A stretch of DNA of 64,000 nucleotides, taken from contig NZ_JAAIXZ010000015.1 in the NCBI RefSeq assembly GCF_010894435.1, positions 124,001-188,000 of the forward strand, read 5' to 3'. The position numbers and the translations under genes were made by a program. This DNA is from Pyxidicoccus trucidator (GTDB lineage Bacteria; Myxococcota; Myxococcia; Myxococcales; Myxococcaceae). A model generated the notes under the pieces. It was not told the origin of the DNA. It did not search any database and worked only from the letters and a program-made list of their open reading frames with translations. How positions within the stretch are numbered: the stretch's first letter is position 1; every line of letters begins with the position of its first letter. This document shows positions 1 through 64,000 of this stretch, piece by piece.

Positions 1-775
1 CGTACCCACGCGCGCAGGGCGTCGGGCAGCCCAGGTCTCCCGGCTCGGGCAGAAACGTCTGCGAGAGCCCGGCTCGCTGGATGACCCGCTCGCGGACGAG
101 CTCTCGCCAGCTTCGGCCTTCCGCCGCTGAGAGGATTTCACCGAGGAGCACGTAGTTGGTGTTCGAGTAGCCGTACTGCGCACCGGGAGGGAACGTGGGC
201 GCCTGCGCTCCGACGACGCCGAGAATCTCCTCGAGCGTCCAGACGTGCTCCGGGTCGGACACGATGGCCATGTTCGTCTCTTCGGTGACCCACTCCGGAA
301 TGCCCGAGCGGTGACTGAGCAGCATGGCCACGGTGATGGTCTCCGCGTTCGCGATACGCTCCGTCACACTCGCCGGCAGTCGCTCCGCGAGGGTGTCGTC
401 CAGCGCGAGCGTGCGCCGCTCGACGGACTGCAGCACGGCGGCGGCGACGAAGCTCTTGAGGACGCTGCCGGCGCGAAAGTGGTGCTGCGCGGACATGGGC
501 AGCTTCTGCTCGACATCTCCGAGACCGGCGACTCCCAGCCACGTCTGGCCTTCCTTCGAGGTGACAGCCAGGGCGACGCCGGGAGTCACGCCCCTGGCGA
601 CGACGTCCGCGAGAGTGGCCTGCAGGTCAGCGTGCAGCGTCGTGGGCTCGTCGTCGTCGTTGTCGTCGCAACCGCTGACCGCTCCAGCCAGACAGAGGAG
701 CAGGACGACAGAGACCACGGCGAGCGAATCACGGTGTCTGACTTCACGAATCCGGGCGTTGATGGGCATGGCCAT
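1..775 (-). CDS. Beta-lactamase-fold serine hydrolase lipoprotein, C-terminus cut by window edge
   Basis: The protein begins with a charged N-terminus, a hydrophobic stretch and a lipobox-like LAGAVSGC, followed by an Asp-rich linker, so it is probably an exported lipoprotein. The mature part has the class C beta-lactamase / DD-peptidase layout: an SxxK motif (SVLK, about residues 104-107) within FRAGSVLKSF, a SHRSGIPEW segment, and the Tyr-containing motif YSN in YGYSNTNY about 100 residues later. The family acylates its active-site serine and includes beta-lactamases, D-aminopeptidases and esterases; the substrate cannot be told here. The frame runs off the left edge, so the C-terminal KTG/HTG region is not visible. 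Two in-frame ATGs, at 775 and 769, are possible starts. It is divergent from the metalloprotease at 995 across an AT-rich spacer. Confidence 0.85.
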   Translation of the reverse strand, partial: MAMPINARIREVRHRDSLAVVSVVLLLCLAGAVSGCDDNDDDEPTTLHADLQATLADVVARGVTPGVALAVTSKEGQTWLGVAGLGDVEQKLPMSAQHHFRAGSVLKSFVAAAVLQSVERRTLALDDTLAERLPASVTERIANAETITVAMLLSHRSGIPEWVTEETNMAIVSDPEHVWTLEEILGVVGAQAPTFPPGAQYGYSNTNYVLLGEILSAAEGRSWRELVRERVIQRAGLSQTFLPEPGDLGCPTPCARGY

Positions 776-845
776 GAAGCACCGCCCGACTGCGTGAGTG
801 TCACCACGAGCAGGGCCCATGGGTCCGCAGGCGCCGCCCATCTAT

Positions 846-858
846 ATTTCTGAGAAAT
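846..858. promoter_or_regulatory. 13-bp palindrome in the AT-rich divergent spacer
   Basis: ATTTCT-G-AGAAAT is a perfect 6+1+6 dyad inside an unusually AT-rich stretch between the divergent hydrolase (start 775) and metalloprotease (start 995) genes. Its position suits an operator or promoter element serving one or both genes. No regulator is identified. Confidence 0.35.
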
Positions 859-994
859 TTGAATTGTCCGCAAAAACAACTTTTCCTGCCCTTCCGGGTG
901 TTGGTCCAAGGGAGCGCAGGTATAGCGGCGGGCGGTCGCTGGAGCTCCCAAGCAGCAGCGTCCACGCCCTGTAGTCCCTCGAAAAGGAATCCCC

Positions 995-2356
995 ATGCGT
1001 AAGCTTTCCATGGCGTTGTTGGTCGGTGTCACCCTCGTCGGCTGCGGTGTCGACCCGGAGGCCGAGAACCAGGAGATCGTCTCCAACCTGATTGAGGCCG
1101 GGTTTCCGGCCGAGGACATCATGGTCGCCGACGGTGCCGTATACGTGGGCCGCGACGCTCACGTGACGCTCGAGGCGTCCCGCGAGATGCTCCAGGCCCC
1201 AGCGGAGAGCGCCGAGCAGTACCGCACGACCAACCTCGTCGGCTCGAGCGTGACGAAGATCTGCGTCAACCCCACCTCCACGTTCAACACCTTCCCCCTC
1301 CTGAGCCAGGGGCTCGACCTGGCCATTGCCAACTACAATGAGCGGGGCCTCCGCATCACCTTCGCGCGCGGCCCGACCACCGGCTGCACCGCGAACATCA
1401 CCGCGCAGACCATGTCCGGCACCGGCGGCTCCGCGGGCTTCCCCTCGGGAGGCCTGCCCTACGGAATCATCAACATCGGCACCGGCCTGAACAGCTACAG
1501 CGCGGACGTGAACGAGCACGTCATCACCCACGAGCTGGGCCACGCGGTCGGCTTCCGCCACTCGGACTACTACAATCGCAGCATCAGCTGCGGCGCCGGC
1601 GGCGACGAGGGAGATGCTGGCGTGGGCGTCATCCACATCCCCGGCACGCCGACCACGGCCACCGTGGGCGGCTCCATCATGAACTCCTGCTTCCGGTCGA
1701 CGGAGACCGGCGAGTGGACCAGCTCCGACATCACCGCGCTGGCCTACCTCTACCCCAGCGGTGCGGTCGCGAGCTGCTCGAGCTACAACTTCATGTCCTA
1801 CCGCGGGCAGAACGGGACGCAGATTCAGTGCAGCTGTGCGGCGGGGAGCGCGGGGACTGTGTGGGGGACGGACCTCTACACCGACGACTCGAATGTCTGC
1901 GTGGCGGCAGTGCACGCCGGTGCGATTCCCTCCACCGGAGGGACGGTGGTCGTCACCATCCAGCCAGGTCAGAGCAGCTACACGGGCACGACCCGCAACG
2001 GCATCACCACGAACTCCTACGGCGCCTGGGGCGGGAGCTTCTCCGTCGCCGGCCAGACGCCGCCTCCGAGCAGCTGCTCGAGCTACAACTTCATCTCCTA
2101 CCGCGGGCAGAACGGGACGCAGGTCCGGTGCAGCTGTCCGGCGGTGAGCGGCGGGGCTGTGTGGGGTACGGACGTCTACACCGACGACTCGACTGTCTGC
2201 GCGGCCGCGGTGCATGCCGGTGCGATTCCCGCAACCGGCGGGACGGTGACCGTCACCATCCAGCCGGGACAGGGCAGCTACACGGGCACGACCCGCAACG
2301 GCATCACCACGTACTCCTACGGCGCCTGGGCGGGGAGCTTCACCCTCAGCCCGTAG
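995..2356 (+). CDS. Secreted M57-like zinc metalloprotease with two LCCL domains
   Basis: The 453-residue product starts with a lipoprotein-type signal (a hydrophobic run ending in LVGCG), supported by AAAAGGAAT upstream of the ATG. The catalytic motif HELGHAVGFRH (about residues 176-186) is a full HExxHxxGxxH metzincin-type zinc site, and the surrounding 'HEIGH' style resembles peptidase family M57 of Gram-negative secreted proteases. After the protease part come two near-identical blocks of about 90 residues (roughly 258-345 and 360-452). Each has the pattern Cys, YTDDS..C..AAVHAGAI, GG.V.V.IQPGQ..YTGTTRNGI and SYGAW.GSF, which is the LCCL fold; these may bind lipid or polysaccharide. A secreted, surface-tethered predatory or scavenging protease is the likely role. 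Confidence 0.85.
   Translation: MRKLSMALLVGVTLVGCGVDPEAENQEIVSNLIEAGFPAEDIMVADGAVYVGRDAHVTLEASREMLQAPAESAEQYRTTNLVGSSVTKICVNPTSTFNTFPLLSQGLDLAIANYNERGLRITFARGPTTGCTANITAQTMSGTGGSAGFPSGGLPYGIINIGTGLNSYSADVNEHVITHELGHAVGFRHSDYYNRSISCGAGGDEGDAGVGVIHIPGTPTTATVGGSIMNSCFRSTETGEWTSSDITALAYLYPSGAVASCSSYNFMSYRGQNGTQIQCSCAAGSAGTVWGTDLYTDDSNVCVAAVHAGAIPSTGGTVVVTIQPGQSSYTGTTRNGITTNSYGAWGGSFSVAGQTPPPSSCSSYNFISYRGQNGTQVRCSCPAVSGGAVWGTDVYTDDSTVCAAAVHAGAIPATGGTVTVTIQPGQGSYTGTTRNGITTYSYGAWAGSFTLSP
1771..2345 (+). repeat. In-gene tandem duplication (about 300-bp unit) encoding the two LCCL domains
   Basis: The segment beginning near 1771 recurs at an offset of exactly 300 bases near 2071 with only scattered differences, for example the shared stretch AGCTACAACTTCAT. 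Each copy codes one LCCL domain. The high DNA identity suggests a recent duplication or ongoing gene conversion. Confidence 0.8.
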
Positions 2357-2437
2357 TCGCCACACCAGCCTCCGGCAGCAGGAACGAGGGACGGTAGGAG
2401 AAAGGCACTACCGGGTCCTCGTCACGGACCTGGCCCT

Positions 2438-2457
2438 CCGGGAGCAGCAGCTCCCGG
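2438..2457. terminator. Hairpin between convergent genes
   Basis: CCGGGAG (2438-2444) pairs with CTCCCGG (2451-2457) around a CAGCAG loop, in the short gap between the convergent metalloprotease and phosphatase genes. No T-run follows on either strand, so intrinsic termination is only a possibility. Confidence 0.3.
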
Positions 2458-2491
2458 GGGGCAGTGCGGCTGCACGGCGTGCCCGCGTCCT

Positions 2492-4150
2492 TCACCGTCC
2501 CGAGAGGGCCTCCGCGCGTGGCTTGCCTTCGGCCGAGGCGGGCATTCCCATCTCCAGGAGCGCGGACAGCGTGGGCGCCACGTCCACCGGGTCTATCTCC
2601 TGGGGATACAGGCCGGGCTTCACACCCCGGCCCGCGAACACCACGGGCACCTGCGCGTCGTAGGCGTAAGGCGTGCCGTGGTTCGTCCCACGCGGGTAGT
2701 CGCTCATCACGTGGAAGGGCTTCGACATGAAGAGGACGTCCCCGCTCCGCATCGGGTAGTAGCCGCGCCGCAGCGGGGCCACCAGCCCCGCGAGGTCCGG
2801 GGCCGTGTCCAGGTCGTCCTTCGCCACCGCCGTCACCGTGAAGGGCTGCTTCGACAGCCACGCCGCCGCCGCGCGCCGCACCGCCACTCCATCCACCTGT
2901 CCCGACTCCAGGGCCTTGCCGCCCAGGTACACATCCAACGTCTGCAGCTTCACTGTCACGTCGACGCCGAACTTCTCACGCAGCTCCTGGGCCAGTCCCT
3001 TGGCCACCTCCACCGGGTGGATGCGCATGGCGGGCACGCCCGCCTGGACCCAGGCCTCCGGAATCTCCGCGCCTCCATGGTCCGCCGACAGCGCGATGAC
3101 CAGGTTCGCCCTGCCTCCCGCCGCACGCTCGGCGGCGGTGATGAGCTCGCCCAGCGCCTGGTCCAACCGCAGCAGCGTGTCCTGCATCTCCCATGAGGTG
3201 GGCCCGAACGCGTGGAACACCACGTCCGTGTTGCTGAAGCTCACCGCGAGCAGGTCCGGCACGTCGTCCCGGCCCAGGCCCTCGCCCTCCATCGCCGCCT
3301 TCGCCGCCTGCACCAGCAGGTCATGTGAGCGCGGCGACACGGCGAAGGCCCGGTACGACGCGGGCCCCGGCTTCTCGAGCCCACCGTGGAGCGCATGGGG
3401 GAACGTGCGGCCCATGATGCCGTAGGGCTTCGGCGGCTCCGCGGCGCGGTCGTCCTCGCCCAGGTACTCGGCGCGCGGACGCAGCAGCTCCCACGTCTTG
3501 CCAAAGGCCGCGTCCGCCAGCTTCCGCGCGTTGAGCGCCTGCATCCACGCGGGCACCGCCTTCGCGTACCAGGTGCTCGTCACCATCTTCCCCGTGGCCT
3601 CGTCGAACCACCACGCCTGTCCCTGTCGCCCGGCCAGCGGAATCGCCGCGCGCGCCTTGAACGACAGCGCCACCACCTTGCCCCGGCCCTGCGTGGACAC
3701 GCGCAGCCGGTCCGCCAGCGTCTCCGCCATCAGGTTGCCGGGGCTGGCGTCCGCCGTCGGGACGGTGACTCCGTCCAGGACGGCATACGCCGGGTCCATG
3801 TAGGCCTGCACGCGCTGGTCCGTGGCACGGTCATGGACGTCGTTGTCCACGATGCCGTGGCGCCACGGATTCGCTCCGGTGGCCAGAGTGGCGTGCCCCG
3901 GTGCGGTGCGGGCCTCCGCGTAGGCGTAGCGCGCGTAGGGGTAGAACGCCCCCGTGTCGAGCAACTTCCCCAGGCCGCCGGTGAGGCGCGGACGGTTGCG
4001 CAGGAGCAATTCACTGCCCAGTGCGTCCACGCTGATGAACAGGGTGAGCTTCGGGGCCCTGGCCGCGGCGGGCAGGGCGGACAGGACGAGGAGGGCGACG
4101 AGAAGACGGGACACGCGGGACAGACTCTCCGGCCAGAGGGTCGGAAGCAA
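2492..4150 (-). CDS. Alkaline-phosphatase-superfamily enzyme, exported
   Basis: The 552-residue protein has an N-terminal signal sequence (LLVALLVLSALPAAARA) and the metal-site order of the alkaline phosphatase / nucleotide pyrophosphatase superfamily. These are an early Asp (FISVDALGSE), a Thr nucleophile in RTAPGHATLATGA, an Asp/His block in SFSNTDVVFHAFGP, a SADHGG motif, and a late His in GTNHGTPYAYD. Thr as nucleophile points to PhoV/PafA- or phosphodiesterase-like members. These release phosphate in the periplasm from mono- or diesters, with substrate undetermined. It is convergent with the metalloprotease gene, and its start lies about 20 bp from the end of the gene that stops at 4173. 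Confidence 0.88.
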   Translation of the reverse strand: MLPTLWPESLSRVSRLLVALLVLSALPAAARAPKLTLFISVDALGSELLLRNRPRLTGGLGKLLDTGAFYPYARYAYAEARTAPGHATLATGANPWRHGIVDNDVHDRATDQRVQAYMDPAYAVLDGVTVPTADASPGNLMAETLADRLRVSTQGRGKVVALSFKARAAIPLAGRQGQAWWFDEATGKMVTSTWYAKAVPAWMQALNARKLADAAFGKTWELLRPRAEYLGEDDRAAEPPKPYGIMGRTFPHALHGGLEKPGPASYRAFAVSPRSHDLLVQAAKAAMEGEGLGRDDVPDLLAVSFSNTDVVFHAFGPTSWEMQDTLLRLDQALGELITAAERAAGGRANLVIALSADHGGAEIPEAWVQAGVPAMRIHPVEVAKGLAQELREKFGVDVTVKLQTLDVYLGGKALESGQVDGVAVRRAAAAWLSKQPFTVTAVAKDDLDTAPDLAGLVAPLRRGYYPMRSGDVLFMSKPFHVMSDYPRGTNHGTPYAYDAQVPVVFAGRGVKPGLYPQEIDPVDVAPTLSALLEMGMPASAEGKPRAEALSGR

Positions 4151-4172
4151 TCCAGATGCGTCCCCCGACGCT

Positions 4173-4655
4173 CTAATAGTGGTTCTGGTTCATCCCCGTG
4201 GCGGGACGCGTGCTGGGAGAAGAGGTCAGCGTGCTCGGAGACGAGACCGGCGTGGCCGGCAGGGCTCCCGCGGTGGCCGCACCGAACATGCGCCGGATGT
4301 TGTCGCCGAAGAGGGTGAGCGTGAGCAGGCCGATGAGCGCGACCAGCGAGAGCGCGGCCACCGCCGTCACGGCCGTACCGAGCAGCGTGGTCGCCTCCGC
4401 GCGCTGCTCGCTCCATACGCGCCGGCAGTCGCCAGTCACCACCGTCCCGTCCGACCGGCGGTAGAGCCGAGCGCAGACCTGCCCACCGGACTGAAGCAGC
4501 GTCTCCACTTCGGACGTGCTCAGCTCGCTCACGTTGTAGACATTGAGCCGGCAGGCGCCGCAGTGCCGGACGCGCGCATCACCCGTCATCTCCTCCCAGC
4601 GCATCTTGCAGGGCGTCGCGATGGTGAGCCGTTCATCCAGCGAGCGGGTAGTCAT
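4173..4655 (-). CDS. Small single-pass membrane protein with Cys pairs
   Basis: The ATG at 4655 gives a 160-residue product starting MTTRSLDERL. The N-terminal half has a conserved-looking CGACRLNVYNVS block, preceded by Cys in IATPCKMRW and followed by CARLYRRSDGTVVTGDC, so five Cys could bind metal or form disulfides. A membrane helix follows (LGTAVTAVAALSLVALIGLLTL), then a Ser/Thr/Pro-rich tail. I do not recognise an assigned function; proteins of this form are common in myxobacteria. An in-frame ATG at 4700 is an alternative start but falls inside the hairpin at 4694-4722. Confidence 0.7.
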   Translation of the reverse strand: MTTRSLDERLTIATPCKMRWEEMTGDARVRHCGACRLNVYNVSELSTSEVETLLQSGGQVCARLYRRSDGTVVTGDCRRVWSEQRAEATTLLGTAVTAVAALSLVALIGLLTLTLFGDNIRRMFGAATAGALPATPVSSPSTLTSSPSTRPATGMNQNHY

Positions 4656-4693
4656 GACGGGAGACGGTACCGGCCTCGTGCGCCTCCGCACAT

Positions 4694-4722
4694 CGGTCAT
4701 TCGTCCGAAGGACGGATGACCG
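4694..4722. other. 13-bp stem-loop
   Basis: CGGTCATTCGTCC (4694-4706) pairs with GGACGGATGACCG (4710-4722) around a GAA loop, with one G-T position. It lies upstream of the minus-strand gene starting at 4655 and next to the tRNA-like tail at 4735, so it could be a 5'-leader element or debris at an integration boundary. Confidence 0.5.
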
Positions 4723-4734
4723 ACCCCGCCTGCA

Positions 4735-4754
4735 GGTTCGATTCCCGCCGCCTC
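4735..4754 (+). other. tRNA/tmRNA 3'-end-like sequence, possible att remnant
   Basis: GGTTCGATTCCCGCCGCCTC has the form of a T-loop plus 3' acceptor strand, as in tmRNA or a class II tRNA. No matching 5' acceptor strand, anticodon arm or upstream body is present, so this is not an intact RNA gene. Such 3'-end copies are left where integrases use tRNA/tmRNA genes as attachment sites, and decayed genes follow immediately. Confidence 0.4.
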
Positions 4755-4841
4755 GCAGCACAACCCGCCGCTCCCAGTCTTGAACCAGCGTTCTACCCGT
4801 TGATGAGCGCGTTCGCAGGTGACCTGTTGTGGGCTCAGAGC

Positions 4842-4911
4842 GCCTAACAAAAGCAAGGACTGCAGCCATCGTCCGAGAGGACGAACCCCTCAAACCTGAT
4901 TCTTGTTAGGC
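4842..4911 (-). repeat. attC-like or MITE-like inverted repeat directly after a stop codon
   Basis: GCCTAACAA (4842-4850) and TTGTTAGGC (4903-4911) are perfect 9-bp inverted arms about 70 bp apart, with an inner hairpin CGTCC-GAGA-GGACG (about 4870-4883). On the minus strand it begins four bases after the stop codon of the gene at 4916-5326. An RYYYAAC...GTTRRRY arrangement right after a coding region is what integron attC sites look like; terminal repeats of a small non-autonomous transposon are the alternative. No integron integrase gene is in the window. Confidence 0.45.
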
Positions 4912-4915
4912 ACTC

Positions 4916-5326
4916 TTATAGTCTTCGCCGGTTCGCACGAGAAGAAGAGCGTGAGGGTTTTTGCCGTGTCCTGTCCGAGGGCACCTTCCCACGTCGTGTC
5001 TTCTGTCGGGTCGATTTTTTCACATCCTTGCGCGGCTTTTCTCCAGACACGACTTCACGCATCTCGTCGTTGAACTGCTTGATGAACATCATCGCATTCA
5101 TGAGCGCGTCCACAGGACCTTGACCGAAGATAGGCGTCACCTTGGTCAAATGCCCCTCGATCATCACTGGGGTGTACCAGCAGCGCTCCTGCGGGAAATG
5201 GACAGGCTGCCCTACCGTGAGTCTTGAAGTGCGCCGTTTACCCTCGGGAGTAGTGTATCTCCAGTAGTCATCCGCGATAGGGGCTTCGATCACGGTCAAC
5301 TTCGGGCGCCAATCATCTTCAGGCAC
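4916..5326 (-). CDS. Unknown 136-residue protein, possible immunity-type partner
   Basis: The GTG at 5326 gives a soluble protein with no signal peptide. The ordered part (residues 1 to about 90) includes VGQPVHFPQERCWYTPVMI and FGQGPVDALMNAMMFIKQF, the latter loosely like small bacterial domains annotated DUF6968. The last 40 residues are a very basic Lys/Arg/Ser-rich tail. It starts 8 bp after the stop of the small lipoprotein gene upstream, so the two are probably co-transcribed. A lipoprotein followed at once by a small soluble protein recalls toxin/immunity pairs, but I cannot assign a function. Codon use is less GC-biased than in neighbouring genes, consistent with transfer. Confidence 0.6.
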   Translation of the reverse strand: MPEDDWRPKLTVIEAPIADDYWRYTTPEGKRRTSRLTVGQPVHFPQERCWYTPVMIEGHLTKVTPIFGQGPVDALMNAMMFIKQFNDEMREVVSGEKPRKDVKKSTRQKTRRGKVPSDRTRQKPSRSSSRANRRRL

Positions 5327-5334
5327 ATGACACC

Positions 5335-5604
5335 TCAGCGGTTGGAGCGTGCACGCAAGTGACTTCCAAGGTCTTTAGTATTCGGCTCATATTCCTCGCT
5401 TGGAGTTGCGGGATCCGAGTCTGATTCCAAAGCCCTCCCTGGAGTTGCAGCCTCGCTTCGGAAGAGATTCTGGGAAGCCGTGCTCCGCCACTGGGAGGAT
5501 GGTCCCGATTCAGTTACCGGCGCTCCCAAAGAAGGCCTTGAGGCAGGAGTTGTTGCGCACGCCAATAGAACCGTGCAGACGGAGAGTGCATGGAGCCGAG
5601 GCAT
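5335..5604 (-). CDS. Short lipoprotein, possibly a truncated toxin
   Basis: The ATG at 5604 starts an 89-residue product with a compact signal and lipobox (SVCTVLLACATT), then a Ser/Pro/Glu-rich segment with no recognisable domain. The signal resembles that of the larger lipoprotein toxin at 25142-26050 (LLLFLSACATPAP). With the next gene only 8 bp downstream, this may be what remains of a lipoprotein toxin whose C-terminal effector was lost, or simply a small lipoprotein. The region upstream contains coding fragments in several frames, which supports the truncation view. Confidence 0.5.
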   Translation of the reverse strand: MPRLHALSVCTVLLACATTPASRPSLGAPVTESGPSSQWRSTASQNLFRSEAATPGRALESDSDPATPSEEYEPNTKDLGSHLRARSNR

Positions 5605-5716
5605 AGGCTCCCACCAGCATATGGGTAGTTCTCTCAGCAGCCAATACCGGTGAGGGCCACCGTGTCGGTGCGGGCCGAGCCGGAGCCATAGGGTAACTGG
5701 AGGATGTAGGCCCTCA

Positions 5717-6253
5717 ATGCGTTCGGACGCCCAGCGAAGAGCAAGGGGCATGTTGGCGTGCATGGAGAAGCCTTCAAGGAAGGAGCACCGAAGCTGCTTG
5801 CTGGGAGGGAGCAGGACATCCAGTTCCAGTAGCGAGGGCGGGTGCGAGGGCAATGACTCGGTGGTGAAGCGCAAGTACGTGCTCCGGGGCTCGGTGTCGC
5901 TGGCGGAGAAGCTCAACGCCATCGCCCAGCTCAAGCTGAAGGCCCTGTTCCAGGGTCTGGAGATGGCGGAGGCGAACGTCACCGTGGGCGAGGGCGGGAC
6001 GTCTATCGACTCCGGCCGCATCGAGAAGTGCGATGACGAGCCGCACAAGTCGTGCGCGGTGAGCATCAATACCGACCCCTCCCGGAGCGGCGAGCGCAAC
6101 GATGCGGGAGAGCCGCTCTGGCGCTTCGCCGGCAGCCCCGAGGGCGTCATTCCCCCGGACCGCTCCCAGCCTGTAGAGAAGGGCCGGGAGCCCTGGCGCG
6201 CACGCCGCCAGGGCCCTCACGCCGATGCTGGCACGGCGGCCCCTGCGCGGTAG
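5717..6253 (+). pseudogene. Orphan coding fragment of unknown family
   Basis: From about 5840 this frame shows strong third-position GC bias and a plausible protein (RKYVLRGSVSLAEKLNAIAQ, then MAEANVTVGEGG). It lacks a convincing start or ribosome site, and its first 40 residues look random. A second short frame nearby reads HVGVHGEAFKEGAPKLLAG before a stop near 5830. Together these suggest 5'-truncated remnants of one or more genes left after rearrangement. No function is assignable. Confidence 0.35.
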
Positions 6254-6293
6254 CGGCCCCAAACGGGTAACATGCGCGCCAGGGGGTGAGGAC

Positions 6294-8303
6294 ATGGCTC
6301 CGAGCGTGGGCGTTGCAGGCGGACACAACGAGGTGCTGTTTCCTGGCAACCCTGGCTGCGAGAAGTTCTTCACGCTGCTGGAACAGGAACGCCTGCCGAG
6401 GCGGCTGCTCGACGGCCGGCTCACCTCCGAGTCACTGGATGGCCTCGAGTTGCTCCTGCTCGGAGGCCCCCGACTCGACCTCGAGCGCGAGGAGGCCCGG
6501 GCCATCTCGGACTGGGTCGAAGCCGGAGGGAGCCTGCTCATCACACTCGATGACGTCCAGCCCGGCCAGGTCCTCGCCTCCCTGTTCGACGGCCTCGTGT
6601 ACACCCAGGTGGGGGGAAGGGTTGGAAAGCCGCACTCGGGATGGTGGCTCGACCCAATCCAGTCGGCCAGCCCCGTCCGCTACGAAGTCCCGCTCGAGCC
6701 CGGAGTGCCCGCCGACCGCAAGCGGCAACGGTCCGTCATCCAGTGGCGCCGGGGTGCGGGCGCGGTCTGTGTCTTCAGCCGTGGCTCGCGGCTCATCGGT
6801 TCCGAGTTCTCCGCGCACTTCGCGTCCTGGCTGGTGACGCTGTGGCGCCACCGCACGGCGGCCGAGGTTGCTCGCCGCCGCGCGCTGCCCCAGCGGCACC
6901 GCCTGCTCCAGGGCTATCCGATGGCGCCCCAGCTGCGGAAGGACCTCGACGAGGACAGGCTCGCGCAACTCGACGACTATCTCGGACTGGACGCGGGGAA
7001 GCCTTGCGTGGTCGGGGTGCTCCCGCACCCGTTCTGCAATCCGGCCGTCAAGGGGTGCGGGTTCTGCACCTTCCCGCAGGAGGCGTATCGCAACACCTCC
7101 GCGGAGCAGGTTGCCGCGGAAGTCGCACAGGAGCTGAGGCAGGGAATGAGGTGGGGGCGGCTCACGAACAAGCCCGTCGAAGCGCTCTACTTCGGGGGGG
7201 GCACCGCCAACCTCACCCCACCGGAGTCCTTCCGCGAGCTGTGCCGGGCCGCTCGCGCCGCGCTGCCCCTGGCCGAGGGCGCGGAAGTCACCCTGGAGGG
7301 AGTGCCCATCTACTTCAGCGCCAGGAAGCCCTCGCTGCTGGAGGTGCTGCGCGAGGAACTGCCCGACCTGTACTACCGCATCAGCATGGGCATCCAGACC
7401 TTCGATGACGCGCAGCTCGCGAGGATGGGCCGTACCGCCATCGGTGGGCCCGTAGCGGTGGAGAAGGCGGTGCTCGCCGCGAGGGACCAGGGCTTCTCCT
7501 GCTCCGGCGACCTGCTCTTCAACCTGCCCGGCCAGAGCCGTGAGCAGATGCTGGCCGACGTGGACCGGGCCATCGACCTGGGACTGGACCAGGTCTGCGT
7601 CTACCACCTGGTGCTCTTCGAGGGGCTGGGCACCGAGTGGAGCAAGCAGCCCGCGCTGCTGGCGGCGCTGCCCTCCAACACCGAGGCGTGCGCCAACTGG
7701 CTGGCGGTCCGCGAGCGACTGCTGGAGCAGGGCTTCGTCCAGACCACGCTCACCAACTTCGAGCGCGCGAGTCTGCGGGGAACGCCGCGCTCCTTCCGGT
7801 ACGAGCCCTACGGCTTCTCCCCCGAGACGTACGACGTGTTCGGTTTCGGTCCCGCCGCACTCAACATCTTCGACGCGCAATTCGGGTGGCTCAAGACCGC
7901 CAACCCCGAGGGCGCGGGCGACTACCTCGCGGCTCGGGCCCGGGGACGCACCGCCGAGCGCATGCTGCTGCTGGGCGGCTGGGACAAGCGCCTGCTCTAC
8001 CTCACCCGGAAGGTGGCGCTGCTCGGCATCGACAGCGCGGCCTACCGGGCCTGGTGCAAGACCGAGCTCTTCGACGACTTCGGCCGCGAGCTGACGGCCC
8101 TGCTCGACGCGGGCCTTCTCGCGCAGGTGGGCGAGCGACTGGAGCTCACGCCGGAGGGGATGTTCTATGGCGACACCATCGCCGGCACGCTCGCCTGGCG
8201 GCGCGTCCGGTCCGGGCAGGCCCTGGACGTCGTCGAACCCAATAAGCACCGGCTCTCCTACGACGAAGAGCTCGACGCGTCCGTCTACAGCGCCATGGGC
8301 TGA
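6294..8303 (+). CDS. Radical SAM protein with HemW-like core and N-terminal amidotransferase-like domain
   Basis: The ATG at 6294, behind AGGGGGTGAG, gives about 669 residues. The N-terminal 200 look like a ThuA/GATase-like Rossmann domain (LDGLELLLLGG, then ISDWVEAGGSLLITLDD). The central part matches the coproporphyrinogen-oxidase-like radical SAM layout: a Cys cluster in HPFCNPAVKGCGFCTF, the ALYFGGGTANL glycine motif, YYRISMGIQTFDD, DLLFNLPGQSREQM and QVCVYHLVLFEG. The cluster spacing is C-x6-C-x2-C rather than the C-x3-C-x2-C of HemN/HemW. A C-terminal winged-helix-like segment follows (LDAGLLAQVGERLELTPEG). It probably uses a 4Fe-4S cluster and SAM radical chemistry; the substrate is unknown. 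True heme synthesis is unlikely given the fusion and altered motif. Confidence 0.8.
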   Translation: MAPSVGVAGGHNEVLFPGNPGCEKFFTLLEQERLPRRLLDGRLTSESLDGLELLLLGGPRLDLEREEARAISDWVEAGGSLLITLDDVQPGQVLASLFDGLVYTQVGGRVGKPHSGWWLDPIQSASPVRYEVPLEPGVPADRKRQRSVIQWRRGAGAVCVFSRGSRLIGSEFSAHFASWLVTLWRHRTAAEVARRRALPQRHRLLQGYPMAPQLRKDLDEDRLAQLDDYLGLDAGKPCVVGVLPHPFCNPAVKGCGFCTFPQEAYRNTSAEQVAAEVAQELRQGMRWGRLTNKPVEALYFGGGTANLTPPESFRELCRAARAALPLAEGAEVTLEGVPIYFSARKPSLLEVLREELPDLYYRISMGIQTFDDAQLARMGRTAIGGPVAVEKAVLAARDQGFSCSGDLLFNLPGQSREQMLADVDRAIDLGLDQVCVYHLVLFEGLGTEWSKQPALLAALPSNTEACANWLAVRERLLEQGFVQTTLTNFERASLRGTPRSFRYEPYGFSPETYDVFGFGPAALNIFDAQFGWLKTANPEGAGDYLAARARGRTAERMLLLGGWDKRLLYLTRKVALLGIDSAAYRAWCKTELFDDFGRELTALLDAGLLAQVGERLELTPEGMFYGDTIAGTLAWRRVRSGQALDVVEPNKHRLSYDEELDASVYSAMG

Positions 8304-8437
8304 GTGCACTCAAAGACCTGTCACGGAGCGCGGCCCTGACGCTGTCAGGCGTGAGCGGCAAAACCAGACTTGTGAATCATGCCCGGGTCGCCGCTCGGGT
8401 CAGGCCTTGTGTGCGCCCCGTGATTTTCATAGTGTCC

Positions 8438-8447
8438 GTGAATTCAC
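8438..8447. promoter_or_regulatory. 10-bp palindrome upstream of the M23 peptidase gene
   Basis: GTGAATTCAC is a perfect palindrome 26 bp before the ATG at 8473, followed by a second GAATTC 4 bp on. Its location suits an operator near the promoter, but no regulator is known. Confidence 0.25.
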
Positions 8448-8472
8448 TGAATTCGGCGAGACGGGAGTTTGT

Positions 8473-9810
8473 ATGCACCTGAGGGTACGTAGGCGCTTCA
8501 TGGAGACCCTGGCAGTGCTCGGGATCATCGCGACGACGCTCTTGGGTGCGTCGCCGGCTCGGGCTGACTACGCGGCGATGATGCAGCCGGCCTCGGGGAG
8601 GGTCACGTATGTCGTTGGCGGCTGTCCCTCCGACCCCAGGCCGACGCACATGGGAATCGACATCGCGGGCCCGGGGGGCGCGCCCATCGTGGCCGCGTAC
8701 GACGGCGTCGTCACCACGCGCGTCGTCAACTTCGGCACGTCAGGCTATGGAAACCATGTAGTCATCACACACGCGTCCGGCTACACGACGCTCTACGCGC
8801 ACATGCAGCAGGCTCCGGCCGTCGCATTGTACCAGTCCGTGGCGAAGGGCCAGACGATAGGCCTCATCGGCAACACCGGTAACTCCTTCGGAGCTCACCT
8901 GCATTTCGAGCTCAAGCGGAACGGGGCGAACATCGCGAACCAGGGTTACTCGTGCGGCCAGACAGTCACGAGGGGTTATGCGATCGCCATGGACTTTCCC
9001 GGGCTCCAGTCCAACACGACAAGGACGATCCACGAGACGGCGGTACACGGTGGCGCGTGGAAGAAGATGAGCACGGGGCAGCAGATCTCCTCGAGTGTCT
9101 TCACGACCGTGAAAATGGGGACGGGATGGGGTGACATCCTCAGCAGCTCCGGCGGCTACCTCTGGCACACGCTCGTGAGCGGTGGACGGTGGGTCACCCT
9201 CAACTCCGGGCTCTCCTTGAACGCCACGAGCATGTCCGCTGTGGATGTCGGGCAGGCGTCGCCGCAGCTCCTCGCGGTGGAGGGTGACCGGCTCATGCAC
9301 GTCTGGGGCGATTCGAACGGATGGCACAAGGGTTGGACCGGCATCAACACGACGGGCAAGGTCTCCGCTGTCGTGATGGCGAACAACTCTATCCAGGCGA
9401 TGATCAATCAGGGTGGGACGCTGTACCAGGTGTGGACCGGCAGCGGCGCGTGGCACATCGCGTCCACCGGACAGCCGGTCGGCGACGCGTTCGAGGCGGT
9501 GTACATGGGGGGCAGCGCACCTCAGGTGATGACCGTGCTGAACGGGCAACTCCATCAGATCTGGGCCACGAGCACGGAGTGGGTGACGATGTCGACGGGT
9601 ATCGGGATTGCGCCCGGCGCGACTTTGTCGGCACTGAACATGGGCGGAGGGTGGCCGCAGGTGTTCACCGCTGAAGCCGGGCACCTGTACCAGACCGCCG
9701 TCATGAACGGCAGCTGGACGAGGATGGCGACCGGGACCCAGGCTTCCGGGCCCATCGACGCCGTCTCCCTCGGAGGGGGTGAACAGCCCCGCGTGTATAC
9801 CGCGGAGTGA
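8473..9810 (+). CDS. Secreted M23 endopeptidase with C-terminal beta-propeller lectin-like domain
   Basis: Starting at ATG 8473 the product is about 445 residues with a signal peptide ending near SPARA-DY. Residues 40-160 are a LytM/M23 metallopeptidase: HMGIDI supplies the first zinc His/Asp, VVITHASGYTTLYAHM the core strand, and NSFGAHLHFE the HxH motif. M23 enzymes cut peptidoglycan cross-bridges. The remaining 270 residues are degenerate repeats rich in Trp, Gly and Ser (such as WKKMSTG, WVTLNSG, WVTMSTG), typical of a PLL/tachylectin-like propeller that would bind glycans on the target wall. A role in lysing prey fits. It lies 169 bp after the radical SAM gene with its own upstream palindrome, so it is probably transcribed independently. 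Confidence 0.85.
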   Translation: MHLRVRRRFMETLAVLGIIATTLLGASPARADYAAMMQPASGRVTYVVGGCPSDPRPTHMGIDIAGPGGAPIVAAYDGVVTTRVVNFGTSGYGNHVVITHASGYTTLYAHMQQAPAVALYQSVAKGQTIGLIGNTGNSFGAHLHFELKRNGANIANQGYSCGQTVTRGYAIAMDFPGLQSNTTRTIHETAVHGGAWKKMSTGQQISSSVFTTVKMGTGWGDILSSSGGYLWHTLVSGGRWVTLNSGLSLNATSMSAVDVGQASPQLLAVEGDRLMHVWGDSNGWHKGWTGINTTGKVSAVVMANNSIQAMINQGGTLYQVWTGSGAWHIASTGQPVGDAFEAVYMGGSAPQVMTVLNGQLHQIWATSTEWVTMSTGIGIAPGATLSALNMGGGWPQVFTAEAGHLYQTAVMNGSWTRMATGTQASGPIDAVSLGGGEQPRVYTAE

Positions 9811-9924
9811 CTCCTCCCCGGCCGCTCGCGCGGGCGCGGATTGCAGCGGAGCCTTCTCGTTCGTGTTTCACCTGGCTGGGTTCGCGACGTGGCGGCCCAG
9901 CCAGTCCTCCATCTCCCACACTTC

Positions 9925-10761
9925 TCAGGGAACCAGCGCGACGAGCTGGTTGTTCGCCGAGGGCGTGAACTTGAGGGACTGGAAATAGAACGCCTGGTAG
10001 CAACCGCCCGAGGCGCCGCAGTTGCCGGACGCGTCGGCGCCGTTCAGGAACGGCGAGCCGTCGGGCGTCCAGCCCTGCCAGAAGCTGATGAAGGCGTAGC
10101 ACAGCGACTCGTCGTAAGGGCCGACCGTCGACATGTCCTGGCTCCGGATGACGACGTAGTTGTTGCCCGTGCCCGTGAGGTCGACCGACCAGGTGACCAT
10201 GTCCGGCTCCCAGTCGATGCGGTAGCGGTACACCGACGCGCCCCAGCCGGAGGTCGTGTCGGGCAGCGGGTTCGGCGGGGTGCCGGTCCACAGCGGCGTC
10301 GCGGTGGTCGCGTACGCCTTTTTCTGCCACCAGACGTTGGTCGACACGCTCTGCGTGCCACACGGCGTGGACCCGGAGGTGCAGTGGCCGGAGAACTCGA
10401 AGTCGATCTCCTGCTCCTGGTCCTGATTGAATTCGCTCAAGTAGAAGGTCGTGGTCACGCCGCTCCCAGCGCCCACCTTGATGGACAGCTCGTACTGGCC
10501 AAAGCCGAGCGCGACGCCGAGCCGCATCTTCGCCGAGTACCAGGCGCCCTCCCCGCCCCAGTTCGCCATGTTCATCGTCTCCAGCTCGATGTCCGGCCCA
10601 CCCCCGTCCGGCGGCGGCGAGTAGCTGTAGGTCGAGGACGCGTACGGCCCGCTCGTCAGGTTGGTCCAATCCGACGAGCCGAGGCTGTAATAGACGCTCT
10701 GCCCGGCGACGGTGAGCCCGCGAGCGGGGTCGGTCTTCAGTTCGCGACGTGCCTTGCCCAT
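9925..10761 (-). CDS. Glycoside hydrolase family 16 (beta-glucanase-like)
   Basis: The 278-residue protein has the GH16 active-site strand EIDFE in DQEQEIDFEFSG (about residues 117-121), where the first Glu is the nucleophile and the last the acid/base. WGGEGAWYSAKMRLGVALGFGQYELSIK and VYRYRIDWEPDMVTWSVDL match flanking GH16 strands. The family cleaves beta-1,3 or mixed beta-1,3-1,4 glucans, agarose or carrageenan; the bond is not decidable here. The start MGKARREL has no obvious signal peptide, unusual for this enzyme class. No other ATG with a signal appears upstream in this frame, so either export is non-classical or the 5' end has been altered. It is convergent with the M23 gene. Confidence 0.83.
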   Translation of the reverse strand: MGKARRELKTDPARGLTVAGQSVYYSLGSSDWTNLTSGPYASSTYSYSPPPDGGGPDIELETMNMANWGGEGAWYSAKMRLGVALGFGQYELSIKVGAGSGVTTTFYLSEFNQDQEQEIDFEFSGHCTSGSTPCGTQSVSTNVWWQKKAYATTATPLWTGTPPNPLPDTTSGWGASVYRYRIDWEPDMVTWSVDLTGTGNNYVVIRSQDMSTVGPYDESLCYAFISFWQGWTPDGSPFLNGADASGNCGASGGCYQAFYFQSLKFTPSANNQLVALVP

Positions 10762-11053
10762 AGTGCACCATGGTGACAGAGGGTGAAGAGTATCCAGCCT
10801 GCGAATGAACCCTCGCCGGTGGGCGACGTCACCGCATCATGGAGACGGACCGGGGCTCTCGGTGTGACGCGCCTCGGGTGATGACGCGGCGCGCGACTGG
10901 AACCTCCGGAGCGCCGCTTTCGGTACGAGCAGCGCTACGCCGGCGTGGGCGGTCCGAACCACTGGGTTAGCGCGTCACGCAGCCCCGAATCCGTGCCGTC
11001 TCCCACCCACGCGACATGGCCATCGCGGCGTACTGCTTGCGAGGCTGCGGGCC

Positions 11054-13312
11054 TCACTCCCCCCCGGAGAGCTCGAGCGTGGGAATGAGGACGTGGCGAA
11101 GGCCCGGGAGCCGGTACAGCAGGGTGGCCGGATCCGTCCCCTCCCGAGGCCGATCGAGGTTGAGCTCGAGCTGCACGCGGTAGGTGCCTGGGGGCACGCG
11201 GCCCGAGAAGGTCCACACCTCACTGGCCGTGGTGGCATCTCCACACCGGATGGGAAGCCTCCACCGGCTTCCATCCTCCGTGCTGACGAGCACGATGTAC
11301 TGCGTCACGTATCGCCAGAGCCACGGGGAGTTGGTCCACCGGACGACATGGTCGCAGGCATCCGTCAGACCGAGCTGCTGGCCGTTGCGAGTGAGCGTCC
11401 CGGAGACCCTGGAAGCGTTCGATGCACTCGACAGCACCAGGTCGGTGCGGGGGCCCGCGACCTTCAGCGGCGGCATGTTCGCGGAGGGATTGGACTGACC
11501 GTTGAAGATGAGCAGCTCGTAGGTCCCCGGGAAGACGGCGCCGTGGAAGGTCCCTGAATTCTCGCTGTCGCACTGGAGGTCGAGGCGCTGTTCTCGCCGG
11601 GTTCGCGGATGGACGAACCAGAGCTGGGTCTGACCATCCAGCCGACAGGTGGAGATGGAGTCAACCGCGTGGAGCTGGATGCGGCCCGCGACCTCGTGAC
11701 GGGTGATATCGAGCACGATGCCCTGCCGGTCTCCCGAGACCTCCAACGTGAGCGGCGCCGCGAAGCCCTTCACGTTGGGATAGGAGGCCTCCCCGGTGCC
11801 TGCCGTGTCACGCGGCAGGATGGACATGCCATAGCGGCCCGGCAGTACCCGGCCCTGGAAGGTCCAGCCCGCGTTCGACGAACACGCGACGCCCAGTCGG
11901 GTCACCACGCCGGTGTCCATGTCCGAGAGCTCCACGTAGGTGTGGTTGCCGAAGGCGTCCGTCGTGCTGTTCGCGTCGCTGCACAGCCCCGCGGGGAGGG
12001 CGGTGCCCCCCTGGACGATGGAGCCGGAGACGGCCTGGGTCTTCACGTCCAGCACCAGCTCACGCTGGGACTCGAGCAGCTCGAGCCGGGGCAGGGCAAC
12101 GACCCTGCCTTGAGGGAGGCTGCCGAGCGTGCCGCGAGGGCCGTAGTCCCTGGGCTCCAGCTCCACACGGTAGCTGCCCGGCGGGAGGCGGCCCTCGAAC
12201 CTCCAGCCGTTCTCCTGCTGCCAGCAGTGGACCTGGAAGGAGAACGTGCGCTGCCCGGTGACGTCGACGAAGTGCGCGAACGTCTGGCGCGAGCCATGGC
12301 CGTAGCAGGTGTCGTCCCGGAGCTCCTGCCCGTCACGGGTGATGCGGCCCACGACCTCCAGGCTGTTGGGGGCCAGCGTCAGCTCCACCTCTTCCTGGGA
12401 AGTGTCGGCCTGGAGGGTACCGACCAGCGCATCCGCTCCGGTGGGTGCTCCTCCGCCCTCGAGCGTCACAAGGTGGCCCCCCGGGGGGAGTCGTCCCTGG
12501 AAGCGTCCCACCACGTCGAGGGGTAGCAGGGTGGTGACGTCCGTGCGCAGCTCGACGAAGCGCAGCTTGGCGGGGGTTCCCGTCCAGGGCAGCGGCGGGC
12601 CGTTGACGACGATGCGTCCCGCGACTGCCACCTGCGGTGCGCTCACTTCGAAAAGGAGGCCCTTCCGGTCGCTCTGGACGGAGAGGAAGCTGGCGAACTG
12701 GCGCCGGACGAAGTCGCCGGAGCTCGCGCTACTCCAGTGCAGCGCGAAGCGGTAGGCGCCTGGAGGAAGATGGCTCTTGAAGGTCCAGCCGGTCTCCAGC
12801 GAGCAGTCGAGCTTGACCTCGTATTCGACCCCCGACTGCAGGTCCGTGAAGCCCAGCCTGTAGAAGTAGCTGCTGCAGTTGGTGACGGGGGCCCCCTCGT
12901 GCAGGAACTGGCCCTCTACCTCGAACGTCTTCGCATCCAGCGCCAGCGCGTCGCGCGGGCCATTGGCGCAGGTGCCGTCGCCCCTGCACGTATACCCGGC
13001 GGGGCAGTCCGCCTCGCACGTCCGGCCGCCGCACAGTCCCGCGGTGCCACCGCCACCACAGGTCTGCGTGGCGCTGCACGTGCCGCACTCCACGACACGG
13101 CCACACGCGTCCGTCACCGGGCCGCAGTTGCGCTCCAGCTCCTCGCAGGAAGGGGGCGCGTCTTCACAATTCTGGATGGGGCCGGGGCCCACCTCGGGGG
13201 GCGTGCCGGGCCCTGGCTCCGTCTTGCAGCCCACGCCCACCACGAGCACCGTGGCGAGCACGAGCCAGCTGTTGCGAACCCCCATCCACTGCCTCGGTAG
13301 CGACTTCCTCAT
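11054..13312 (-). CDS. Large lipoprotein with Cys-rich head and repeated beta-sandwich domains
   Basis: The 752-residue product has a lipoprotein signal (LVLATVLVVGVGC) and a Pro/Gly linker. A Cys-rich region follows (CEDAPPSCEELERNCGPVTDACGRVVECGTC and CPAGYTCRGDGTC) of the type frequent in myxobacterial surface lipoproteins. The rest is about six or seven repeats of roughly 90 residues, each with V.GRI..NG..L, a Cys-containing 'RF.D..T' strand and a W.F.GRLPPG.YRV signature, like carboxypeptidase-regulatory or transthyretin-like beta-sandwiches. There are no catalytic residues, so it is probably a surface adhesin or binding protein. Confidence in the repeat reading is good; the ligand is unknown. 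Confidence 0.8.
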   Translation of the reverse strand: MRKSLPRQWMGVRNSWLVLATVLVVGVGCKTEPGPGTPPEVGPGPIQNCEDAPPSCEELERNCGPVTDACGRVVECGTCSATQTCGGGGTAGLCGGRTCEADCPAGYTCRGDGTCANGPRDALALDAKTFEVEGQFLHEGAPVTNCSSYFYRLGFTDLQSGVEYEVKLDCSLETGWTFKSHLPPGAYRFALHWSSASSGDFVRRQFASFLSVQSDRKGLLFEVSAPQVAVAGRIVVNGPPLPWTGTPAKLRFVELRTDVTTLLPLDVVGRFQGRLPPGGHLVTLEGGGAPTGADALVGTLQADTSQEEVELTLAPNSLEVVGRITRDGQELRDDTCYGHGSRQTFAHFVDVTGQRTFSFQVHCWQQENGWRFEGRLPPGSYRVELEPRDYGPRGTLGSLPQGRVVALPRLELLESQRELVLDVKTQAVSGSIVQGGTALPAGLCSDANSTTDAFGNHTYVELSDMDTGVVTRLGVACSSNAGWTFQGRVLPGRYGMSILPRDTAGTGEASYPNVKGFAAPLTLEVSGDRQGIVLDITRHEVAGRIQLHAVDSISTCRLDGQTQLWFVHPRTRREQRLDLQCDSENSGTFHGAVFPGTYELLIFNGQSNPSANMPPLKVAGPRTDLVLSSASNASRVSGTLTRNGQQLGLTDACDHVVRWTNSPWLWRYVTQYIVLVSTEDGSRWRLPIRCGDATTASEVWTFSGRVPPGTYRVQLELNLDRPREGTDPATLLYRLPGLRHVLIPTLELSGGE

Positions 13313-13514
13313 GACCCCTCTTCACCTCACGGACATGCCTGGAAGGCATGGCGCCCGTTTGCCCCGGCCCTGGCCCGCACCATATTGCAAAGCGGGTGGT
13401 GGAAGCGTGCCGGGTTTCCGAGGCGGACTCATCGTAGAAGTCCGCGTTGGCACTCGCTGCCTGGGTGAAGCACTGCGGAAGGCCGCCCATGGCGCGGCCC
13501 GGCCGCCGGCCCTG

Positions 13515-14160
13515 CTAGGGCTCCTGTGTGAGCGGCAAGGCTGGCGAGTCCTTCACCTGCGCCTGGTGGTTCACCCGCGTGCCCAGGATGAAATGGGGCG
13601 GGTCGAAGGGCTCGGCCACGGGGCGATGGGGAAGCCGTTCCCGCCGAGAATGGTGCCACCCTCCGTGACCCGGTTGCCGTAGATGTCCGTCAGCGCTTCG
13701 CCACCGCCGCGCGTGTCGGCCCAGACGACCAGGAACTCCTTCCTGCTGTTGTTCCAGGCGATGGAGGCCTCCCCCGTGAAGTTGAGCCCCGGGCTGAGGG
13801 ACCTGTCGACCTCGGCGAGCACGACGCCGTCCTTCGACACGCGCGTGAAGTAGATGACGGACTCATCGGTCCCTTCGACCGAGAAGGTCACCATGCAGAG
13901 CTTCTCGGAGCAGGCGATGCTCACCGGCCCGAAGGTCTCACCCGACTGGATGAGCCGGAACACCGGGCCCACCACGGTGCCATCCGGCCTCACGCGCACC
14001 CCATCGACTCCATCCATCGTCTCCCACACGACGAAGAAGTGCGTGCCGTTGTAGGCGATGGCGGGCTCCCCACCGGACTCGTCGCCGATGTTGATGCGGA
14101 TGCCCTCCGGGTCGAGCACCGTGCCGTCCTGCTTCCCCCGGGTGCCTGTCCTGGGGGATG
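13515..14160 (-). pseudogene. Decayed fragment of a repeat-rich secreted protein
   Basis: On the minus strand, from about 14160 down to 13640, the frame encodes clear repeat text (DGTVLDPEGIRINIGDE, FFVVWETMDGVDGVRV, FLVVWADTRGGG.....DIYGNRV) of a family with WxD.R...DIYG.RV repeats. It starts mid-repeat with no start codon or signal, next to the plus-strand gene at 14285. Near 13640 the literal frame soon stops at 13571. A shift of one frame instead continues as AEPFDPPHFILGTRVNHQAQ to a stop at 13515, so there is also a probable frameshift. Confidence 0.6.
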
Positions 14161-14284
14161 AGCACTCCGAGCGACTGTCGCCCAAACTGCCCTGCCCCGG
14201 ACTGTCGCGCAGGTGGGGCTCGGGCCCTCCGTTCCCAGATTGCCGCTCCACCGCGGCCCGTGCCGCATCTCCATGGAGCTGCCG

Positions 14285-15808
14285 ATGATGAATCACTGGC
14301 GTCCACTCCCGCTGTTGCTGGCCCTCTTCACCGGCTGCGCGCCGACAGTGGATGACGAGCCGGGTCCGCACGCGGAAGACACCGCATTGTCCACGCCATC
14401 CCGGCGCGAGTGGGAGCCCTGTGGCTCCACCCCGCGTCTGCTCAGCGACATCCGCCCCGGACCGGCGGACTCCTTCATCCACAGCCAGGTCCACGGAGAG
14501 GGCGTTCTCTTCTTCGCCGCGCATGATGGCACCCACAGCTCCGAGCTCTGGAGGAGCAGCGGCCTTGGCGGCACCGGCACCTTCATGGTCAGGGACATCG
14601 CGGTGGGGTTGGACAGCTCGGGCCCCACGGACCTCACGATGGTGGGAGACCGGCTCTTCTTCATCGCGGACGACGAAGTGCGGGGCCGCGCCCTGTGGGC
14701 GAGCGACGGCACCGAGGAGGGCACATATCTGGTGGAGCGGGTGCTCCCCATCGACGCCAGCTTCGGGGAAGGACAGACGCTGGTGGCCTACAAGGGCAGG
14801 CTCTACTTCTCGACCGTGGTTCCCGACGGCACGGACGGGTACGAGCTCTGGACGAGTGATGGCACGGAGGCAGGCACGTTCATGGTGGAGGACTTCGCCC
14901 CAGGCCCGGCCAGCTCCTTCCCTCGCCGCTTCATCGTCCACGACGGGTTTCTCTACTTCGTCGTCACCGTGGACGACGAGAACTGGCTGGTGCGGAGCGA
15001 TGGCGGACCCGGCTTCACACCCGTCCTCAAGGTCTTCGAGGACACGGTCATCTTCAGCATGAAGTCCGTGGGCAGGAAGCTCTTCTTCCTGGTGGACCCG
15101 GACGAAGGCGAGGCCGACCTCTACGTCACGGATGGCACGGCCGCCGGCACCCGCTTCCTGCGGTTCTTTCCCGGTGAGTACCCCCACGACATGGTGGGGC
15201 TCCACGGCAAGCTGTACTTCAGCGCCGGCTCGGGCGCGCCGGAGGGCGAGGAGCTGTGGGTGAGCGACGGCACGCGCTCGGGCACGAAGCGCGTGAAGGA
15301 CATCCAGCCGGGCGCGGTGGGCTCGGCGCCCGCGTTCCTCGCCGTGTCCGAGGGGCGCATCTTCTTCGCCGCGGATGATGGCGAGCACGGGCGCGAGCTG
15401 TGGGTGAGCGACGGCACGACCCGCGGCACCGTGCTCTTCAGGGACCTGGAGCCAGGAGCCACGGGGTCGTCACCTTCGGAGGTGACGGCCATCCAGGACT
15501 GGCTGTTCTTCGGCGCGACGACGGCGGGACGCGGCGCCGAGCCCTGGGTGAGCGACGGCACGGTGGCCGGTACGCGGGCGCTCGACGAGGTGGCGCCGGG
15601 CGCGGCCTCGTCCTCGCCGCGCGACTTCATCCGTTCCGGCTGGGACGTGTTCTTCACCGCCGAGGACGGAAGCACCGGGCGCGAGCTGTACGCCCTGCCC
15701 TTCCGCCCCGAGGACCGCTGTGCGCCCGCGCTCCAGGCCGTGTCTGACGGAACAGCGGAGTCCCGCCCACTCCGGACATTGCCCACGAGCGGTGCACGCG
15801 CTCCCTAG
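14285..15808 (+). CDS. ELWxxDGT-repeat lipoprotein
   Basis: The start at 14285 (MMNHWRPL) is chosen because GGAG lies 6 bp upstream and the signal ends in a lipobox (LALFTGC). An in-frame ATG at 14273 is the alternative. The roughly 507-residue protein consists of about eight repeats of roughly 50 residues carrying ELWxSDGT(xx)GT with intervening F.A.DG..G.ELW strands, the hallmark of ELWxxDGT repeat proteins, which fold as beta-propellers. Such proteins are surface-exposed and of unknown binding role. It faces away from the decayed repeat gene whose 5' end it abuts. Confidence 0.85.
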   Translation: MMNHWRPLPLLLALFTGCAPTVDDEPGPHAEDTALSTPSRREWEPCGSTPRLLSDIRPGPADSFIHSQVHGEGVLFFAAHDGTHSSELWRSSGLGGTGTFMVRDIAVGLDSSGPTDLTMVGDRLFFIADDEVRGRALWASDGTEEGTYLVERVLPIDASFGEGQTLVAYKGRLYFSTVVPDGTDGYELWTSDGTEAGTFMVEDFAPGPASSFPRRFIVHDGFLYFVVTVDDENWLVRSDGGPGFTPVLKVFEDTVIFSMKSVGRKLFFLVDPDEGEADLYVTDGTAAGTRFLRFFPGEYPHDMVGLHGKLYFSAGSGAPEGEELWVSDGTRSGTKRVKDIQPGAVGSAPAFLAVSEGRIFFAADDGEHGRELWVSDGTTRGTVLFRDLEPGATGSSPSEVTAIQDWLFFGATTAGRGAEPWVSDGTVAGTRALDEVAPGAASSSPRDFIRSGWDVFFTAEDGSTGRELYALPFRPEDRCAPALQAVSDGTAESRPLRTLPTSGARAP

Positions 15809-15836
15809 CGCTTCCATTCATGATAGGGCGCGAGGC

Positions 15837-16688
15837 ATGGCCCCCGCTCGCCGCACGTGGCTCCTCCTCGCGCCTCTCCCGGCAATGCTGCTTGGGGCCG
15901 CCGTGGCGGCTGCGAGCCACATCCCCGTGATGGTGTTCCTTCCCAATGTCCTGGGGCTCCTGCTGGGGGGACTGGGTGTCCTCGCCCTCTCGCGCACGGC
16001 ACCAGCCACGCAGGAGCGCGCGACTCCCTGGATGGCCGCCGTCGCCTTCCTCGCGGTCGCGGCGACGCTGGTGTTCGCGGGACTTGACGGTGTGCACCGC
16101 TGGATTCCGCTTGGACCCTTGCGCTTGAACGCGTCCGCGAGCTTCCTGCCGTGGATTCTGGGAGGGCTGGCGGCCTCGAGTGCGAAGGCTCGCGCGATGG
16201 CCGTCGCACTCGTGCTTGGCGCGCAGCTCGTTCACGTGGCACAGCCCGACGCGGGACAAGCCACCGCGCTCGCGGTAGGGACGGTGGCCATGCTCGCGGG
16301 TGGCACGGTGCTTCGAGGGTGGGCCCAGGTCGCCGTGGGCGTGACGGTCGTCGCCCTCGCCGTGTGCGCCTGGCTGCGAGTGGATCCACTCGCGCCCGTC
16401 GACCATGTGGAGCGGATCCTCATGCTCGCGTTCTCACATGGCGTTCCGTGGGCGGGGGCGGTCATCGTCGCGGGCTCGATGCTGCTCGCTCCGATGGTGA
16501 TTGCCGTCAGGAGTCAGGAAGGCGCGAGCGCGAGGCTGGCCCTGAGCCTTGCCCTCTACTTCGGGACGACGCTCGGCGTGACCTTCTTGGGGAACTTTCC
16601 GGTTCCTGTCATCGGGGCGGGCGCCGGGCCCGTGCTGGGGTGGTACGCGGCGGCATTCCTCTCATCGCGCGGGTCCGGCGCCACCTGA
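15837..16688 (+). CDS. Polytopic membrane protein of unknown function
   Basis: The ATG at 15837 gives 283 residues with eight or nine hydrophobic helices (for example LLLAPLPAMLLGAAVAAAS, VMVFLPNVLGLLLGGLGVLA, MVIAVRSQEG at a loop) and few charged residues. There is no ATPase, transporter signature or catalytic motif that I recognise. It starts 28 bp after the ELWxxDGT gene ends and overlaps the 3' end of the convergent MFS gene by 27 bp. Confidence 0.65.
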   Translation: MAPARRTWLLLAPLPAMLLGAAVAAASHIPVMVFLPNVLGLLLGGLGVLALSRTAPATQERATPWMAAVAFLAVAATLVFAGLDGVHRWIPLGPLRLNASASFLPWILGGLAASSAKARAMAVALVLGAQLVHVAQPDAGQATALAVGTVAMLAGGTVLRGWAQVAVGVTVVALAVCAWLRVDPLAPVDHVERILMLAFSHGVPWAGAVIVAGSMLLAPMVIAVRSQEGASARLALSLALYFGTTLGVTFLGNFPVPVIGAGAGPVLGWYAAAFLSSRGSGAT

Positions 16689-17924
16689 CGGGGGTTGGCG
16701 GAGCAGCAGCACACCCGCCACCCCCACGAAGGCCAGGGCTGACACGGCGAGCGAGAGGTGGATGTTGGTCACGCTTCCCAGGAGCCCCACCGTCACGCCG
16801 CTGAACGCGCGCAGGCCCAGGGCCGACATGCTGAAGAGCCCCAGGACGCGGCCCCGAATGGTGTCCGGCGCATTCAGCTGCACGATGGCCTGGGTCATGC
16901 TGCTGAAGGAGAGCTCGAGGAACCCGGCCACGAACAGCACGCAGATGGCCGCCGGATACCAGCTCATGAACGAGAACGCGAAGAGCGAGCATCCCCACAG
17001 GAACGCAATCTTCAACGCGGCGGCAGCCGTCGTCGGCAGCCAGGTCCGGCGCGTCTCGAGCAGGACGCCCGCGAGCAGCGCACCGGCCGCATCCGCTCCC
17101 AGCAGGAGCGTATAGGCCATGCCGGGGTCTCCATGGCCCAGCGCGTGGGCAAAGCCCGGCATCTGTGCCTGGTAGCTGTTGCCGATGAAGAAGGAGGCGG
17201 CACCCGCCAGCAACACCATGGCCGCGACCACGGGCATCCCCCGCACGTCGCGGAGGGTCTGGACGATGTCGGCGAAACCTCGGACGGCACGCTTGGGCCC
17301 CGTCGTCCCACTGCGAAACTGCCGGCCATAGGGTGCGCTCACCAGCCAGAGCAGGAGGGGCAGATAGAACAGCGTGTTGACGAAGATGCCCCGGGTCGGC
17401 CCGAGCGTCCGCATGATGATGCTGCCCACTCCGGGACCCACCAGGACGCCCAGGTAACGGGCCGTCGCGTTCAGGCGCACCGCACTGGCCAGGGAGCTCG
17501 GGCCCACGATGTCGTAGAGCAACATCTGACTGGAAGTGCTCCAGAGGACCCCCGCGCAGCCATGGAGCGTGAGGAGCACCATCGCGTGCCACATCTGCAA
17601 GGAGTCCGTGACGAAGAAGTATCCCCACCCCACGGAGGCGGTGATGAAGAGCACCATGCCGGCCTGGATGAGGCGCCTGGAATCGAACCGGTCATTGAGC
17701 GCGCCCACCGGCACCGAGAACACCAGGAAGGGGAGCCAATGGGACACCACCGCGAACCCACCGAGCGCCGCCGAGTGGAACTTCTGGAACGCCACCCAGT
17801 AGCTGATCACGTGCTCGATGTTGTCGGCCATCATCGCCAACATGAACGTGATGAGAAAGGTCCGGTATCCAGGGATCCGGAGCGCGCTCGTTGCGACAGG
17901 AGGGACGGCCACGGTGGAGGTCAT
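16662..17924 (-). CDS. MFS transporter
   Basis: The 420-residue protein has twelve predicted helices and the loop motif PVGALNDRFDSRRLIQ after the second helix (a variant of the MFS G-x3-D-R-x-G motif), plus VGPGVGSIIM in helix 5. Short polar tails and the Pro/Gly pattern match enterobactin-exporter-like or drug-efflux MFS proteins. Substrate is unknown. Its ATG overlaps the TGA of the upstream MAPEG gene (ATGA), so the two are translationally coupled. Confidence 0.85.
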   Translation of the reverse strand: MTSTVAVPPVATSALRIPGYRTFLITFMLAMMADNIEHVISYWVAFQKFHSAALGGFAVVSHWLPFLVFSVPVGALNDRFDSRRLIQAGMVLFITASVGWGYFFVTDSLQMWHAMVLLTLHGCAGVLWSTSSQMLLYDIVGPSSLASAVRLNATARYLGVLVGPGVGSIIMRTLGPTRGIFVNTLFYLPLLLWLVSAPYGRQFRSGTTGPKRAVRGFADIVQTLRDVRGMPVVAAMVLLAGAASFFIGNSYQAQMPGFAHALGHGDPGMAYTLLLGADAAGALLAGVLLETRRTWLPTTAAAALKIAFLWGCSLFAFSFMSWYPAAICVLFVAGFLELSFSSMTQAIVQLNAPDTIRGRVLGLFSMSALGLRAFSGVTVGLLGSVTNIHLSLAVSALAFVGVAGVLLLRQPPSGGAGPAR

Positions 17925-18346
17925 GGATAGAGCACGGCCCTGGCCGCATTGAACGTCAGTCCGAGCAGCACCAGTGACGACAGCACGAAGAGCACGAAGC
18001 GCAGCTCGATCTTGTTGATGGTGGCCTGCACCAGGCTATGCACCACGCGCAGGCCCACATAGCTCCAGGCCAGCATCAGGTTGAGGCCGGTTCCTTCGCC
18101 CAGCAGCGCCAGCGCCAGCGTGATGGCATAGAAGAGGGTGGGCTGCTCCATCAGGTGGTTGTAGTTGTCGGCCTTCCAGCGCACCTCGGCCGGCAGCTGG
18201 CTCATCTGCTCGCCGCGCGGCACATAGGGGTCGGGTTTCATGCGGACCTTGAACATGGCCGGCAAGCGCGTGGCATACATCCATGCCCACATGACCATGG
18301 ACCAGGACACGAGCGCGACGATGGGAGCGAGAATGGGGCTGTGCAT
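17921..18346 (-). CDS. MAPEG-family membrane protein
   Basis: The ATG at 18346, preceded by GGGAGGAGCC, encodes 141 residues with four helices. The MAPEG-like landmarks are WKADNYNHLMEQPTLFYAI in the first loop and helix 2, and LAWSYVGLRVVHSLVQA in helix 3. MAPEG proteins include microsomal glutathione transferases and relatives; bacterial members are mostly unassigned. It overlaps the MFS gene by four bases, suggesting a two-gene unit for detoxification and export of a lipophilic compound, which is inference. Confidence 0.8.
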   Translation of the reverse strand: MHSPILAPIVALVSWSMVMWAWMYATRLPAMFKVRMKPDPYVPRGEQMSQLPAEVRWKADNYNHLMEQPTLFYAITLALALLGEGTGLNLMLAWSYVGLRVVHSLVQATINKIELRFVLFVLSSLVLLGLTFNAARAVLYP

Positions 18347-18478
18347 GGCTCCTCCCTGCCCCATGTCGCGGCACGGCGCAACTCTACACCGGCCCCGACG
18401 CACAGCCCGGGTGGCACCCGGGAGCGGTCTTGCCGACGAAGCGCCGCGGGCTGCCTCCATGGGGAGGTGGCGCAGCGG

Positions 18479-19555
18479 TCAGCCGTGCGCCGCCGTGCAG
18501 ACCTTGTTGCGGCCGGTGTTCTTCGCGGCATAGAGCGCCTGGTCGCCGCGGGACAGCAGCTGGTCGAGCCGCTCACCCGGGAGCCACTCCGCCACCCCCA
18601 CGCTGACCGTGAACGTGAGCGCCTTCCCGCCCTCGGGCACCACGACCTCCGCGAGGGACTGCCGCAGCCGCTCGGCCACCCGCAGCGCCCCCTCCGCGCC
18701 GGTCTCCGGCAGGACGATGGCGAACTCCTCGCCGCCCAGCCGCCCGAGCACGTCCACGCTGCGCAGCGCGCTCTGGCTGGTGCTCGCCAGCGTGCGGATG
18801 ACCGCGTCCCCCACCGGGTGGCCATGGGTGTCGTTGATGCTCTTGAAGCGGTCGATGTCCAACATCAGCAGCGAGACCGGGCGTGTGCCGCGGCGCGCGC
18901 GGTCGAGCTCGCGCTCGGCCAGCTGCAGGAAGCTGCGCCGGTTGTGCGCCCCGGTGAGTGAGTCACGCGTGGCCAGCACCTCGAGGTCCAGCTCCAGTCG
19001 GAAGGCGCGCCGGGAGAGCCGCTCCGAGAGCGCCGCCAGGATGACGCCCGCCGTGGCCCCCGAGATGAGGAACACGTTCACCGCGAAGAAGAAGAGGCTG
19101 CTCGCTCCGAAGACGAGCCCGAGCAAGTTCACCACCGCGAGCAGGAGCCCATGGTGGGTGAGCGCGTGGCGCAGCGAGGTCGTCAGCGCCGAGAGCATCA
19201 CCACCATCAGGAGCAGCGAGCCCACCGCGAGCATCTCTCCGAAGCGCAAGCCCACCGAGAGCCGGGTCACCGACGCGGCCCCCACCCCCACTCCCGCCAG
19301 CAGCAGCAGCTCCACCCGAGCCCGCGCCGGCTCCCAGCGCGCGAGCAGGTGCAGCGCGAGGTACGCCCCCACCGCCAGAAGCCGCACCGCCATGTTGCGG
19401 CCCAGCTTCTCGGGGTCGAGCTGGTAGTCCAACCCCATGAAGGCGAGGAAGAGCGTCGCGGCCACCAGGAACGTCCAGCGCAGCTTCGCATGGAGCTCGC
19501 GCGCGCCCCGCTCCGCGTAGCGCTGCTCCTCCTCGGTCGAGAACACCGTATCCAT
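18479..19555 (-). CDS. Membrane-bound diguanylate cyclase (GGDEF)
   Basis: With the start at 19555 (MDTVFSTEEEQ) the product is 358 residues. The first 190 contain about six membrane helices forming a sensor-type module. The C-terminal 165 are a GGDEF domain: DSLTGAHNRRSF, LMLDIDRFKSINDTHGHPVGD, the active site GGEEF, and VSVGVAEW. An RSVD sequence five residues before GGEEF matches the RxxD inhibitory site, so the enzyme should be active and product-inhibited. It makes cyclic di-GMP, which governs motility and development in this group. The longer open frame upstream lacks a plausible start. Confidence 0.9.
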   Translation of the reverse strand: MDTVFSTEEEQRYAERGARELHAKLRWTFLVAATLFLAFMGLDYQLDPEKLGRNMAVRLLAVGAYLALHLLARWEPARARVELLLLAGVGVGAASVTRLSVGLRFGEMLAVGSLLLMVVMLSALTTSLRHALTHHGLLLAVVNLLGLVFGASSLFFFAVNVFLISGATAGVILAALSERLSRRAFRLELDLEVLATRDSLTGAHNRRSFLQLAERELDRARRGTRPVSLLMLDIDRFKSINDTHGHPVGDAVIRTLASTSQSALRSVDVLGRLGGEEFAIVLPETGAEGALRVAERLRQSLAEVVVPEGGKALTFTVSVGVAEWLPGERLDQLLSRGDQALYAAKNTGRNKVCTAAHG

Positions 19556-19762
19556 CCCTATGCGAACCTGCACCGGAGCGCCACCAGCCCTCCAGGCCTG
19601 AAGCGGAGGGAGTGACTGGCATTCGACCCTGTGCGCCCCCCGGTGGTTGAGCAAGCTCAGCACATTCGCGGATGGAAGGGCAACGTGGGCTCCGCGAAGA
19701 TGGAACCGACGCTGCCGCGGCTGCGGCTCAGCGTCCCGCACTGAGTGACGGCCCGGTAGGCT

Positions 19763-21100
19763 TCAGCGGGGCGAGACGATGTAGCGCCCCAGCCTCGACA
19801 CGGACGCGCTGACGGTGTTCGCCCCGGTGTCCAACACGGCCCCGGAAACCGCCTGGGCCGGCCCGTCGTCGGGCTTCCAGTAGAGCGTGAGCGAGGACTC
19901 CAGGCCTCCCTCCGGAATGAGCTTCGGGTCGTACCCCACGGTCAACCGCACGGGCTGCTTGAACACCCCCGACGCGGGCTCGAAGTCGTAGTCGTGCGCG
20001 AACATGAAGTCGTTCCACTGCGTGGGCACGAGCATGCCGAAGCGCCACGTCCCCGGTTCCACCTGCACCTCCGCCGTCAGCGCCCCCGCGGGCAGCTCCC
20101 ACCGCACGCGCCCCTCGTACATGCTCACGGTGCCACCCACCGGAGTGAACCGGGCTGAGTCTCCGCACTGGTTCGCCCGCAGCTCGCCGCCCGCGATGCA
20201 TGCGGCCAACGTCTCACCGCCCGCCAGCGCATCCAGGATGCGCCGGTACTGGTACACCGACGTGGCGAGCGGCACGCCCGCGTGAAGCAGCACGGTGCCC
20301 CCGTCCGTCGACCACAGCGTGTCTGTCTTCCTCAGGCCCTCCGCCAGCTGCGCGTAGTCCAGTCCGTTGCGCTGGCAGAGCTCCCAGGCGGTGGGGGCGA
20401 ACTGCTGGTTGATGGCATCGCAGAGACTGCTCGCCTGTCCGCCCACCCGGTAGGAGATGGCCCGCACGAGCCACTCGTGGGACAGCTCGTGTCGCAGGAA
20501 GAGCACGATGTGGGAGTACTCGTGCGCCACCAACACCTGGTTCTCGCGCGCCACGGCGTTCTCGACCGTCAGGGGCCGTGCGACCTCGGGCGACGGCGCC
20601 CGTGAAGCCTCCAGCTCCCAGAGACAGACATTCGAGCCCGGTCCCGGTTCGAGCCCCGTCTGGTTCATGAACGAGCTGCCGGACGCGGCCCCCTTCGGGC
20701 CACAGAGGCTGTCGCCCGCCAGGTGGATGTCCACCGGCACCATCCGCGGCGACACGTCCACCCCCGCCACGGAGACGAGGTCGTCCTTCACCGCCAGGAA
20801 CCCCGCGTAGCGCGCGAAGAGATACGTCTCGTCAATGGGACAGGGCTCCTCGCAGACGATGCGGAAGGTGTCTCCCGGCCGCTGGTAGGCGCGGTACTCG
20901 CGCCCGCCGAGCGTCACCTGAGTCCTGGGCACCGCGACGACTTCAGGCGGAGGACGGCCCGCGTCCACGCCGGCATCCGGTCTGGAGACGCCCGCGTCGG
21001 AGGGGCCGCCCGTCCCCGGCTCCGGGTCGTCGCCACAGGCGGACATGAACACGAGAAGAAGACCGAGCAGGGCGCACCGCGGCGCTTGGAGGGAGGGCAT
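19763..21100 (-). CDS. Lipoprotein with HExxH motifs and ZU5-like tail
   Basis: The ATG at 21100 (MPSLQAP) leads to a lipobox (LLVFMSACGD) and an Asp/Pro/Gly linker; upstream codons in this frame do not look like protein. Total length is about 445. Residues around 185-200 contain HEYSH and, ten residues later, HELSHEW, both fitting HExxH. This gives a possible zinc-metalloprotease core, though the third ligand is not obvious. The C-terminal region (GGTVSMYEGRVRWELPAGAL, V.VEPG, SRLGRYIVSPR) resembles ZU5-type beta domains found in myxobacterial lipoproteins. Probably a surface peptidase or binding protein. Confidence 0.65.
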   Translation of the reverse strand: MPSLQAPRCALLGLLLVFMSACGDDPEPGTGGPSDAGVSRPDAGVDAGRPPPEVVAVPRTQVTLGGREYRAYQRPGDTFRIVCEEPCPIDETYLFARYAGFLAVKDDLVSVAGVDVSPRMVPVDIHLAGDSLCGPKGAASGSSFMNQTGLEPGPGSNVCLWELEASRAPSPEVARPLTVENAVARENQVLVAHEYSHIVLFLRHELSHEWLVRAISYRVGGQASSLCDAINQQFAPTAWELCQRNGLDYAQLAEGLRKTDTLWSTDGGTVLLHAGVPLATSVYQYRRILDALAGGETLAACIAGGELRANQCGDSARFTPVGGTVSMYEGRVRWELPAGALTAEVQVEPGTWRFGMLVPTQWNDFMFAHDYDFEPASGVFKQPVRLTVGYDPKLIPEGGLESSLTLYWKPDDGPAQAVSGAVLDTGANTVSASVSRLGRYIVSPR

Positions 21101-21307
21101 GTGACTCGCGGTAGAGCACGCCCCGCTCCACCGCGCACGCATCCCGTGTCGCCTGCCGTGGCCACAGCCGCCCGTCATCAGCACCTTGCCGGACCTCAGC
21201 CGAGGGGATGGGGTGCCATTCGAGCGGGGCGCCGGGGGCAGGCGCCGGGGAGACGTGCCAGGATTGGCATGCTCGCGACCTCCGCGCGCGGGCACCGAGG
21301 AAGCTTC

Positions 21308-21700
21308 ATGAGATGCTTCGCCGTGTCCCTCCTGCTCGTCGTCAGCCTGTCCGCCTGCGCCACCCCGCGTGAGCCCCCGGCTTCGGAATGCCCGAGGCAC
21401 GAGCTCGCCTTCAGCCGGGAAACGGGGTGCCAGAACGACGGCGCGGTGGAGTTCTGTCTTCCGAAGGGCAACGACGCGCTCCTCGCCCGCGTGAAGGCCA
21501 TTGCCCCCAAGGTCCACGCGGGGGCGTCCCGAGGCCGCGCGGGCTGCGACACGTCCCAGGAGACGCTCTACTTCTTCCCCACGGAAGCCACGGAATGTGT
21601 TTCACACCACGGCGCGCTCACCCCCGCCGCGTGGGACGCGCTCTGCCGCCTCGCCGCGCTTCCAGAGGTTCGGGCCATCGTGCCCACGTGGTACGAGTAA
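21308..21700 (+). CDS. Small Cys-containing lipoprotein
   Basis: The ATG at 21308, behind GAGGAAG, gives 130 residues with a lipoprotein signal (LLLVVSLSACATP). The mature part has several Cys (SECPRHE, GCQNDGAVEFCLP, AGCDTSQE, TECVSHH) that may form disulfides. No known domain is evident. It lies 45 bp before the GH10 gene on the same strand and could share its transcript. Confidence 0.75.
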   Translation: MRCFAVSLLLVVSLSACATPREPPASECPRHELAFSRETGCQNDGAVEFCLPKGNDALLARVKAIAPKVHAGASRGRAGCDTSQETLYFFPTEATECVSHHGALTPAAWDALCRLAALPEVRAIVPTWYE

Positions 21701-21744
21701 CCTGCTGCCAATCGAGGTCAGCCAGACACATCCAAGGGGCTGCA

Positions 21745-24246
21745 ATGCTGAAGACGAATCGCGGGTACTGGCTGGGACGTGGTGGCGTCGGGGTGCTTCT
21801 CGCCCTCCAGGCGGCGTGCCTGGAAGGTCCCCGTGAGGAGCCTGTCACTGAACCGGCGCCCGCCGTACGCAGTGAGGCCCTCACCGACGCCAGCGACCCC
21901 TTCACGGCCCCGGCGCGCGCGCTGGCTGATGAGCTCGGCTTCTCGCTGAACATCCAGCACGCGCCCTGGATCCTGCCCGGCGACAGCTGGAAGACCTTTG
22001 CCGCGCAGAACTTCAACTCGTACACGAACCTCGGCGAGCTCTCGCACATCACGCTCAAGAACGGGGTCGACGCCCCCATCTACCTCGACGAGCTCGGCTG
22101 GGCGGTCAGTGACGCCAACAACCCCACGTACTACCCGGCCAGCCAGCCCTTCCACGTGATGCGTGGGCACACGAACATCTGGTACGGGGTGGTGCTTCCC
22201 CCCTGGTTCCAGACGCTCGACGCCGCCTGCGCCTCGAACCCGAACTGCCTCCTGAATCAGCCTTCCTGGTGCGCGAATGGTGGCACCGCCGACTGCAACA
22301 TCTCCGGGATGTACGCCCCGAATCCCACGGCTTCGCTGCGTGAGCACACGCTCCGCCGGCAGGTCTTCCGGCCCGTGAAGTCGCTGCGCGAGGGCATGGG
22401 GCCCGGCGCGAGGATTCAGGTCGACGTGTCGAACGAGATGGTGCGCACCATCTTCCCCGGCGGGAACTACGGCATCTATGACCGTATCGCGGGAGAGAGC
22501 GACCTCACCTACTGGAACCGGGTCGCCTTTCCCGACTCGCGCGTCTGGAGCGACATCCGCCCCTCGGACAGGCTCTATTTCCTCGAGCTGGCCTTCAGGA
22601 TTGCTCGCGCCGCCGACCCGGCCGCGCGCCTCTTCTTCAACGACTACGACGGGCAGGTCGAGGGGTACGGCCGGAAGTCTCGGGCCATCAAGGAGGTGGT
22701 GCGCATCCTCCGTGCGCGCGGTGCGCCGGTGAATGGCATTGGTCTCCAGTTCCACCTCAAGGACGTGGACCCGCCGCCCGGCTTCGACCACCTCGGGCGC
22801 TGGAACCCGAGCTATCAGCCGGCCGTCGAGTCCTACATGCGCGGGCTGGCGGACATCGGCGTCGAGGCCGCGGTGACGGAGTTCGACGTGGTGGTGAAGG
22901 GGAACCTCGCCGAGGACGAGGGCGTTCTCCGCCGTCACTCTCAAGCGGCGCGTGGGGTGCTCGACGCCTGTATTGACTCGGGAAACTGCCACACCTTCAC
23001 CGCGTGGGGAGCGATTGAAGGCTCGCCTCCGCCTTCTGGCACCCAGACCTTCTCCCGGGGCCTCTTCCGCTCCAACCTCACTCCAGTCCCGGCCTGGTGG
23101 ACACTCAGCCGGGGCCTTGCTCGCGCCGTGGTTCCCGGCTCGAGCGTCTTCGAGCCGGAGTGGTTCCCGACCACTCCGGGCTATGCCGCCTCGGGCGGCC
23201 AGTCGTTTCTCATGCCCGGAGCGGATGGCTACATGCTCTGGGGCAATGGCAGTCTGAGCGCGCCGGTCAACATCCCGGTGACTGGCACCTACGTCTACGA
23301 CGTCTGGGCGACCGGCTACCCGGCGGCAGGGCAGAACCCCATCGCCGCCCTCTCCCTGGACTCGACGCTCCAAGGCACGCTGTCCGTCGGTCCAGGGGCG
23401 CAGCACTACATGCCCGAGTGGGTCCTCCCCGCGGGCAGCCATACCCTGTCGGTGGCCTTCACGAACGACCTCCAGACGGCTTCCGAGGACCGCAACCTCT
23501 TCATCGACGCGCTGGCCATTCGTCCCAAGCACCGGGTCGGGCGGCAGGAGTGCCACCCCCTCCAGGTCGCGACGATGGGAGTGAAGGAGGGCGCGACGCT
23601 GAACGACTACGGCTGGGGAATCCTCTTCACGAACGGGGCCTACAAGGAGGCCGTCTCCGTCACGAAGAGCGGCTGGTACACGCTGCGCCTGGTGGGCTAC
23701 GGGTTCGGTTCGCCTCAGCAGGCCTCGCTCGACATGCGCGTCGATGGCGTGCGGCAAACGACGTGGCTCCTCGCCTCGCAGCCGTGGGGGAGCGCGGGCT
23801 CCACCTACGAGCTGAACGTCTACCTGACTCGCGGCACCCATGAGCTCGCGCTGGCGTTCACGAACGACTACACCGGACCTTCCGAGGACCTGAACGTCGC
23901 CCTTGGCACCCTCAGCGTCTGTCCAATCTTCGAGCTGGTTGGCCAGGCGACCTACGCCGCCAGCAATACGAACAACGCCACGCTGAGCACCGTCAGCACA
24001 CCTGTGAGCCTGCAAGGGGGACAGACCCTGACCTTCGGTGCCTGTTCGCCGGGCGCGACCTACAGCGGAGACACGTATCTGCGCCTCTTCGACTCGCGAA
24101 GTGTCGAGGTGGCGTTCAATGACAACGCCTGCGGGGGTGGTTCTCAGCTCACCTTCACTGCGCCCACGAGCGGCACCTACACCGTGGGGATGGGGTGCCG
24201 TTCGAGCGGTGCGTGTTCTGGGCGCATGGTCTGGAGCGTCCAGTAG
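21745..24246 (+). CDS. GH10 xylanase-type lipoprotein with carbohydrate-binding modules
   Basis: The ATG at 21745 follows AAGGGG and starts an 833-residue lipoprotein (LLALQAACLEG). Residues about 55-445 are a GH10 TIM barrel. The acid/base Glu is in VDVSNEMVR (about 230) and the nucleophile Glu in AVTEFDVVV (about 378), with LFFNDYDGQ and GIGLQFHLK as flanking barrel strands. Two related modules of about 130 residues follow, each with Y.V...G, LSVAFTNDLQTASEDRNLFI or LALAFTNDYTGPSEDLNVAL, as in carbohydrate-binding modules of the CBM35/60 type. A final 90-residue PPC-like domain ends the protein. It should hydrolyse xylan-like beta-1,4 glycans on the cell surface. Confidence 0.88.
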   Translation: MLKTNRGYWLGRGGVGVLLALQAACLEGPREEPVTEPAPAVRSEALTDASDPFTAPARALADELGFSLNIQHAPWILPGDSWKTFAAQNFNSYTNLGELSHITLKNGVDAPIYLDELGWAVSDANNPTYYPASQPFHVMRGHTNIWYGVVLPPWFQTLDAACASNPNCLLNQPSWCANGGTADCNISGMYAPNPTASLREHTLRRQVFRPVKSLREGMGPGARIQVDVSNEMVRTIFPGGNYGIYDRIAGESDLTYWNRVAFPDSRVWSDIRPSDRLYFLELAFRIARAADPAARLFFNDYDGQVEGYGRKSRAIKEVVRILRARGAPVNGIGLQFHLKDVDPPPGFDHLGRWNPSYQPAVESYMRGLADIGVEAAVTEFDVVVKGNLAEDEGVLRRHSQAARGVLDACIDSGNCHTFTAWGAIEGSPPPSGTQTFSRGLFRSNLTPVPAWWTLSRGLARAVVPGSSVFEPEWFPTTPGYAASGGQSFLMPGADGYMLWGNGSLSAPVNIPVTGTYVYDVWATGYPAAGQNPIAALSLDSTLQGTLSVGPGAQHYMPEWVLPAGSHTLSVAFTNDLQTASEDRNLFIDALAIRPKHRVGRQECHPLQVATMGVKEGATLNDYGWGILFTNGAYKEAVSVTKSGWYTLRLVGYGFGSPQQASLDMRVDGVRQTTWLLASQPWGSAGSTYELNVYLTRGTHELALAFTNDYTGPSEDLNVALGTLSVCPIFELVGQATYAASNTNNATLSTVSTPVSLQGGQTLTFGACSPGATYSGDTYLRLFDSRSVEVAFNDNACGGGSQLTFTAPTSGTYTVGMGCRSSGACSGRMVWSVQ

Positions 24247-24342
24247 GTCCGGACGCGGGGAGAGTCAAACCCATCACCGCGGGGACTCTCGCCTGCGCCC
24301 GCGCAGCGCCCCTCCCTACGGTCAGGAAGCTCGCGCCGCGTC

Positions 24343-24377
24343 ACGGAACGGAACGGAACGGAACGGAACGGAACGGA
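24343..24377. repeat. Seven perfect ACGGA pentamers
   Basis: Seven tandem copies of ACGGA lie between the 3' ends of the convergent GH10 and immunity-type genes, ending 5 bp from the latter's stop. It is a slippage-prone microsatellite with no coding role seen. Confidence 0.9.
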
Positions 24378-24381
24378 GGGG

Positions 24382-25140
24382 TCAAGGCGCTGAGCGACCG
24401 CCGATCTCCGGGAAGCGCGCATAGGCCCGCAGGAGCGCGTCCAGGAGAGCGGGGTTGTCCAGGTCGAGCGGCGCATCCGTGAGCCGCACGACCCATCCGC
24501 CTGATGCCGTGCGCCGCGCCCGTGAGAGCAGCTCGGCGTCGCGAGCAGGATCCGGGAACCCGATGGCGCGTGCGGCAGCGGCCGACCAGTAGTTCAGCCA
24601 CCCAAGGTAATGCGGAATCTCAGGCGCGCGGTTGTACCGTGGGCGCAGGAGCCAGGGCAATCCATGGGACGTCGCACGTGGCTCGTCTTCCGGGTCACGA
24701 AACTGTTGCGATACAACCTCATTATATCCCCACGGCGATGCATGCCCCCAGACCGCGCGAGCGCCCTCACCTATCGCATCCAGCACATCCGCTGCGACCG
24801 CGACGCCGACTGCGTCCAGTGGCAGCGTCGCCTGGACGTCAAAGCGCGGCGGACTCCCTACAGCAAGGCCGCTTGGGTTTTCCCACCCGGTAAGCGTCAC
24901 GGGCCGGCTTTCGTCATCGTTGCAAAGGAATGGAAATCCACCGTCTGTTCTGTTTGCAGAAATCCACTCATCGCGGTGAGTCAACGCAATGAGGTCCCCC
25001 TTTTCAGAAAGCGTCCACGTCAGCCGCAATCCGGGAAACGCACGCTCCATTCCATGGACGATGGTGAGCGGTCGCTTATCGTCGCCCACGAGCGCAGGCG
25101 CGCATACGTTTAAATTAAGAGATTCCTGTGCAGCTGTCAC
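24382..25140 (-). CDS. DUF5953-like protein, probable immunity partner of the lipoprotein toxin
   Basis: The GTG at 25140, two bases past the upstream stop, gives about 252 residues; a TTG at 25161 would instead overlap that gene. The soluble protein has LDAIGEGARAVWGHASPW, PWLLRPRYNRAPEIPHYLGW and GGWVVRLTDAPLDLDNP, which I recall as features of proteins annotated DUF5953 in Myxococcaceae, usually beside DUF6310 lipoproteins. The immediate position downstream of a lipoprotein with a nuclease-like C-terminus argues for an immunity role. Codon use is more AT-rich than in housekeeping neighbours, typical of exchanged cassettes. The function is inferred from context, not from a demonstrated activity. 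Confidence 0.7.
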   Translation of the reverse strand: MTAAQESLNLNVCAPALVGDDKRPLTIVHGMERAFPGLRLTWTLSEKGDLIALTHRDEWISANRTDGGFPFLCNDDESRPVTLTGWENPSGLAVGSPPRFDVQATLPLDAVGVAVAADVLDAIGEGARAVWGHASPWGYNEVVSQQFRDPEDEPRATSHGLPWLLRPRYNRAPEIPHYLGWLNYWSAAAARAIGFPDPARDAELLSRARRTASGGWVVRLTDAPLDLDNPALLDALLRAYARFPEIGGRSAP

Positions 25141-25141
25141 C

Positions 25142-26050
25142 CTAACACCAATCCATGACAACGACTGTGAGGTCGGGGTCTAGCGCAAGAAGCGCAGTCT
25201 TGTGGGCGGGACTTCGGACCCCCACGACAAATTTATACCCGCAAGCCTCCGCAAGCATTTTCTCGCGTTTGCTCTCCGGTAGCTTGACTCTGGCAAAGAA
25301 CCTCTGGGAATGAGGCGAGTGTATGTCGAAATCATCAGTCTTTACTTCCCACAACGTGCGCGTGGCCAACTGCAGCGCGTCAAATTGCTTGCCATTGACG
25401 AGCACATCCCAGCCGGGGAAACCGTTATTCGGAATTGTGTCGGCGCACTTGTTGTGACCGTCGTCTCCGCCTCGGTGCGGCACTGGGACGGGCTCGCACT
25501 TGCGGCGGCGCTCTCGGTCCAGTGGATCGGTCGGCACCGGCGGGAACCAATCCTGCCCTGATGGCTCTGGCTCGGGCTTTCGATTCGCTGAGGACTCCTT
25601 AGGGGCGGTCTTGGTTTGGGGCTCGGGCTCGACTTCCTCCCGACTACTCCCTCTCAGCTCATACGCATCCAGCGCTTCCTTGATGACGACGCCCACCACC
25701 ACAACGCCAACGACAATCACCGCGCCCACAACGAGCTCCGGCGCCGCCAGGACACAGAGGCCGATTCCCAGGGCAGCCGTGCCGGTCGAAGCGACCGCGC
25801 ACCTTCCAGTGAGATCATTGAACCGGACCCGGTCATGGTCGAGAGCATGAAAGCACCGCTCCGCCAACTCGGGCCATGGCTGGGAAGCCTCCTGCACGAC
25901 GCAGCGCCCCCCATCCCTCCACGGGAGAGTTACCGCTCTCTGGAGGTTGGCAATCCTCGGGTTCCGGGACACGCGCTCTCTTGGGCTCGGCGCTGGCGTC
26001 GCGCAGGCCGAGAGAAAGAGTAGAAGTGCGGTGCAGGCTCGGAGTCGCAT
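25142..26050 (-). CDS. SitA-like lipoprotein toxin with PD-(D/E)xK-type C-terminal domain (DUF6310-like)
   Basis: The 302-residue product has a lipoprotein signal (LLLFLSACATP), then about 60 residues with WRDGGRCVV and FHALDHDRVRFNDL. A long hydrophobic helix follows (LVVGAVIVVGVVVVGVVI, about 105-125), then a charged Pro/Glu linker. The C-terminal 100 residues begin KCADTIPNNGFPGWDVLVNG and contain FDALQ...LWEVKTDDFD, a D-x(n)-E-x-K arrangement of PD-(D/E)xK nucleases, and end in LDPDLTVVVMDWC. In Myxococcus, lipoprotein toxins of the SitA class are transferred to siblings by TraA/TraB outer-membrane exchange and kill recipients lacking immunity. This gene plus the next fits that layout. 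An in-frame GTG at 26056 is an alternative start. Confidence 0.78.
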   Translation of the reverse strand: MRLRACTALLLFLSACATPAPSPRERVSRNPRIANLQRAVTLPWRDGGRCVVQEASQPWPELAERCFHALDHDRVRFNDLTGRCAVASTGTAALGIGLCVLAAPELVVGAVIVVGVVVVGVVIKEALDAYELRGSSREEVEPEPQTKTAPKESSANRKPEPEPSGQDWFPPVPTDPLDRERRRKCEPVPVPHRGGDDGHNKCADTIPNNGFPGWDVLVNGKQFDALQLATRTLWEVKTDDFDIHSPHSQRFFARVKLPESKREKMLAEACGYKFVVGVRSPAHKTALLALDPDLTVVVMDWC

Positions 26051-26147
26051 GGTCACGTCGTATCAATCAAGCGCGGGGGCTGTAGGTCAAGGCTTGCCTG
26101 CCCTCGGGTGAGCTTGCCCACGTAGCCGGGACAGGCCGCCTCGTCAC

Positions 26148-27584
26148 CTATGGGCCGTCACTGCGCTTTGCGGGGCCTGAGGTGGAAGGGCGTGGCGGCG
26201 CAAGGACGGGGACGTAGCACGCTCCTTTGTAGACGACGCTGTCCTCGCTGTCGCAGCCCTTCACATTCACGGGCAGCTTCCTCCAACAACCGCCGTTGAT
26301 GGGAACCTGCACATCTCCGGGACATCGGCCGTTGGCATTCGGGCGCCGCTGCCCTGGAAAGGGCTTGGGGGGCAGGTCCACCGCGAGGGTCGACCCCACG
26401 AAGGGGGCTCGGGCGGGCTCTACCGGGGCCGTCAGCGCGGAGTCTCCGACGGCCACCGTGCCGCCATCGCTCGCCTCTTCTTGCGCTGCCAATGGCAGCG
26501 TCGCGGCCGGCTCGATGGCCAGGACACCCAGCACCCACCCGCCCCCCAGTGCCAGTGCACCTCCCAGGCTGGCGGCCGCGAACCAGGGCCCCCTGGCTCC
26601 GCGACGTCGCCGGGCCGTGACGTGCTGGGGGGCAGGCATGAGGCCCGCCGGCTGAGGCTCTTCTCCCGTGAAGAGGGGCCTGTCCGCCTCCGGCCCCGCC
26701 TTCCGTGCGGCCTGCTCCAGCGCCTCGGCCACCTCACGCGCACTGCCGCGTGATTCAGGGCGCGGTGAGAGCATGCGGGACACCAGGGCGCTCAACTCCA
26801 GGCAGCAGCGGGCGTTCGTTGCCCTCGCCGACCAGGACTCCATTTCCCCCGGACGCCACATCCACGCGTCCTCGTCGTCGGGGTGCGTCGGCGGCGGGTA
26901 CTTCCCGGTGAGCAGCCGAAAGGCGGTGACGCCCAGCGCGAAGACGTCATCCGCGGGCCGGGGCGCGTAGGGAACATCGGAACGTCTGCCGAAACGAAGC
27001 ACGGTGCGCCAGGCCTCCGGCGAGCGGTAGGCGGGCGTTCCTGGCGGGAAGTCCTGCCACGTCAGCGTCGCGGCGCCCACGTAGTGCGAAGAGCCGAAGT
27101 CCATGAGGAAGGGCTGTCCGTCCGCGCGGCGCACCCGCACGTTGTCTCCCTTCACGTCCCTGTGGACGCCGCCCGCGGAATGGGTCGCCGCAAGGGCCCT
27201 CGCCAGCCAGGTGAGGACTTCAAGCACCTGCCGCGACGTGGGGCGCTGCACGCGCGCCCAGTCATAGAGCGCGGCGCCCTCCACCCACTCCATGGCGATC
27301 CACGCGTAGGGAGTGCCCGTGGAGGACAGCAATTGACCCTGCCCTCTCAGGCGCGGCACCGCCGGGTGTCGGAGGCGAGACAGCAGCTCGGCTTCGCGCC
27401 CGAAGCGCGCATCCCACGGGTGCAGGGCCAGCTTGAGGGCCACGACGTCCGCGCCGTCCCCTTCGTCGGCCACGGCGCGGTACACCACGCCGTAGGCGCC
27501 ACGGCCTCGCGGCTCGCAGATGCGCCACGGTCCGATGCGCGTGCCCGGCGGCAGGCCCGCCGGATTCAGGTGACCAGGCTCCAT
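26148..27584 (-). CDS. Hanks-type Ser/Thr kinase, membrane-anchored (intact paralogue A)
   Basis: The 478-residue protein has an N-lobe with glycine loop GRGAYGVVY (about 27-35) and the catalytic Lys in VVALKLAL. The loop HRDVKGDN (141-148) and MDFGSS (DFG) complete the active site, and GTPAYRSPEAW is the APE-type motif. The kinase domain ends near residue 300. A membrane helix follows (FAAASLGGALALGGGWVLGV, about 330-350). The outer domain has CPGDVQVPINGGCW and CDSEDSVVYKGACYVPV, whose four Cys probably form two disulfides, so the tail may sense something outside. The split kinase at 29899-33933 is a near copy with the same length when rejoined, and homology extends into both flanks. Confidence 0.92.
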   Translation of the reverse strand: MEPGHLNPAGLPPGTRIGPWRICEPRGRGAYGVVYRAVADEGDGADVVALKLALHPWDARFGREAELLSRLRHPAVPRLRGQGQLLSSTGTPYAWIAMEWVEGAALYDWARVQRPTSRQVLEVLTWLARALAATHSAGGVHRDVKGDNVRVRRADGQPFLMDFGSSHYVGAATLTWQDFPPGTPAYRSPEAWRTVLRFGRRSDVPYAPRPADDVFALGVTAFRLLTGKYPPPTHPDDEDAWMWRPGEMESWSARATNARCCLELSALVSRMLSPRPESRGSAREVAEALEQAARKAGPEADRPLFTGEEPQPAGLMPAPQHVTARRRRGARGPWFAAASLGGALALGGGWVLGVLAIEPAATLPLAAQEEASDGGTVAVGDSALTAPVEPARAPFVGSTLAVDLPPKPFPGQRRPNANGRCPGDVQVPINGGCWRKLPVNVKGCDSEDSVVYKGACYVPVLAPPRPSTSGPAKRSDGP

Positions 27585-27762
27585 GAACTGCCTCGCGAGC
27601 AGGGGCGCGGTCCGCTCCGCGCTCCGGGAGCCTACTCGCTGAGTCTGTGGGACTCCGCGAAAACGGGGCGGCGTCCCTCTCGTGAGCGCTCCTCCGCTCG
27701 GAGTTTCGGCGACTCCTACCCCGCGGAGACCGGCGCGCCAGCCCCGTGGGCGCGTCGCGGGT

Positions 27763-27990
27763 CTACCAGGACAGGTCGAGGTCCGGGGTCCCGGTGTTGG
27801 TGAACCGGCTCGTGCCCACCGGAATCTGGATGTTCTTGCTGCCGTTGGCGGGCACCGCGTAGGTGACGGCGTCCACGTTCGGGCACTTGACCTTCACCGA
27901 GCCGGCGGTGGCGGTGTTGTTGCTCACCTTGACCAGCGTGGTTCCGTCGATGTCCGTGCTCTGGCCGCTCGTCAGGGTCTCGTTCGACAT
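27763..27990 (-). CDS. 75-residue unknown protein
   Basis: The ATG at 27990 has GAGGAGCACGCC upstream, a strong ribosome site. The product has no signal and one Cys, and is rich in Thr, Asn, Val and Ser (MSNETLTSG, TLVKVSNNTATAGSVKV, VPANGSKNIQIPVG). The alternation suggests a small all-beta fold. It sits between kinase A and a divergent membrane protein gene. I do not recognise the family. Confidence 0.65.
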   Translation of the reverse strand: MSNETLTSGQSTDIDGTTLVKVSNNTATAGSVKVKCPNVDAVTYAVPANGSKNIQIPVGTSRFTNTGTPDLDLSW

Positions 27991-28191
27991 GGCGTGCTCC
28001 TCGTGAGGTGACCTGCGGGAAAGGAGTGCAGGTTCGAAGAGCAAGACGCCGCGGCCCCGGTGGCTGTGAAGCACCGACGGCGGTTCCGCGCCTCGCCGGT
28101 GCCGCGGGCAGGCAACCCTCGCAACCGACGCCGGAAGAATCGAGCGGGCCGGCGGCGAGGGTGGTGGCCACCGTGTGGCGGGACGGTGACA

Positions 28192-29373
28192 ATGGCGGGG
28201 GGCGCCTTTCAAGTGGCGGGGAGCACCCTTGGTGGTGAGCCGCGAGGGCTGACCCGGGAGCACGTCGGCATGTGGCTGGAGAAGAGCGCGGAGCTGTGGA
28301 CGGCGCGGCTGAAGCCGTCAGGCCGGAGCCGGTACGCCGCGGCGTCCCCCATCGCGATGTGGCTCTGTGGCTGGGCCCTGGGAGAGATAATCGCCCTGGG
28401 AATGCTGGTCCTCGTCCTCTGGGAGCTGTTCTTGCCCGGGGCGCTGGCGGGCCGCCCTGGCACCGGAACTCCGAGCTCCGGCACGGGCGAGGCGGTGGTG
28501 CTGCTCTTCCTGGGCGTGTGGCTGGGGTTCTGGACGGTGGGCGGTATCTCCGCCTGGCGCGCGCTGCTGGCGCTGCTGGTCAGCGAGGAGCGCCTGACCT
28601 TCAACCCCTCCGGGGTGACGCGCTGGTGGCGGGTGGGCCCATGGCGCTCGGAGCGCCACCTGACGCGCGGTGCGCTGGTGGACGTGGACCCGGAGGGCCC
28701 CGAAGGCACGCTCGTCGCCAGCCTGGCCAGTGGAGAGACGGTGGAATTGCTCCGGTGCGGAACCGTGGAGCAGCGCCGCGAGCTGGCGGGCCTGCTGCGA
28801 GAGCTGTTCGCGCTGGCCCGGGACGAGCCCTCGCTGGCGGACCACACTCCGCCGGGCTGGGAGTGGGAGCGGCATCCGGAAGGCTCCTGGGTCCTCAGGC
28901 CCGCGCGCCACGTCCGCCAGCAGCAGGTTCGGACCTGGGGCTTCACCGCGCTGGGCCTCGCGACGTGCGCGGGAGGACTGGCATGGCGGCTGGTCCGGGA
29001 TGGGGGCGCCTGGACGGGGGCGCTCTTTTCCTGGAGCCTCGCCGTGCTGGCGGCCCTGGCGGGACTGCGGGCATGGCGCAGCCTCCGTGGACGGGAGTCG
29101 TGGACGGTTCAGCGGGGCTCGCTCCTCCACGTCCTCCACGGGCTCTTCCGCACCCGGCACACGGTGTACGCGGCCCCGAAGCTGGTCCTCGAACGCACCG
29201 TCGACGGCGACGGGGACGTGTCCTTCGGCCTGTGGGTCCGCTCGCACGTGAAGAGCAAGCGGCTGGGGCCCCACGCAAGCACGCCTCGCGGGTTGCTCCA
29301 CCTGGGGTACTGGCTCGCCCGCCGGATGCGCGGCAAGCTGACCCTGGAGCCGCCAGACCTTGGCCGCACCTGA
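28192..29373 (+). CDS. Unknown membrane protein with two helix pairs
   Basis: Starts at 28192 (MAGGAFQV) or 28270 (MWLEKSAEL) are possible; the second has a better-defined N-terminal helix. The roughly 393-residue protein has two hydrophobic helices near the start (WALGEIIALGMLVLVLWEL and VVLLFLGVWLGFWTVGG). A soluble beta-rich segment with LTFNPSGVTRWWRVGPW follows, then two more helices, and a final beta segment resembling a PH-like domain. No enzyme motif is seen. A degraded copy of its last 22 codons occurs at 38339-38420, so a paralogue once existed there. Confidence 0.65.
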   Translation: MAGGAFQVAGSTLGGEPRGLTREHVGMWLEKSAELWTARLKPSGRSRYAAASPIAMWLCGWALGEIIALGMLVLVLWELFLPGALAGRPGTGTPSSGTGEAVVLLFLGVWLGFWTVGGISAWRALLALLVSEERLTFNPSGVTRWWRVGPWRSERHLTRGALVDVDPEGPEGTLVASLASGETVELLRCGTVEQRRELAGLLRELFALARDEPSLADHTPPGWEWERHPEGSWVLRPARHVRQQQVRTWGFTALGLATCAGGLAWRLVRDGGAWTGALFSWSLAVLAALAGLRAWRSLRGRESWTVQRGSLLHVLHGLFRTRHTVYAAPKLVLERTVDGDGDVSFGLWVRSHVKSKRLGPHASTPRGLLHLGYWLARRMRGKLTLEPPDLGRT

Positions 29374-29475
29374 GCAGGAACTCGCGCCTCGGCGCATTGA
29401 CCTGTCTACGGGGCCTTGCAATGAAGAGCGCGGGCGACCCGTGGTGGGGCGTCCTGGTACGAAAGGTCGATACCC

Positions 29476-29754
29476 ATGGCGCGGCTCGTATTCGTCACGT
29501 TCGATTTGACGATGGAGAACCAGGACTACAAGACCGCCTACCAGCTCCTGGGGAAGATGGGCCTCTATGTGAAGGAGCCAGAAGGCAAGATCGCCCTGCC
29601 GAACACGAGCGTCATGGGAAGAGTCCCTGACGGATGGTCGGCGGATTTCTTGAGGCAGCGCATCACAGACCAGTTTCGAGCCGCTGGCGTGAACCTGTCG
29701 CAGATCTTCTGCGCCGTGGTGTCTGATTATGCGGGGATGGGCAAGGCTGAGTAG
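29476..29754 (+). CDS. Small protein with Cas2/SinR-like features
   Basis: The 92-residue product begins MARLVFVTFDLTMENQDY and continues with YQLLGKMGLYVKEPEGK, LPNTSVMGRVPDGW and FCAVVSDYAGMG. The order beta strand with an Asp, helix, 'LPNTS', then a late strand resembles Cas2/VapD/SinR ferredoxin-fold proteins that occur apart from CRISPR loci. No CRISPR array or other cas gene is in the window, so a role in spacer acquisition is not implied. The assignment is by eye and weak; that it is a gene is more certain. Confidence 0.55.
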   Translation: MARLVFVTFDLTMENQDYKTAYQLLGKMGLYVKEPEGKIALPNTSVMGRVPDGWSADFLRQRITDQFRAAGVNLSQIFCAVVSDYAGMGKAE

Positions 29755-29898
29755 TCACCGGGCATCGAAGCCGGCAAGCCAGGCTCCCGCATTGCAGCGC
29801 ATCCGCATCCGCCTTCGTGCTGCCCTCGGCCGGGCGAGTCTACGCTCAGCACGTCGAGCGACGGGCGGTATCCCTCGGCTTGGGCCGCACCTCGTCAC

Positions 29899-30912
29899 CT
29901 ATGGGCCATCCGTGCGCTCTGCGGGAGCCGAGGTGGATGGGCGTGGCCGTGCCAGGACGGGCATGTAGCACACGCCTTTGTAGACGAATCCGTCCTCGAC
30001 ATCGCAGTCCTTCACCTCCACGGGCAGCTTCACCCAACAACCGCCGTTGATGGGAACCTGCGCCGTGCCAGGACATCGGCCGTTGGCATTCGGGCGCCGC
30101 TGCCCCGGGAAGGGCTTGGGGGGCAGGTCCACCGCGAGGGTCGACCACACGAGGGAGGCTCGGTCGGGCTCCACCGGGGCTGTCAGCGCCGAGTCTCCGA
30201 CGGCCACGGCGCCGCCATCCCTCGCCTCTTCTTTCTCTGCCAGGGGCCTCGCCGCGGGCAGCTCGATGGCCCGTACACCCAGCACTCCCACGACACCCAG
30301 TGCCAGTGCGCCTCCCAGGCTGGCGGCCGCGAACCAGGGCCCCCTCGCCTCGCGACGGGGCCGGGCCATGACGTGCTGGGGGGCGGGCATGAGGCCCGCC
30401 GGCTGAGGCTCTTCTCCCGTGAAGAGGGGCCTGTCCGCCTCCGCCCCCGCATTCCGTGCCGCCTGCTCCAGCGCCTCGGCCACTTCACGCGCGCTGCCGC
30501 GTGCTTCAGGGCGCGGTGAGAGCATGCGGCTCACCAGCGCGCTCAACTCCAGACAGCAGCGGGCGTTGGTTTCCCTCGCCGACCAGGACTCCATCTCCTC
30601 CGGGCGCCACATCCACGCGTCCTCGTCGTCCGGGTGCGTCGGCGGCGGGTACTTCCCGGTGAGCAGCCGAAACGCGGTGACTCCCAGCGCGAAGACGTCA
30701 TCCGCGGGCACCGGCGCATAGGGGATGACGGGAGGTTTGCGGAAGCGAAGCACGTAACGCCACGCCTCCGGCGAGCGGTAGGCCGGCGTGCCGGGAGGAA
30801 ACGCATGCCACGTCAGCGTCGCTGCTCCCACGTAGTGCGACGAGCCGAAGTCCATGAGGAAGGGCTGTCCGTCCGCGCGGCACACCCGCACGTTGTCTCC
30901 CTTCACGTCTCG
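29899..30912 (-). pseudogene. 3' part of split Ser/Thr kinase (paralogue B)
   Basis: This stretch encodes RDVKGDN through the kinase C-lobe (DFGSS, GTPAYRSPEAW), the membrane helix and the Cys-containing outer domain, ending PAERTDGP. It is nearly identical to residues 142-478 of the intact kinase at 26148-27584. It has no start of its own; the frame opens into the mobile element on its right. Rejoined at the 8-bp repeat with 33511-33933 it gives 141 + 337 = 478 residues, exactly the paralogue's length, with no frameshift or stop. As it stands it is silent; after precise excision it would be functional. Confidence 0.9.
30905..30912. repeat. Left attachment core of the recombinase element
   Basis: ACGTCTCG here matches 33503-33510 exactly. 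Leftward sequence (CCCTTC) continues the kinase gene; rightward sequence is element DNA. On the coding strand the core reads CGAGACGT, the Arg-Asp-Val codons of the HRD loop. Confidence 0.8.
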
Positions 30913-30958
30913 ACGTAGGCAGCAAACTGCACCGCAGGGTGCACCGGGTTCAGAAACG

Positions 30959-31402
30959 GTGCGCATCACCTTCCCAGTGCACCCCCTGCGGGGCACGCCA
31001 TTGACGGTGGTGCGTACCGTCCGCAGCCAGGATGGGAAGCAGTACGTCGATGCCGAGCATCCCAAGGGTGGGCTCATTCGGGTGCCTCTGGAGTGGACCG
31101 ACCGCCGTACTCCCGTGGCGACGGCCATGGGTGCTGGGCAACAGGGGCGGCTGAATGCCCCTGCCTTACTGAAACTCGCGGAAGCCGTCGAGGAAGGGCT
31201 GAAGCGGTCTCTTGCCTTGGAGCCTGCGGCGCTACCCGAGCGGGACTCTAGCTTCAATCATGCCAGTAGCACCGCAACCCCGAGCCGACCTGCCCTGGTC
31301 CCACCTGCCCGAGGCAGCCAGGACGCAGTGGGTGGGCGCTTGGGCCAGCCTGCTGCACAAGGTGCTGCGCGACGAGGCCGGCGCCGGAGAGCCACGCCAT
31401 GA
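30959..31402 (+). CDS. DUF5372-like protein of the recombinase element
   Basis: The GTG at 30959 gives 147 residues. The first 80 (VRITFPVHPLRGTPLTVVRT, then YVDAEHPKGGLIRVPLEWTD and APALLKLAEAVEEGL) resemble small beta domains annotated DUF5372 that accompany serine recombinases in mobile elements. The last 45 residues overlap the next gene and look low-complexity. The stop overlaps the recombinase ATG by four bases, indicating coupled translation. Possibly a recombination directionality or DNA-binding accessory, by position only. No good ribosome site is visible, and the GTG lies only 46 bp inside the element. Confidence 0.6.
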   Translation: MRITFPVHPLRGTPLTVVRTVRSQDGKQYVDAEHPKGGLIRVPLEWTDRRTPVATAMGAGQQGRLNAPALLKLAEAVEEGLKRSLALEPAALPERDSSFNHASSTATPSRPALVPPARGSQDAVGGRLGQPAAQGAARRGRRRRATP

Positions 31403-31490
31403 GCGACAAGCTACAAGCCACTCACCTCCAACGACGGGCGGTCGTCTACCTACGGCAGTCCACGCTCAAGCAGGTCCACGAGCATCATGA
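31260..31490 (+). CDS. Small accessory protein of the recombinase element
   Basis: This 76-residue frame (ATG at 31260) overlaps both neighbours. Its first 50 residues (ADLPWSHLPEAARTQWVGAW, ASLLHKVLRDEAG) match a short helical type commonly found between DUF5372 genes and large serine recombinases. The C-terminal third, inside the recombinase gene, looks like read-through. No function is known. Confidence 0.45.
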   Translation: MPVAPQPRADLPWSHLPEAARTQWVGAWASLLHKVLRDEAGAGEPRHERQATSHSPPTTGGRLPTAVHAQAGPRAS

Positions 31491-33501
31491 GTCCACCGCC
31501 CGGCAGTATGCCCTGAAGCAGCGCGCGCAGGAGCTTGGCTGGCCCGCCGGGCGTATCGACGTCATTGATGAAGACCTGGGGCAGAGCGGCGCGGGGACCG
31601 CCTGGCGCTCGGGCTTCCAGCGGATGACAGAGGCGGTGGCCCACGGGCAGGTGGGTATTCTCCTCGCCCTGGAAGTGTCGCGGCTGGCGCGCTCCTCTGC
31701 GGACTGGCAGCGCCTACTGGAACTGTGCGCCCTGGCCGATGTCCTCATCGCGGACGAGCAGGCTATCTACACGCCGCGGGACTACAACGACCGGCTGCTG
31801 TTGGGGCTCAAGGGCACCATGAGCGAGGCGGAGCAGTACTGGATGCGGTTGCGGCTGCAGGGGGGCAAGTCATCCAAGGCTCGGCGCGGGGAACTCTTCC
31901 TCACGCCTCCCGCGGGGTACCAGTGGGACGACGCGACGCATCGGTTCTGCTTGGACCCGGACGAGCAGGTCCAGCGCGCGGTGCGGTTGGTCTTCGAGCG
32001 CTTCCGTCTGGACGGCAGTGCTTGGGCGGTGGTGCGCTACTTCGCGCGGAACGGGTTGAAGCTGCCCACGCACCAACTGCGAGGACGCCAGGTGCACTGG
32101 AGCCCTCCGCGCTATGACAGCGTGCTCGACATGCTCCACAACCCGCTCTACGCCGGCGCCTACGTCTATGGACGCAAGGAGGTGCGGATGGCGCTGGTGG
32201 AGGGGCAGTTGAAGCGACGGCACACCACCGTCCTGCCGCGCCAGGCGTGGAAGGTCTGCCTCTTCAACCACCACCCGGCCTATCTCAGCTGGGAGGAGTT
32301 CATGGCCAATCAGCAGAAGCTTGAGGGCAATCGGACTCACCACCTGCCGCACCAGCACGGCGCTGCGCGTGAAGGAGCGGCCCTGCTGCAGGGCCTGGTG
32401 CTGTGTGGCCGGTGCGGCCACTCCATGAGCGTGCGCTACCGGGGCGCCACTCACAGCCCCTACTACGAATGCCCGAATGACCCCGGCGCCATGGGAGGCA
32501 AGCGGCTGTGTTGGTTGGTGGCGGCCCGGCGCATCGATGACGCCGTCGCTCGACTCTTCCTCGAAGCGGTGCAGCCTCCGGAATTGGAACTCGGACTGGC
32601 CGTGGCGCGCGAAGTGGAGCGTCAGGCCGAGCAGCTGCATCAGCAGTGGAAGTTGCGGCTGGAGCGCTCGCGCTATGAGGCGCAGCTGGCCGAGCGCCGC
32701 TACAAGGCCGTGGACCCGGACAACCGAGTCGTCGCCCGCACCCTCGAGCATGAATGGAACGAGAAGCTGCGGGAGCTGGAGGAGTTGGAGAGCCAGTACC
32801 AGCAGGAGCGGCGGCGCCAGAAGCTGGAGCTTTCCGAGCAGGACCGCGCCCGCATCCTGGCGCTCTCCAAGAACTTGCCGCAGGTGTGGAGCGCACCGAG
32901 CACGACGAACGCGGAGCGCAAGAGGCTGCTACGCATCCTGGTGCAGAAAGTCGCGCTGAGCCCCGTGGAAGTCCCCAGCAGAAGGGTGCAGGTCCAGGTC
33001 GTCTGGGTGACCGGGACCGTCACGGACTTCACCCTGCCGCGGCGTCCGGACTTGCAGACGCGGAGCAATCCACCCGAGGCCGTCGAGCTCATCCTTCAGT
33101 GGTTCGAGCAGAAGAGCGACGCTCAAATCGCTGCCGAGCTCAATGGGCGGGGCCTGCGTACCGGGGCCAATCTGCCGTGGAACAAGAAGACGGTGCACCG
33201 GGTGTTGAACCAGAGAGGACTCCAGCGTGCGAGCCCGGCGCCTCAGTGTGTGCGGGCACCTTCTCGCCGAGCGGATGGGCTGTATTCCGTGCACGGTGTC
33301 GCCGAGCGTTTCGGCGTCTCCGAAGCCATGGTGCGTTACTGGATGGGGCGAGGATGGCTCGAACCGACAGAGGGAGGCGGACGTGGACACATCTGCTGGT
33401 TCAAGCTCGACCGCAAGGCGATCAGGAGATTGAACGCTGCCAGGGCCCGTCGCTCCGCCGGCTCCTCAAACCCCATGCAGCATGAGGTGCATTATGCGTA
33501 G
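31399..33501 (+). CDS. Large serine recombinase with extra C-terminal MerR-like helix-turn-helix
   Basis: The 700-residue protein starts with a resolvase/invertase catalytic domain ([11 protein letters not shown], catalytic Ser about residue 21; [13 protein letters not shown]). The recombinase domain follows ([21 protein letters not shown]), then a zinc-ribbon (CGRCGHSM... and a later YYEC...C, about 335-375). A coiled coil (about 400-490) and a C-terminal MerR-like motif ([20 protein letters not shown], about 629-648) complete it. It catalyses integration of the element between attP and the target, and possibly excision with a helper. Its stop codon abuts the right core, so the attachment site and gene end are nearly fused. 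The frame is intact, so the element may be active. Confidence 0.92.
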
Positions 33502-33933
33502 TACGTCTCGGTGCACTCCGCCCGCCGCGTGCGTGGCCTCCAGGGCCCGCGCCAGCCACGCGAGGACGCCCAGCACCTGCCGCGACGTGGGGCGCTGCAC
33601 GCGCGCCCAGTCATAGAGTGGGGTGCCCTCCACCAGCTCCATGGCGAGCCACGCGTAGGGCGTGCCCGTGAAGGACTCCCATTGCCCCTGCCCTCTCAGG
33701 CGCGGCACCGCCGGGTGCCTCAGGCGCGAGAGCAGCTCGGCTTCGCGCACGAAGCGTGCATCCCACGGGTACAGGGCCAGCTTGAGGGCCACCACGTCCG
33801 CACCCTCCCCTTCCTCCGCCACGGCGCGGTACACCACGCCGTAGGAGCCCCGGCCGAGATGCTCGACGAGGCGCCACGGGCCAATGCGCGTTCCCGACGG
33901 CAGGCCCGCCGGATTCAGGTGACCAGGCTCCAT
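33466..33933 (-). pseudogene. 5' part of split Ser/Thr kinase (paralogue B)
   Basis: The ATG at 33933 starts [18 protein letters not shown], nearly identical to the intact kinase, through glycine loop GRGSYGVVY and the catalytic Lys (VVALKLAL) to GGVH at residue 141. The reading then enters the element core as Arg-Asp-Val and ends after [11 protein letters not shown] at 33466. The expected 155-residue product lacks the catalytic Asp context, activation loop and C-lobe, so it cannot be a kinase by itself. The upstream sequence also matches that of kinase A (shared CTACTCGCTGAGT), so the promoter is probably intact. Confidence 0.9.
33503..33510. repeat. Right attachment core of the recombinase element
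   Basis: Second copy of ACGTCTCG. Rightward sequence (GTGCACTCCGCC) continues the 5' kinase fragment; leftward sequence holds the recombinase stop codon. Confidence 0.8.
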
Positions 33934-34135
33934 GAACTCCTCGCGAGCGGAGGCGCGGTCCTCTCCGCGCTCCAGGAGGCTACTCGCTGAGTAGTGGGTT
34001 GTCAGCCCAATCATCCGGGAGGGGTCGGCGAAGTTCACGGCCGGCTGGGACTCACCCACCTGGAGCCGATGGGCCTGCTTACGCTCGCCATTCAGCCGGT
34101 GGCGCACATGCCAGGGGTGGGCGCAGCGGAACCTG

Positions 34136-34440
34136 TCATCGAGGATGAGACAGTGAGTTCGTGAGATGACTGCGCGTTTTCCTGAGAGGTGGCGAGTCGC
34201 GCGGGTCGTTGATCCAGACGGCGTTGTGCAGCGCCTGCGGCTTGGATGCGCCGCGCGGGAAGCGCTCGGAGTGAGCCGCGTAGGCGGCGGCGAGCACGGC
34301 AGCTCGGGCCGCGATGCGCGCGGCGGCCACGATTTGGTGCACGTCGTGGGGCGTGAGCAGGCCGAGGCCCGCGTGGTGGTGCTGTTGGAGACATGGGGGT
34401 CTGGAGTGCGTCTTCGTCACGCCCAGCTCCGCCATCGGTG
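34136..34440 (-). pseudogene. Remnant of an IS3-family transposase
   Basis: The minus strand reads [10 protein letters not shown], then jumps to [35 protein letters not shown] and HSERFPRG...[11 protein letters not shown], which are C-terminal signatures of IS3-type integrase-core transposases. The segment that should link VTKTHSRP to HHHAGLG (about 60 or more residues) is missing, and the catalytic DDE core is absent. It is a dead fragment lying between the TIR gene's 3' end and the kinase B promoter. Confidence 0.75.
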
Positions 34441-34505
34441 AAGGCGTAGGTATGCAGGGCTCAATCGAGCAACCACCGAGTCCTTCGAGGTGGGCGTGCG
34501 CGCCG

Positions 34506-37355
34506 CTACGAAGCACGCCGGGTCATCAACCCTAGAAGCTGTGCCGCCTCCCTGGTGGCAGGATGATGCGTTCCCAGCACGCGGCGCCGCGTCGCGAGGA
34601 TACGAACCTGCACGGCCTGAGCATCGGAAGGCTCGCCCAGGGCGCAAAGCGTCTCGATCAATCGCTCTCGCGCCGCGAGTGTCCGTGGGTTTCCCGTTCC
34701 CAGGATGCGCGAGCGCGCCTCGAGTACGCGCTCCTGCAGGAGGAGCGCATCTCCGCGCTCACCCAGTCCCGCCAATATCAGCGCGAGGTTGTTCATGGCG
34801 GTCAACGTATCCGGGTGCTCTTGCCCGAGCACGCGTCTGCGCCCATCCAGGACCCGCTCCAACAGATTTCGTGCCTTCTCAGAGTGCCCCATGGCTCCCA
34901 GTGAGCCTGCCAGGTTGCTCAGGGCTGTCAGCGTATCTGGATGCTCCACCCCCAGCAGCCGCTGGCGTCTCTTGAGCACCTGTACTTGCAAGTCCCAGGC
35001 GGACTCTGGCTCTCGCATGGACCGAAGCGTTCCGGCCAGGTTGTTCATCGCAGTGAGCGTCGCGGAGTGGTCGGGACCCAGCAGGCGCCTTCGCGTCTGG
35101 AGCACGCGTTCCTGGAGCTCCTTCGCAAGCGCCAGCTCATTCTGATCCCCAAGCGTACCGGCCAGATTGTTCAGCGCCGTCAGGGTGTCGAGATGGTCAG
35201 GCCCCAGCATACGCTCACGGGCGCTGAGCACGCGCTCCTGCAGTGCCCTTGCCGCTGCCGGTTCGCCCATGGCCCGGAGCGTCAGTGCCAGGTTGCCCAT
35301 CGCCGCCAACGTATCGGGATTCTCTGCCCCATTCGAGAGCCCAGGCCCCTGCAGGCGCCTGCGCACATTCAGGATATGCTCTTGCAAAGCCTTTGCTCTG
35401 CTCGGGTCGCCCATCTCCAGCAGTGCCATGGCCAGGTTGCCCACGGCGGTCAGCGTGGCATCGTCGGACTTCCATCGTCCTTGAGTGCTTGCACTGAAGT
35501 AGTCACAGAGGCGCTCGGCATGCGGGCGGCACGCCATGACGAGCTGCCAGTCCGTGGATGCCCGCTCCCGGTCTGGAGCGATGAGCCCGCTGATGGCCGC
35601 GCACAGTTGCTGGATTTCCTTCTCCGGCTCGGACGAGCGCCCTCGAAGGAAATCCGCCAGTACCCGATGCATGAACCCGAAGAAATCGAGTCCCTTTCCG
35701 TGCCCTACGACGGGGGAGACAAAGCTCCGTGCGATGAGCTCTCCACGAACGCCCCCGGAGAACGCGTCTGGCCCCAGGGCGCTCAGTAGCGCCGTGGGAA
35801 TCGGCTCTGCATCCAGGTGCGCGACCAACCGTGCCGCGCGCTGCGCCTCGGGCGTCAGCTTCTCGTAGGAAACCCGGAAGGCCTCGACGATTCCACGCAA
35901 ACTACCCTTCGGCACCACGTTGCGAAGTTGCTCCCACCCCTCTTCCAGCACTTCTGCGGGGCCCGCCTCCAGGTGCGCGAGCAGCTCGGCGGGAAGCAGC
36001 ACCTTGTTCCACAACCCACTATTGAGCAGCGCCAGTGCCAAAGGCAGCCGCCCGACCCAATCCGCAATCCGCCCCCAGCCACCGTCCGCGGGGTTGGCCC
36101 CATCCACCCCATGCAGAAGCAGCGCGACCGCCGATTCCCGGCTCAAGACGTCCACCGGAAGCGACACCAACCCGCGTCCCTGTAGACGAAGCCTGGAGGT
36201 GAAGAGCGCCGACACCACGCCCAGCGCCGGACACCATGTCTCCAGAGCGGGAGGGGGCGTGCCCGGCACAGGCTCCGGCACGTTGTCCACCACATACAAG
36301 ACACGCCCACGTCTCGTGGCCTCTTCCAGCGCACGGGCCAACTCGTCCACCACCCTGCGTTTGTCCTTCCTGCAAGTGGCCAGGTCCGGAACCTGCGGTG
36401 AGAGGACTTGGAGGATGCCGTGATGCTGCTCCTCCAATGCGTCCATGCCGACGTCCGCATCCACCCAGAAGATGCCACCCGGGTAGTACCGGGGTCCAAA
36501 GCGATGCACGTACTCCCAGGCCAGTGTCGTCTTCCCCGCCCCACCCACGCCCGCGAGTGCGCCTGTGAGCGCTGTTCCGGTTCGCCCGTCGGGAGTCCCC
36601 GCCGAGAGCGCGAAATGGATACGCCACAGGTCCTCGGCCCGGCCCTTGAAAGCGTCTCGCAGTGATTGGGCTCTGCGGTTGGACGGTGGGTAGAGGGGCC
36701 GAAAACCCGCCAGTCCATTGGGTGATGGCAGCAGAGGCCGGGTGGTCAGCTCTGCTTGAACAGCCTCCGGCGCCAGCCCCGTGCTCCTGAGTCGGTCGGC
36801 AAGGGAGCGCTGGACCCTGGACAGCCGGGCACGGACCTCCGCGCCAAGCCGGCCGGGCTCATCCGCCGTCACGACCTCGCCGAGGGGGAATGGCAGCAAC
36901 TGCATTTCCGCTGGCACCGTTTCAGGTGAGGTCACTGCCACGACGACCGAATCCAGGACTTCCCGCTGCTGTGTCTCGCGCCCTTCCCGTGCATCCTGAT
37001 GGGGCTTGAGCAGGGTCTCCAGCTCCCACAAGCAATACCAGCGACGGAAGTACTCCGCGTCAGCGAAGACGACCACCACTCGCGCGGCGAGCAGCGCCAT
37101 CGCCGTGGCCTCTGGAAGGTGCTCCTCCTCCATGGCCGAGGTGTCCAGGAAGGAGGTGTCCGCCCCCAGCTCGCAGTGAAGCGCCTCCGCGCGCCCGGAG
37201 CTCGTGCCTCGCGCATACGAGATGAAGACCGCGCGGCCCGTGAAAGCGGCCTGCGGTCCGCGCGGTAGCGGCGGGACGGGGCTCACCTCCCCCGCCTGCA
37301 GGCTCGGAACGACTCGCGCTTGCGGTCCCGAGCCTAGCGAGGGGACGAACGGCAC
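34506..37355 (-). CDS. TIR-STAND(NB-ARC-like)-TPR protein, putative immune effector
   Basis: From GTG 37355 the protein has 949 residues. Residues about 38-170 form a TIR domain (AVFISYARG; WYCLWELE with the Glu position used for NAD cleavage). A STAND ATPase follows with P-loop GVGGAGKTTLAWEY (about 270-283), Walker B VLYVVDNV, an LFTSR sensor and GRLPLALALL. The last 330 residues are kinesin-light-chain-like TPRs (repeats of HPDTLTAMNNLA and ALQERVL..RRR). The layout is receptor (TPR), switch (STAND) and killer (TIR), as in bacterial NLR-like anti-phage proteins. It overlaps the SIR2-like gene by 22 bases. Alternative: a signalling protein unrelated to phage. Confidence 0.85.
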   Translation of the reverse strand: MPFVPSLGSGPQARVVPSLQAGEVSPVPPLPRGPQAAFTGRAVFISYARGTSSGRAEALHCELGADTSFLDTSAMEEEHLPEATAMALLAARVVVVFADAEYFRRWYCLWELETLLKPHQDAREGRETQQREVLDSVVVAVTSPETVPAEMQLLPFPLGEVVTADEPGRLGAEVRARLSRVQRSLADRLRSTGLAPEAVQAELTTRPLLPSPNGLAGFRPLYPPSNRRAQSLRDAFKGRAEDLWRIHFALSAGTPDGRTGTALTGALAGVGGAGKTTLAWEYVHRFGPRYYPGGIFWVDADVGMDALEEQHHGILQVLSPQVPDLATCRKDKRRVVDELARALEEATRRGRVLYVVDNVPEPVPGTPPPALETWCPALGVVSALFTSRLRLQGRGLVSLPVDVLSRESAVALLLHGVDGANPADGGWGRIADWVGRLPLALALLNSGLWNKVLLPAELLAHLEAGPAEVLEEGWEQLRNVVPKGSLRGIVEAFRVSYEKLTPEAQRAARLVAHLDAEPIPTALLSALGPDAFSGGVRGELIARSFVSPVVGHGKGLDFFGFMHRVLADFLRGRSSEPEKEIQQLCAAISGLIAPDRERASTDWQLVMACRPHAERLCDYFSASTQGRWKSDDATLTAVGNLAMALLEMGDPSRAKALQEHILNVRRRLQGPGLSNGAENPDTLAAMGNLALTLRAMGEPAAARALQERVLSARERMLGPDHLDTLTALNNLAGTLGDQNELALAKELQERVLQTRRRLLGPDHSATLTAMNNLAGTLRSMREPESAWDLQVQVLKRRQRLLGVEHPDTLTALSNLAGSLGAMGHSEKARNLLERVLDGRRRVLGQEHPDTLTAMNNLALILAGLGERGDALLLQERVLEARSRILGTGNPRTLAARERLIETLCALGEPSDAQAVQVRILATRRRVLGTHHPATREAAQLLGLMTRRAS

Positions 37356-38200
37356 CTCGCGGAGAGCTGCCCCAGGAAGGGCCCCAGAGCCGTGTAGTCC
37401 GCCCCGTAGCCCACCACCCGCAGCTTGCCCGTGGGGGGATAGCGCGACTCAAGCCCCTCCACCTCGCCATTCCTGACCAGCAGATAGTGCGGCTGGGTCG
37501 AGCTCTTGAACAGCTCGAGAACGCTCTTGAGCAACGCGCCCAGGTTGGGATCTTCCAACCCCTCGCCACATCCCACGAAGACGAGAGTACGCGAGGCCGC
37601 AGCTGCGCTCTGCAATGCCTGTGCTCCCCGCTCGTGGACGATCTTGAAGTAGTCCGTGAGGCCAAGGATGACGGACTCCGGGTCATCCCAGTGCCCATGA
37701 AGGTGGAGTATGGCGGGCCTCCGCCCCCTCAGGAACTCCTCCACCCCTGGCCCATTCCTCCAGGTGATCGGGGGCAGCCCCGTCGCCTCTTCCAACAGGT
37801 CATCGTAGTTGGTGGTGGCCAGCGGGACACCGAAGGCAACCAGGTGGTCCACCACGTCCCGCTTCACCAACTTCAGCTCGCCAACGGAGCGTCGCAGCCA
37901 TTTGGTGTACTGGCCACTGCGCTCGGATGCGCCCAGCTTCAGTCGGACCGCCTCGGCGGCGAAGAGCACATGGTCGACCTCGCCAGAGTTCAACTGGGCC
38001 CGCGTCAGCGCCACCCAGTCCTCCTTCGCCAGTCGCTGGTCGACGCAGTACGCAATCCCGTCGTCTATCAAACCCTTCCAGGATGCAACAGCGGCCTTCC
38101 CTTCCGTCGCCCCGACGGAAACTCCGGAACCGACGACCAGGAGCGTGTTGTGGGTGTCCCGAAGGGCCTCGACCAGCTCGTCTTCCAGCGTTCTGCGCAC
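37334..38200 (-). CDS. SIR2-like NAD-binding protein, operon partner of the TIR-STAND-TPR gene
   Basis: The 288-residue protein has LLVVGSGVSVGATEG (SIR2 glycine motif), ATTNYDDLLEEATG (like TQNYD), AILHLHGHWDDPESVILG (the catalytic HG histidine) and LVFVGCGEGLEDPNLG (GTSL-like loop). This is the SIR2_2 pattern of bacterial defence proteins, which hydrolyse NAD rather than deacetylate. No further domain is attached, so activation probably depends on the downstream TIR-STAND-TPR protein. The frames overlap 37334-37355, so they are co-expressed. Upstream lies a 220-bp gap holding a gene-tail remnant. Confidence 0.83.
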   Translation of the reverse strand: MRRTLEDELVEALRDTHNTLLVVGSGVSVGATEGKAAVASWKGLIDDGIAYCVDQRLAKEDWVALTRAQLNSGEVDHVLFAAEAVRLKLGASERSGQYTKWLRRSVGELKLVKRDVVDHLVAFGVPLATTNYDDLLEEATGLPPITWRNGPGVEEFLRGRRPAILHLHGHWDDPESVILGLTDYFKIVHERGAQALQSAAAASRTLVFVGCGEGLEDPNLGALLKSVLELFKSSTQPHYLLVRNGEVEGLESRYPPTGKLRVVGYGADYTALGPFLGQLSARCRSSPR

Positions 38201-38338
38201 GGTTCCCCCGAACCCCAGTGTGCCAGCAGCGGTGGATAAGCAACGGCGAACGCCAGTCTATACCGAGTACCGCCAGGGCGGTAATGCGGGACATGGCGCG
38301 GGTCCTGGCAAACCCAGACACCCGGTGGATGTCTGTAG

Positions 38339-38420
38339 ATGGGCTACGGGCTCGCCCGTCGGATGGGCTGCAAGCTGACCCTGGAGCCGCCAGCGCCTGG
38401 CCGCACCGGGTAGTGGCCCC
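38339..38420 (+). pseudogene. Remnant 3' tail of a paralogue of the membrane protein at 28192-29373
   Basis: The sequence encodes GYGLARRMGCKLTLEPP..GRTG then a stop, matching the last codons of the gene ending at 29373 (GYWLARRMRGKLTLEPP..GRT). DNA identity is high over about 66 bp including GCAAGCTGACCCTGGAGC. No upstream part of the gene remains, so a deletion or insertion joined this tail to the start region of the SIR2-like gene. Confidence 0.75.
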
Positions 38421-38423
38421 GGG

Positions 38424-41400
38424 CTACAGGCCCATGAGCGGCTGTCCCTCGTCCAGGATGTTCGCAGGGAGGCTCCCGGGCCTCGCATCCGAGGCCGCGG
38501 CGCCCGCCCACATCTCCGCCACGGTCTCCACGAGCCGGTCGATGTCGATGGGCTTGGCCAGGTGCCGCTGGAACCCGGCGTCGAGCGCCTCCCGGCGCTC
38601 TCTGTCGCTGACCAGCGCCGTGAGGGCTATCGCAATGACGGCGCCGCCCCGTTCCGGGCTGAGGGCCCTCACCTTGCGGATGAAGGAGTAGCCGTCCTCG
38701 CCGGGCATCGCGATGTCGCTCAGGAGGACCTCGGGCCGGAAGTCCTCGATGAGCGCCAGCGCCGCCGCCGCGGAGTCCGCCGCCAGGACGTTCGCGCCGG
38801 CCTGTCGCAGCAGCTCGGTCGTGGCCTCGCGTGCGCCCGGGTCGTCCTCCACCACGAGGATGCGCAGGCCCCCGAGCCGCAAGGCGGCTCCCGCGTTCCG
38901 GGACGGGGGTTCGACCCGCGCGTGCTCCGGACCGGCGGTGGGCGCCACGCCGGCCGCGTCCTGACGGCCGGGCAGGAGCGGCAGGAGGACCGTGAAGGCC
39001 GAGCCCTGGCCCTTGCCCGCGCTCTCCGCCTGCACCGTCCCTCCGTGGAGCTCCACCAGGTGGCGAACGATGGCCAGCCCCAGGCCCAGTCCCCCGAAGA
39101 CCCGGGTGGTCGAGCTGTCCTCCTGCATGAACCTGTCGAAGATGCGCTGCAGGGCCTCGGGCTCGATTCCGGCCCCGCTGTCGCTCACCCGGAGCCTGGC
39201 CTGTCCGCCCACGGGCTCGAGCACGACCTTCACCCGTTGGCCGTCGGCGGAGAACTTGATGGCATTGCTGAGCAGGTTCCACACCACCTGCTGCAGGCGC
39301 GTGGGGTCTCCCGAGATGAGCCCGAGCGAATCATCCAGGGAGACGTCGAGCTGGACGGACTTCTTCCGGGCCTGCTCGCTCACGCTCTCGAGCGCGGCCT
39401 CGACCACCTCGGACAGGTGGAGCGGCTGGAACCGCACCCGGAGCTTGCCGGTGACGATGCTCGAGACGTCGAGCAGGTCATCGATGAGCTGCACCTGGAC
39501 CTTCGTGCCCCGCTCGATGGCCTCGCTCGCGCGCCGGAGCCGGGCGTTGTCCATGTCGCCGCGGCGCAGGAGCTGCGCCTGCATCAGCATGGTGGAGAGC
39601 GGGGTGCGGAGCTCATGGGACAGGGTGGCCAGGAACTGGTCCTTCGCGCGGTTCGCCTTCTCGGCGTCCTCCTGCGCCCGCTGCGCCTGGGCGAGCAGCT
39701 CCGCGCGCTCGGTGATGTCCTCGATGGCGACCAGGAGCATGGGGACGCCGGTGCGTGAGTGGACGGAGCGCGCGGAGAGCGACATCTTCCGGCTCCCCAG
39801 GTGCGGAAACGCGTGCTCGACCTCCAGGCCCCGCACCAGCGTGTTCTTGGCGAGCATCTCCCCCAGCGAGCTCCGCAGCGCCGGCACGTTCCACGCGCGA
39901 CCACTCAGCTCGAAGAAGCTCTGCTGCTCGACCTCTGACGCCGAGGCCCCGAAGGCCTGGTAGAAGGCCCTGTTCGCCGACAGCACGCGCAGCTCCTTGT
40001 CGAGGACCAGCAGCGGCACCTGCACGGCCTCCACGATGCTCGCGGCGTAGTCCCGCGCCCACTCCACCTGGCGGACGTGGTGCTTGAGCGCGTCGATGTC
40101 GATGAGCGACACCATGGCGCCTTCAATCTGGTCCTCGGTCGTCTTGTAGGGGCGGATCTGCATCCGGTGCCAGCGGCCCGCACGGTCCTGGACCTCGGAT
40201 TCCCGCATCACGGCCGTCTCGATGACCTCGGCAATCTGCGAGTCCAGGTCCACCACGCTGATGTTCAGCGTGATGTCGCTGATGGGACGCCCCACATCCG
40301 ACGGGAGGATGTTCATGATGCTGCGCGTCTTCGGCGTGAAGCGCCGGATGCGCCGCTCGAGGTCCAGGATGAGCACCGGGATGTCGACGACGTTGACGAG
40401 GTTGACGAGGTCTCCGTTGACCAGGTGCAGCTCATGGTTGCGGCTGTGGAGCTCGTCGTTGACCGTGGTCAGCTCCTCGTTGGTGGACTGGAGCTCCTCC
40501 TTGGCCGTCTCCAGCTCCTCGTTGAGGCTCTGGAGCTCTTCATTGCCCGAGACGAGCTCCTCGTTGGCGGAGGCGAGCGCGTCATTCGTGCGACCATGCT
40601 CCTCGAGCAGCGACTGGAGGTAGTCCTTCGTGGCGGCCAGCTCGAGCTTCAGCGCGGGGGAGTGCTCGCCCCCCTTCTGCTTCGCCGCGGGGGCGCTCTC
40701 ACGGCGGACGGGCTTGCGCCCCTGCTTCCCGGGCAGGTCCACCTCGTCGAACAGCACCACATAGAGGAGTTCGGGGTCCCCGGGCACCCCGGTGACGGGG
40801 ATGACGGTGATGTCACACAGCAGCGTGGAGCCATCCTGGCCGACCCGCACTCCCTCCATCCGGGAGGGGGCGAGCGCCTTCCTCGCCTGGGCGAGCGCCA
40901 CGCGCAGCGGGGAGAGCAGCCCTTCACGCGCCATCTTGAAGAGATTGAACTGGGGCTCTCCCGGCGCGGGCTCGAGATAGGGACCGGTGTGTCCGCGAAA
41001 CTGGATGATGTCCAGCTTGTCGTTGACGACGACTCCCGGCGGCGCGTACCGGCTCAAGAGGAGGCGGTCAATCCGCCGCGTCGAATCTTGGGGGGACCTG
41101 ACGGGCTCCTGGGCGGCGCGGCCGTGCACCCGCTTCTCGTCCGGCGGGAACTCGGGGCCTCGCAAGAACCGGAGCTTGCTGGGCCCCTCCGTGCGCGCCA
41201 GGATTTTGTGGGTCTTGCTCACGGACGAGAAGAGCTGGGTGGCCCCTGAGATGCTCTCCGTGCGCCCGAGCAGGAGGAAGCCCGGGATGTTCAGGCAGTA
41301 GTGGAAGGTGGCCAGCACCCGCTTCTGCAGCGCGGGGGTGAAGTAGATGAGGACGTTGCGGCAGGTCACCAGGTCCAGCCGGGAGAAGGGCGGGTCCCTG

Positions 41401-42728
41401 GCGAGGTCATGCCGGACGAAGACGCACAGCTCGCGCACGGCCTTGGCGATGCGATAGCCACCCTCGACCTGAGTGAAATAGCGCGACCTCCGCTCCTTGC
41501 TCAGGTCGCTCAGGGCGCTTTCCGGGTAGAGCCCGGCGCGGGCCTTGTCGACGGCCTGCGCGCTGAGGTCCGAGCCGAAGATCTGGATGGGATGCTGGCG
41601 CTGGCGCTCTCCCAGGAACTCCAGGAGGCAGATGGCCAGCGAGTACACCTCTTCGCCGGTGGAGCACCCCGCCACCCAGAACCGCAAGGGTGCTCCCGCG
41701 GGCTTGTGCTCGAGGAGCGTGGGGAACACGTGCTTCTTCAGTGCCTCGAACGCCTCTGGCTCCCGGAAGAAGGAGGTGACGTGGATGAGGATGTCCTCGT
41801 AGAGGGCCCGAGCCTCGTCGGGGCTTTCCTCGAGGAGCTTCACGTAGTCGGGCAGGCCGTCCACGCGGCGCAGCGCCATCCGCCGGGCGAGCCGCCGCTC
41901 GAAGGTGGCCGACTTGTATTCCCGGAAGTCGATGCCGACGGCGTTGCGCACCAGGGCGAAAAGCCGCTCGAGCGTCGCGGCACCCTGGGCGTCCCGGGGC
42001 CGGTCCGCCGTGTCCTCGGTGGTATAGGCGTGGCGGCTCAGCCGCACGAGCTCCTGGGCGAGCTGCGGCAGCGGCAGGCACGAGTCCACGACCCCGGCAT
42101 GGACCGCGCTCTGAGGCATCCCTCCGAACTTCGCCGACCGCGGGTCCTGAGCCAGCGTGATGCCGCTCCCCTCCTTGATGGCCCTGAGCCCTTCGGTGCC
42201 ATCCGAGGCGGTCCCCGAGAGGATGACGCCAATGGCGCGGCTTCCACGCGCGGCGGCGAGCGAGCGCAGGAAGATGTCGACGGGCAGGTGCGGCTTGCGC
42301 GGCTCGGCCGTTCGCGCCCGCAGGCTGAGCATGTCATCCGTGAGCTCCATGTCCGCGCCCGACGGGATGACGTAGACGTGGTCGGGCTCCACGCGCATCC
42401 CATGCTCGACCTGGAGGATGGGCATCTGCGTCGCGGACGAGAGGGCTTCGCTCAGGAAGCTGGGGTGCGTGGGGGACAGGTGCTGGATGAGGACGAAGGC
42501 CATGCCCGTGTCGGGCGGAAGCTGCTCGAGGAGCTGGGTGAACGCTTCGAGCCCACCCGCGGACGCACCGATTCCCACCACCGGGAAGGAAGTCCTGGGC
42601 GGCCGGGGAGCGAGACGCCTGGGCGCTGCCTTCGCGGGAGGGGGGGGACGCCTGGGCGCTGCCTTCGCGGGGGCGCTGCGCCGTTGCGCACTGGTGGGCC
42701 GGGCCTTGCTTCGCGGCTTCTTCACCAC
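38424..42728 (-). CDS. CheB-CheR-PAS-histidine kinase-receiver fusion
   Basis: The 1434-residue protein has a basic Pro/Ala-rich head, then a CheB methylesterase (GASAGGLEAF, HLSPTHPS, GTASDGTEGL; about 48-235). A CheR methyltransferase follows (FWVAGCSTGEEVYSLA, SDLSAQAVDKA, CRNVLIYF; about 250-510). Next come a PAS-like region, a long coiled coil of repeated NEEL..LNEEL (about 670-740), and two further PAS domains. HisKA has SHELRTPLSTM with the phospho-His, HATPase has NLLSNAIKF and GLGLGLAIV, and a receiver (LRILVVEDD, LLSDIAMPGEDG) ends the protein. Such fusions link methylation-type adaptation to a hybrid kinase. No membrane segment is present, so it is cytoplasmic; the partner regulator is unknown. 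Confidence 0.93.
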   Translation of the reverse strand: MVKKPRSKARPTSAQRRSAPAKAAPRRPPPPAKAAPRRLAPRPPRTSFPVVGIGASAGGLEAFTQLLEQLPPDTGMAFVLIQHLSPTHPSFLSEALSSATQMPILQVEHGMRVEPDHVYVIPSGADMELTDDMLSLRARTAEPRKPHLPVDIFLRSLAAARGSRAIGVILSGTASDGTEGLRAIKEGSGITLAQDPRSAKFGGMPQSAVHAGVVDSCLPLPQLAQELVRLSRHAYTTEDTADRPRDAQGAATLERLFALVRNAVGIDFREYKSATFERRLARRMALRRVDGLPDYVKLLEESPDEARALYEDILIHVTSFFREPEAFEALKKHVFPTLLEHKPAGAPLRFWVAGCSTGEEVYSLAICLLEFLGERQRQHPIQIFGSDLSAQAVDKARAGLYPESALSDLSKERRSRYFTQVEGGYRIAKAVRELCVFVRHDLARDPPFSRLDLVTCRNVLIYFTPALQKRVLATFHYCLNIPGFLLLGRTESISGATQLFSSVSKTHKILARTEGPSKLRFLRGPEFPPDEKRVHGRAAQEPVRSPQDSTRRIDRLLLSRYAPPGVVVNDKLDIIQFRGHTGPYLEPAPGEPQFNLFKMAREGLLSPLRVALAQARKALAPSRMEGVRVGQDGSTLLCDITVIPVTGVPGDPELLYVVLFDEVDLPGKQGRKPVRRESAPAAKQKGGEHSPALKLELAATKDYLQSLLEEHGRTNDALASANEELVSGNEELQSLNEELETAKEELQSTNEELTTVNDELHSRNHELHLVNGDLVNLVNVVDIPVLILDLERRIRRFTPKTRSIMNILPSDVGRPISDITLNISVVDLDSQIAEVIETAVMRESEVQDRAGRWHRMQIRPYKTTEDQIEGAMVSLIDIDALKHHVRQVEWARDYAASIVEAVQVPLLVLDKELRVLSANRAFYQAFGASASEVEQQSFFELSGRAWNVPALRSSLGEMLAKNTLVRGLEVEHAFPHLGSRKMSLSARSVHSRTGVPMLLVAIEDITERAELLAQAQRAQEDAEKANRAKDQFLATLSHELRTPLSTMLMQAQLLRRGDMDNARLRRASEAIERGTKVQVQLIDDLLDVSSIVTGKLRVRFQPLHLSEVVEAALESVSEQARKKSVQLDVSLDDSLGLISGDPTRLQQVVWNLLSNAIKFSADGQRVKVVLEPVGGQARLRVSDSGAGIEPEALQRIFDRFMQEDSSTTRVFGGLGLGLAIVRHLVELHGGTVQAESAGKGQGSAFTVLLPLLPGRQDAAGVAPTAGPEHARVEPPSRNAGAALRLGGLRILVVEDDPGAREATTELLRQAGANVLAADSAAAALALIEDFRPEVLLSDIAMPGEDGYSFIRKVRALSPERGGAVIAIALTALVSDRERREALDAGFQRHLAKPIDIDRLVETVAEMWAGAAASDARPGSLPANILDEGQPLMGL

Positions 42729-42970
42729 GGGAACCCCTGTTCTACACAGGCCTTCTCGCCGACATGGCTCCTGCGGCCCAGGCGAACCCGCGACGTAGTC
42801 GGGTTTTTCCGAGACTCAAGATGTCAACGGTATGGGCGCCATGACGAAGAGAGTCAATGACGGCCGGCCAAAGGCAGCTGCCTTCTTCTGCCTACACATA
42901 CCGGGGGACCATTCTTCCCCGCTGCCAGGGCAGGCAGGTGCGGAGAGGCTCCGGAGGACGGCTGCCTGCG

Positions 42971-46883
<3,913 letters not shown>

Positions 46884-46909
46884 CCCCCGGGGACGCAGCC
46901 CCTGAAGCA

Positions 46910-46965
46910 CGAATCGCCGCCCGGACCGGGGAAGCACTCCCGGCACGAGGCGGCGATTCGCTTTT
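46910..46965 (+). terminator. Intrinsic terminator after the ABC-F gene
   Basis: CGAATCGCCGCC (46910-46921) pairs perfectly with GGCGGCGATTCG (46949-46960), followed by CTTTT. It lies 27 bp past the ABC-F stop and between convergent genes. Confidence 0.85.
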
Positions 46966-47010
46966 CCAGGCTCCAGGCCCGCGCACGATGGGCGCGGGCC
47001 CTGGAGGTCG

Positions 47011-50000
47011 CTACGGGTTGTTGAAGCCGAGCGAGGCCGGCCCCACGGCCCAGTCGCTCGCCATATTGGAGTCACCGAAGGTGACACGCCTCACGGTGGT
47101 GGTCCGCTCCCCGTTGGGGAAGGCGGTGTTCCAGTTGACGGAGACGTCGAAGGCGCTCGGGAACGTGGTGTACGTGCAGGGCACGCCGCCGCAGTCGGAC
47201 GGCAGCCACAGGCCCTCGGCCTGGATGGCCTGGAGCTGGGGCAGGTACGCGGCGGGAGGGTTGGAGAGCAGCGTGTAGACGAAGGCCACCGCGTCCTGGG
47301 TGTTCCCCACGGCGTCCCGGATGCGGAACACCCGGTTGTTGTTGGTGACGCCGGCACCGGCACCGTGGAAGTCCCAGGCCGTGTCGTAGTTCGAGGCGTA
47401 CACGCCCTGGGGGTAGGCCGTCTTGCTGGAGGTCTCCGAGCCCGGGGCGTCCACGCCCGGCGTCGTCCGGTCCGGATTCAGGTGGAGGACGATGACGTCT
47501 CCGGTGGCCACGTTGACGTCCGGCAGGGTGGCCAGCAGGGGGTTGGCGAGCGTGGCCTCCACAAGCGTCATTCCGTCCGTGTTGCCCCCCTGGACGACGT
47601 ACAGCTCCACCAGGTCCCGGCCGAAGTTGGCGCCAGCGATGGCGGGCGCCAGCTCGGTGATGCGCAGCACGGCCGGGGCGGTGTACCCCCGGAAGCTGCC
47701 GGCGTTCCCCGTTGGCTCCACTCCGGTGCCCGCCGGGTCCCGCACCGTGGAGGCCACTGTCACCGTGTAGCTCTGGCGGGGCGTCTGGCTGCTGGTGCTC
47801 ACCCACACCTCGCGCTCGGTGACGACGGTGGCGCCCGTCACGGCCAGGCCAGCAACGGTGAACTGGCTGCCATTGGCCAGGACGCTGCCCACGTCGAGCC
47901 GCCGGTCGAAGCGGACGATGACCGTCCCCGGCCCCGCGGCCAGCGCGCCCGTCACGCGGGGGCCCGGGCACACCAGCGAGGTGACCTGCTCCGGCGTCCA
48001 CACCGAAGGCTGGGTGGTGGTCCCGAAGAGCCACAGCGGGGAGCGGAGCCCCACCGTGCAACCCGGCGTCACGTCGAGTTGCTCCCTCACCGTCTCCACC
48101 ATGCGCAGCCGGAACAGGTTGGAGTTCGCGGAGCCCTCGGGCACGCCGACCGTCGACAGGTTCGCCTGGGAATGGCCGGTGCCGGCCGTGAAGAACGTCC
48201 CGGTGACGGTGCCGCTGAGGGAGATGAGCTCGGCCTCGTACTCCCCCACCACCGAGGGCACGTCCACGTTGCTCACGTTCTGGACCAGCGCGTCCAGCAG
48301 GTGGCCGCTGGACAGCACGTGATAGGCGGAGATGTTCGCGCGCACCATGCCGCCGGCCATGCGCTTGTTGCTGACGGTGATGCTCACGCGCATGCCCGCC
48401 TGAGGAGGCGGGAAGAGCCCCGTGGGGTCCACCTCCACGAAGATGGCGGGGCCCGCGCGCTCCGCCTGGAGGAAGAAGCCCGCGGGGTCATTGGCGAGGT
48501 TGCCGACGCCCGGCTTGACGTAGGTGATGAAGGCGCCATCCACCGACACGAGCACCGGCCCGTCCATCGCGCCGCGCACGACGGCAAGCTGCGCCGAGGC
48601 GTCGGCGTTGGAGAAGGGCAGCTCGTAGGCCTCCTGCCGCGCCGCCTCCGCGTTGCCCGCCTGGTCCACGGAGAAGAACCGCAGGGTGGTGGTCTGGGTG
48701 AAGGTGAGCGGCTCGGTGTACAGGGGCGAGGAGCCGCTCGGCGCCGTGCCGTCCGTGGTGTAGCGCGTCTCGCGGCAGCCGCTGCCCGTGTCCGAGCATG
48801 ACAGCGTCACGGTGACGGGGTCCTGATACGAGCCGCCCGCCGGAGTCACCTGCGTCACCGGCGCCACGGCGTCGATGACGTACGACACGCTCTTCGAGGC
48901 CTCCAGATTGCCCGCGGTGTCCACGGAGCGGAAGCGCACCTGGGTGGAGGTGGAGACCGTGAAGGGCGCGGTGTAGCGCGTGCTGGCCGTCGACGGCTCG
49001 GTGCCGTCGAGCGTGTAGAACGTCCCGGCGCACCCGCTGCCACCGCCGTTGTCCACGCACGTCAGCGTCACGCTCCGCGCGCTCGGGTACGCGCCGCCCG
49101 CCGGGCTGGCCGTGGTGACAGGCGCGGTGGTGTCCGAGGAGAACGTGTACGTCTCCACCACCACCGGGCTGGTGTTGCCCACGGCGTCCACGGCGATGAA
49201 GGCCAGCGTCGTGTTGGTGGAGACGGTCAGCGCCCCCTGGTAGCGGGGTGAGCCCGTGTCCGGCGTGGCGCCCGTCACGGTGTAGTGGATGGAGGCACAC
49301 CCGCTGCCCGCGTCGTTGCACGTCAGCGTCACCGTCTGCTGGGTGAAGAAGGCGCCGCCCCGGGGGCTGGCGGCGACGGTGGGCGCCACCGTGTCGATGA
49401 CGTACGCCGCGGACTTCACCGCCTCGACGTTGCCCACCCCGTCCTGCGAGAAGAAGCGCAGCGTGGTGTTGGCGCTGATGCGGATGGCCCCGGTGTACGC
49501 CAGGAAGCTGCCCGTGGGCGCGACCGGGTCCGTCGTATAGCGGATGGAGCCGCTGCACCCCACGCCCGCCCCGTCACTGCACGCGAGCACGACGTCCTGC
49601 GCCGCGCGGTAGCTGCCCCCCGCGGGCGTGGCGGTGGTGGTGGGCGGCGTCGCGTCGATGACGTACGTCTCCGACTTCGCGGGCTCGGCGTTGCCCAGCG
49701 CGTCCACGGAGAAGAAGCGCAGCGTGGTGTTGGCGGAGATGCTCAGCGGCGCCGTGTAGCGCGTCGAGGACGTCGAGGGCGGAGCGCCGTCGGTGGTGAA
49801 GTACGTGGCCTCGCAGGTGCTGCCGCCCGCGTCGGCGCAGGCCAGCGACACCGTCTGCGGGCCCGCGAAGCTGCCACCGCGCAGGCTCGGCGTGGTGGTG
49901 GGGGCCGTCCTGTCGAAGGTGAAGGACACCGCCCGGGCCGGCTCCCGGTTGCCCGCCGCGTCCACGGAGAAGAAGCGCAGCGTGACGGACGACGTCACGG

Positions 50001-51336
50001 TGAGGGCCCCCGTGTACAGGGGCGACGTGTCGCCCGGCGACGTGCCGTCCAGCGTGTAGCGCGTGGCCGCGCAGCCGCTGCCGCCCTGCCCGTCGTCACA
50101 GGCGAGAGACACCTGGGTGTCGCCTCCGAACGTGCCACCCGCCGGGGTGGCCGAGGTCAGCGGCGCCGCGGTGTCGATGGTGTACGTCTGCGTCTGCACG
50201 CTGCCCGCGTTGCCCACGGCGTCCACCGCGAAGAAGCGCAGGACGGTGTTGGCGAAGAGCTGCACGGGGACCTGGTACTGGGCCGAGTCGCGCGTCGGCG
50301 CGAAGCCGTCCGTGGTGTAGTGGATGGTGGCGCACCCGCTGCCGGTGCCGTCATCGCAGGTGAGCGTCACCCGCTGGGTGGTGGCGTACGTGCCGCCCGG
50401 GGGCGTCGCGGTGGAGACAGGGCCCGTGGCGTCCAGCGTGTACAGCTCCGAGCCCGGCTCGGACGCATTGCCCGCCCGGTCCACCGCCAGGAAGCGCAGC
50501 CGGGTGGTGGCCGTCAGGCTGATGGGCGCGGAGTAGCGGGCGGACGCCTCCGAGGGGATGGAGCCGTCCGTGGTGTAGTGGAGGGCGGCGCAGCCGGAGC
50601 CATTCCCGTCGTCGCACGCCAGCGCGACGACGCGCGAGCCGCCGAAGGTGCCACCGCGCGGCGAGGCGGACACCGTGGGCACCTCCGTGTCCAGCACGTA
50701 GCGCTCCGAGCGCGTGCCCTCCACGTTGCCCGCGACGTCCACGGAGAAGAAGCGCAGCGTCGTGGTGGCGGAGATGGCCAGGGGCGCCGTGTAGCGCGTC
50801 GACGCCTCCGTCGGCACGGTGCCGTCCAGCGTGTAGTGCGTGGCCGCGCAGCCACTGCCGGTGCCGTCGTTGCACGTCAGCGCCACGCTGCGGGGGCTGT
50901 TGTACGCCCCGCCCGCCGGGGTGGCCGTGGTGGTGGGCGCGGCGATGTCCTGCGTGCCGGTGAAGGTGTACTGCTCGCTCTTCGCGGCCTCCGTGTTGCC
51001 CGCCGTGTCCACGGAGAAGAAGCGCAGCGTGGTGGTGGCGCTCAGCGTGAAGGGCTCGCGGTACCGCGTGGAGCCGGTGCCCGGCGTGGAGCCGTCCAGC
51101 GTGTAGTACGTCGCGGCGCAGCCGCTGCCCGAGCCGTCGTCACAGGCCAGCGCCACCGCCACCAGACGGGTGAAGCTGCCCCCCGCGGGCGTGGCCCGCG
51201 TCGTGGGCGCCGCCGTGTCCTGGGGAGTCGGATTGGGGTTCGGGTCGGTGCCGCCACCGCCACAGGCGCTCACGAGCTGTGCGACGAGCAGCGCCGCGAC
51301 ACAGCGGAGCGACCAGGAAGGATTCAGGGACATCAT
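47011..51336 (-). CDS. Giant lipoprotein with ten chitobiase-type repeats and lamin-tail domain
   Basis: The start at 51336 (MMSLNPSW) has CTGGAGCC upstream and leads to a lipobox (LLVAQLVSACGG); total about 1441 residues. Ten tandem repeats of about 85 residues (roughly 40-890) each contain AP.T.ATPAGG, a V.L.C.D..GSGC strand, YTLDG..P and TLRFFSVD.AGN, the CHB_HEX_C-type Ig fold of chitobiases. A unique region follows, then a C-terminal domain with ITELAPAIAGANFGRDLVELYV, as in lamin-tail domains. The repeats carry paired Cys and probably form a rigid surface stalk. No catalytic site is seen; adhesion or matrix binding is inferred. Confidence 0.88.
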   Translation of the reverse strand: MMSLNPSWSLRCVAALLVAQLVSACGGGGTDPNPNPTPQDTAAPTTRATPAGGSFTRLVAVALACDDGSGSGCAATYYTLDGSTPGTGSTRYREPFTLSATTTLRFFSVDTAGNTEAAKSEQYTFTGTQDIAAPTTTATPAGGAYNSPRSVALTCNDGTGSGCAATHYTLDGTVPTEASTRYTAPLAISATTTLRFFSVDVAGNVEGTRSERYVLDTEVPTVSASPRGGTFGGSRVVALACDDGNGSGCAALHYTTDGSIPSEASARYSAPISLTATTRLRFLAVDRAGNASEPGSELYTLDATGPVSTATPPGGTYATTQRVTLTCDDGTGSGCATIHYTTDGFAPTRDSAQYQVPVQLFANTVLRFFAVDAVGNAGSVQTQTYTIDTAAPLTSATPAGGTFGGDTQVSLACDDGQGGSGCAATRYTLDGTSPGDTSPLYTGALTVTSSVTLRFFSVDAAGNREPARAVSFTFDRTAPTTTPSLRGGSFAGPQTVSLACADAGGSTCEATYFTTDGAPPSTSSTRYTAPLSISANTTLRFFSVDALGNAEPAKSETYVIDATPPTTTATPAGGSYRAAQDVVLACSDGAGVGCSGSIRYTTDPVAPTGSFLAYTGAIRISANTTLRFFSQDGVGNVEAVKSAAYVIDTVAPTVAASPRGGAFFTQQTVTLTCNDAGSGCASIHYTVTGATPDTGSPRYQGALTVSTNTTLAFIAVDAVGNTSPVVVETYTFSSDTTAPVTTASPAGGAYPSARSVTLTCVDNGGGSGCAGTFYTLDGTEPSTASTRYTAPFTVSTSTQVRFRSVDTAGNLEASKSVSYVIDAVAPVTQVTPAGGSYQDPVTVTLSCSDTGSGCRETRYTTDGTAPSGSSPLYTEPLTFTQTTTLRFFSVDQAGNAEAARQEAYELPFSNADASAQLAVVRGAMDGPVLVSVDGAFITYVKPGVGNLANDPAGFFLQAERAGPAIFVEVDPTGLFPPPQAGMRVSITVSNKRMAGGMVRANISAYHVLSSGHLLDALVQNVSNVDVPSVVGEYEAELISLSGTVTGTFFTAGTGHSQANLSTVGVPEGSANSNLFRLRMVETVREQLDVTPGCTVGLRSPLWLFGTTTQPSVWTPEQVTSLVCPGPRVTGALAAGPGTVIVRFDRRLDVGSVLANGSQFTVAGLAVTGATVVTEREVWVSTSSQTPRQSYTVTVASTVRDPAGTGVEPTGNAGSFRGYTAPAVLRITELAPAIAGANFGRDLVELYVVQGGNTDGMTLVEATLANPLLATLPDVNVATGDVIVLHLNPDRTTPGVDAPGSETSSKTAYPQGVYASNYDTAWDFHGAGAGVTNNNRVFRIRDAVGNTQDAVAFVYTLLSNPPAAYLPQLQAIQAEGLWLPSDCGGVPCTYTTFPSAFDVSVNWNTAFPNGERTTTVRRVTFGDSNMASDWAVGPASLGFNNP

Positions 51337-51712
51337 GGCTCCAGGATGCAGGGCGGCCCCCTCCACCTCGGAATTGCGTTCCGCGAAGACGTGTCCGAGG
51401 AGGCCGTGACGGAGCAACGGATTGAACGTTGCCCATCTGACAGCCGCGCAGGGTGTCACCCGGCCGGGGGCCGTCGCAAGCCGGTGCACTCACGGCGAAA
51501 GCACCTGCCGGGGTCCGTGCCCACCCGGCACTCCCTCCCCTGGGTGAAGGCGCCCGGAGAGAACGTCACGGACGCTCGCCCACGTCCCGGAAACGCGACA
51601 CGGCCGTGCCCGGACAGCGACTCGCCTGCTCTCCGAACGCAACGAGGCCCCGACCCCATCGCGCGAGGTGCGCGAGGGAGCCGGGGCCCTTCGGGAAGAC
51701 GACGCCGCGCGG
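51337..51712. other. Intergenic region without a gene
   Basis: No coding region is supported. An inverted repeat GGCCCCG (51646-51652) / CGGGGCC (51682-51688) lies past the end of the minus-strand YihY/BrkB gene and could help termination. The rest presumably holds the promoter of that strand's upstream lipoprotein gene only at its right-hand side; nothing else stands out. Confidence 0.5.
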
Positions 51713-52777
51713 CTACCGCGCGGTGTTGCGGCGCACGAGGAACAGGCCCAGGCCCAGGCCGGCGGCCCAGCGCGCGGCGGCGGCCAGCGGCGTCTGCCTC
51801 AGCTTCGGCGTGGCCGTGGCCGGTTGCCCGGTGCGCGGGTCCAATGCGGGCCGGAACTCACGCGAGCCGGGAAGCTGGGCTCCCCCCGCCTCCAGCTCGC
51901 CCTTGGTGGCCGTCACCACCTTGCCATCCTCCGCGTCCTTCGAGCCGGGCGCCTTCCCGTCGGGAGAGCGGTGCTCGAGGATGGCGTTGATCTCCGCGCC
52001 CAGCAGGATGACCTGCGCCGAAATCCACATCCACAGCAGCATGACGATGACGCCGCCGATGGCGCCGTAGTTCACGTCATATTTGCCGAAGTTGGCCACG
52101 TACTTGGAGAAGCCCCACGAGGCAATCACCCAGATGAGCACGCCCACCACGGAGCCCGGGGTGATGAACCGGAACTTCTGCTCCACGTCCGGCAGCACGT
52201 AGTACAGCACCGCCCAGAGGAACATCACCACCAGGCCGGCGGTGGGCAGCCGCAGCCAGGTGAGCACCGGCCCCGCGGGCCCGAGCTTGTCCGCGATGAC
52301 CGGGGTGACGATGATGGCCGACGCCGCGACGATGGCCACCGCCGCGCCACCCAGCGTCACCAGCAGGGCCACGCCGCGAGTCTTCCAGAACGGCCGCGAC
52401 TCCTTCACGCCGTAGACGGTGTTCAGCGAGTCCATCAGCGCCACGATGCCGCTGGACGCCGCCCAGACGGCGCCCACGCCGCCGATGGTCAGCAGCCCCA
52501 CCGGGTTGCTCTCCGCCAGCGCGTTGATGCGGTCTCCCAGGATGGTCGTCACCTCCTTGGGCGCCACCTTCTCCAGCTCCTGGATGAGCGTCTGCGCCTG
52601 GGCGGGGTCGATGATGATGCCCGCCAGCGACACCAGGAACAGCAGGAACGGGAAGAGCGCCAGGATGGCCCGGAACGTCAGCGCCCCCGCGACATCCCCC
52701 ACGTCGTCGCGCGTCCACTCCGCCTTCAGGGCCTTGAAGAACTCCAGCCAGCCCATTCCCTTGCCCGGGAGCACCAT
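51713..52777 (-). CDS. YihY/BrkB-family inner membrane protein
   Basis: The 354-residue protein has about six helices and the family landmarks: VAGALTFRAILALFPFLLFLVSL near the N-terminus, WAASSGIVALMDSLNTVYGV, LYYVLPDVEQKFRFITPGS and NYGAIGGVIVMLLWMWISAQVILLGAEINA. Members were once called ribonuclease BN or serum-resistance factor BrkB, but most are membrane proteins of unsettled function. A polar tail with a final hydrophobic stretch (AAARWAAGLGLGLFLV) is added. It is divergent from the PEGA gene. Confidence 0.9.
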   Translation of the reverse strand: MVLPGKGMGWLEFFKALKAEWTRDDVGDVAGALTFRAILALFPFLLFLVSLAGIIIDPAQAQTLIQELEKVAPKEVTTILGDRINALAESNPVGLLTIGGVGAVWAASSGIVALMDSLNTVYGVKESRPFWKTRGVALLVTLGGAAVAIVAASAIIVTPVIADKLGPAGPVLTWLRLPTAGLVVMFLWAVLYYVLPDVEQKFRFITPGSVVGVLIWVIASWGFSKYVANFGKYDVNYGAIGGVIVMLLWMWISAQVILLGAEINAILEHRSPDGKAPGSKDAEDGKVVTATKGELEAGGAQLPGSREFRPALDPRTGQPATATPKLRQTPLAAAARWAAGLGLGLFLVRRNTAR

Positions 52778-53027
52778 TCCGCCGCCTCCTCACAGGTGTT
52801 GTGACCTGGGGAACGATGCGCATTCCCCACACCTCCCGGAGCCTCCCCGCGCCGGGCCACCGCCTGGGCGCCCGCAGGGCAGGCGGGCCTGGGCGCCTGT
52901 AAAAGCTACCTTCCGTGGAAAACAGAGGTGGGGTCACCCTGTCCCCCCTAGGCACGGGAGCGTTCATTGGCGTACACCGTGGGAGGGCGGCTCGCGGGGA
53001 GCGCGGGCGGCCCTCCCCGAGGACGCC

Positions 53028-54593
53028 ATGTTCGTCACCTGTCTGCTGAGTGTCAGCCTGGCCCTGACCGCCAGCGCCGCACCCGGATTGCCTCCTGGCA
53101 CCCAGGCCGAGGCCCCCGCGCACACGTTGTGGCTCGTCCAGGCCCTGTATCCGGGACAGGACGCGCTGGTGAAGCGCACCGAGGACGGCATCGTCGCGCT
53201 GCTGCCCCAGGACGTGAAGGCGCGGCAGGTCATCGGCCGCGGGGCGCTCGCGGGCTTCCTCCAGGGCCGCAATGGCGACCTGGCGTGTGTCTCCGGCGAG
53301 GCGCGCTGCCGCGAGCCGCTGGAGACGTACCTCGGCTCGCTGGGGCTGGAGCGGGTGGTGCTGGTACAGGTCGGCCAGGACGACGCCGGCTACCGCTTCC
53401 GTGCCGTCAGCGTGCGCTCGGACACCGGCGCGCGCGCCCAGGCGGAGACGGCCAACCCCGCCTTCGAGAAGGCGCTGGCCGGCGTGCTGGTGAAGTTCCT
53501 CTCCCTCAACGCCACGGTGGACGCGGTGACGCAGCCGCCCGGTGCCACCGTCTTCGTGGACGGGGTGAAGGTGGGCACCACGCCCTTCTCCACCGAGGTG
53601 CTCCCGGGCGAGCACACCTTCCGCTTCGAGCTGGCCTCGCACCTGCCGAAGGAGGAGACGCGGGTGGTGGCCTCTCGCGAGCAGGTGCGGCTGCGCCCCG
53701 CGCTGGAGAAGGTGCCCGCGCGGCTGGTGGTGAAGGCCTGGCCGGAGGGCACGCACATCCTCGTGGATGGCAAGCAGGTGGGCACGGACGCGGTGGACCA
53801 GGGCATCCAGCCCGGCACGCGCACCCTGTCGCTGGTGCTGGAGGGCTACGAGCCGCACGACGTGAAGGCGGAGATTGCGCCCGGCGCGACGTACTCGCTG
53901 GAGCACACGATGAAGCCCACGTCCATGCAGGCCTTCAAGCTGGCCATGCGCCGGCGGCAGGCTGCCACCATGGCGCGGCAGAGCTACCTGGAGGCCTCCT
54001 ACGAGATGCTGAGCCTCACCGGCACCGGCGTGGAGACGCAGCCCATGAGCGCCTCCGCGGACCTGAAGGCCGTCCGCACCCTGGACGTTCGCGCTCCGGG
54101 CTCGCGGAAGATGATGGGCCTGGGCATCGAGTACGGCCGCTACGGCCAGTACTTCGGAGTCCTGCTGGTGGGCGCCACCTACTACACCACCGGCGACACC
54201 TGGACGATGGGCGTCAGCCTTCCCGACGGGGCGGCGGGCGCCTGGGTAGACCGGGTGAGGCAGGACGGCGACTCGCTGGGGGCGAAGGCGCGGATGCTGT
54301 CGGTGCGCGCGCTCCAGCCGCAGCTTCGCTACGTGGTGGGCCCCGTGTCCTTCGCCATCCAGGCGGGCCTGGAGGTCCGCGGGCTGCAGCTCGAGGAGCA
54401 GAACCGCCAGGACGGCGACCCGTTCGACGACGGCTTCTACGCGGTGGACCTGCACGCGTCCGGACAGGCCACCGCGCGCATCTTCATCTACGAGGGGCTC
54501 TACGCCTCCGCCGGCTACCAGCACGGCTTCACGCTGCTGAAGAAGATTGCCGGCACGAGCAACCTGCGGGGAGGGCTGGGCTATGCGTTCTGA
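53028..54593 (+). CDS. PEGA-domain exported protein with beta-barrel-like C-terminus
   Basis: The ATG at 53028 with CGAGGACGCC upstream gives 521 residues and a signal peptide (LLSVSLALTASAAPG). After an N-terminal domain of about 150 residues come two PEGA domains (PPGATVFVDGVKVGTTPF and PEGTHILVDGKQVGTDAV; about 170-290). The last 200 residues have alternating aromatic beta strands (MMGLGIEYGRYGQYFGVLLV, QLRYVVGPVSFAIQAGLEV) ending YAF, like an outer-membrane barrel or beta sandwich. It heads a tight unit: the TPR gene overlaps its end by 11 bases and the kinase follows 5 bp after that. Confidence 0.8.
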   Translation: MFVTCLLSVSLALTASAAPGLPPGTQAEAPAHTLWLVQALYPGQDALVKRTEDGIVALLPQDVKARQVIGRGALAGFLQGRNGDLACVSGEARCREPLETYLGSLGLERVVLVQVGQDDAGYRFRAVSVRSDTGARAQAETANPAFEKALAGVLVKFLSLNATVDAVTQPPGATVFVDGVKVGTTPFSTEVLPGEHTFRFELASHLPKEETRVVASREQVRLRPALEKVPARLVVKAWPEGTHILVDGKQVGTDAVDQGIQPGTRTLSLVLEGYEPHDVKAEIAPGATYSLEHTMKPTSMQAFKLAMRRRQAATMARQSYLEASYEMLSLTGTGVETQPMSASADLKAVRTLDVRAPGSRKMMGLGIEYGRYGQYFGVLLVGATYYTTGDTWTMGVSLPDGAAGAWVDRVRQDGDSLGAKARMLSVRALQPQLRYVVGPVSFAIQAGLEVRGLQLEEQNRQDGDPFDDGFYAVDLHASGQATARIFIYEGLYASAGYQHGFTLLKKIAGTSNLRGGLGYAF

Positions 54594-55575
54594 ACCGCGT
54601 CGCTGGGTGCTGATGGGTGCGCTGCTCTGGTGCGGCCTGGCCGCGGCCGAGCCGCTGGTGGGCTCCTCGGTGGGCAACGCCGACGCGCTGGTGGCCGAGG
54701 GCACGCGCCTCTACAACAAGAAGCGCTACGCGGACGCGTCGGGCCTGTACCTGAAGGCCACGCGCGCCAACCCCTCGCTGCTGCCGGCGTACCTGGGCCT
54801 GGCCCGGGCGCGCCTGGGCGCGAAGGAAGTCCCGGCCGCCTGCACCGCGTACCGCGCCTACCTGCGCAGCGCCCCCGACATCCAGGACCGCGCCAAGGCG
54901 CAGCGGGAGATGGAGCTGTGCGAGCGCCAGCTCAAGGCGTGGCGCAAGAAGAAGAAGAACAAGGTGCCGCCGGACCTGACGGCGCGCCACGTGGAGCTGA
55001 AGGCCGGCTTCTTCGCCGCGCTGGAGGACGGGAAGCTGGTGGGCCCCGACTCCGCGGGAGAGATGCTGACCACCCTGGTGTCGGAGGGCTACCTGGGCAT
55101 GGACCTGGGGGAGATGGGCCACCGGCTGAACGCCGCGAGCCGCGCGGCGACGGACGACCTGCACCGCCGCGCCCTGGCCGGCGAGACGCTCCCGCCCCAG
55201 CAACTGAACGAGGCGCGCACGCTGTTCGACCTGGCGCGGGACACGGGCGAGCCCTCGGCCCAGGCGACGGCGCAGGCGCCGTTCCTGGAGGGCCTCGCGG
55301 TGCTCCAGGCGGGCGACTCCGCCCGGGCGCAGGGCCTGTTCGCGAAGGCGGCGGCGGCGGCGCCGGACCGCACGGAGTACCGGGTGTGGCGTGCCGCCGC
55401 GCTCCAGCGGGGGGGCGACCTGGGCGGGGCCCTGGCGGTGATGGAGGCGGACCTGCCGACGGACTCGCGCACGGACGTGCTCCGCGCGGAGGTGGCGAAG
55501 CGCAAGTCCCCGGAGGCCGGAGCCCGCGAGCTGGAGCGCATCCTCTTCCAGCGCTACCCCACGGCGGCGCGCTGA
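54583..55575 (+). CDS. Exported TPR protein
   Basis: The ATG at 54583 overlaps the previous gene's end. The 330-residue protein has a signal peptide (WVLMGALLWCGLAAAEP). TPR-type helices follow (ADALVAEGTRLYNKKRYADA, LLPAYLGLARARLGAKEVP) and further helical pairs to the end. A basic KKKKNKVPPD linker occurs near residue 125. It probably works with the upstream PEGA/barrel protein as an envelope scaffold. No enzymatic motif is present. Confidence 0.8.
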   Translation: MRSEPRRWVLMGALLWCGLAAAEPLVGSSVGNADALVAEGTRLYNKKRYADASGLYLKATRANPSLLPAYLGLARARLGAKEVPAACTAYRAYLRSAPDIQDRAKAQREMELCERQLKAWRKKKKNKVPPDLTARHVELKAGFFAALEDGKLVGPDSAGEMLTTLVSEGYLGMDLGEMGHRLNAASRAATDDLHRRALAGETLPPQQLNEARTLFDLARDTGEPSAQATAQAPFLEGLAVLQAGDSARAQGLFAKAAAAAPDRTEYRVWRAAALQRGGDLGGALAVMEADLPTDSRTDVLRAEVAKRKSPEAGARELERILFQRYPTAAR

Positions 55576-55579
55576 CATC

Positions 55580-57490
55580 ATGGCCCTCTACATCTGCCAG
55601 CGGTGCGAGGCGCAGTACGAGACCTGGGGCGGCTCATGCCCCGCGTGCAGCGGCACCGAGCTGCTGACGGTGGCGCAGCCGGTGGACCGGATGCTGGGCC
55701 GCATCGTCCACGGCCGCTACCGCATCCTCCGCAGGCTGGGCCAGGGCGGCATGGGCTCGGTGTACCTGGCGGAGCAGGTGGGCATCGGCCAGCAGGTCGC
55801 GATGAAGTTCCTCAACAGCGGCCTGTCGTTGGACCCGGACGTCGCGCGGCGCTTCCTCAACGAGGCCAAGAGCTACGCACGCGTGGCGCACCCCAACGCG
55901 GTGACGCTGCACGACTTCGGGCAGGACGAGGAGGGCACGCTCTACATCTCCATGGAGTACGTGGAGGGAGACGACCTCAAGCGCCTGCTGGCCAACGCGG
56001 GGCGGCTGGCGGTGCACGAGGCCGCGGACATCATCCTCCAGGTGGCGGACGTGCTGGCCTACGCGCACGCGCGCCAGGTGGTGCACCGTGACTTGAAGCC
56101 GGAGAACGTCATGGTCCGGCAGGGCATGCGGGGCTGGCACGTGAAGGTGCTGGACTTCGGCATCGCCCGCATCAGTGACGGCGCCACGAGGCTGACGGTG
56201 CAGGGCGCGGTGGCGGGCACGCCCCGGTACATGTCTCCCGAGCAGGCCATGGGCCTGGACGTGGACGCGCGCGCGGACATCTACGCGGTGGGCGTGGTGC
56301 TCTTCGAGCTGCTCACCGGGCACCAGCCCTTCGACGGGACGAGCGTCGCCGAAATCATGCAGAAGCAGGTGAACCAGCCCATGCCCCACCTGGGGGACGT
56401 GGTGCCGGACCTGCAGCTGCCGGCCATCGACGCGGTCATCCAGAAGGCGACGGCGAAGAAGCGCGTGGAGCGCTACGCGACGATGGAGGCCTTCGCCTCG
56501 GACCTGAGCAACGCGCTGCCCACGCTGACCAACCGCAAGCCCATCAGCGGCGTGAATCCGGTGGTGAAGGGCGCGCCGGCCGAGGAGAGCAGCTCGGGCA
56601 CGCTCGTCTACGGCGATGGCTCGGAGGCCACGCTGGTGCGGGGCGCCGCCGTCGTCCCCAAGCCGGGGCACGGGGGGCAGTACAACACGGGCCGGATGGC
56701 GCCGATTCCGCTGACGCAGCCCGCGCCCTCGGCGCAGGCCGGCTTCGACAAGACAGCGCACGCGGCCTCGCCGTACGCGCCGCCGAAGCGCTCACACACG
56801 GGCCTGGCGATGGGCATTGGCATGGCCGCGGTGCTGCTCCTGGGCGGCGCCGGCGTGGTGGCCATCCGGGGCCAGGGCGGGGCGGTGTCCCCTGCCCCGT
56901 CCACGCCAGGGCTGGAAGCCGCCGTCGCTCCGGAAGCGCCCACGTCGCCGGCGGGGCACCCTCCGCCGGACGGGCACCCGCCACCGCCCAGGCACCCGCC
57001 GCCGCCCGGGCACCCGCCGCCGCCCGGCCCCCCGCCGCTGGCCGGGCACCCGCCGCCGCCCGGGCACCCGCCGCCAGCCGAGCCCCCGCCCCCGTCCGAG
57101 CCCACGGAGGAACAGGCCGTGGCGAACACTGGCTCCGAGGAAGCACAGCGGGAGCGGGCCAGGAATCGGCTCATCGAGATTGGCGACGACTTCGCGAACG
57201 GCGAGCTGGACAAGGCGCTCCAGAAGTTCGAGCGGGCCCGGGAGCTGGAGCTGGACGCCGTGGAGCCGAAGCTGGCGGAGCTGGGCCGGAAGATGGAGGA
57301 CGTCTCGAAGCGGCTGGCCCGTGCACGTGGCATGGAGAATGACGGCGACTGTGAGAAGGCCATCAAGCTCTACAAGGCGCTGAAGAAGGACTACGCCAGC
57401 CGCACCCCGACAGACAAGGGCATCCGGCGCTGGGCAGTCCAGGGCCTCCAGCGCTGCCAGGACAACCTCCCGCCCGAGACCGCCAACTAG
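55580..57490 (+). CDS. Ser/Thr kinase with N-terminal zinc ribbon and proline-rich outer region
   Basis: The 636-residue protein opens with a zinc ribbon ([18 protein letters not shown]). The kinase has [18 protein letters not shown] (Lys), [16 protein letters not shown] and [13 protein letters not shown] (about residues 48-315). A linker and one membrane helix follow ([18 protein letters not shown], about 413-430). A long Pro/Gly/His stretch with repeated HPPPPG leads to an alpha-helical end (about 530-636) rich in Glu/Arg that looks TPR-like. It ends an operon with envelope proteins, so they are plausible substrates or ligands. The Pro-rich span may cross peptidoglycan. Confidence 0.93.
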
Positions 57491-57492
57491 CC

Positions 57493-57511
57493 CGAGGGCT
57501 TCCGGCCCTCG
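57493..57511 (+). other. Short hairpin after the kinase gene
   Basis: CGAGGGC and GCCCTCG pair around a TTCCG loop between the kinase stop and the DUF4291 start 28 bp on. No T-run follows, so it may attenuate or protect the transcript end rather than terminate. Confidence 0.4.
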
Positions 57512-57518
57512 TCCGTCC

Positions 57519-58109
57519 ATGCCCGGCACCCGAGAGATACGCGCCGACCACGACCGCGTATCCATCGTGATGTACCAGGCGTATCCGGACGCCATCGCGG
57601 ACGTGGCGGTGAAGCAGCAGAAGTTCGGCCCGCCCTTCTCGGTGGGCCGGATGACGTGGATAAAGCCGAGCTTCCTGTGGCTCATGCACCGCTCGAACTG
57701 GGGCCGCAAGAGCGGGCAGGAGCGGACGCTCGCGGTGCGCATCCGGCGCGAGGGCTGGCACGAGGCGCTGAGCCTCGCGGTGCTCACCGCCTTCGAGCCC
57801 CGCGTCCACGGCACGCCCGAGGCCTGGCGCCGCGCCTTCGAGTCCGCGTCCGTCCACGTGCAGTGGGACCCGGAGCGCACGTTGCGAGGCGCCGGCCTCC
57901 CGCATGACAGCATCCAGGTGGGCCTGGGGCGCACTGTCATCTCCCGCTTCGTGGAGGCGTGGACCGTCTCCATCGAGGACCTCACACCGCGCGTCCAGAA
58001 GATGCGCCGCCTGCTCGACGAGGGGCGCGCGGACCAGGCCGCCCGCCTGTGCCCGCCCGAGCGCGTCTACCCCGTGCCCGTGGAGCTCGCGCAGCGCCTG
58101 GGGATGTAG
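57519..58109 (+). CDS. DUF4291 family protein
   Basis: The 196-residue protein has the DUF4291 landmarks: [56 protein letters not shown] and [11 protein letters not shown], with a late [13 protein letters not shown]. The family is widespread and uncharacterised. There is no signal or membrane segment. It lies 28 bp downstream of the kinase and may be on the same transcript. Confidence 0.9.
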
Positions 58110-58131
58110 TCCGACGCGAGGCGCTGCCCAT

Positions 58132-58973
58132 TCAGTGCGCCTTGAGGATGACGTGCCCGCGCCTCGGTGGCCGGAGTCCTCGCCTGGGGACGCAGCGGCC
58201 GCGCCTCGGGGGCCGGAGTCCTCGCCTGGGGACGCAGTGCCCGCGCCTCGGGGGCCGGAGTCTTCGCCTGGGGACGCAGTGCCCGCGCCTCGGGGGCCGG
58301 AGTCTTCGCCAGACGGAGTGCCCGCGCCTCGGGGGCCGGAGTCTCCTTCGCGCACCAGGGCACGCCAGAGGGCACGCGCCGGGGCAAGCACTTCGGCTTC
58401 GCCCACCTTCTCGCCCTGCTGCGCCGCGCGCGCCAATTCCAGCAGCGCGCCCCACACCAGCCCCTCGCCCAGTTGGGCACAGCCGGGTGCCAGCGCCCCC
58501 TCATGCGCGCCCTTCTCCAGCACCTGGCGCACCAGCGCCCGCGTCGCCCCACCGTACGACTGCTGCGGGATGAGCGCCCCGGCCACCCGTGGCGCGGGAG
58601 CGGGGGGCGAGTGCGGCCCATACGCCTGCGCATGCCAGTGCAGAAAGGTGAAGTTGAAGAGGCCCGGATGCCTCAGCGCCCACCTGGCCAGCTCCCACCA
58701 GAAGGTGAGGAAGGCCTGGGCGAAGTCCACCCCCGGCCTGCCGTGCTTCAACAGGAAGGCCACCTCCACGTGGTAGCTCAGCTCCTTCTCGGTGAAGTCG
58801 CGCACTGCCAGAGCCAGGCCCAGCTTGCTGCCGTAACGCCGGTACAGCGAGCCCACCGACATCCGCATGGCCTCGGCCAGCCCCGCGGCCTGCACGTTGT
58901 CGTAGCCCCGCCGCGCCAACAGCGCCGCCGCCTCGCGCATGGACTCGGCGTGCATCATCTCCAGGAAATCCAT
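58132..58973 (-). CDS. TetR-family regulator with minisatellite-extended C-terminus
   Basis: The ATG at 58973 (MDFLEMMHAE) starts a helix-turn-helix region (AAALLARRGYDNVQAAGLAEAMRMSVGSLYRRYGSK) typical of TetR/AcrR proteins. A ligand domain of about 150 residues ends near ALWRALVREG. From about 58344 the frame enters copies of a 42-bp repeat coding GEDSGPRGAGTAS. No stop occurs in this frame until 57363, deep in the antisense of DUF4291. The neighbouring frame stops at 58132 after VILKAH. I set the limit there, assuming the repeat shifted the original end, so the true C-terminus is uncertain. The target is unknown. Confidence 0.6.
58156..58344. repeat. 42-bp minisatellite at the TetR 3' end
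   Basis: About four and a half copies of a 42-bp unit (14 codons) including CGCGCCTCGGGGGCCGGAGT, with few differences. One later copy is shortened by three bases. Expansion in codon multiples keeps the TetR frame open. Confidence 0.85.
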
Positions 58974-59112
58974 CCCCCTCCCCCTTCCCGCCCCTCGGGC
59001 GATTGGCTGCCGCGAACGAGACGTCCTTCCGCTTCGCTCCCCTCGGGAGAGGAGCCTCCGCGGAAGGAACGTTCCTTCCACCGGCACCTGTCTACCGGGT
59101 GGGTCCGACATC

Positions 59113-59532
59113 GGGTGACTCCTCCGGCAACGCCCCGGGTGGTGGGCCCGACACCGGGTGGCTCCCCCAGCAACGCCCTGGGTGGTGGGCCCGACATGGG
59201 GTGACGCGCCCAGCAACGCCCCGGGTTGTGGGCCCGACACCGGGTGACTCCTCCAGCAACGCGCCGGGTTGTGGGCCCGACACCGGGTGACTCCCCCAGA
59301 AACGAGCCGGGTGGTGGGCCCGACATGGGGTGACGCGCCCAGCAACGCCCCGGATGGTGGCCCCACCATGGGGTGACTCCCCCAGAAACGCCCTGGGTGG
59401 TGGGCCCGGCATGAGGTGACGCGCCCAGCAACGCCCCGGATGGTGGCCCCACCATGGGGTGACGTCCCCAGAAATGCTCCGGCCTGTGGGCCCGACATGA
59501 GGTGACGCCCCAGCAACGCCCCGGGCAGTAGG
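59113..59532. repeat. 43-bp tandem array, about ten copies
   Basis: About ten units of 43 bp, each with GGGTGACKC, CCAGCAACGCCCCGGG and GTGGGCCCGACA cores, fill the gap between the TetR start (58973) and the SDR gene's end (59757). 43 is not a multiple of three, so the frame changes at every unit and a coding role is unlikely. Sub-variants alternate (ACTCCTCC, ACGCGCCC, ACTCCCCC). There are no unique spacers, so it is not CRISPR. Confidence 0.9.
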
Positions 59533-59756
59533 CCCTTGCGGCTCTCCGGGAGCAGCGGTGTTTCGCCCGAGGGCCATGGGAGCCTGGCGAGGCCCTCCGG
59601 AGTCGGCGCGCTTGGATGTGCCACGCGGAAGGCGAGCCCCGGCGAAGGGGCTCCGCAACCAACACCTGTCGGCCAGGCCACCCGGCAGGCCTTCCCAGCG
59701 AGAGCGCTTCGGCGGCCTGCCGCGTTCCGCACTCCCGGCCGGATGCGCAAGTCGCG

Positions 59757-60509
59757 TCAGAGCCGGGTCATCCCGCCATCAACGACGATTTCCTCGCCCG
59801 TCATGAAGGAGGAGTCCTCCGAGGCAAGGAACAGCGCGGCCCGGGCGATTTCCTCGGGCCTGCCCATGCGCTTCAGCGGAATCCGGGCGATGAGGGCCCG
59901 CTCGATGGCCGCCACGTCCTCGGGTGCCCGCCCGCCCTTCGAGATGATGCCCGAGTCCGTCGGGCCCGGGCTGACGGCGTTGACGCGCACGCCGTACTCC
60001 AGGAACTCGGCCGCGGCCGTGCGAGCCAGGGAGCGCAACGCGGCCTTCGACGCGGCGTAGGCGCTCGTCCCCGGCATGCCCATGCTGTTCGTCATCGAGG
60101 TATTGAGGACGACGGTGCCGCCCCGGCGGAACACGGGCAGCGCGGCGCGAAGCGCGAGCCACGGCCCCTTCACGTTGATGCGGAAGACTTCGTCGAACGT
60201 CGCCTCGTCCATGGAGAGCAACGGGGCGGACCTTGAGATTCCAGCGTTCAGGAACAGCACATCCAGCCCGCCGAGCTCGCGCTTCACGTACTCGAACAGG
60301 GAGCGGACCTGGGAACCGTCGGCCACGTCCGACTTCACCACGTCGGCGATGCCCCGTAGCTCGACGCGGGCCCTCTCTACCGATTCGGCTGTCGAGCCCG
60401 TCACCACCACCCGAGCTCCCTCCTCGTGGAACAGCTTCGCGGCCGCGAGCCCGATTCCGCTCGTCCCGCCCGTGATGACCGCCACCCTTCCCTCCAGCTT
60501 CTTCGCCAT
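59757..60509 (-). CDS. Short-chain dehydrogenase/reductase
   Basis: The 250-residue protein has the nucleotide motif TGGTSGIG (about residues 13-20), LFLNAGIS, the catalytic Ser region NTSMTNS and the YAASK motif (Tyr and Lys). PGPTDSG and VDGGMTRL complete the classical SDR fold. An NADP(H)-dependent oxidoreductase for small carbonyl compounds is likely; substrate unknown. It starts after GGAGCGGGTC and lies downstream of a co-directional TetR gene with an operator-like site between them, so that regulator probably controls it. Confidence 0.93.
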   Translation of the reverse strand: MAKKLEGRVAVITGGTSGIGLAAAKLFHEEGARVVVTGSTAESVERARVELRGIADVVKSDVADGSQVRSLFEYVKRELGGLDVLFLNAGISRSAPLLSMDEATFDEVFRINVKGPWLALRAALPVFRRGGTVVLNTSMTNSMGMPGTSAYAASKAALRSLARTAAAEFLEYGVRVNAVSPGPTDSGIISKGGRAPEDVAAIERALIARIPLKRMGRPEEIARAALFLASEDSSFMTGEEIVVDGGMTRL

Positions 60510-60526
60510 GACCCGCTCCTTTTTCA

Positions 60527-60538
60527 GACCAATCAGTC
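60527..60538. promoter_or_regulatory. Operator-like site before the SDR gene
   Basis: GACCAATCAGTC, an imperfect dyad 18 bp before the SDR start, matches 61187-61198 upstream of the TetR gene at 10 of 12 positions (GACCA..CAGTC). AT-rich flanks are also shared (TCTATTAA, TCAATAAA). A TetR operator is the natural reading. Confidence 0.5.
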
Positions 60539-60585
60539 TATTAACGGCCGAACGAACGCGTGCCCCCGCCTCCGGCGGTCAGCAC

Positions 60586-61164
60586 CTATTCGAGCGCTTG
60601 CAGTGAGATGCGAGCAATGTCGCGGAGCGCCGCGGATTTCGGGTCCGCCGTGGCGGCAACGCGGAGCCCCTGGAGCGCGCCCACGAGGAAACGAGCGAGG
60701 GCCCGGGTGTCCTTGGAAGGCGCCAGCTCGCCCCGCTCACGCGACTGTTCGAGCGCGCGGAAGAAGATGGCCTCCAGGCCCCGCTGCCGCGCCGCGATGC
60801 TCTTCGCGAGCTCACGGTCATGCGGAGCCAGTTCCACCACGGCGCTGACGCCCATGCAGCCGCGACGCTTCTCGGACTCGCTCTCGTCGACGATGCTCTC
60901 GAAGATGTCCCGGAAGGCGCGCGTCACGGAAGGCGCGGTCTCCAGGCACGAGCGCAGCTGGTCCACCCGGTGGGTCTCGTACCGGTCCAGCGCCTCGAGG
61001 AACAGCGCGTGCTTGTCGCCAAAGGTGTCATAGAGGCTCTGCCTGGCGATGCCCATGGCCTCGAGCAGCTCGCTCAGCGACGTTGCCTCGTAGCCCTTGT
61101 CCCAGAAGACCTGCATCGCCCGGTCGAGCGCTTCCTCACGGTCGAATTCCTTGGTCCGCGCCAT
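60586..61164 (-). CDS. TetR-family regulator, likely controls the SDR gene
   Basis: The ATG at 61164 (MARTKEFDRE) gives 192 residues. The helix-turn-helix is at ATSLSELLEAMGIARQSLYDTFG (about 29-51). The C-terminal domain has RGCMGVSAVVELAPHD, as in NemR/YxaF-like regulators where the Cys can sense electrophiles. It precedes the SDR gene by 76 bp on the same strand, and both starts carry the same 12-bp site. This fits autoregulation and derepression by the enzyme's substrate. Confidence 0.9.
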   Translation of the reverse strand: MARTKEFDREEALDRAMQVFWDKGYEATSLSELLEAMGIARQSLYDTFGDKHALFLEALDRYETHRVDQLRSCLETAPSVTRAFRDIFESIVDESESEKRRGCMGVSAVVELAPHDRELAKSIAARQRGLEAIFFRALEQSRERGELAPSKDTRALARFLVGALQGLRVAATADPKSAALRDIARISLQALE

Positions 61165-61186
61165 GCCGTCATGGGTAATGAATCCG

Positions 61187-61198
61187 GACCATCCAGTC
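61187..61198. promoter_or_regulatory. Operator-like site before the TetR gene
   Basis: GACCATCCAGTC lies 23 bp upstream of the TetR start. It shares 10 of 12 bases with the site before the SDR gene, so the regulator probably represses its own gene too. Confidence 0.5.
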
Positions 61199-61326
61199 AA
61201 TAAATACGGCCTCCGCTCCGCCGGGGCGGCCGAATCGGCGAGGACAGGTCAGCAGGCCAGCCCGTATTCCAGGCAGCGCGGTGCGAGAGTCCCAGGCCTG
61301 GGGCCTGGAGTGCTTCGTGTCCTACC

Positions 61327-61515
61327 TCACGGGCGTGAGCCGGGCTCCGACAGCTGGGAGTCCCACCAGCGCGGCAGGCTGTCATCCGCGGGGAGTGAAC
61401 AGCCTGTCCGCTCCTTGAGGAGCCTGATGGCGTAGAGGTGCTGTCTGGCGAGGAGCAGGGAGTCCACCGCTTCGAGCGCATCCGCTGGGAGGGCCTGGGT
61501 GATGCGATTCGTCAT
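61327..61515 (-). CDS. 62-residue helical protein
   Basis: The ATG at 61515 starts MTNRITQALPADALEAVDSL, followed by LARQHLYAIRLLKERTGCSL, a pattern like the small proteins with an L7/L12-C-terminal-like AIRxxRExTGCSLxEA motif. A short Trp-containing tail ends it. No signal. It is a plausible small gene with no known function. Confidence 0.5.
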   Translation of the reverse strand: MTNRITQALPADALEAVDSLLLARQHLYAIRLLKERTGCSLPADDSLPRWWDSQLSEPGSRP

Positions 61516-61605
61516 CCCTGAAGCGTATTCCCTGGAGGGGAATGCCCAAACGAGCCGCCTCCAGGAATGGGTAGGAACTCCTGGACGTCGCGGCGCCACA
61601 GTCCC

Positions 61606-61641
61606 TCAACCATGGGTTGAAAGTCCCAGCACCCCATGGTT
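61606..61641. promoter_or_regulatory. Nested dyads upstream of the small gene
   Basis: TCAACC-ATG-GGTTGA (61606-61620) is a perfect 6+3+6 dyad. Its half AACCATGGG also pairs with CCCATGGTT at 61633-61641. It lies between the end of the alcohol dehydrogenase gene and the start of the 62-residue gene, where an operator or hairpin could act. Confidence 0.35.
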
Positions 61642-61671
61642 CATTCAACCAGCCGCCCTGCCCCAACAGGC

Positions 61672-62730
61672 TCAGGGCGTGACGACGAGGCGGATGGGGT
61701 TGCCCTCCTTCTTCACGAGCCGCTCCACGCCGCGAGCGACGTCCTCCAGCGGCAGCGTCGCCGTCACGGAGCGGGACACGTCCAGGCGCTTCGTGCCCAC
61801 CAGCGTCACCAGCTCGTCCAGGTGCTTCTTCTCGTAGCCGAGGTGTCCGAGCATCGCGTGGGACTGGACGCCGAACACGACGCCCGGCCCCAATTGGATG
61901 GGCTCGGGTGAGAGGCCCACCATCACCGCACGGCCGTGGCGGCCGAGGCATGAGGCGGCCTGGGCCAGCACGCTGTTCGCGCCCACCAGGTCCACCGCCA
62001 CGTCCAGGCCCAGCCCGCCGGTGTACTGGAACACCTTCTTCCTCAACTCCGGCATGCGCGGGTCGAACGACGCGTCCGCGCCGAACTCGAGGGCCCGCGC
62101 GCGTGCCGCCTCGTTCGTGTCGAAGGCGAGGATGGGCGCCGCACCCACCATGCGCGCAATCTGCACCGCATGGACGCCCAGGCCCCCAATCCCCCACAGC
62201 CCGATGGACTGCGCGGGGCGCAGCTGTGCGCGCTCCACCAGGCCCGCGTACGGCGTGGCCACGGCGTCCGCGAGGATGGCGGCCTGCTCGAAGGGCAGGT
62301 GGTCGGGAATCGTGGACAGCGCGAAGTACGGCACGACGACGTACTCGGCCCAGGCGCCGTCGTAGTGGAAGCCCATGATTTGAAAGGCGAGGCACTCCTG
62401 GAGCCGGCCGTTGGCGCACTTCACGCAGCGCCCGCACGGCCTGCCCCCGGCCATGGCGACGCGGTGCCCCGGCTCCCAGTGCGGCGGCACTCCGGGCCCC
62501 ACCTCGTCGACGACGCCGGAGGCCTCGTGCCCCGGAGTCACCACGGGCAACGGGGACTTCAGCGAGCCGTCGAGGAGGTGCGCATCCGAGAGGCAGATGC
62601 CACAGGCTTTCACCCGCACCCGCACCTCACCCGGGCCGGGCGTGGGCACCGGCACGTCCTGCACTGTCAGGGTCCGGGCGGCGGTATCGAAGCGCGCGGC
62701 CCGCATCATCCGCTGGTGGGCACCACTCAT
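61672..62730 (-). CDS. Zinc-dependent alcohol dehydrogenase (MDR family)
   Basis: The 352-residue protein starts at 62730 behind CAGGAGGAGC. The catalytic zinc ligands are in KACGICLSDAHLL (Cys) and TPGHEASGVV (His-Glu). The structural zinc site is CGRCVKCANGRLQEC, and the Rossmann motif is GIGGLGVHAV. It is close to threonine/alcohol dehydrogenases of the medium-chain family. It oxidises an alcohol with NAD(P); substrate unknown. All metal ligands are present. Confidence 0.94.
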   Translation of the reverse strand: MSGAHQRMMRAARFDTAARTLTVQDVPVPTPGPGEVRVRVKACGICLSDAHLLDGSLKSPLPVVTPGHEASGVVDEVGPGVPPHWEPGHRVAMAGGRPCGRCVKCANGRLQECLAFQIMGFHYDGAWAEYVVVPYFALSTIPDHLPFEQAAILADAVATPYAGLVERAQLRPAQSIGLWGIGGLGVHAVQIARMVGAAPILAFDTNEAARARALEFGADASFDPRMPELRKKVFQYTGGLGLDVAVDLVGANSVLAQAASCLGRHGRAVMVGLSPEPIQLGPGVVFGVQSHAMLGHLGYEKKHLDELVTLVGTKRLDVSRSVTATLPLEDVARGVERLVKKEGNPIRLVVTP

Positions 62731-63057
62731 GGTCAGCTCCTCCTGGCAGCAGCGTTCGTCCCCAGCGGGCGGGCGCCAACCGGCGATGGAGCGCGACGGG
62801 AGCCGTCAGCCCGCCGAGCCCCGGGCAGGCCGGATGCTAGTAGCGTTCATGGAAGTCGTGGGCGAGGAACGCAGACGCGAGCGCTCAGCCTCGAACATCC
62901 GCATCGCTGTTTCGCAGAGCGGAACCGACAACTGCAGCGGCGCTGGCCCCGCTCCTGGCTCCCGCGCGTGCGCTGTCAGGCGCCTGCTCGCAAGGAGGAC
63001 AGGCGGGCCTCAAGAGTGCGCCTGCCTGCCATGACCACCAGTGCATAGCGTGAGCGC
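62731..63057. other. Intergenic region without a gene
   Basis: A 327-bp spacer between the divergent alcohol dehydrogenase and DUF962 genes. No convincing reading frame, repeat or RNA was seen; it presumably holds both promoters. Confidence 0.5.
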
Positions 63058-63360
63058 ATGCTCGGCAACCGCACTTCGGAAGAGTGGATCTCGGAGTACT
63101 CGAAGAGCCACACGCACCCGGTCAACCGCTTCTGTCACACCGTGGGCATCCCGATGATTGCGTCCTCGGTGCCGTTGGCGGTGGCCTCACCCTTCGTCCC
63201 GGGGCTGTGGAAGCTGCCCACGGGGCTCTTCGTGGTGGGTTGGGTCTTCCAGTTCGCGGGCCACGCCTTCGAGCGCAAGCCACCCGAGTTCCTCAAGGAC
63301 TGGCGCTTCCTCTTCGTGGGCCTGCGGTGGTGGGCGGCGAAGGTGTCAGGCCGGGCCTGA
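63058..63360 (+). CDS. Mpo1-like (DUF962) membrane protein
   Basis: The 100-residue protein contains SHTHPVNRFCHTVGIPMI and VGWVFQFAGHAFERKPPEFL, the two His-rich motifs of the DUF962/Mpo1 family, with two hydrophobic helices between and a WRFLFVGLRWW tail. In yeast Mpo1 is an iron-dependent dioxygenase of 2-hydroxy fatty acids; bacterial members probably act on similar lipids. Length is normal for the short bacterial form. Confidence 0.88.
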   Translation: MLGNRTSEEWISEYSKSHTHPVNRFCHTVGIPMIASSVPLAVASPFVPGLWKLPTGLFVVGWVFQFAGHAFERKPPEFLKDWRFLFVGLRWWAAKVSGRA

Positions 63361-63566
63361 CGCCGCTCGGAGCGAGACGATGAAGGGCCTGCGCACCTGG
63401 GTGTGCCGTGCGGTCAGGTCTTCCCCGAACCAACCTGCTGCGTCCCCGGTAGCGTGCGAAATGAAGGAATGGCTCAGGGTCCTGCCGCCGCCACGCGCTT
63501 TGCCCTATGCTTCACAGCCAGTCCTATCCCGTGTGTGCACGGGAGCCTTACGGAAAGTGGCCAGCC

Positions 63567-63866
63567 ATGGCGTGGTACGATTCTGAAGCGGAGTTCTTCG
63601 CGGCGATGGATAACGGGGAACTCTCTCTGCACGAGGTCAGCGGGTACCACACCCAGCGCGACCAGCAGCTCAACGCGAACGTAGGGACGTTCTTCGGCAT
63701 GAGCCGGGAGTACTCGGTCCGGACGAGCACCTTTGGCTCGACGGGCTACGTGCTGCACACCCATCAGGTCGGAAGCTTCATCTCCGCGGCCCACATCAAG
63801 GACGGCTCGTTCGGACGCATCACGTTCAGGTTCAACGACCTGCGCACCCTGGACAATCGCCTGTAG
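63567..63866 (+). CDS. 99-residue unknown protein
   Basis: The ATG at 63567 (MAWYDSEAEFFAAMDNGEL) is preferred over 63507 because upstream codons look non-coding. The protein is soluble with SGYHTQRDQQLNANVGTFFG and GRITFRFNDLRTLDN and has no Cys. I do not recognise it. Confidence 0.65.
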   Translation: MAWYDSEAEFFAAMDNGELSLHEVSGYHTQRDQQLNANVGTFFGMSREYSVRTSTFGSTGYVLHTHQVGSFISAAHIKDGSFGRITFRFNDLRTLDNRL

Positions 63867-63881
63867 GCCCTGGCGCGATGC

Positions 63882-64000
63882 TCAACGCCGGCCCGCTCCA
63901 ATGCGCTCGAGCACGGCGGCCACCACCCGGTCACAGCGAGGGGCCTGGAAGGCGAAGGCCTCCTCCAACGGGTCGTCGAGTCGGGCCGCCAGCTGCTCGC
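63882..64000 (-). CDS. C-terminus of a gene continuing past the window
   Basis: The minus-strand frame reads EQLAARLDDPLEEAFAFQAP then CDRVVAAVLERIGAGRR and stops at 63882, with strong third-position GC bias. Only about 39 residues are visible, so no family is assigned. Confidence 0.6.
   Translation of the reverse strand, partial: EQLAARLDDPLEEAFAFQAPRCDRVVAAVLERIGAGRR

Follow-up and report, generated by a model that had tools for sequence, protein, structure and literature searches.

A small serine-recombinase element at the HRD codons of a kinase gene in Pyxidicoccus trucidator

Why should a mobile-looking element lie exactly in the catalytic-loop codons of a kinase gene, and does its position serve the kinase or the element? 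The question arises from the window, a stretch of 64,000 nucleotides of Pyxidicoccus trucidator, in which a Ser/Thr kinase gene is interrupted at its HRD codons by an element of 2,598 bp, as comparison with an intact paralogue reveals.

The interrupted kinase gene and the genes of the element

The relevant features of the window are:

26148-27584, minus strand: intact kinase paralogue, 478 aa, of the same family, site empty
29899-30912, minus strand: 3' portion of the interrupted kinase gene, 337 codons and a stop, ending at the HRD Arg/Asp codons
30905-30912, plus strand: left copy of ACGTCTCG, with TC at 30910-30911 as the predicted crossover dinucleotide
30913-33510, plus strand: element, 2,598 bp including the right repeat copy
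30928-30933, plus strand: left outer arm TGCACC of the predicted attP dyad
30959-31402, plus strand: weakly DUF5372-like ORF, GTG start chosen by us, stop overlapping the recombinase start (ATGA)
31260-31490, plus strand: small overlapping ORF, doubtful
31399-33501, plus strand: large serine recombinase, 700 aa, with Resolvase, Recombinase, zinc ribbon and C-terminal MerR-type HTH
33486-33491, plus strand: right outer arm GGTGCA of the predicted attP dyad, within the end of the recombinase gene
33503-33510, plus strand: right copy of ACGTCTCG, with TC at 33508-33509 as the predicted crossover dinucleotide
33511-33933, minus strand: 5' portion of the interrupted kinase gene, 141 codons

Without the insert the window kinase gene measures 1,437 bp and encodes 478 aa with 0 inner stops, and its rejoined flanks are 88% identical (1335/1513) to the paralogue at 26148-27584 in an alignment that runs across the junction. 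A sequence-only reading of this DNA had placed a serine-recombinase element exactly at the HRD, flanked by 8-bp repeats, and had counted 141 + 337 = 478 residues, the length of the paralogue, with neither stop nor frameshift in either half; each of these statements holds, and removal of the element would restore the frame. The ACGTCTCG repeat by itself is weak evidence, since 3.5 occurrences are expected in the window and 8 are present; the insertion at the HRD is settled because the insert-free gene is an open 478-aa frame that aligns through the junction with the paralogue. To place the boundaries of the element, it was compared with the paralogue and with the three copies of equal length in the sister species. 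Pfam recognises Pkinase (PF00069) on both pieces, with E 6.7e-10 for the one carrying the 3' part and 3.8e-11 for the one carrying the 5' part. The C-half of the window kinase carries 4 private replacement and 15 silent changes (8 and 19 in the paralogue), counts without sign of decay.

The element contains the domain set of a large serine recombinase (Resolvase, Recombinase and zinc ribbon; PF00239, E 2.1e-20, PF07508, 5.6e-20, PF13408, 2.7e-8), with Resolvase at residues 14-165 and the HTH at 629-690; its PDB match is a YokA recombinase chain (7.3e-10). The recombinase frame, already reported as intact, is open over its full length. Substitutions relative to a sister-species copy (L098) fall 57/30/154 on the three codon positions, a protein-coding pattern from which we judge that the window recombinase is evolving as a protein, its open frame under constraint.

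The other two reading frames are less clear. The DUF5372-like ORF matches PF17342 with E 1.2e-4 and 22.5 bits, under the 25-bit cut-off; compared with the sister copy, it shows a third-position excess over its first 300 bases (16/16/36), and this excess is absent from its last 47 codons (9/6/5). No mention of DUF5372 was found in the literature searched. The small ORF at 31260-31490 has 0 Pfam matches; 37/47 residues are identical in the part before the recombinase start (substitutions 6/5/9) and 60/76 overall (12/5/10), the third-position excess being absent. Neither a directionality factor nor xisH/xisI was recognised among the element's genes by Pfam or NCBIfam, the DUF5372-like ORF representing a domain of unknown function.

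Copies in a sister species and the predicted attachment site

In another genome of the genus, G105, we found three full copies (L098, L099 and L100) and one truncated copy (L101), all of them inside kinase genes that belong to this family. All four full copies, the window's included, lie at the HRD codons, as does the left junction of L101; the full copies occupy four different kinase genes, and in each the insert-free kinase frame is open over the stretch read. Identity among the full elements of G105 is 99.1-100%, against only 62-74% for the kinase halves of L098, L099 and L100, which points to separate, recent insertions. The extreme case is the pair L098 and L099, whose elements are identical over 2,598 bp and whose kinase halves agree at 65-66%. 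L098 and L101 may share one ancestral occupied gene, because their kinase C-halves are 93.9% identical (elements 98.7%). In L101 the element is truncated and the kinase N-half is gone.

The close form of the element is present in 2 of 27 genus genomes (one per species, the window's own included), with a single copy in the window's genome, and the kinase-targeting clade is known from these two genomes only. More distant recombinases of the same genus occur in G095, G108 and G113. Viral contigs yielded no match to the right end of the element and no relative of the recombinase, and on plasmids recombinase relatives appear in 450 records, all below 60% identity. The earlier reading had proposed comparing occupied with empty alleles: the empty state is represented by the paralogue at 26148-27584, and a search of the genus for an orthologue of the window kinase with its site unoccupied found none, the best foreign match to its 5' half reaching 77%. 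The five nearest read homologues of the L100 kinase are all empty. Joined ends, whether from a circle or a tandem, were absent from the 27 genomes at <=2 mismatches, assemblies being a place where circles rarely show.

A short common core is present at both junctions, and the joined ends of the element form a dyad centred on TC, within the HRD Arg codon. For the window copy 16/24 pairs of the dyad match, and 0/2000 composition shuffles were equally good. Strand exchange is thus predicted within the Arg codon of the HRD. Exact empty 17-mers number 13 in G000 and 15 in G105, with 0 and 0 in the reversed control. Repeat position 6 is T, C or A among nearly identical elements, a variation not easily reconciled with a strict match over a two-base overlap; in the intact homologues of the L100 kinase, this position carries the same base as both L100 junctions (5/5 read). 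The dyad test was extended to related elements, with the cores of the rhizobial and group D elements read from their junctions. The dyad was not beyond chance in group B (1489/2000 shuffles equally good) or in the rhizobial L015 (1921/2000), and it was weak in L011 (106/2000).

Related elements and the competing explanations

Other multicopy genes carry related elements, again at conserved codons: Y2_Tnp transposase genes in groups B and C and DUF6310-like genes in group D, all within the same bacterial order, and istB in a rhizobial clade. Copies of groups B and C and of the rhizobial clade share the site within their own group. Kinase targeting is therefore not a general bias of the family, because related clades sit in other genes. 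In the recombinase tree the kinase clade has a support of 100/100, and the five labelled target groups require 4 changes, the minimum, with 0/200 shuffles as low; the labels cover 18/43 rows. Labelled targets follow the recombinase clade.

These assignments differ in depth. For group B, 6/7 copies were translated and all seven labelled as one target group; to the left of L003 and L106 no transposase could be read, and L107 is without a right end. For group E (L111, L112) the left junction alone was read and the gene named by eye. Of a set of 29 loci, five were translated and three of these scanned with Pfam, and the N-half piece of L103 gave 0 matches in the Pfam scan. L004 and L005 are 92% alike, flanks included, and may therefore be a single duplicated insertion.

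Very probably, then, this is a site-specific insertion element that moves itself by its serine recombinase, with kinase catalytic-loop DNA as its attachment site. The recombinase would recognise the codons for V-H-R-D-V-K-G; the element, or a copy of it, would leave one kinase gene as a circle and integrate at these codons in another paralogue, by a two-base exchange inside the Arg codon. We infer the circle intermediate, the two-base overlap, the length of attB, the loss of kinase function while the site is occupied, and the dispensability of the targets. Eukaryote-like kinases would offer many equivalent, mostly dispensable landing sites, because they form a large family with a conserved motif. 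The HRD position would thus be explained by the attachment-site preference of a recombinase clade rather than by the regulation of one kinase, and the element has the look of a parasite that exploits gene families site-specifically, not that of a developmental switch.

The sequence-only reading had suggested that it may be such a switch, comparable to sigK- or nif-interrupting elements. The window kinase would then stay silent until a particular cell state brings excision of the element, as with skin in sigK or the fdxN element. The precise insertion, the intact frames on both sides and the few private replacements in the kinase C-half, as in a functional gene, agree with this, and the recombinase weakly resembles XisF (79.1 bits, NCBIfam equivalog model); against it, the XisF cut-off is 375 bits, no directionality factor was recognised in the 2.6 kb, and, rather than one gene being occupied across relatives, the insertion is sporadic and in different kinases. 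The near-identity of the full copies is the pattern of a mobile element. Inactivated kinase halves in other strains had been named as evidence against a switch. In the sister species L101 is decayed, its kinase N-half lost; the full copies L098, L099 and L100 leave frames that are open over the stretch read. Private changes in the L100 C-half (30-34 replacement, 20-21 silent) give a ratio above that of each of three intact homologues (9/12, 25/25 and 22/18), so that some constraint may have been relaxed. We consider the switch, and with it the analogy to sigK and nif elements, quite unlikely. Also unlikely is a roaming off-switch of the kinome, in which precise exit would restore one kinase and another paralogue would be silenced; if this were true, cells of one population would differ in their working sensor kinases.

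The shared site could also reflect a single event, the occupied kinases descending by duplication from one occupied gene. The hosts are indeed paralogues, and the C-halves of L098 and L101 are close; nevertheless, the elements of L098, L099 and L100 are far more alike than their kinase halves, which under duplication would need gene conversion limited exactly to the element, and the five nearest homologues read for the L100 kinase are empty. This makes common descent a very improbable account. Hardly any weight is left for the view that an ordinary element of low target preference reached a kinase by chance. Some serine transposases, such as IS607, are described as having little specificity, and the window's genome has one copy only; but three further full copies and one left junction lie at the same codons of other kinases, and the related groups share sites as well. 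With 154 kinase matches in 12.67 Mb and one fixed position per kinase, a random insertion would strike such a position with a probability of ~1.2e-5. Chance insertion was rejected on the sister-species copies at the same HRD codons.

If attachment to kinase DNA is the right reading, a very small element can multiply within one genome and yet stay site-specific, by using the active-site codons of a big family. Clades with different targets (istB, Y2_Tnp transposase, DUF6310-like, kinase HRD) would form a natural series on how serine-recombinase specificity changes, and a recombinase that reads HRD-loop DNA may become a means to tag many myxobacterial kinases simultaneously.

Comparison with known systems

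By titles and the beginnings of abstracts, we found no description of this element in the literature outside subscription journals, which does not prove its absence there. Inteins and homing endonuclease introns favour conserved active-site codons of their targets and are spliced out; the window element likewise lies in active-site codons, but it breaks the gene and would rely on dispensable paralogues. IS607 contains a MerR-type HTH. As in the window, IS607-family elements are small and moved by a serine recombinase, and they are described as carrying their DNA-binding domain at the N terminus and as having minimal specificity for their target (PMC4058570, PMC6188088). Here the Resolvase domain comes first and the HTH last, and the target is specific, which sets the element outside that family.

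The C. difficile skin element resembles the present one in that a large serine recombinase element splits a regulatory gene whose frame is restorable. It is described as occupying one gene, sigK, in most strains, with 19 genes and a known directionality factor (PMC5025042), whereas the window-type element is sporadic, lies in different kinases and has no recognised directionality factor. In a multi-targeting TndX-like clade, one recombinase cluster hits several different genes and 63% carry DUF4368 (PMC10083194); here DUF4368 has no Pfam match at E 0.01, and all copies seen lie in a single motif of a single gene family. There is a likeness, too, to catalogued large serine recombinases whose insertion breaks genes of a conserved family at a conserved position of the coding sequence; 33 related ones are reported to hit the same conserved site of a prolyl isomerase gene (Durrant et al. 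2022, PMC10083194); the word kinase is absent from the main text of that paper. The window element differs from the catalogued ones in being only 2.6 kb long and in targeting a large paralogous family, and for this last reason several copies can accumulate in one genome.

The split kinase and the content of its insert

The features of the window that enter the analysis are as follows.

25142-26056 (-): DUF6310 gene beside the intact kinase paralogue (Pfam E 3.9e-58)
26148-27584 (-): intact kinase paralogue, 478 aa, empty site
29899-33933 (-): split Ser/Thr kinase gene
30913-33510: inserted element
30959-31402: ORF upstream of the recombinase, DUF5372 match below the cut-off (22.5 against 25 bits)
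31260-31490: third ORF, overlapping and doubtful
31399-33501: recombinase, 700 aa, with Resolvase, Recombinase and zinc-ribbon domains and a MerR-type HTH at its C-terminal end (residues 629-690)
34506-37355 (-): 949-aa protein adjoining the split kinase; it carries many TPR repeats besides weak TIR and AAA matches below the cut-off, and could be NLR-like, acting in defence or signalling

We confirmed the positions that the sequence-only reading had assigned to both copies of the 8-mer ACGTCTCG, the kinase halves, the recombinase frame and the paralogue, and the kinase without its insert indeed forms a single frame of 478 codons. Across the junction, the joined flanks share 88% DNA identity with the paralogue region. 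The 8-mer alone is unremarkable, with 8 occurrences in the window against 3.5 expected. The insert measures 2,598 bp, as do three copies in the sister species.

The recombinase frame is open and constrained, and its closest solved structure is the YokA recombinase chain (E 7.3e-10), which we take to be the SPbeta integrase. The stop of the upstream ORF overlaps the start of the recombinase gene; corresponding pieces matched DUF5372 in all six cases tested (L098, a sister-species copy of the same clade, and five from other groups) at E 8e-5 to 0.038, all below the cut-off. No cargo gene was recognised in the element.

Repeated use of one coding site

One coding site is used repeatedly by one recombinase clade, and the element has spread recently in the sister-species genome G105. 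Recombinase matches at E 1e-60 or better occur in 15 of 145 genomes of the order; among these 15, the close form (89–91% at the amino-acid level) is found, besides the window's genome (G000), only in G105, which holds three full copies (L098, L099 and L100, alias L057, L071 and L077) and a truncated one (L101, alias L084). Searched at the DNA level, 27 genus genomes yielded the element itself only in G000 and G105; ten others gave short, weak matches only. Distant recombinases (38–43% identity) are present in G095, G108 and G113 of the same genus.

Each full G105 copy interrupts its kinase gene at the HRD codons, and without the insert these kinases are open throughout the stretch read, which for L099 and L100 stops short of the stop codon. 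The full G105 elements are 99.1–100% identical whereas the kinase halves are only 62–74% identical, which argues for four or more independent insertions (window, L098 or L101, L099, L100) into identical codons. L101 shares its left junction with the full copies and has lost the right part of the element together with its kinase's N-half; thus, decay after insertion does occur. About 1.04 kb of the element's left part is left there (G105:C1:4741000-4750000).

Junction 8-mers of the element copies
Window: left ACGTCTCG, right ACGTCTCG
L098 and L099: left ACGTCTCG, right ACATCTCG
L100: left ACATCCCG, right ACATCCCG
L101: left only, ACATCACG

Position 3 of the right 8-mer is probably part of the element, because it is identical in all three full G105 copies. 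Position 6 is the same on the left and right within each full copy and agrees with the kinase, being C in L100 and in all five intact homologues of its kinase that were read. When the right and left element ends are joined, the window copy presents a dyad of 16/24 pairs (equalled by 0 of 2000 composition shuffles) and L098 one of 15/24 (2 of 2000). This dyad is centred on TC at positions 6-7, which predicts that the strands are exchanged within the HRD Arg codon. Among nearly identical elements position 6 is T, C or A: either recombination can accept a mismatch in the overlap, which is then corrected to the target's base, or lineages that differ in their overlap each pick kinases that match it.

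Kinase matches number at least 154 in G000 and at least 153 in G105, counts that may be lower bounds with 150 candidates scored per genome; by arithmetic, one fixed position per kinase amounts to about 1.2e-5 of the genome. Exact matches to the empty-site 17-mer CCCTTCACRTCNCGGTG number 13 in G000 and 15 in G105 (its reversed control has none in either), and coordinate comparison places 12/13 and 11/15 of them against a kinase homologue. We infer that a circular intermediate would be joined by attP x attB recombination with a two-base overlap, and that kinase function would be lost while the site is occupied. Conserved catalytic codons offer many similar landing sites, and a large kinase family would make the loss of single members bearable. 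Inteins favour active-site codons; the element would follow the same logic, but without splicing.

Relatives with other targets

Group B elements (g3 and g7 genomes, with Archangium lansinium) lie inside a Y2_Tnp-family transposase gene, presumably IS91-type, between ...HANDRQG and (L)ER[LP]xRYGARG; translation recovers the left motif in 4/6 copies examined, and related right-flank DNA is visible by eye in 6/6. C-half pieces of two loci (L103 and L033) match Y2_Tnp above the Pfam cut-off, and the N-half piece of L103 has no Pfam match. Group C (L108-L110) sits near the C-terminal end of a gene similar to the group B target (...CGGKRRVLA in L109, whose piece hits Y2_Tnp with E 8.9e-4 and 19.8 bits, the cut-off being 20.9). 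By eye, group D (L004 and L005, Archangium lansinium) lies in genes resembling the window's DUF6310 gene; its two loci are 92% alike, flanks included, and could stem from the duplication of a single insertion. Rhizobial and related elements occupy istB at codons for ...(G)(D/E)P, as read by translating five of 29 loci (L009, L011, L014, L015, L023); N-halves from two Bradyrhizobium loci and one Azospirillum locus match IstB_IS21 at E 2.8e-39 to 1.5e-42. Here the istB of IS21-type elements is occupied at a single motif, one mobile element silencing another.

The kinase clade is supported at 100/100 in the recombinase tree, which has 43 rows, 38 of them different. The five labelled target groups require 4 changes, the minimum possible, and 0/200 shuffles went as low; the labels cover 18 rows, rhizobial rows being unlabelled, and near-copies add to the clustering. 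A shared-core dyad exceeds chance in group C (9/2000 shuffles as good) and group D (5/2000 and 2/2000), is weak in rhizobial L011 (106/2000) and is no better than chance in group B (1489/2000) and rhizobial L015 (1921/2000).

The switch reading and known systems

A reversible switch is judged improbable, though the precise insertion leaves restoration possible in principle. Against it, the element's recombinase falls far short of the XisF model, and the element roams. The C-terminal HTH could be a built-in directionality part, since excisionases commonly share the MerR-type fold. With 4 replacement and 15 silent private changes (8 and 19 in the paralogue), the window kinase appears undecayed, which equally fits a recent insertion; the replacement share is somewhat raised in the kinase of L100.

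Large serine recombinases of the site-specific kind are already known: Durrant et al. catalogue thousands, 83–88% of whose clusters are specific for between one and three gene clusters, together with a multi-targeting clade (PMC10083194). The titles and abstract openings returned by a literature search held no report of this element family, nor of the kinase HRD loop as an attachment site. The C. difficile skin element occupies a single gene in most strains and has a recognised directionality factor (PMC5025042), and excision of the fdxN element by XisF involves xisH and xisI (PMC4853749). The present element differs from both: no directionality factor, xisH or xisI was recognised in it, and it roams among members of one kinase family.
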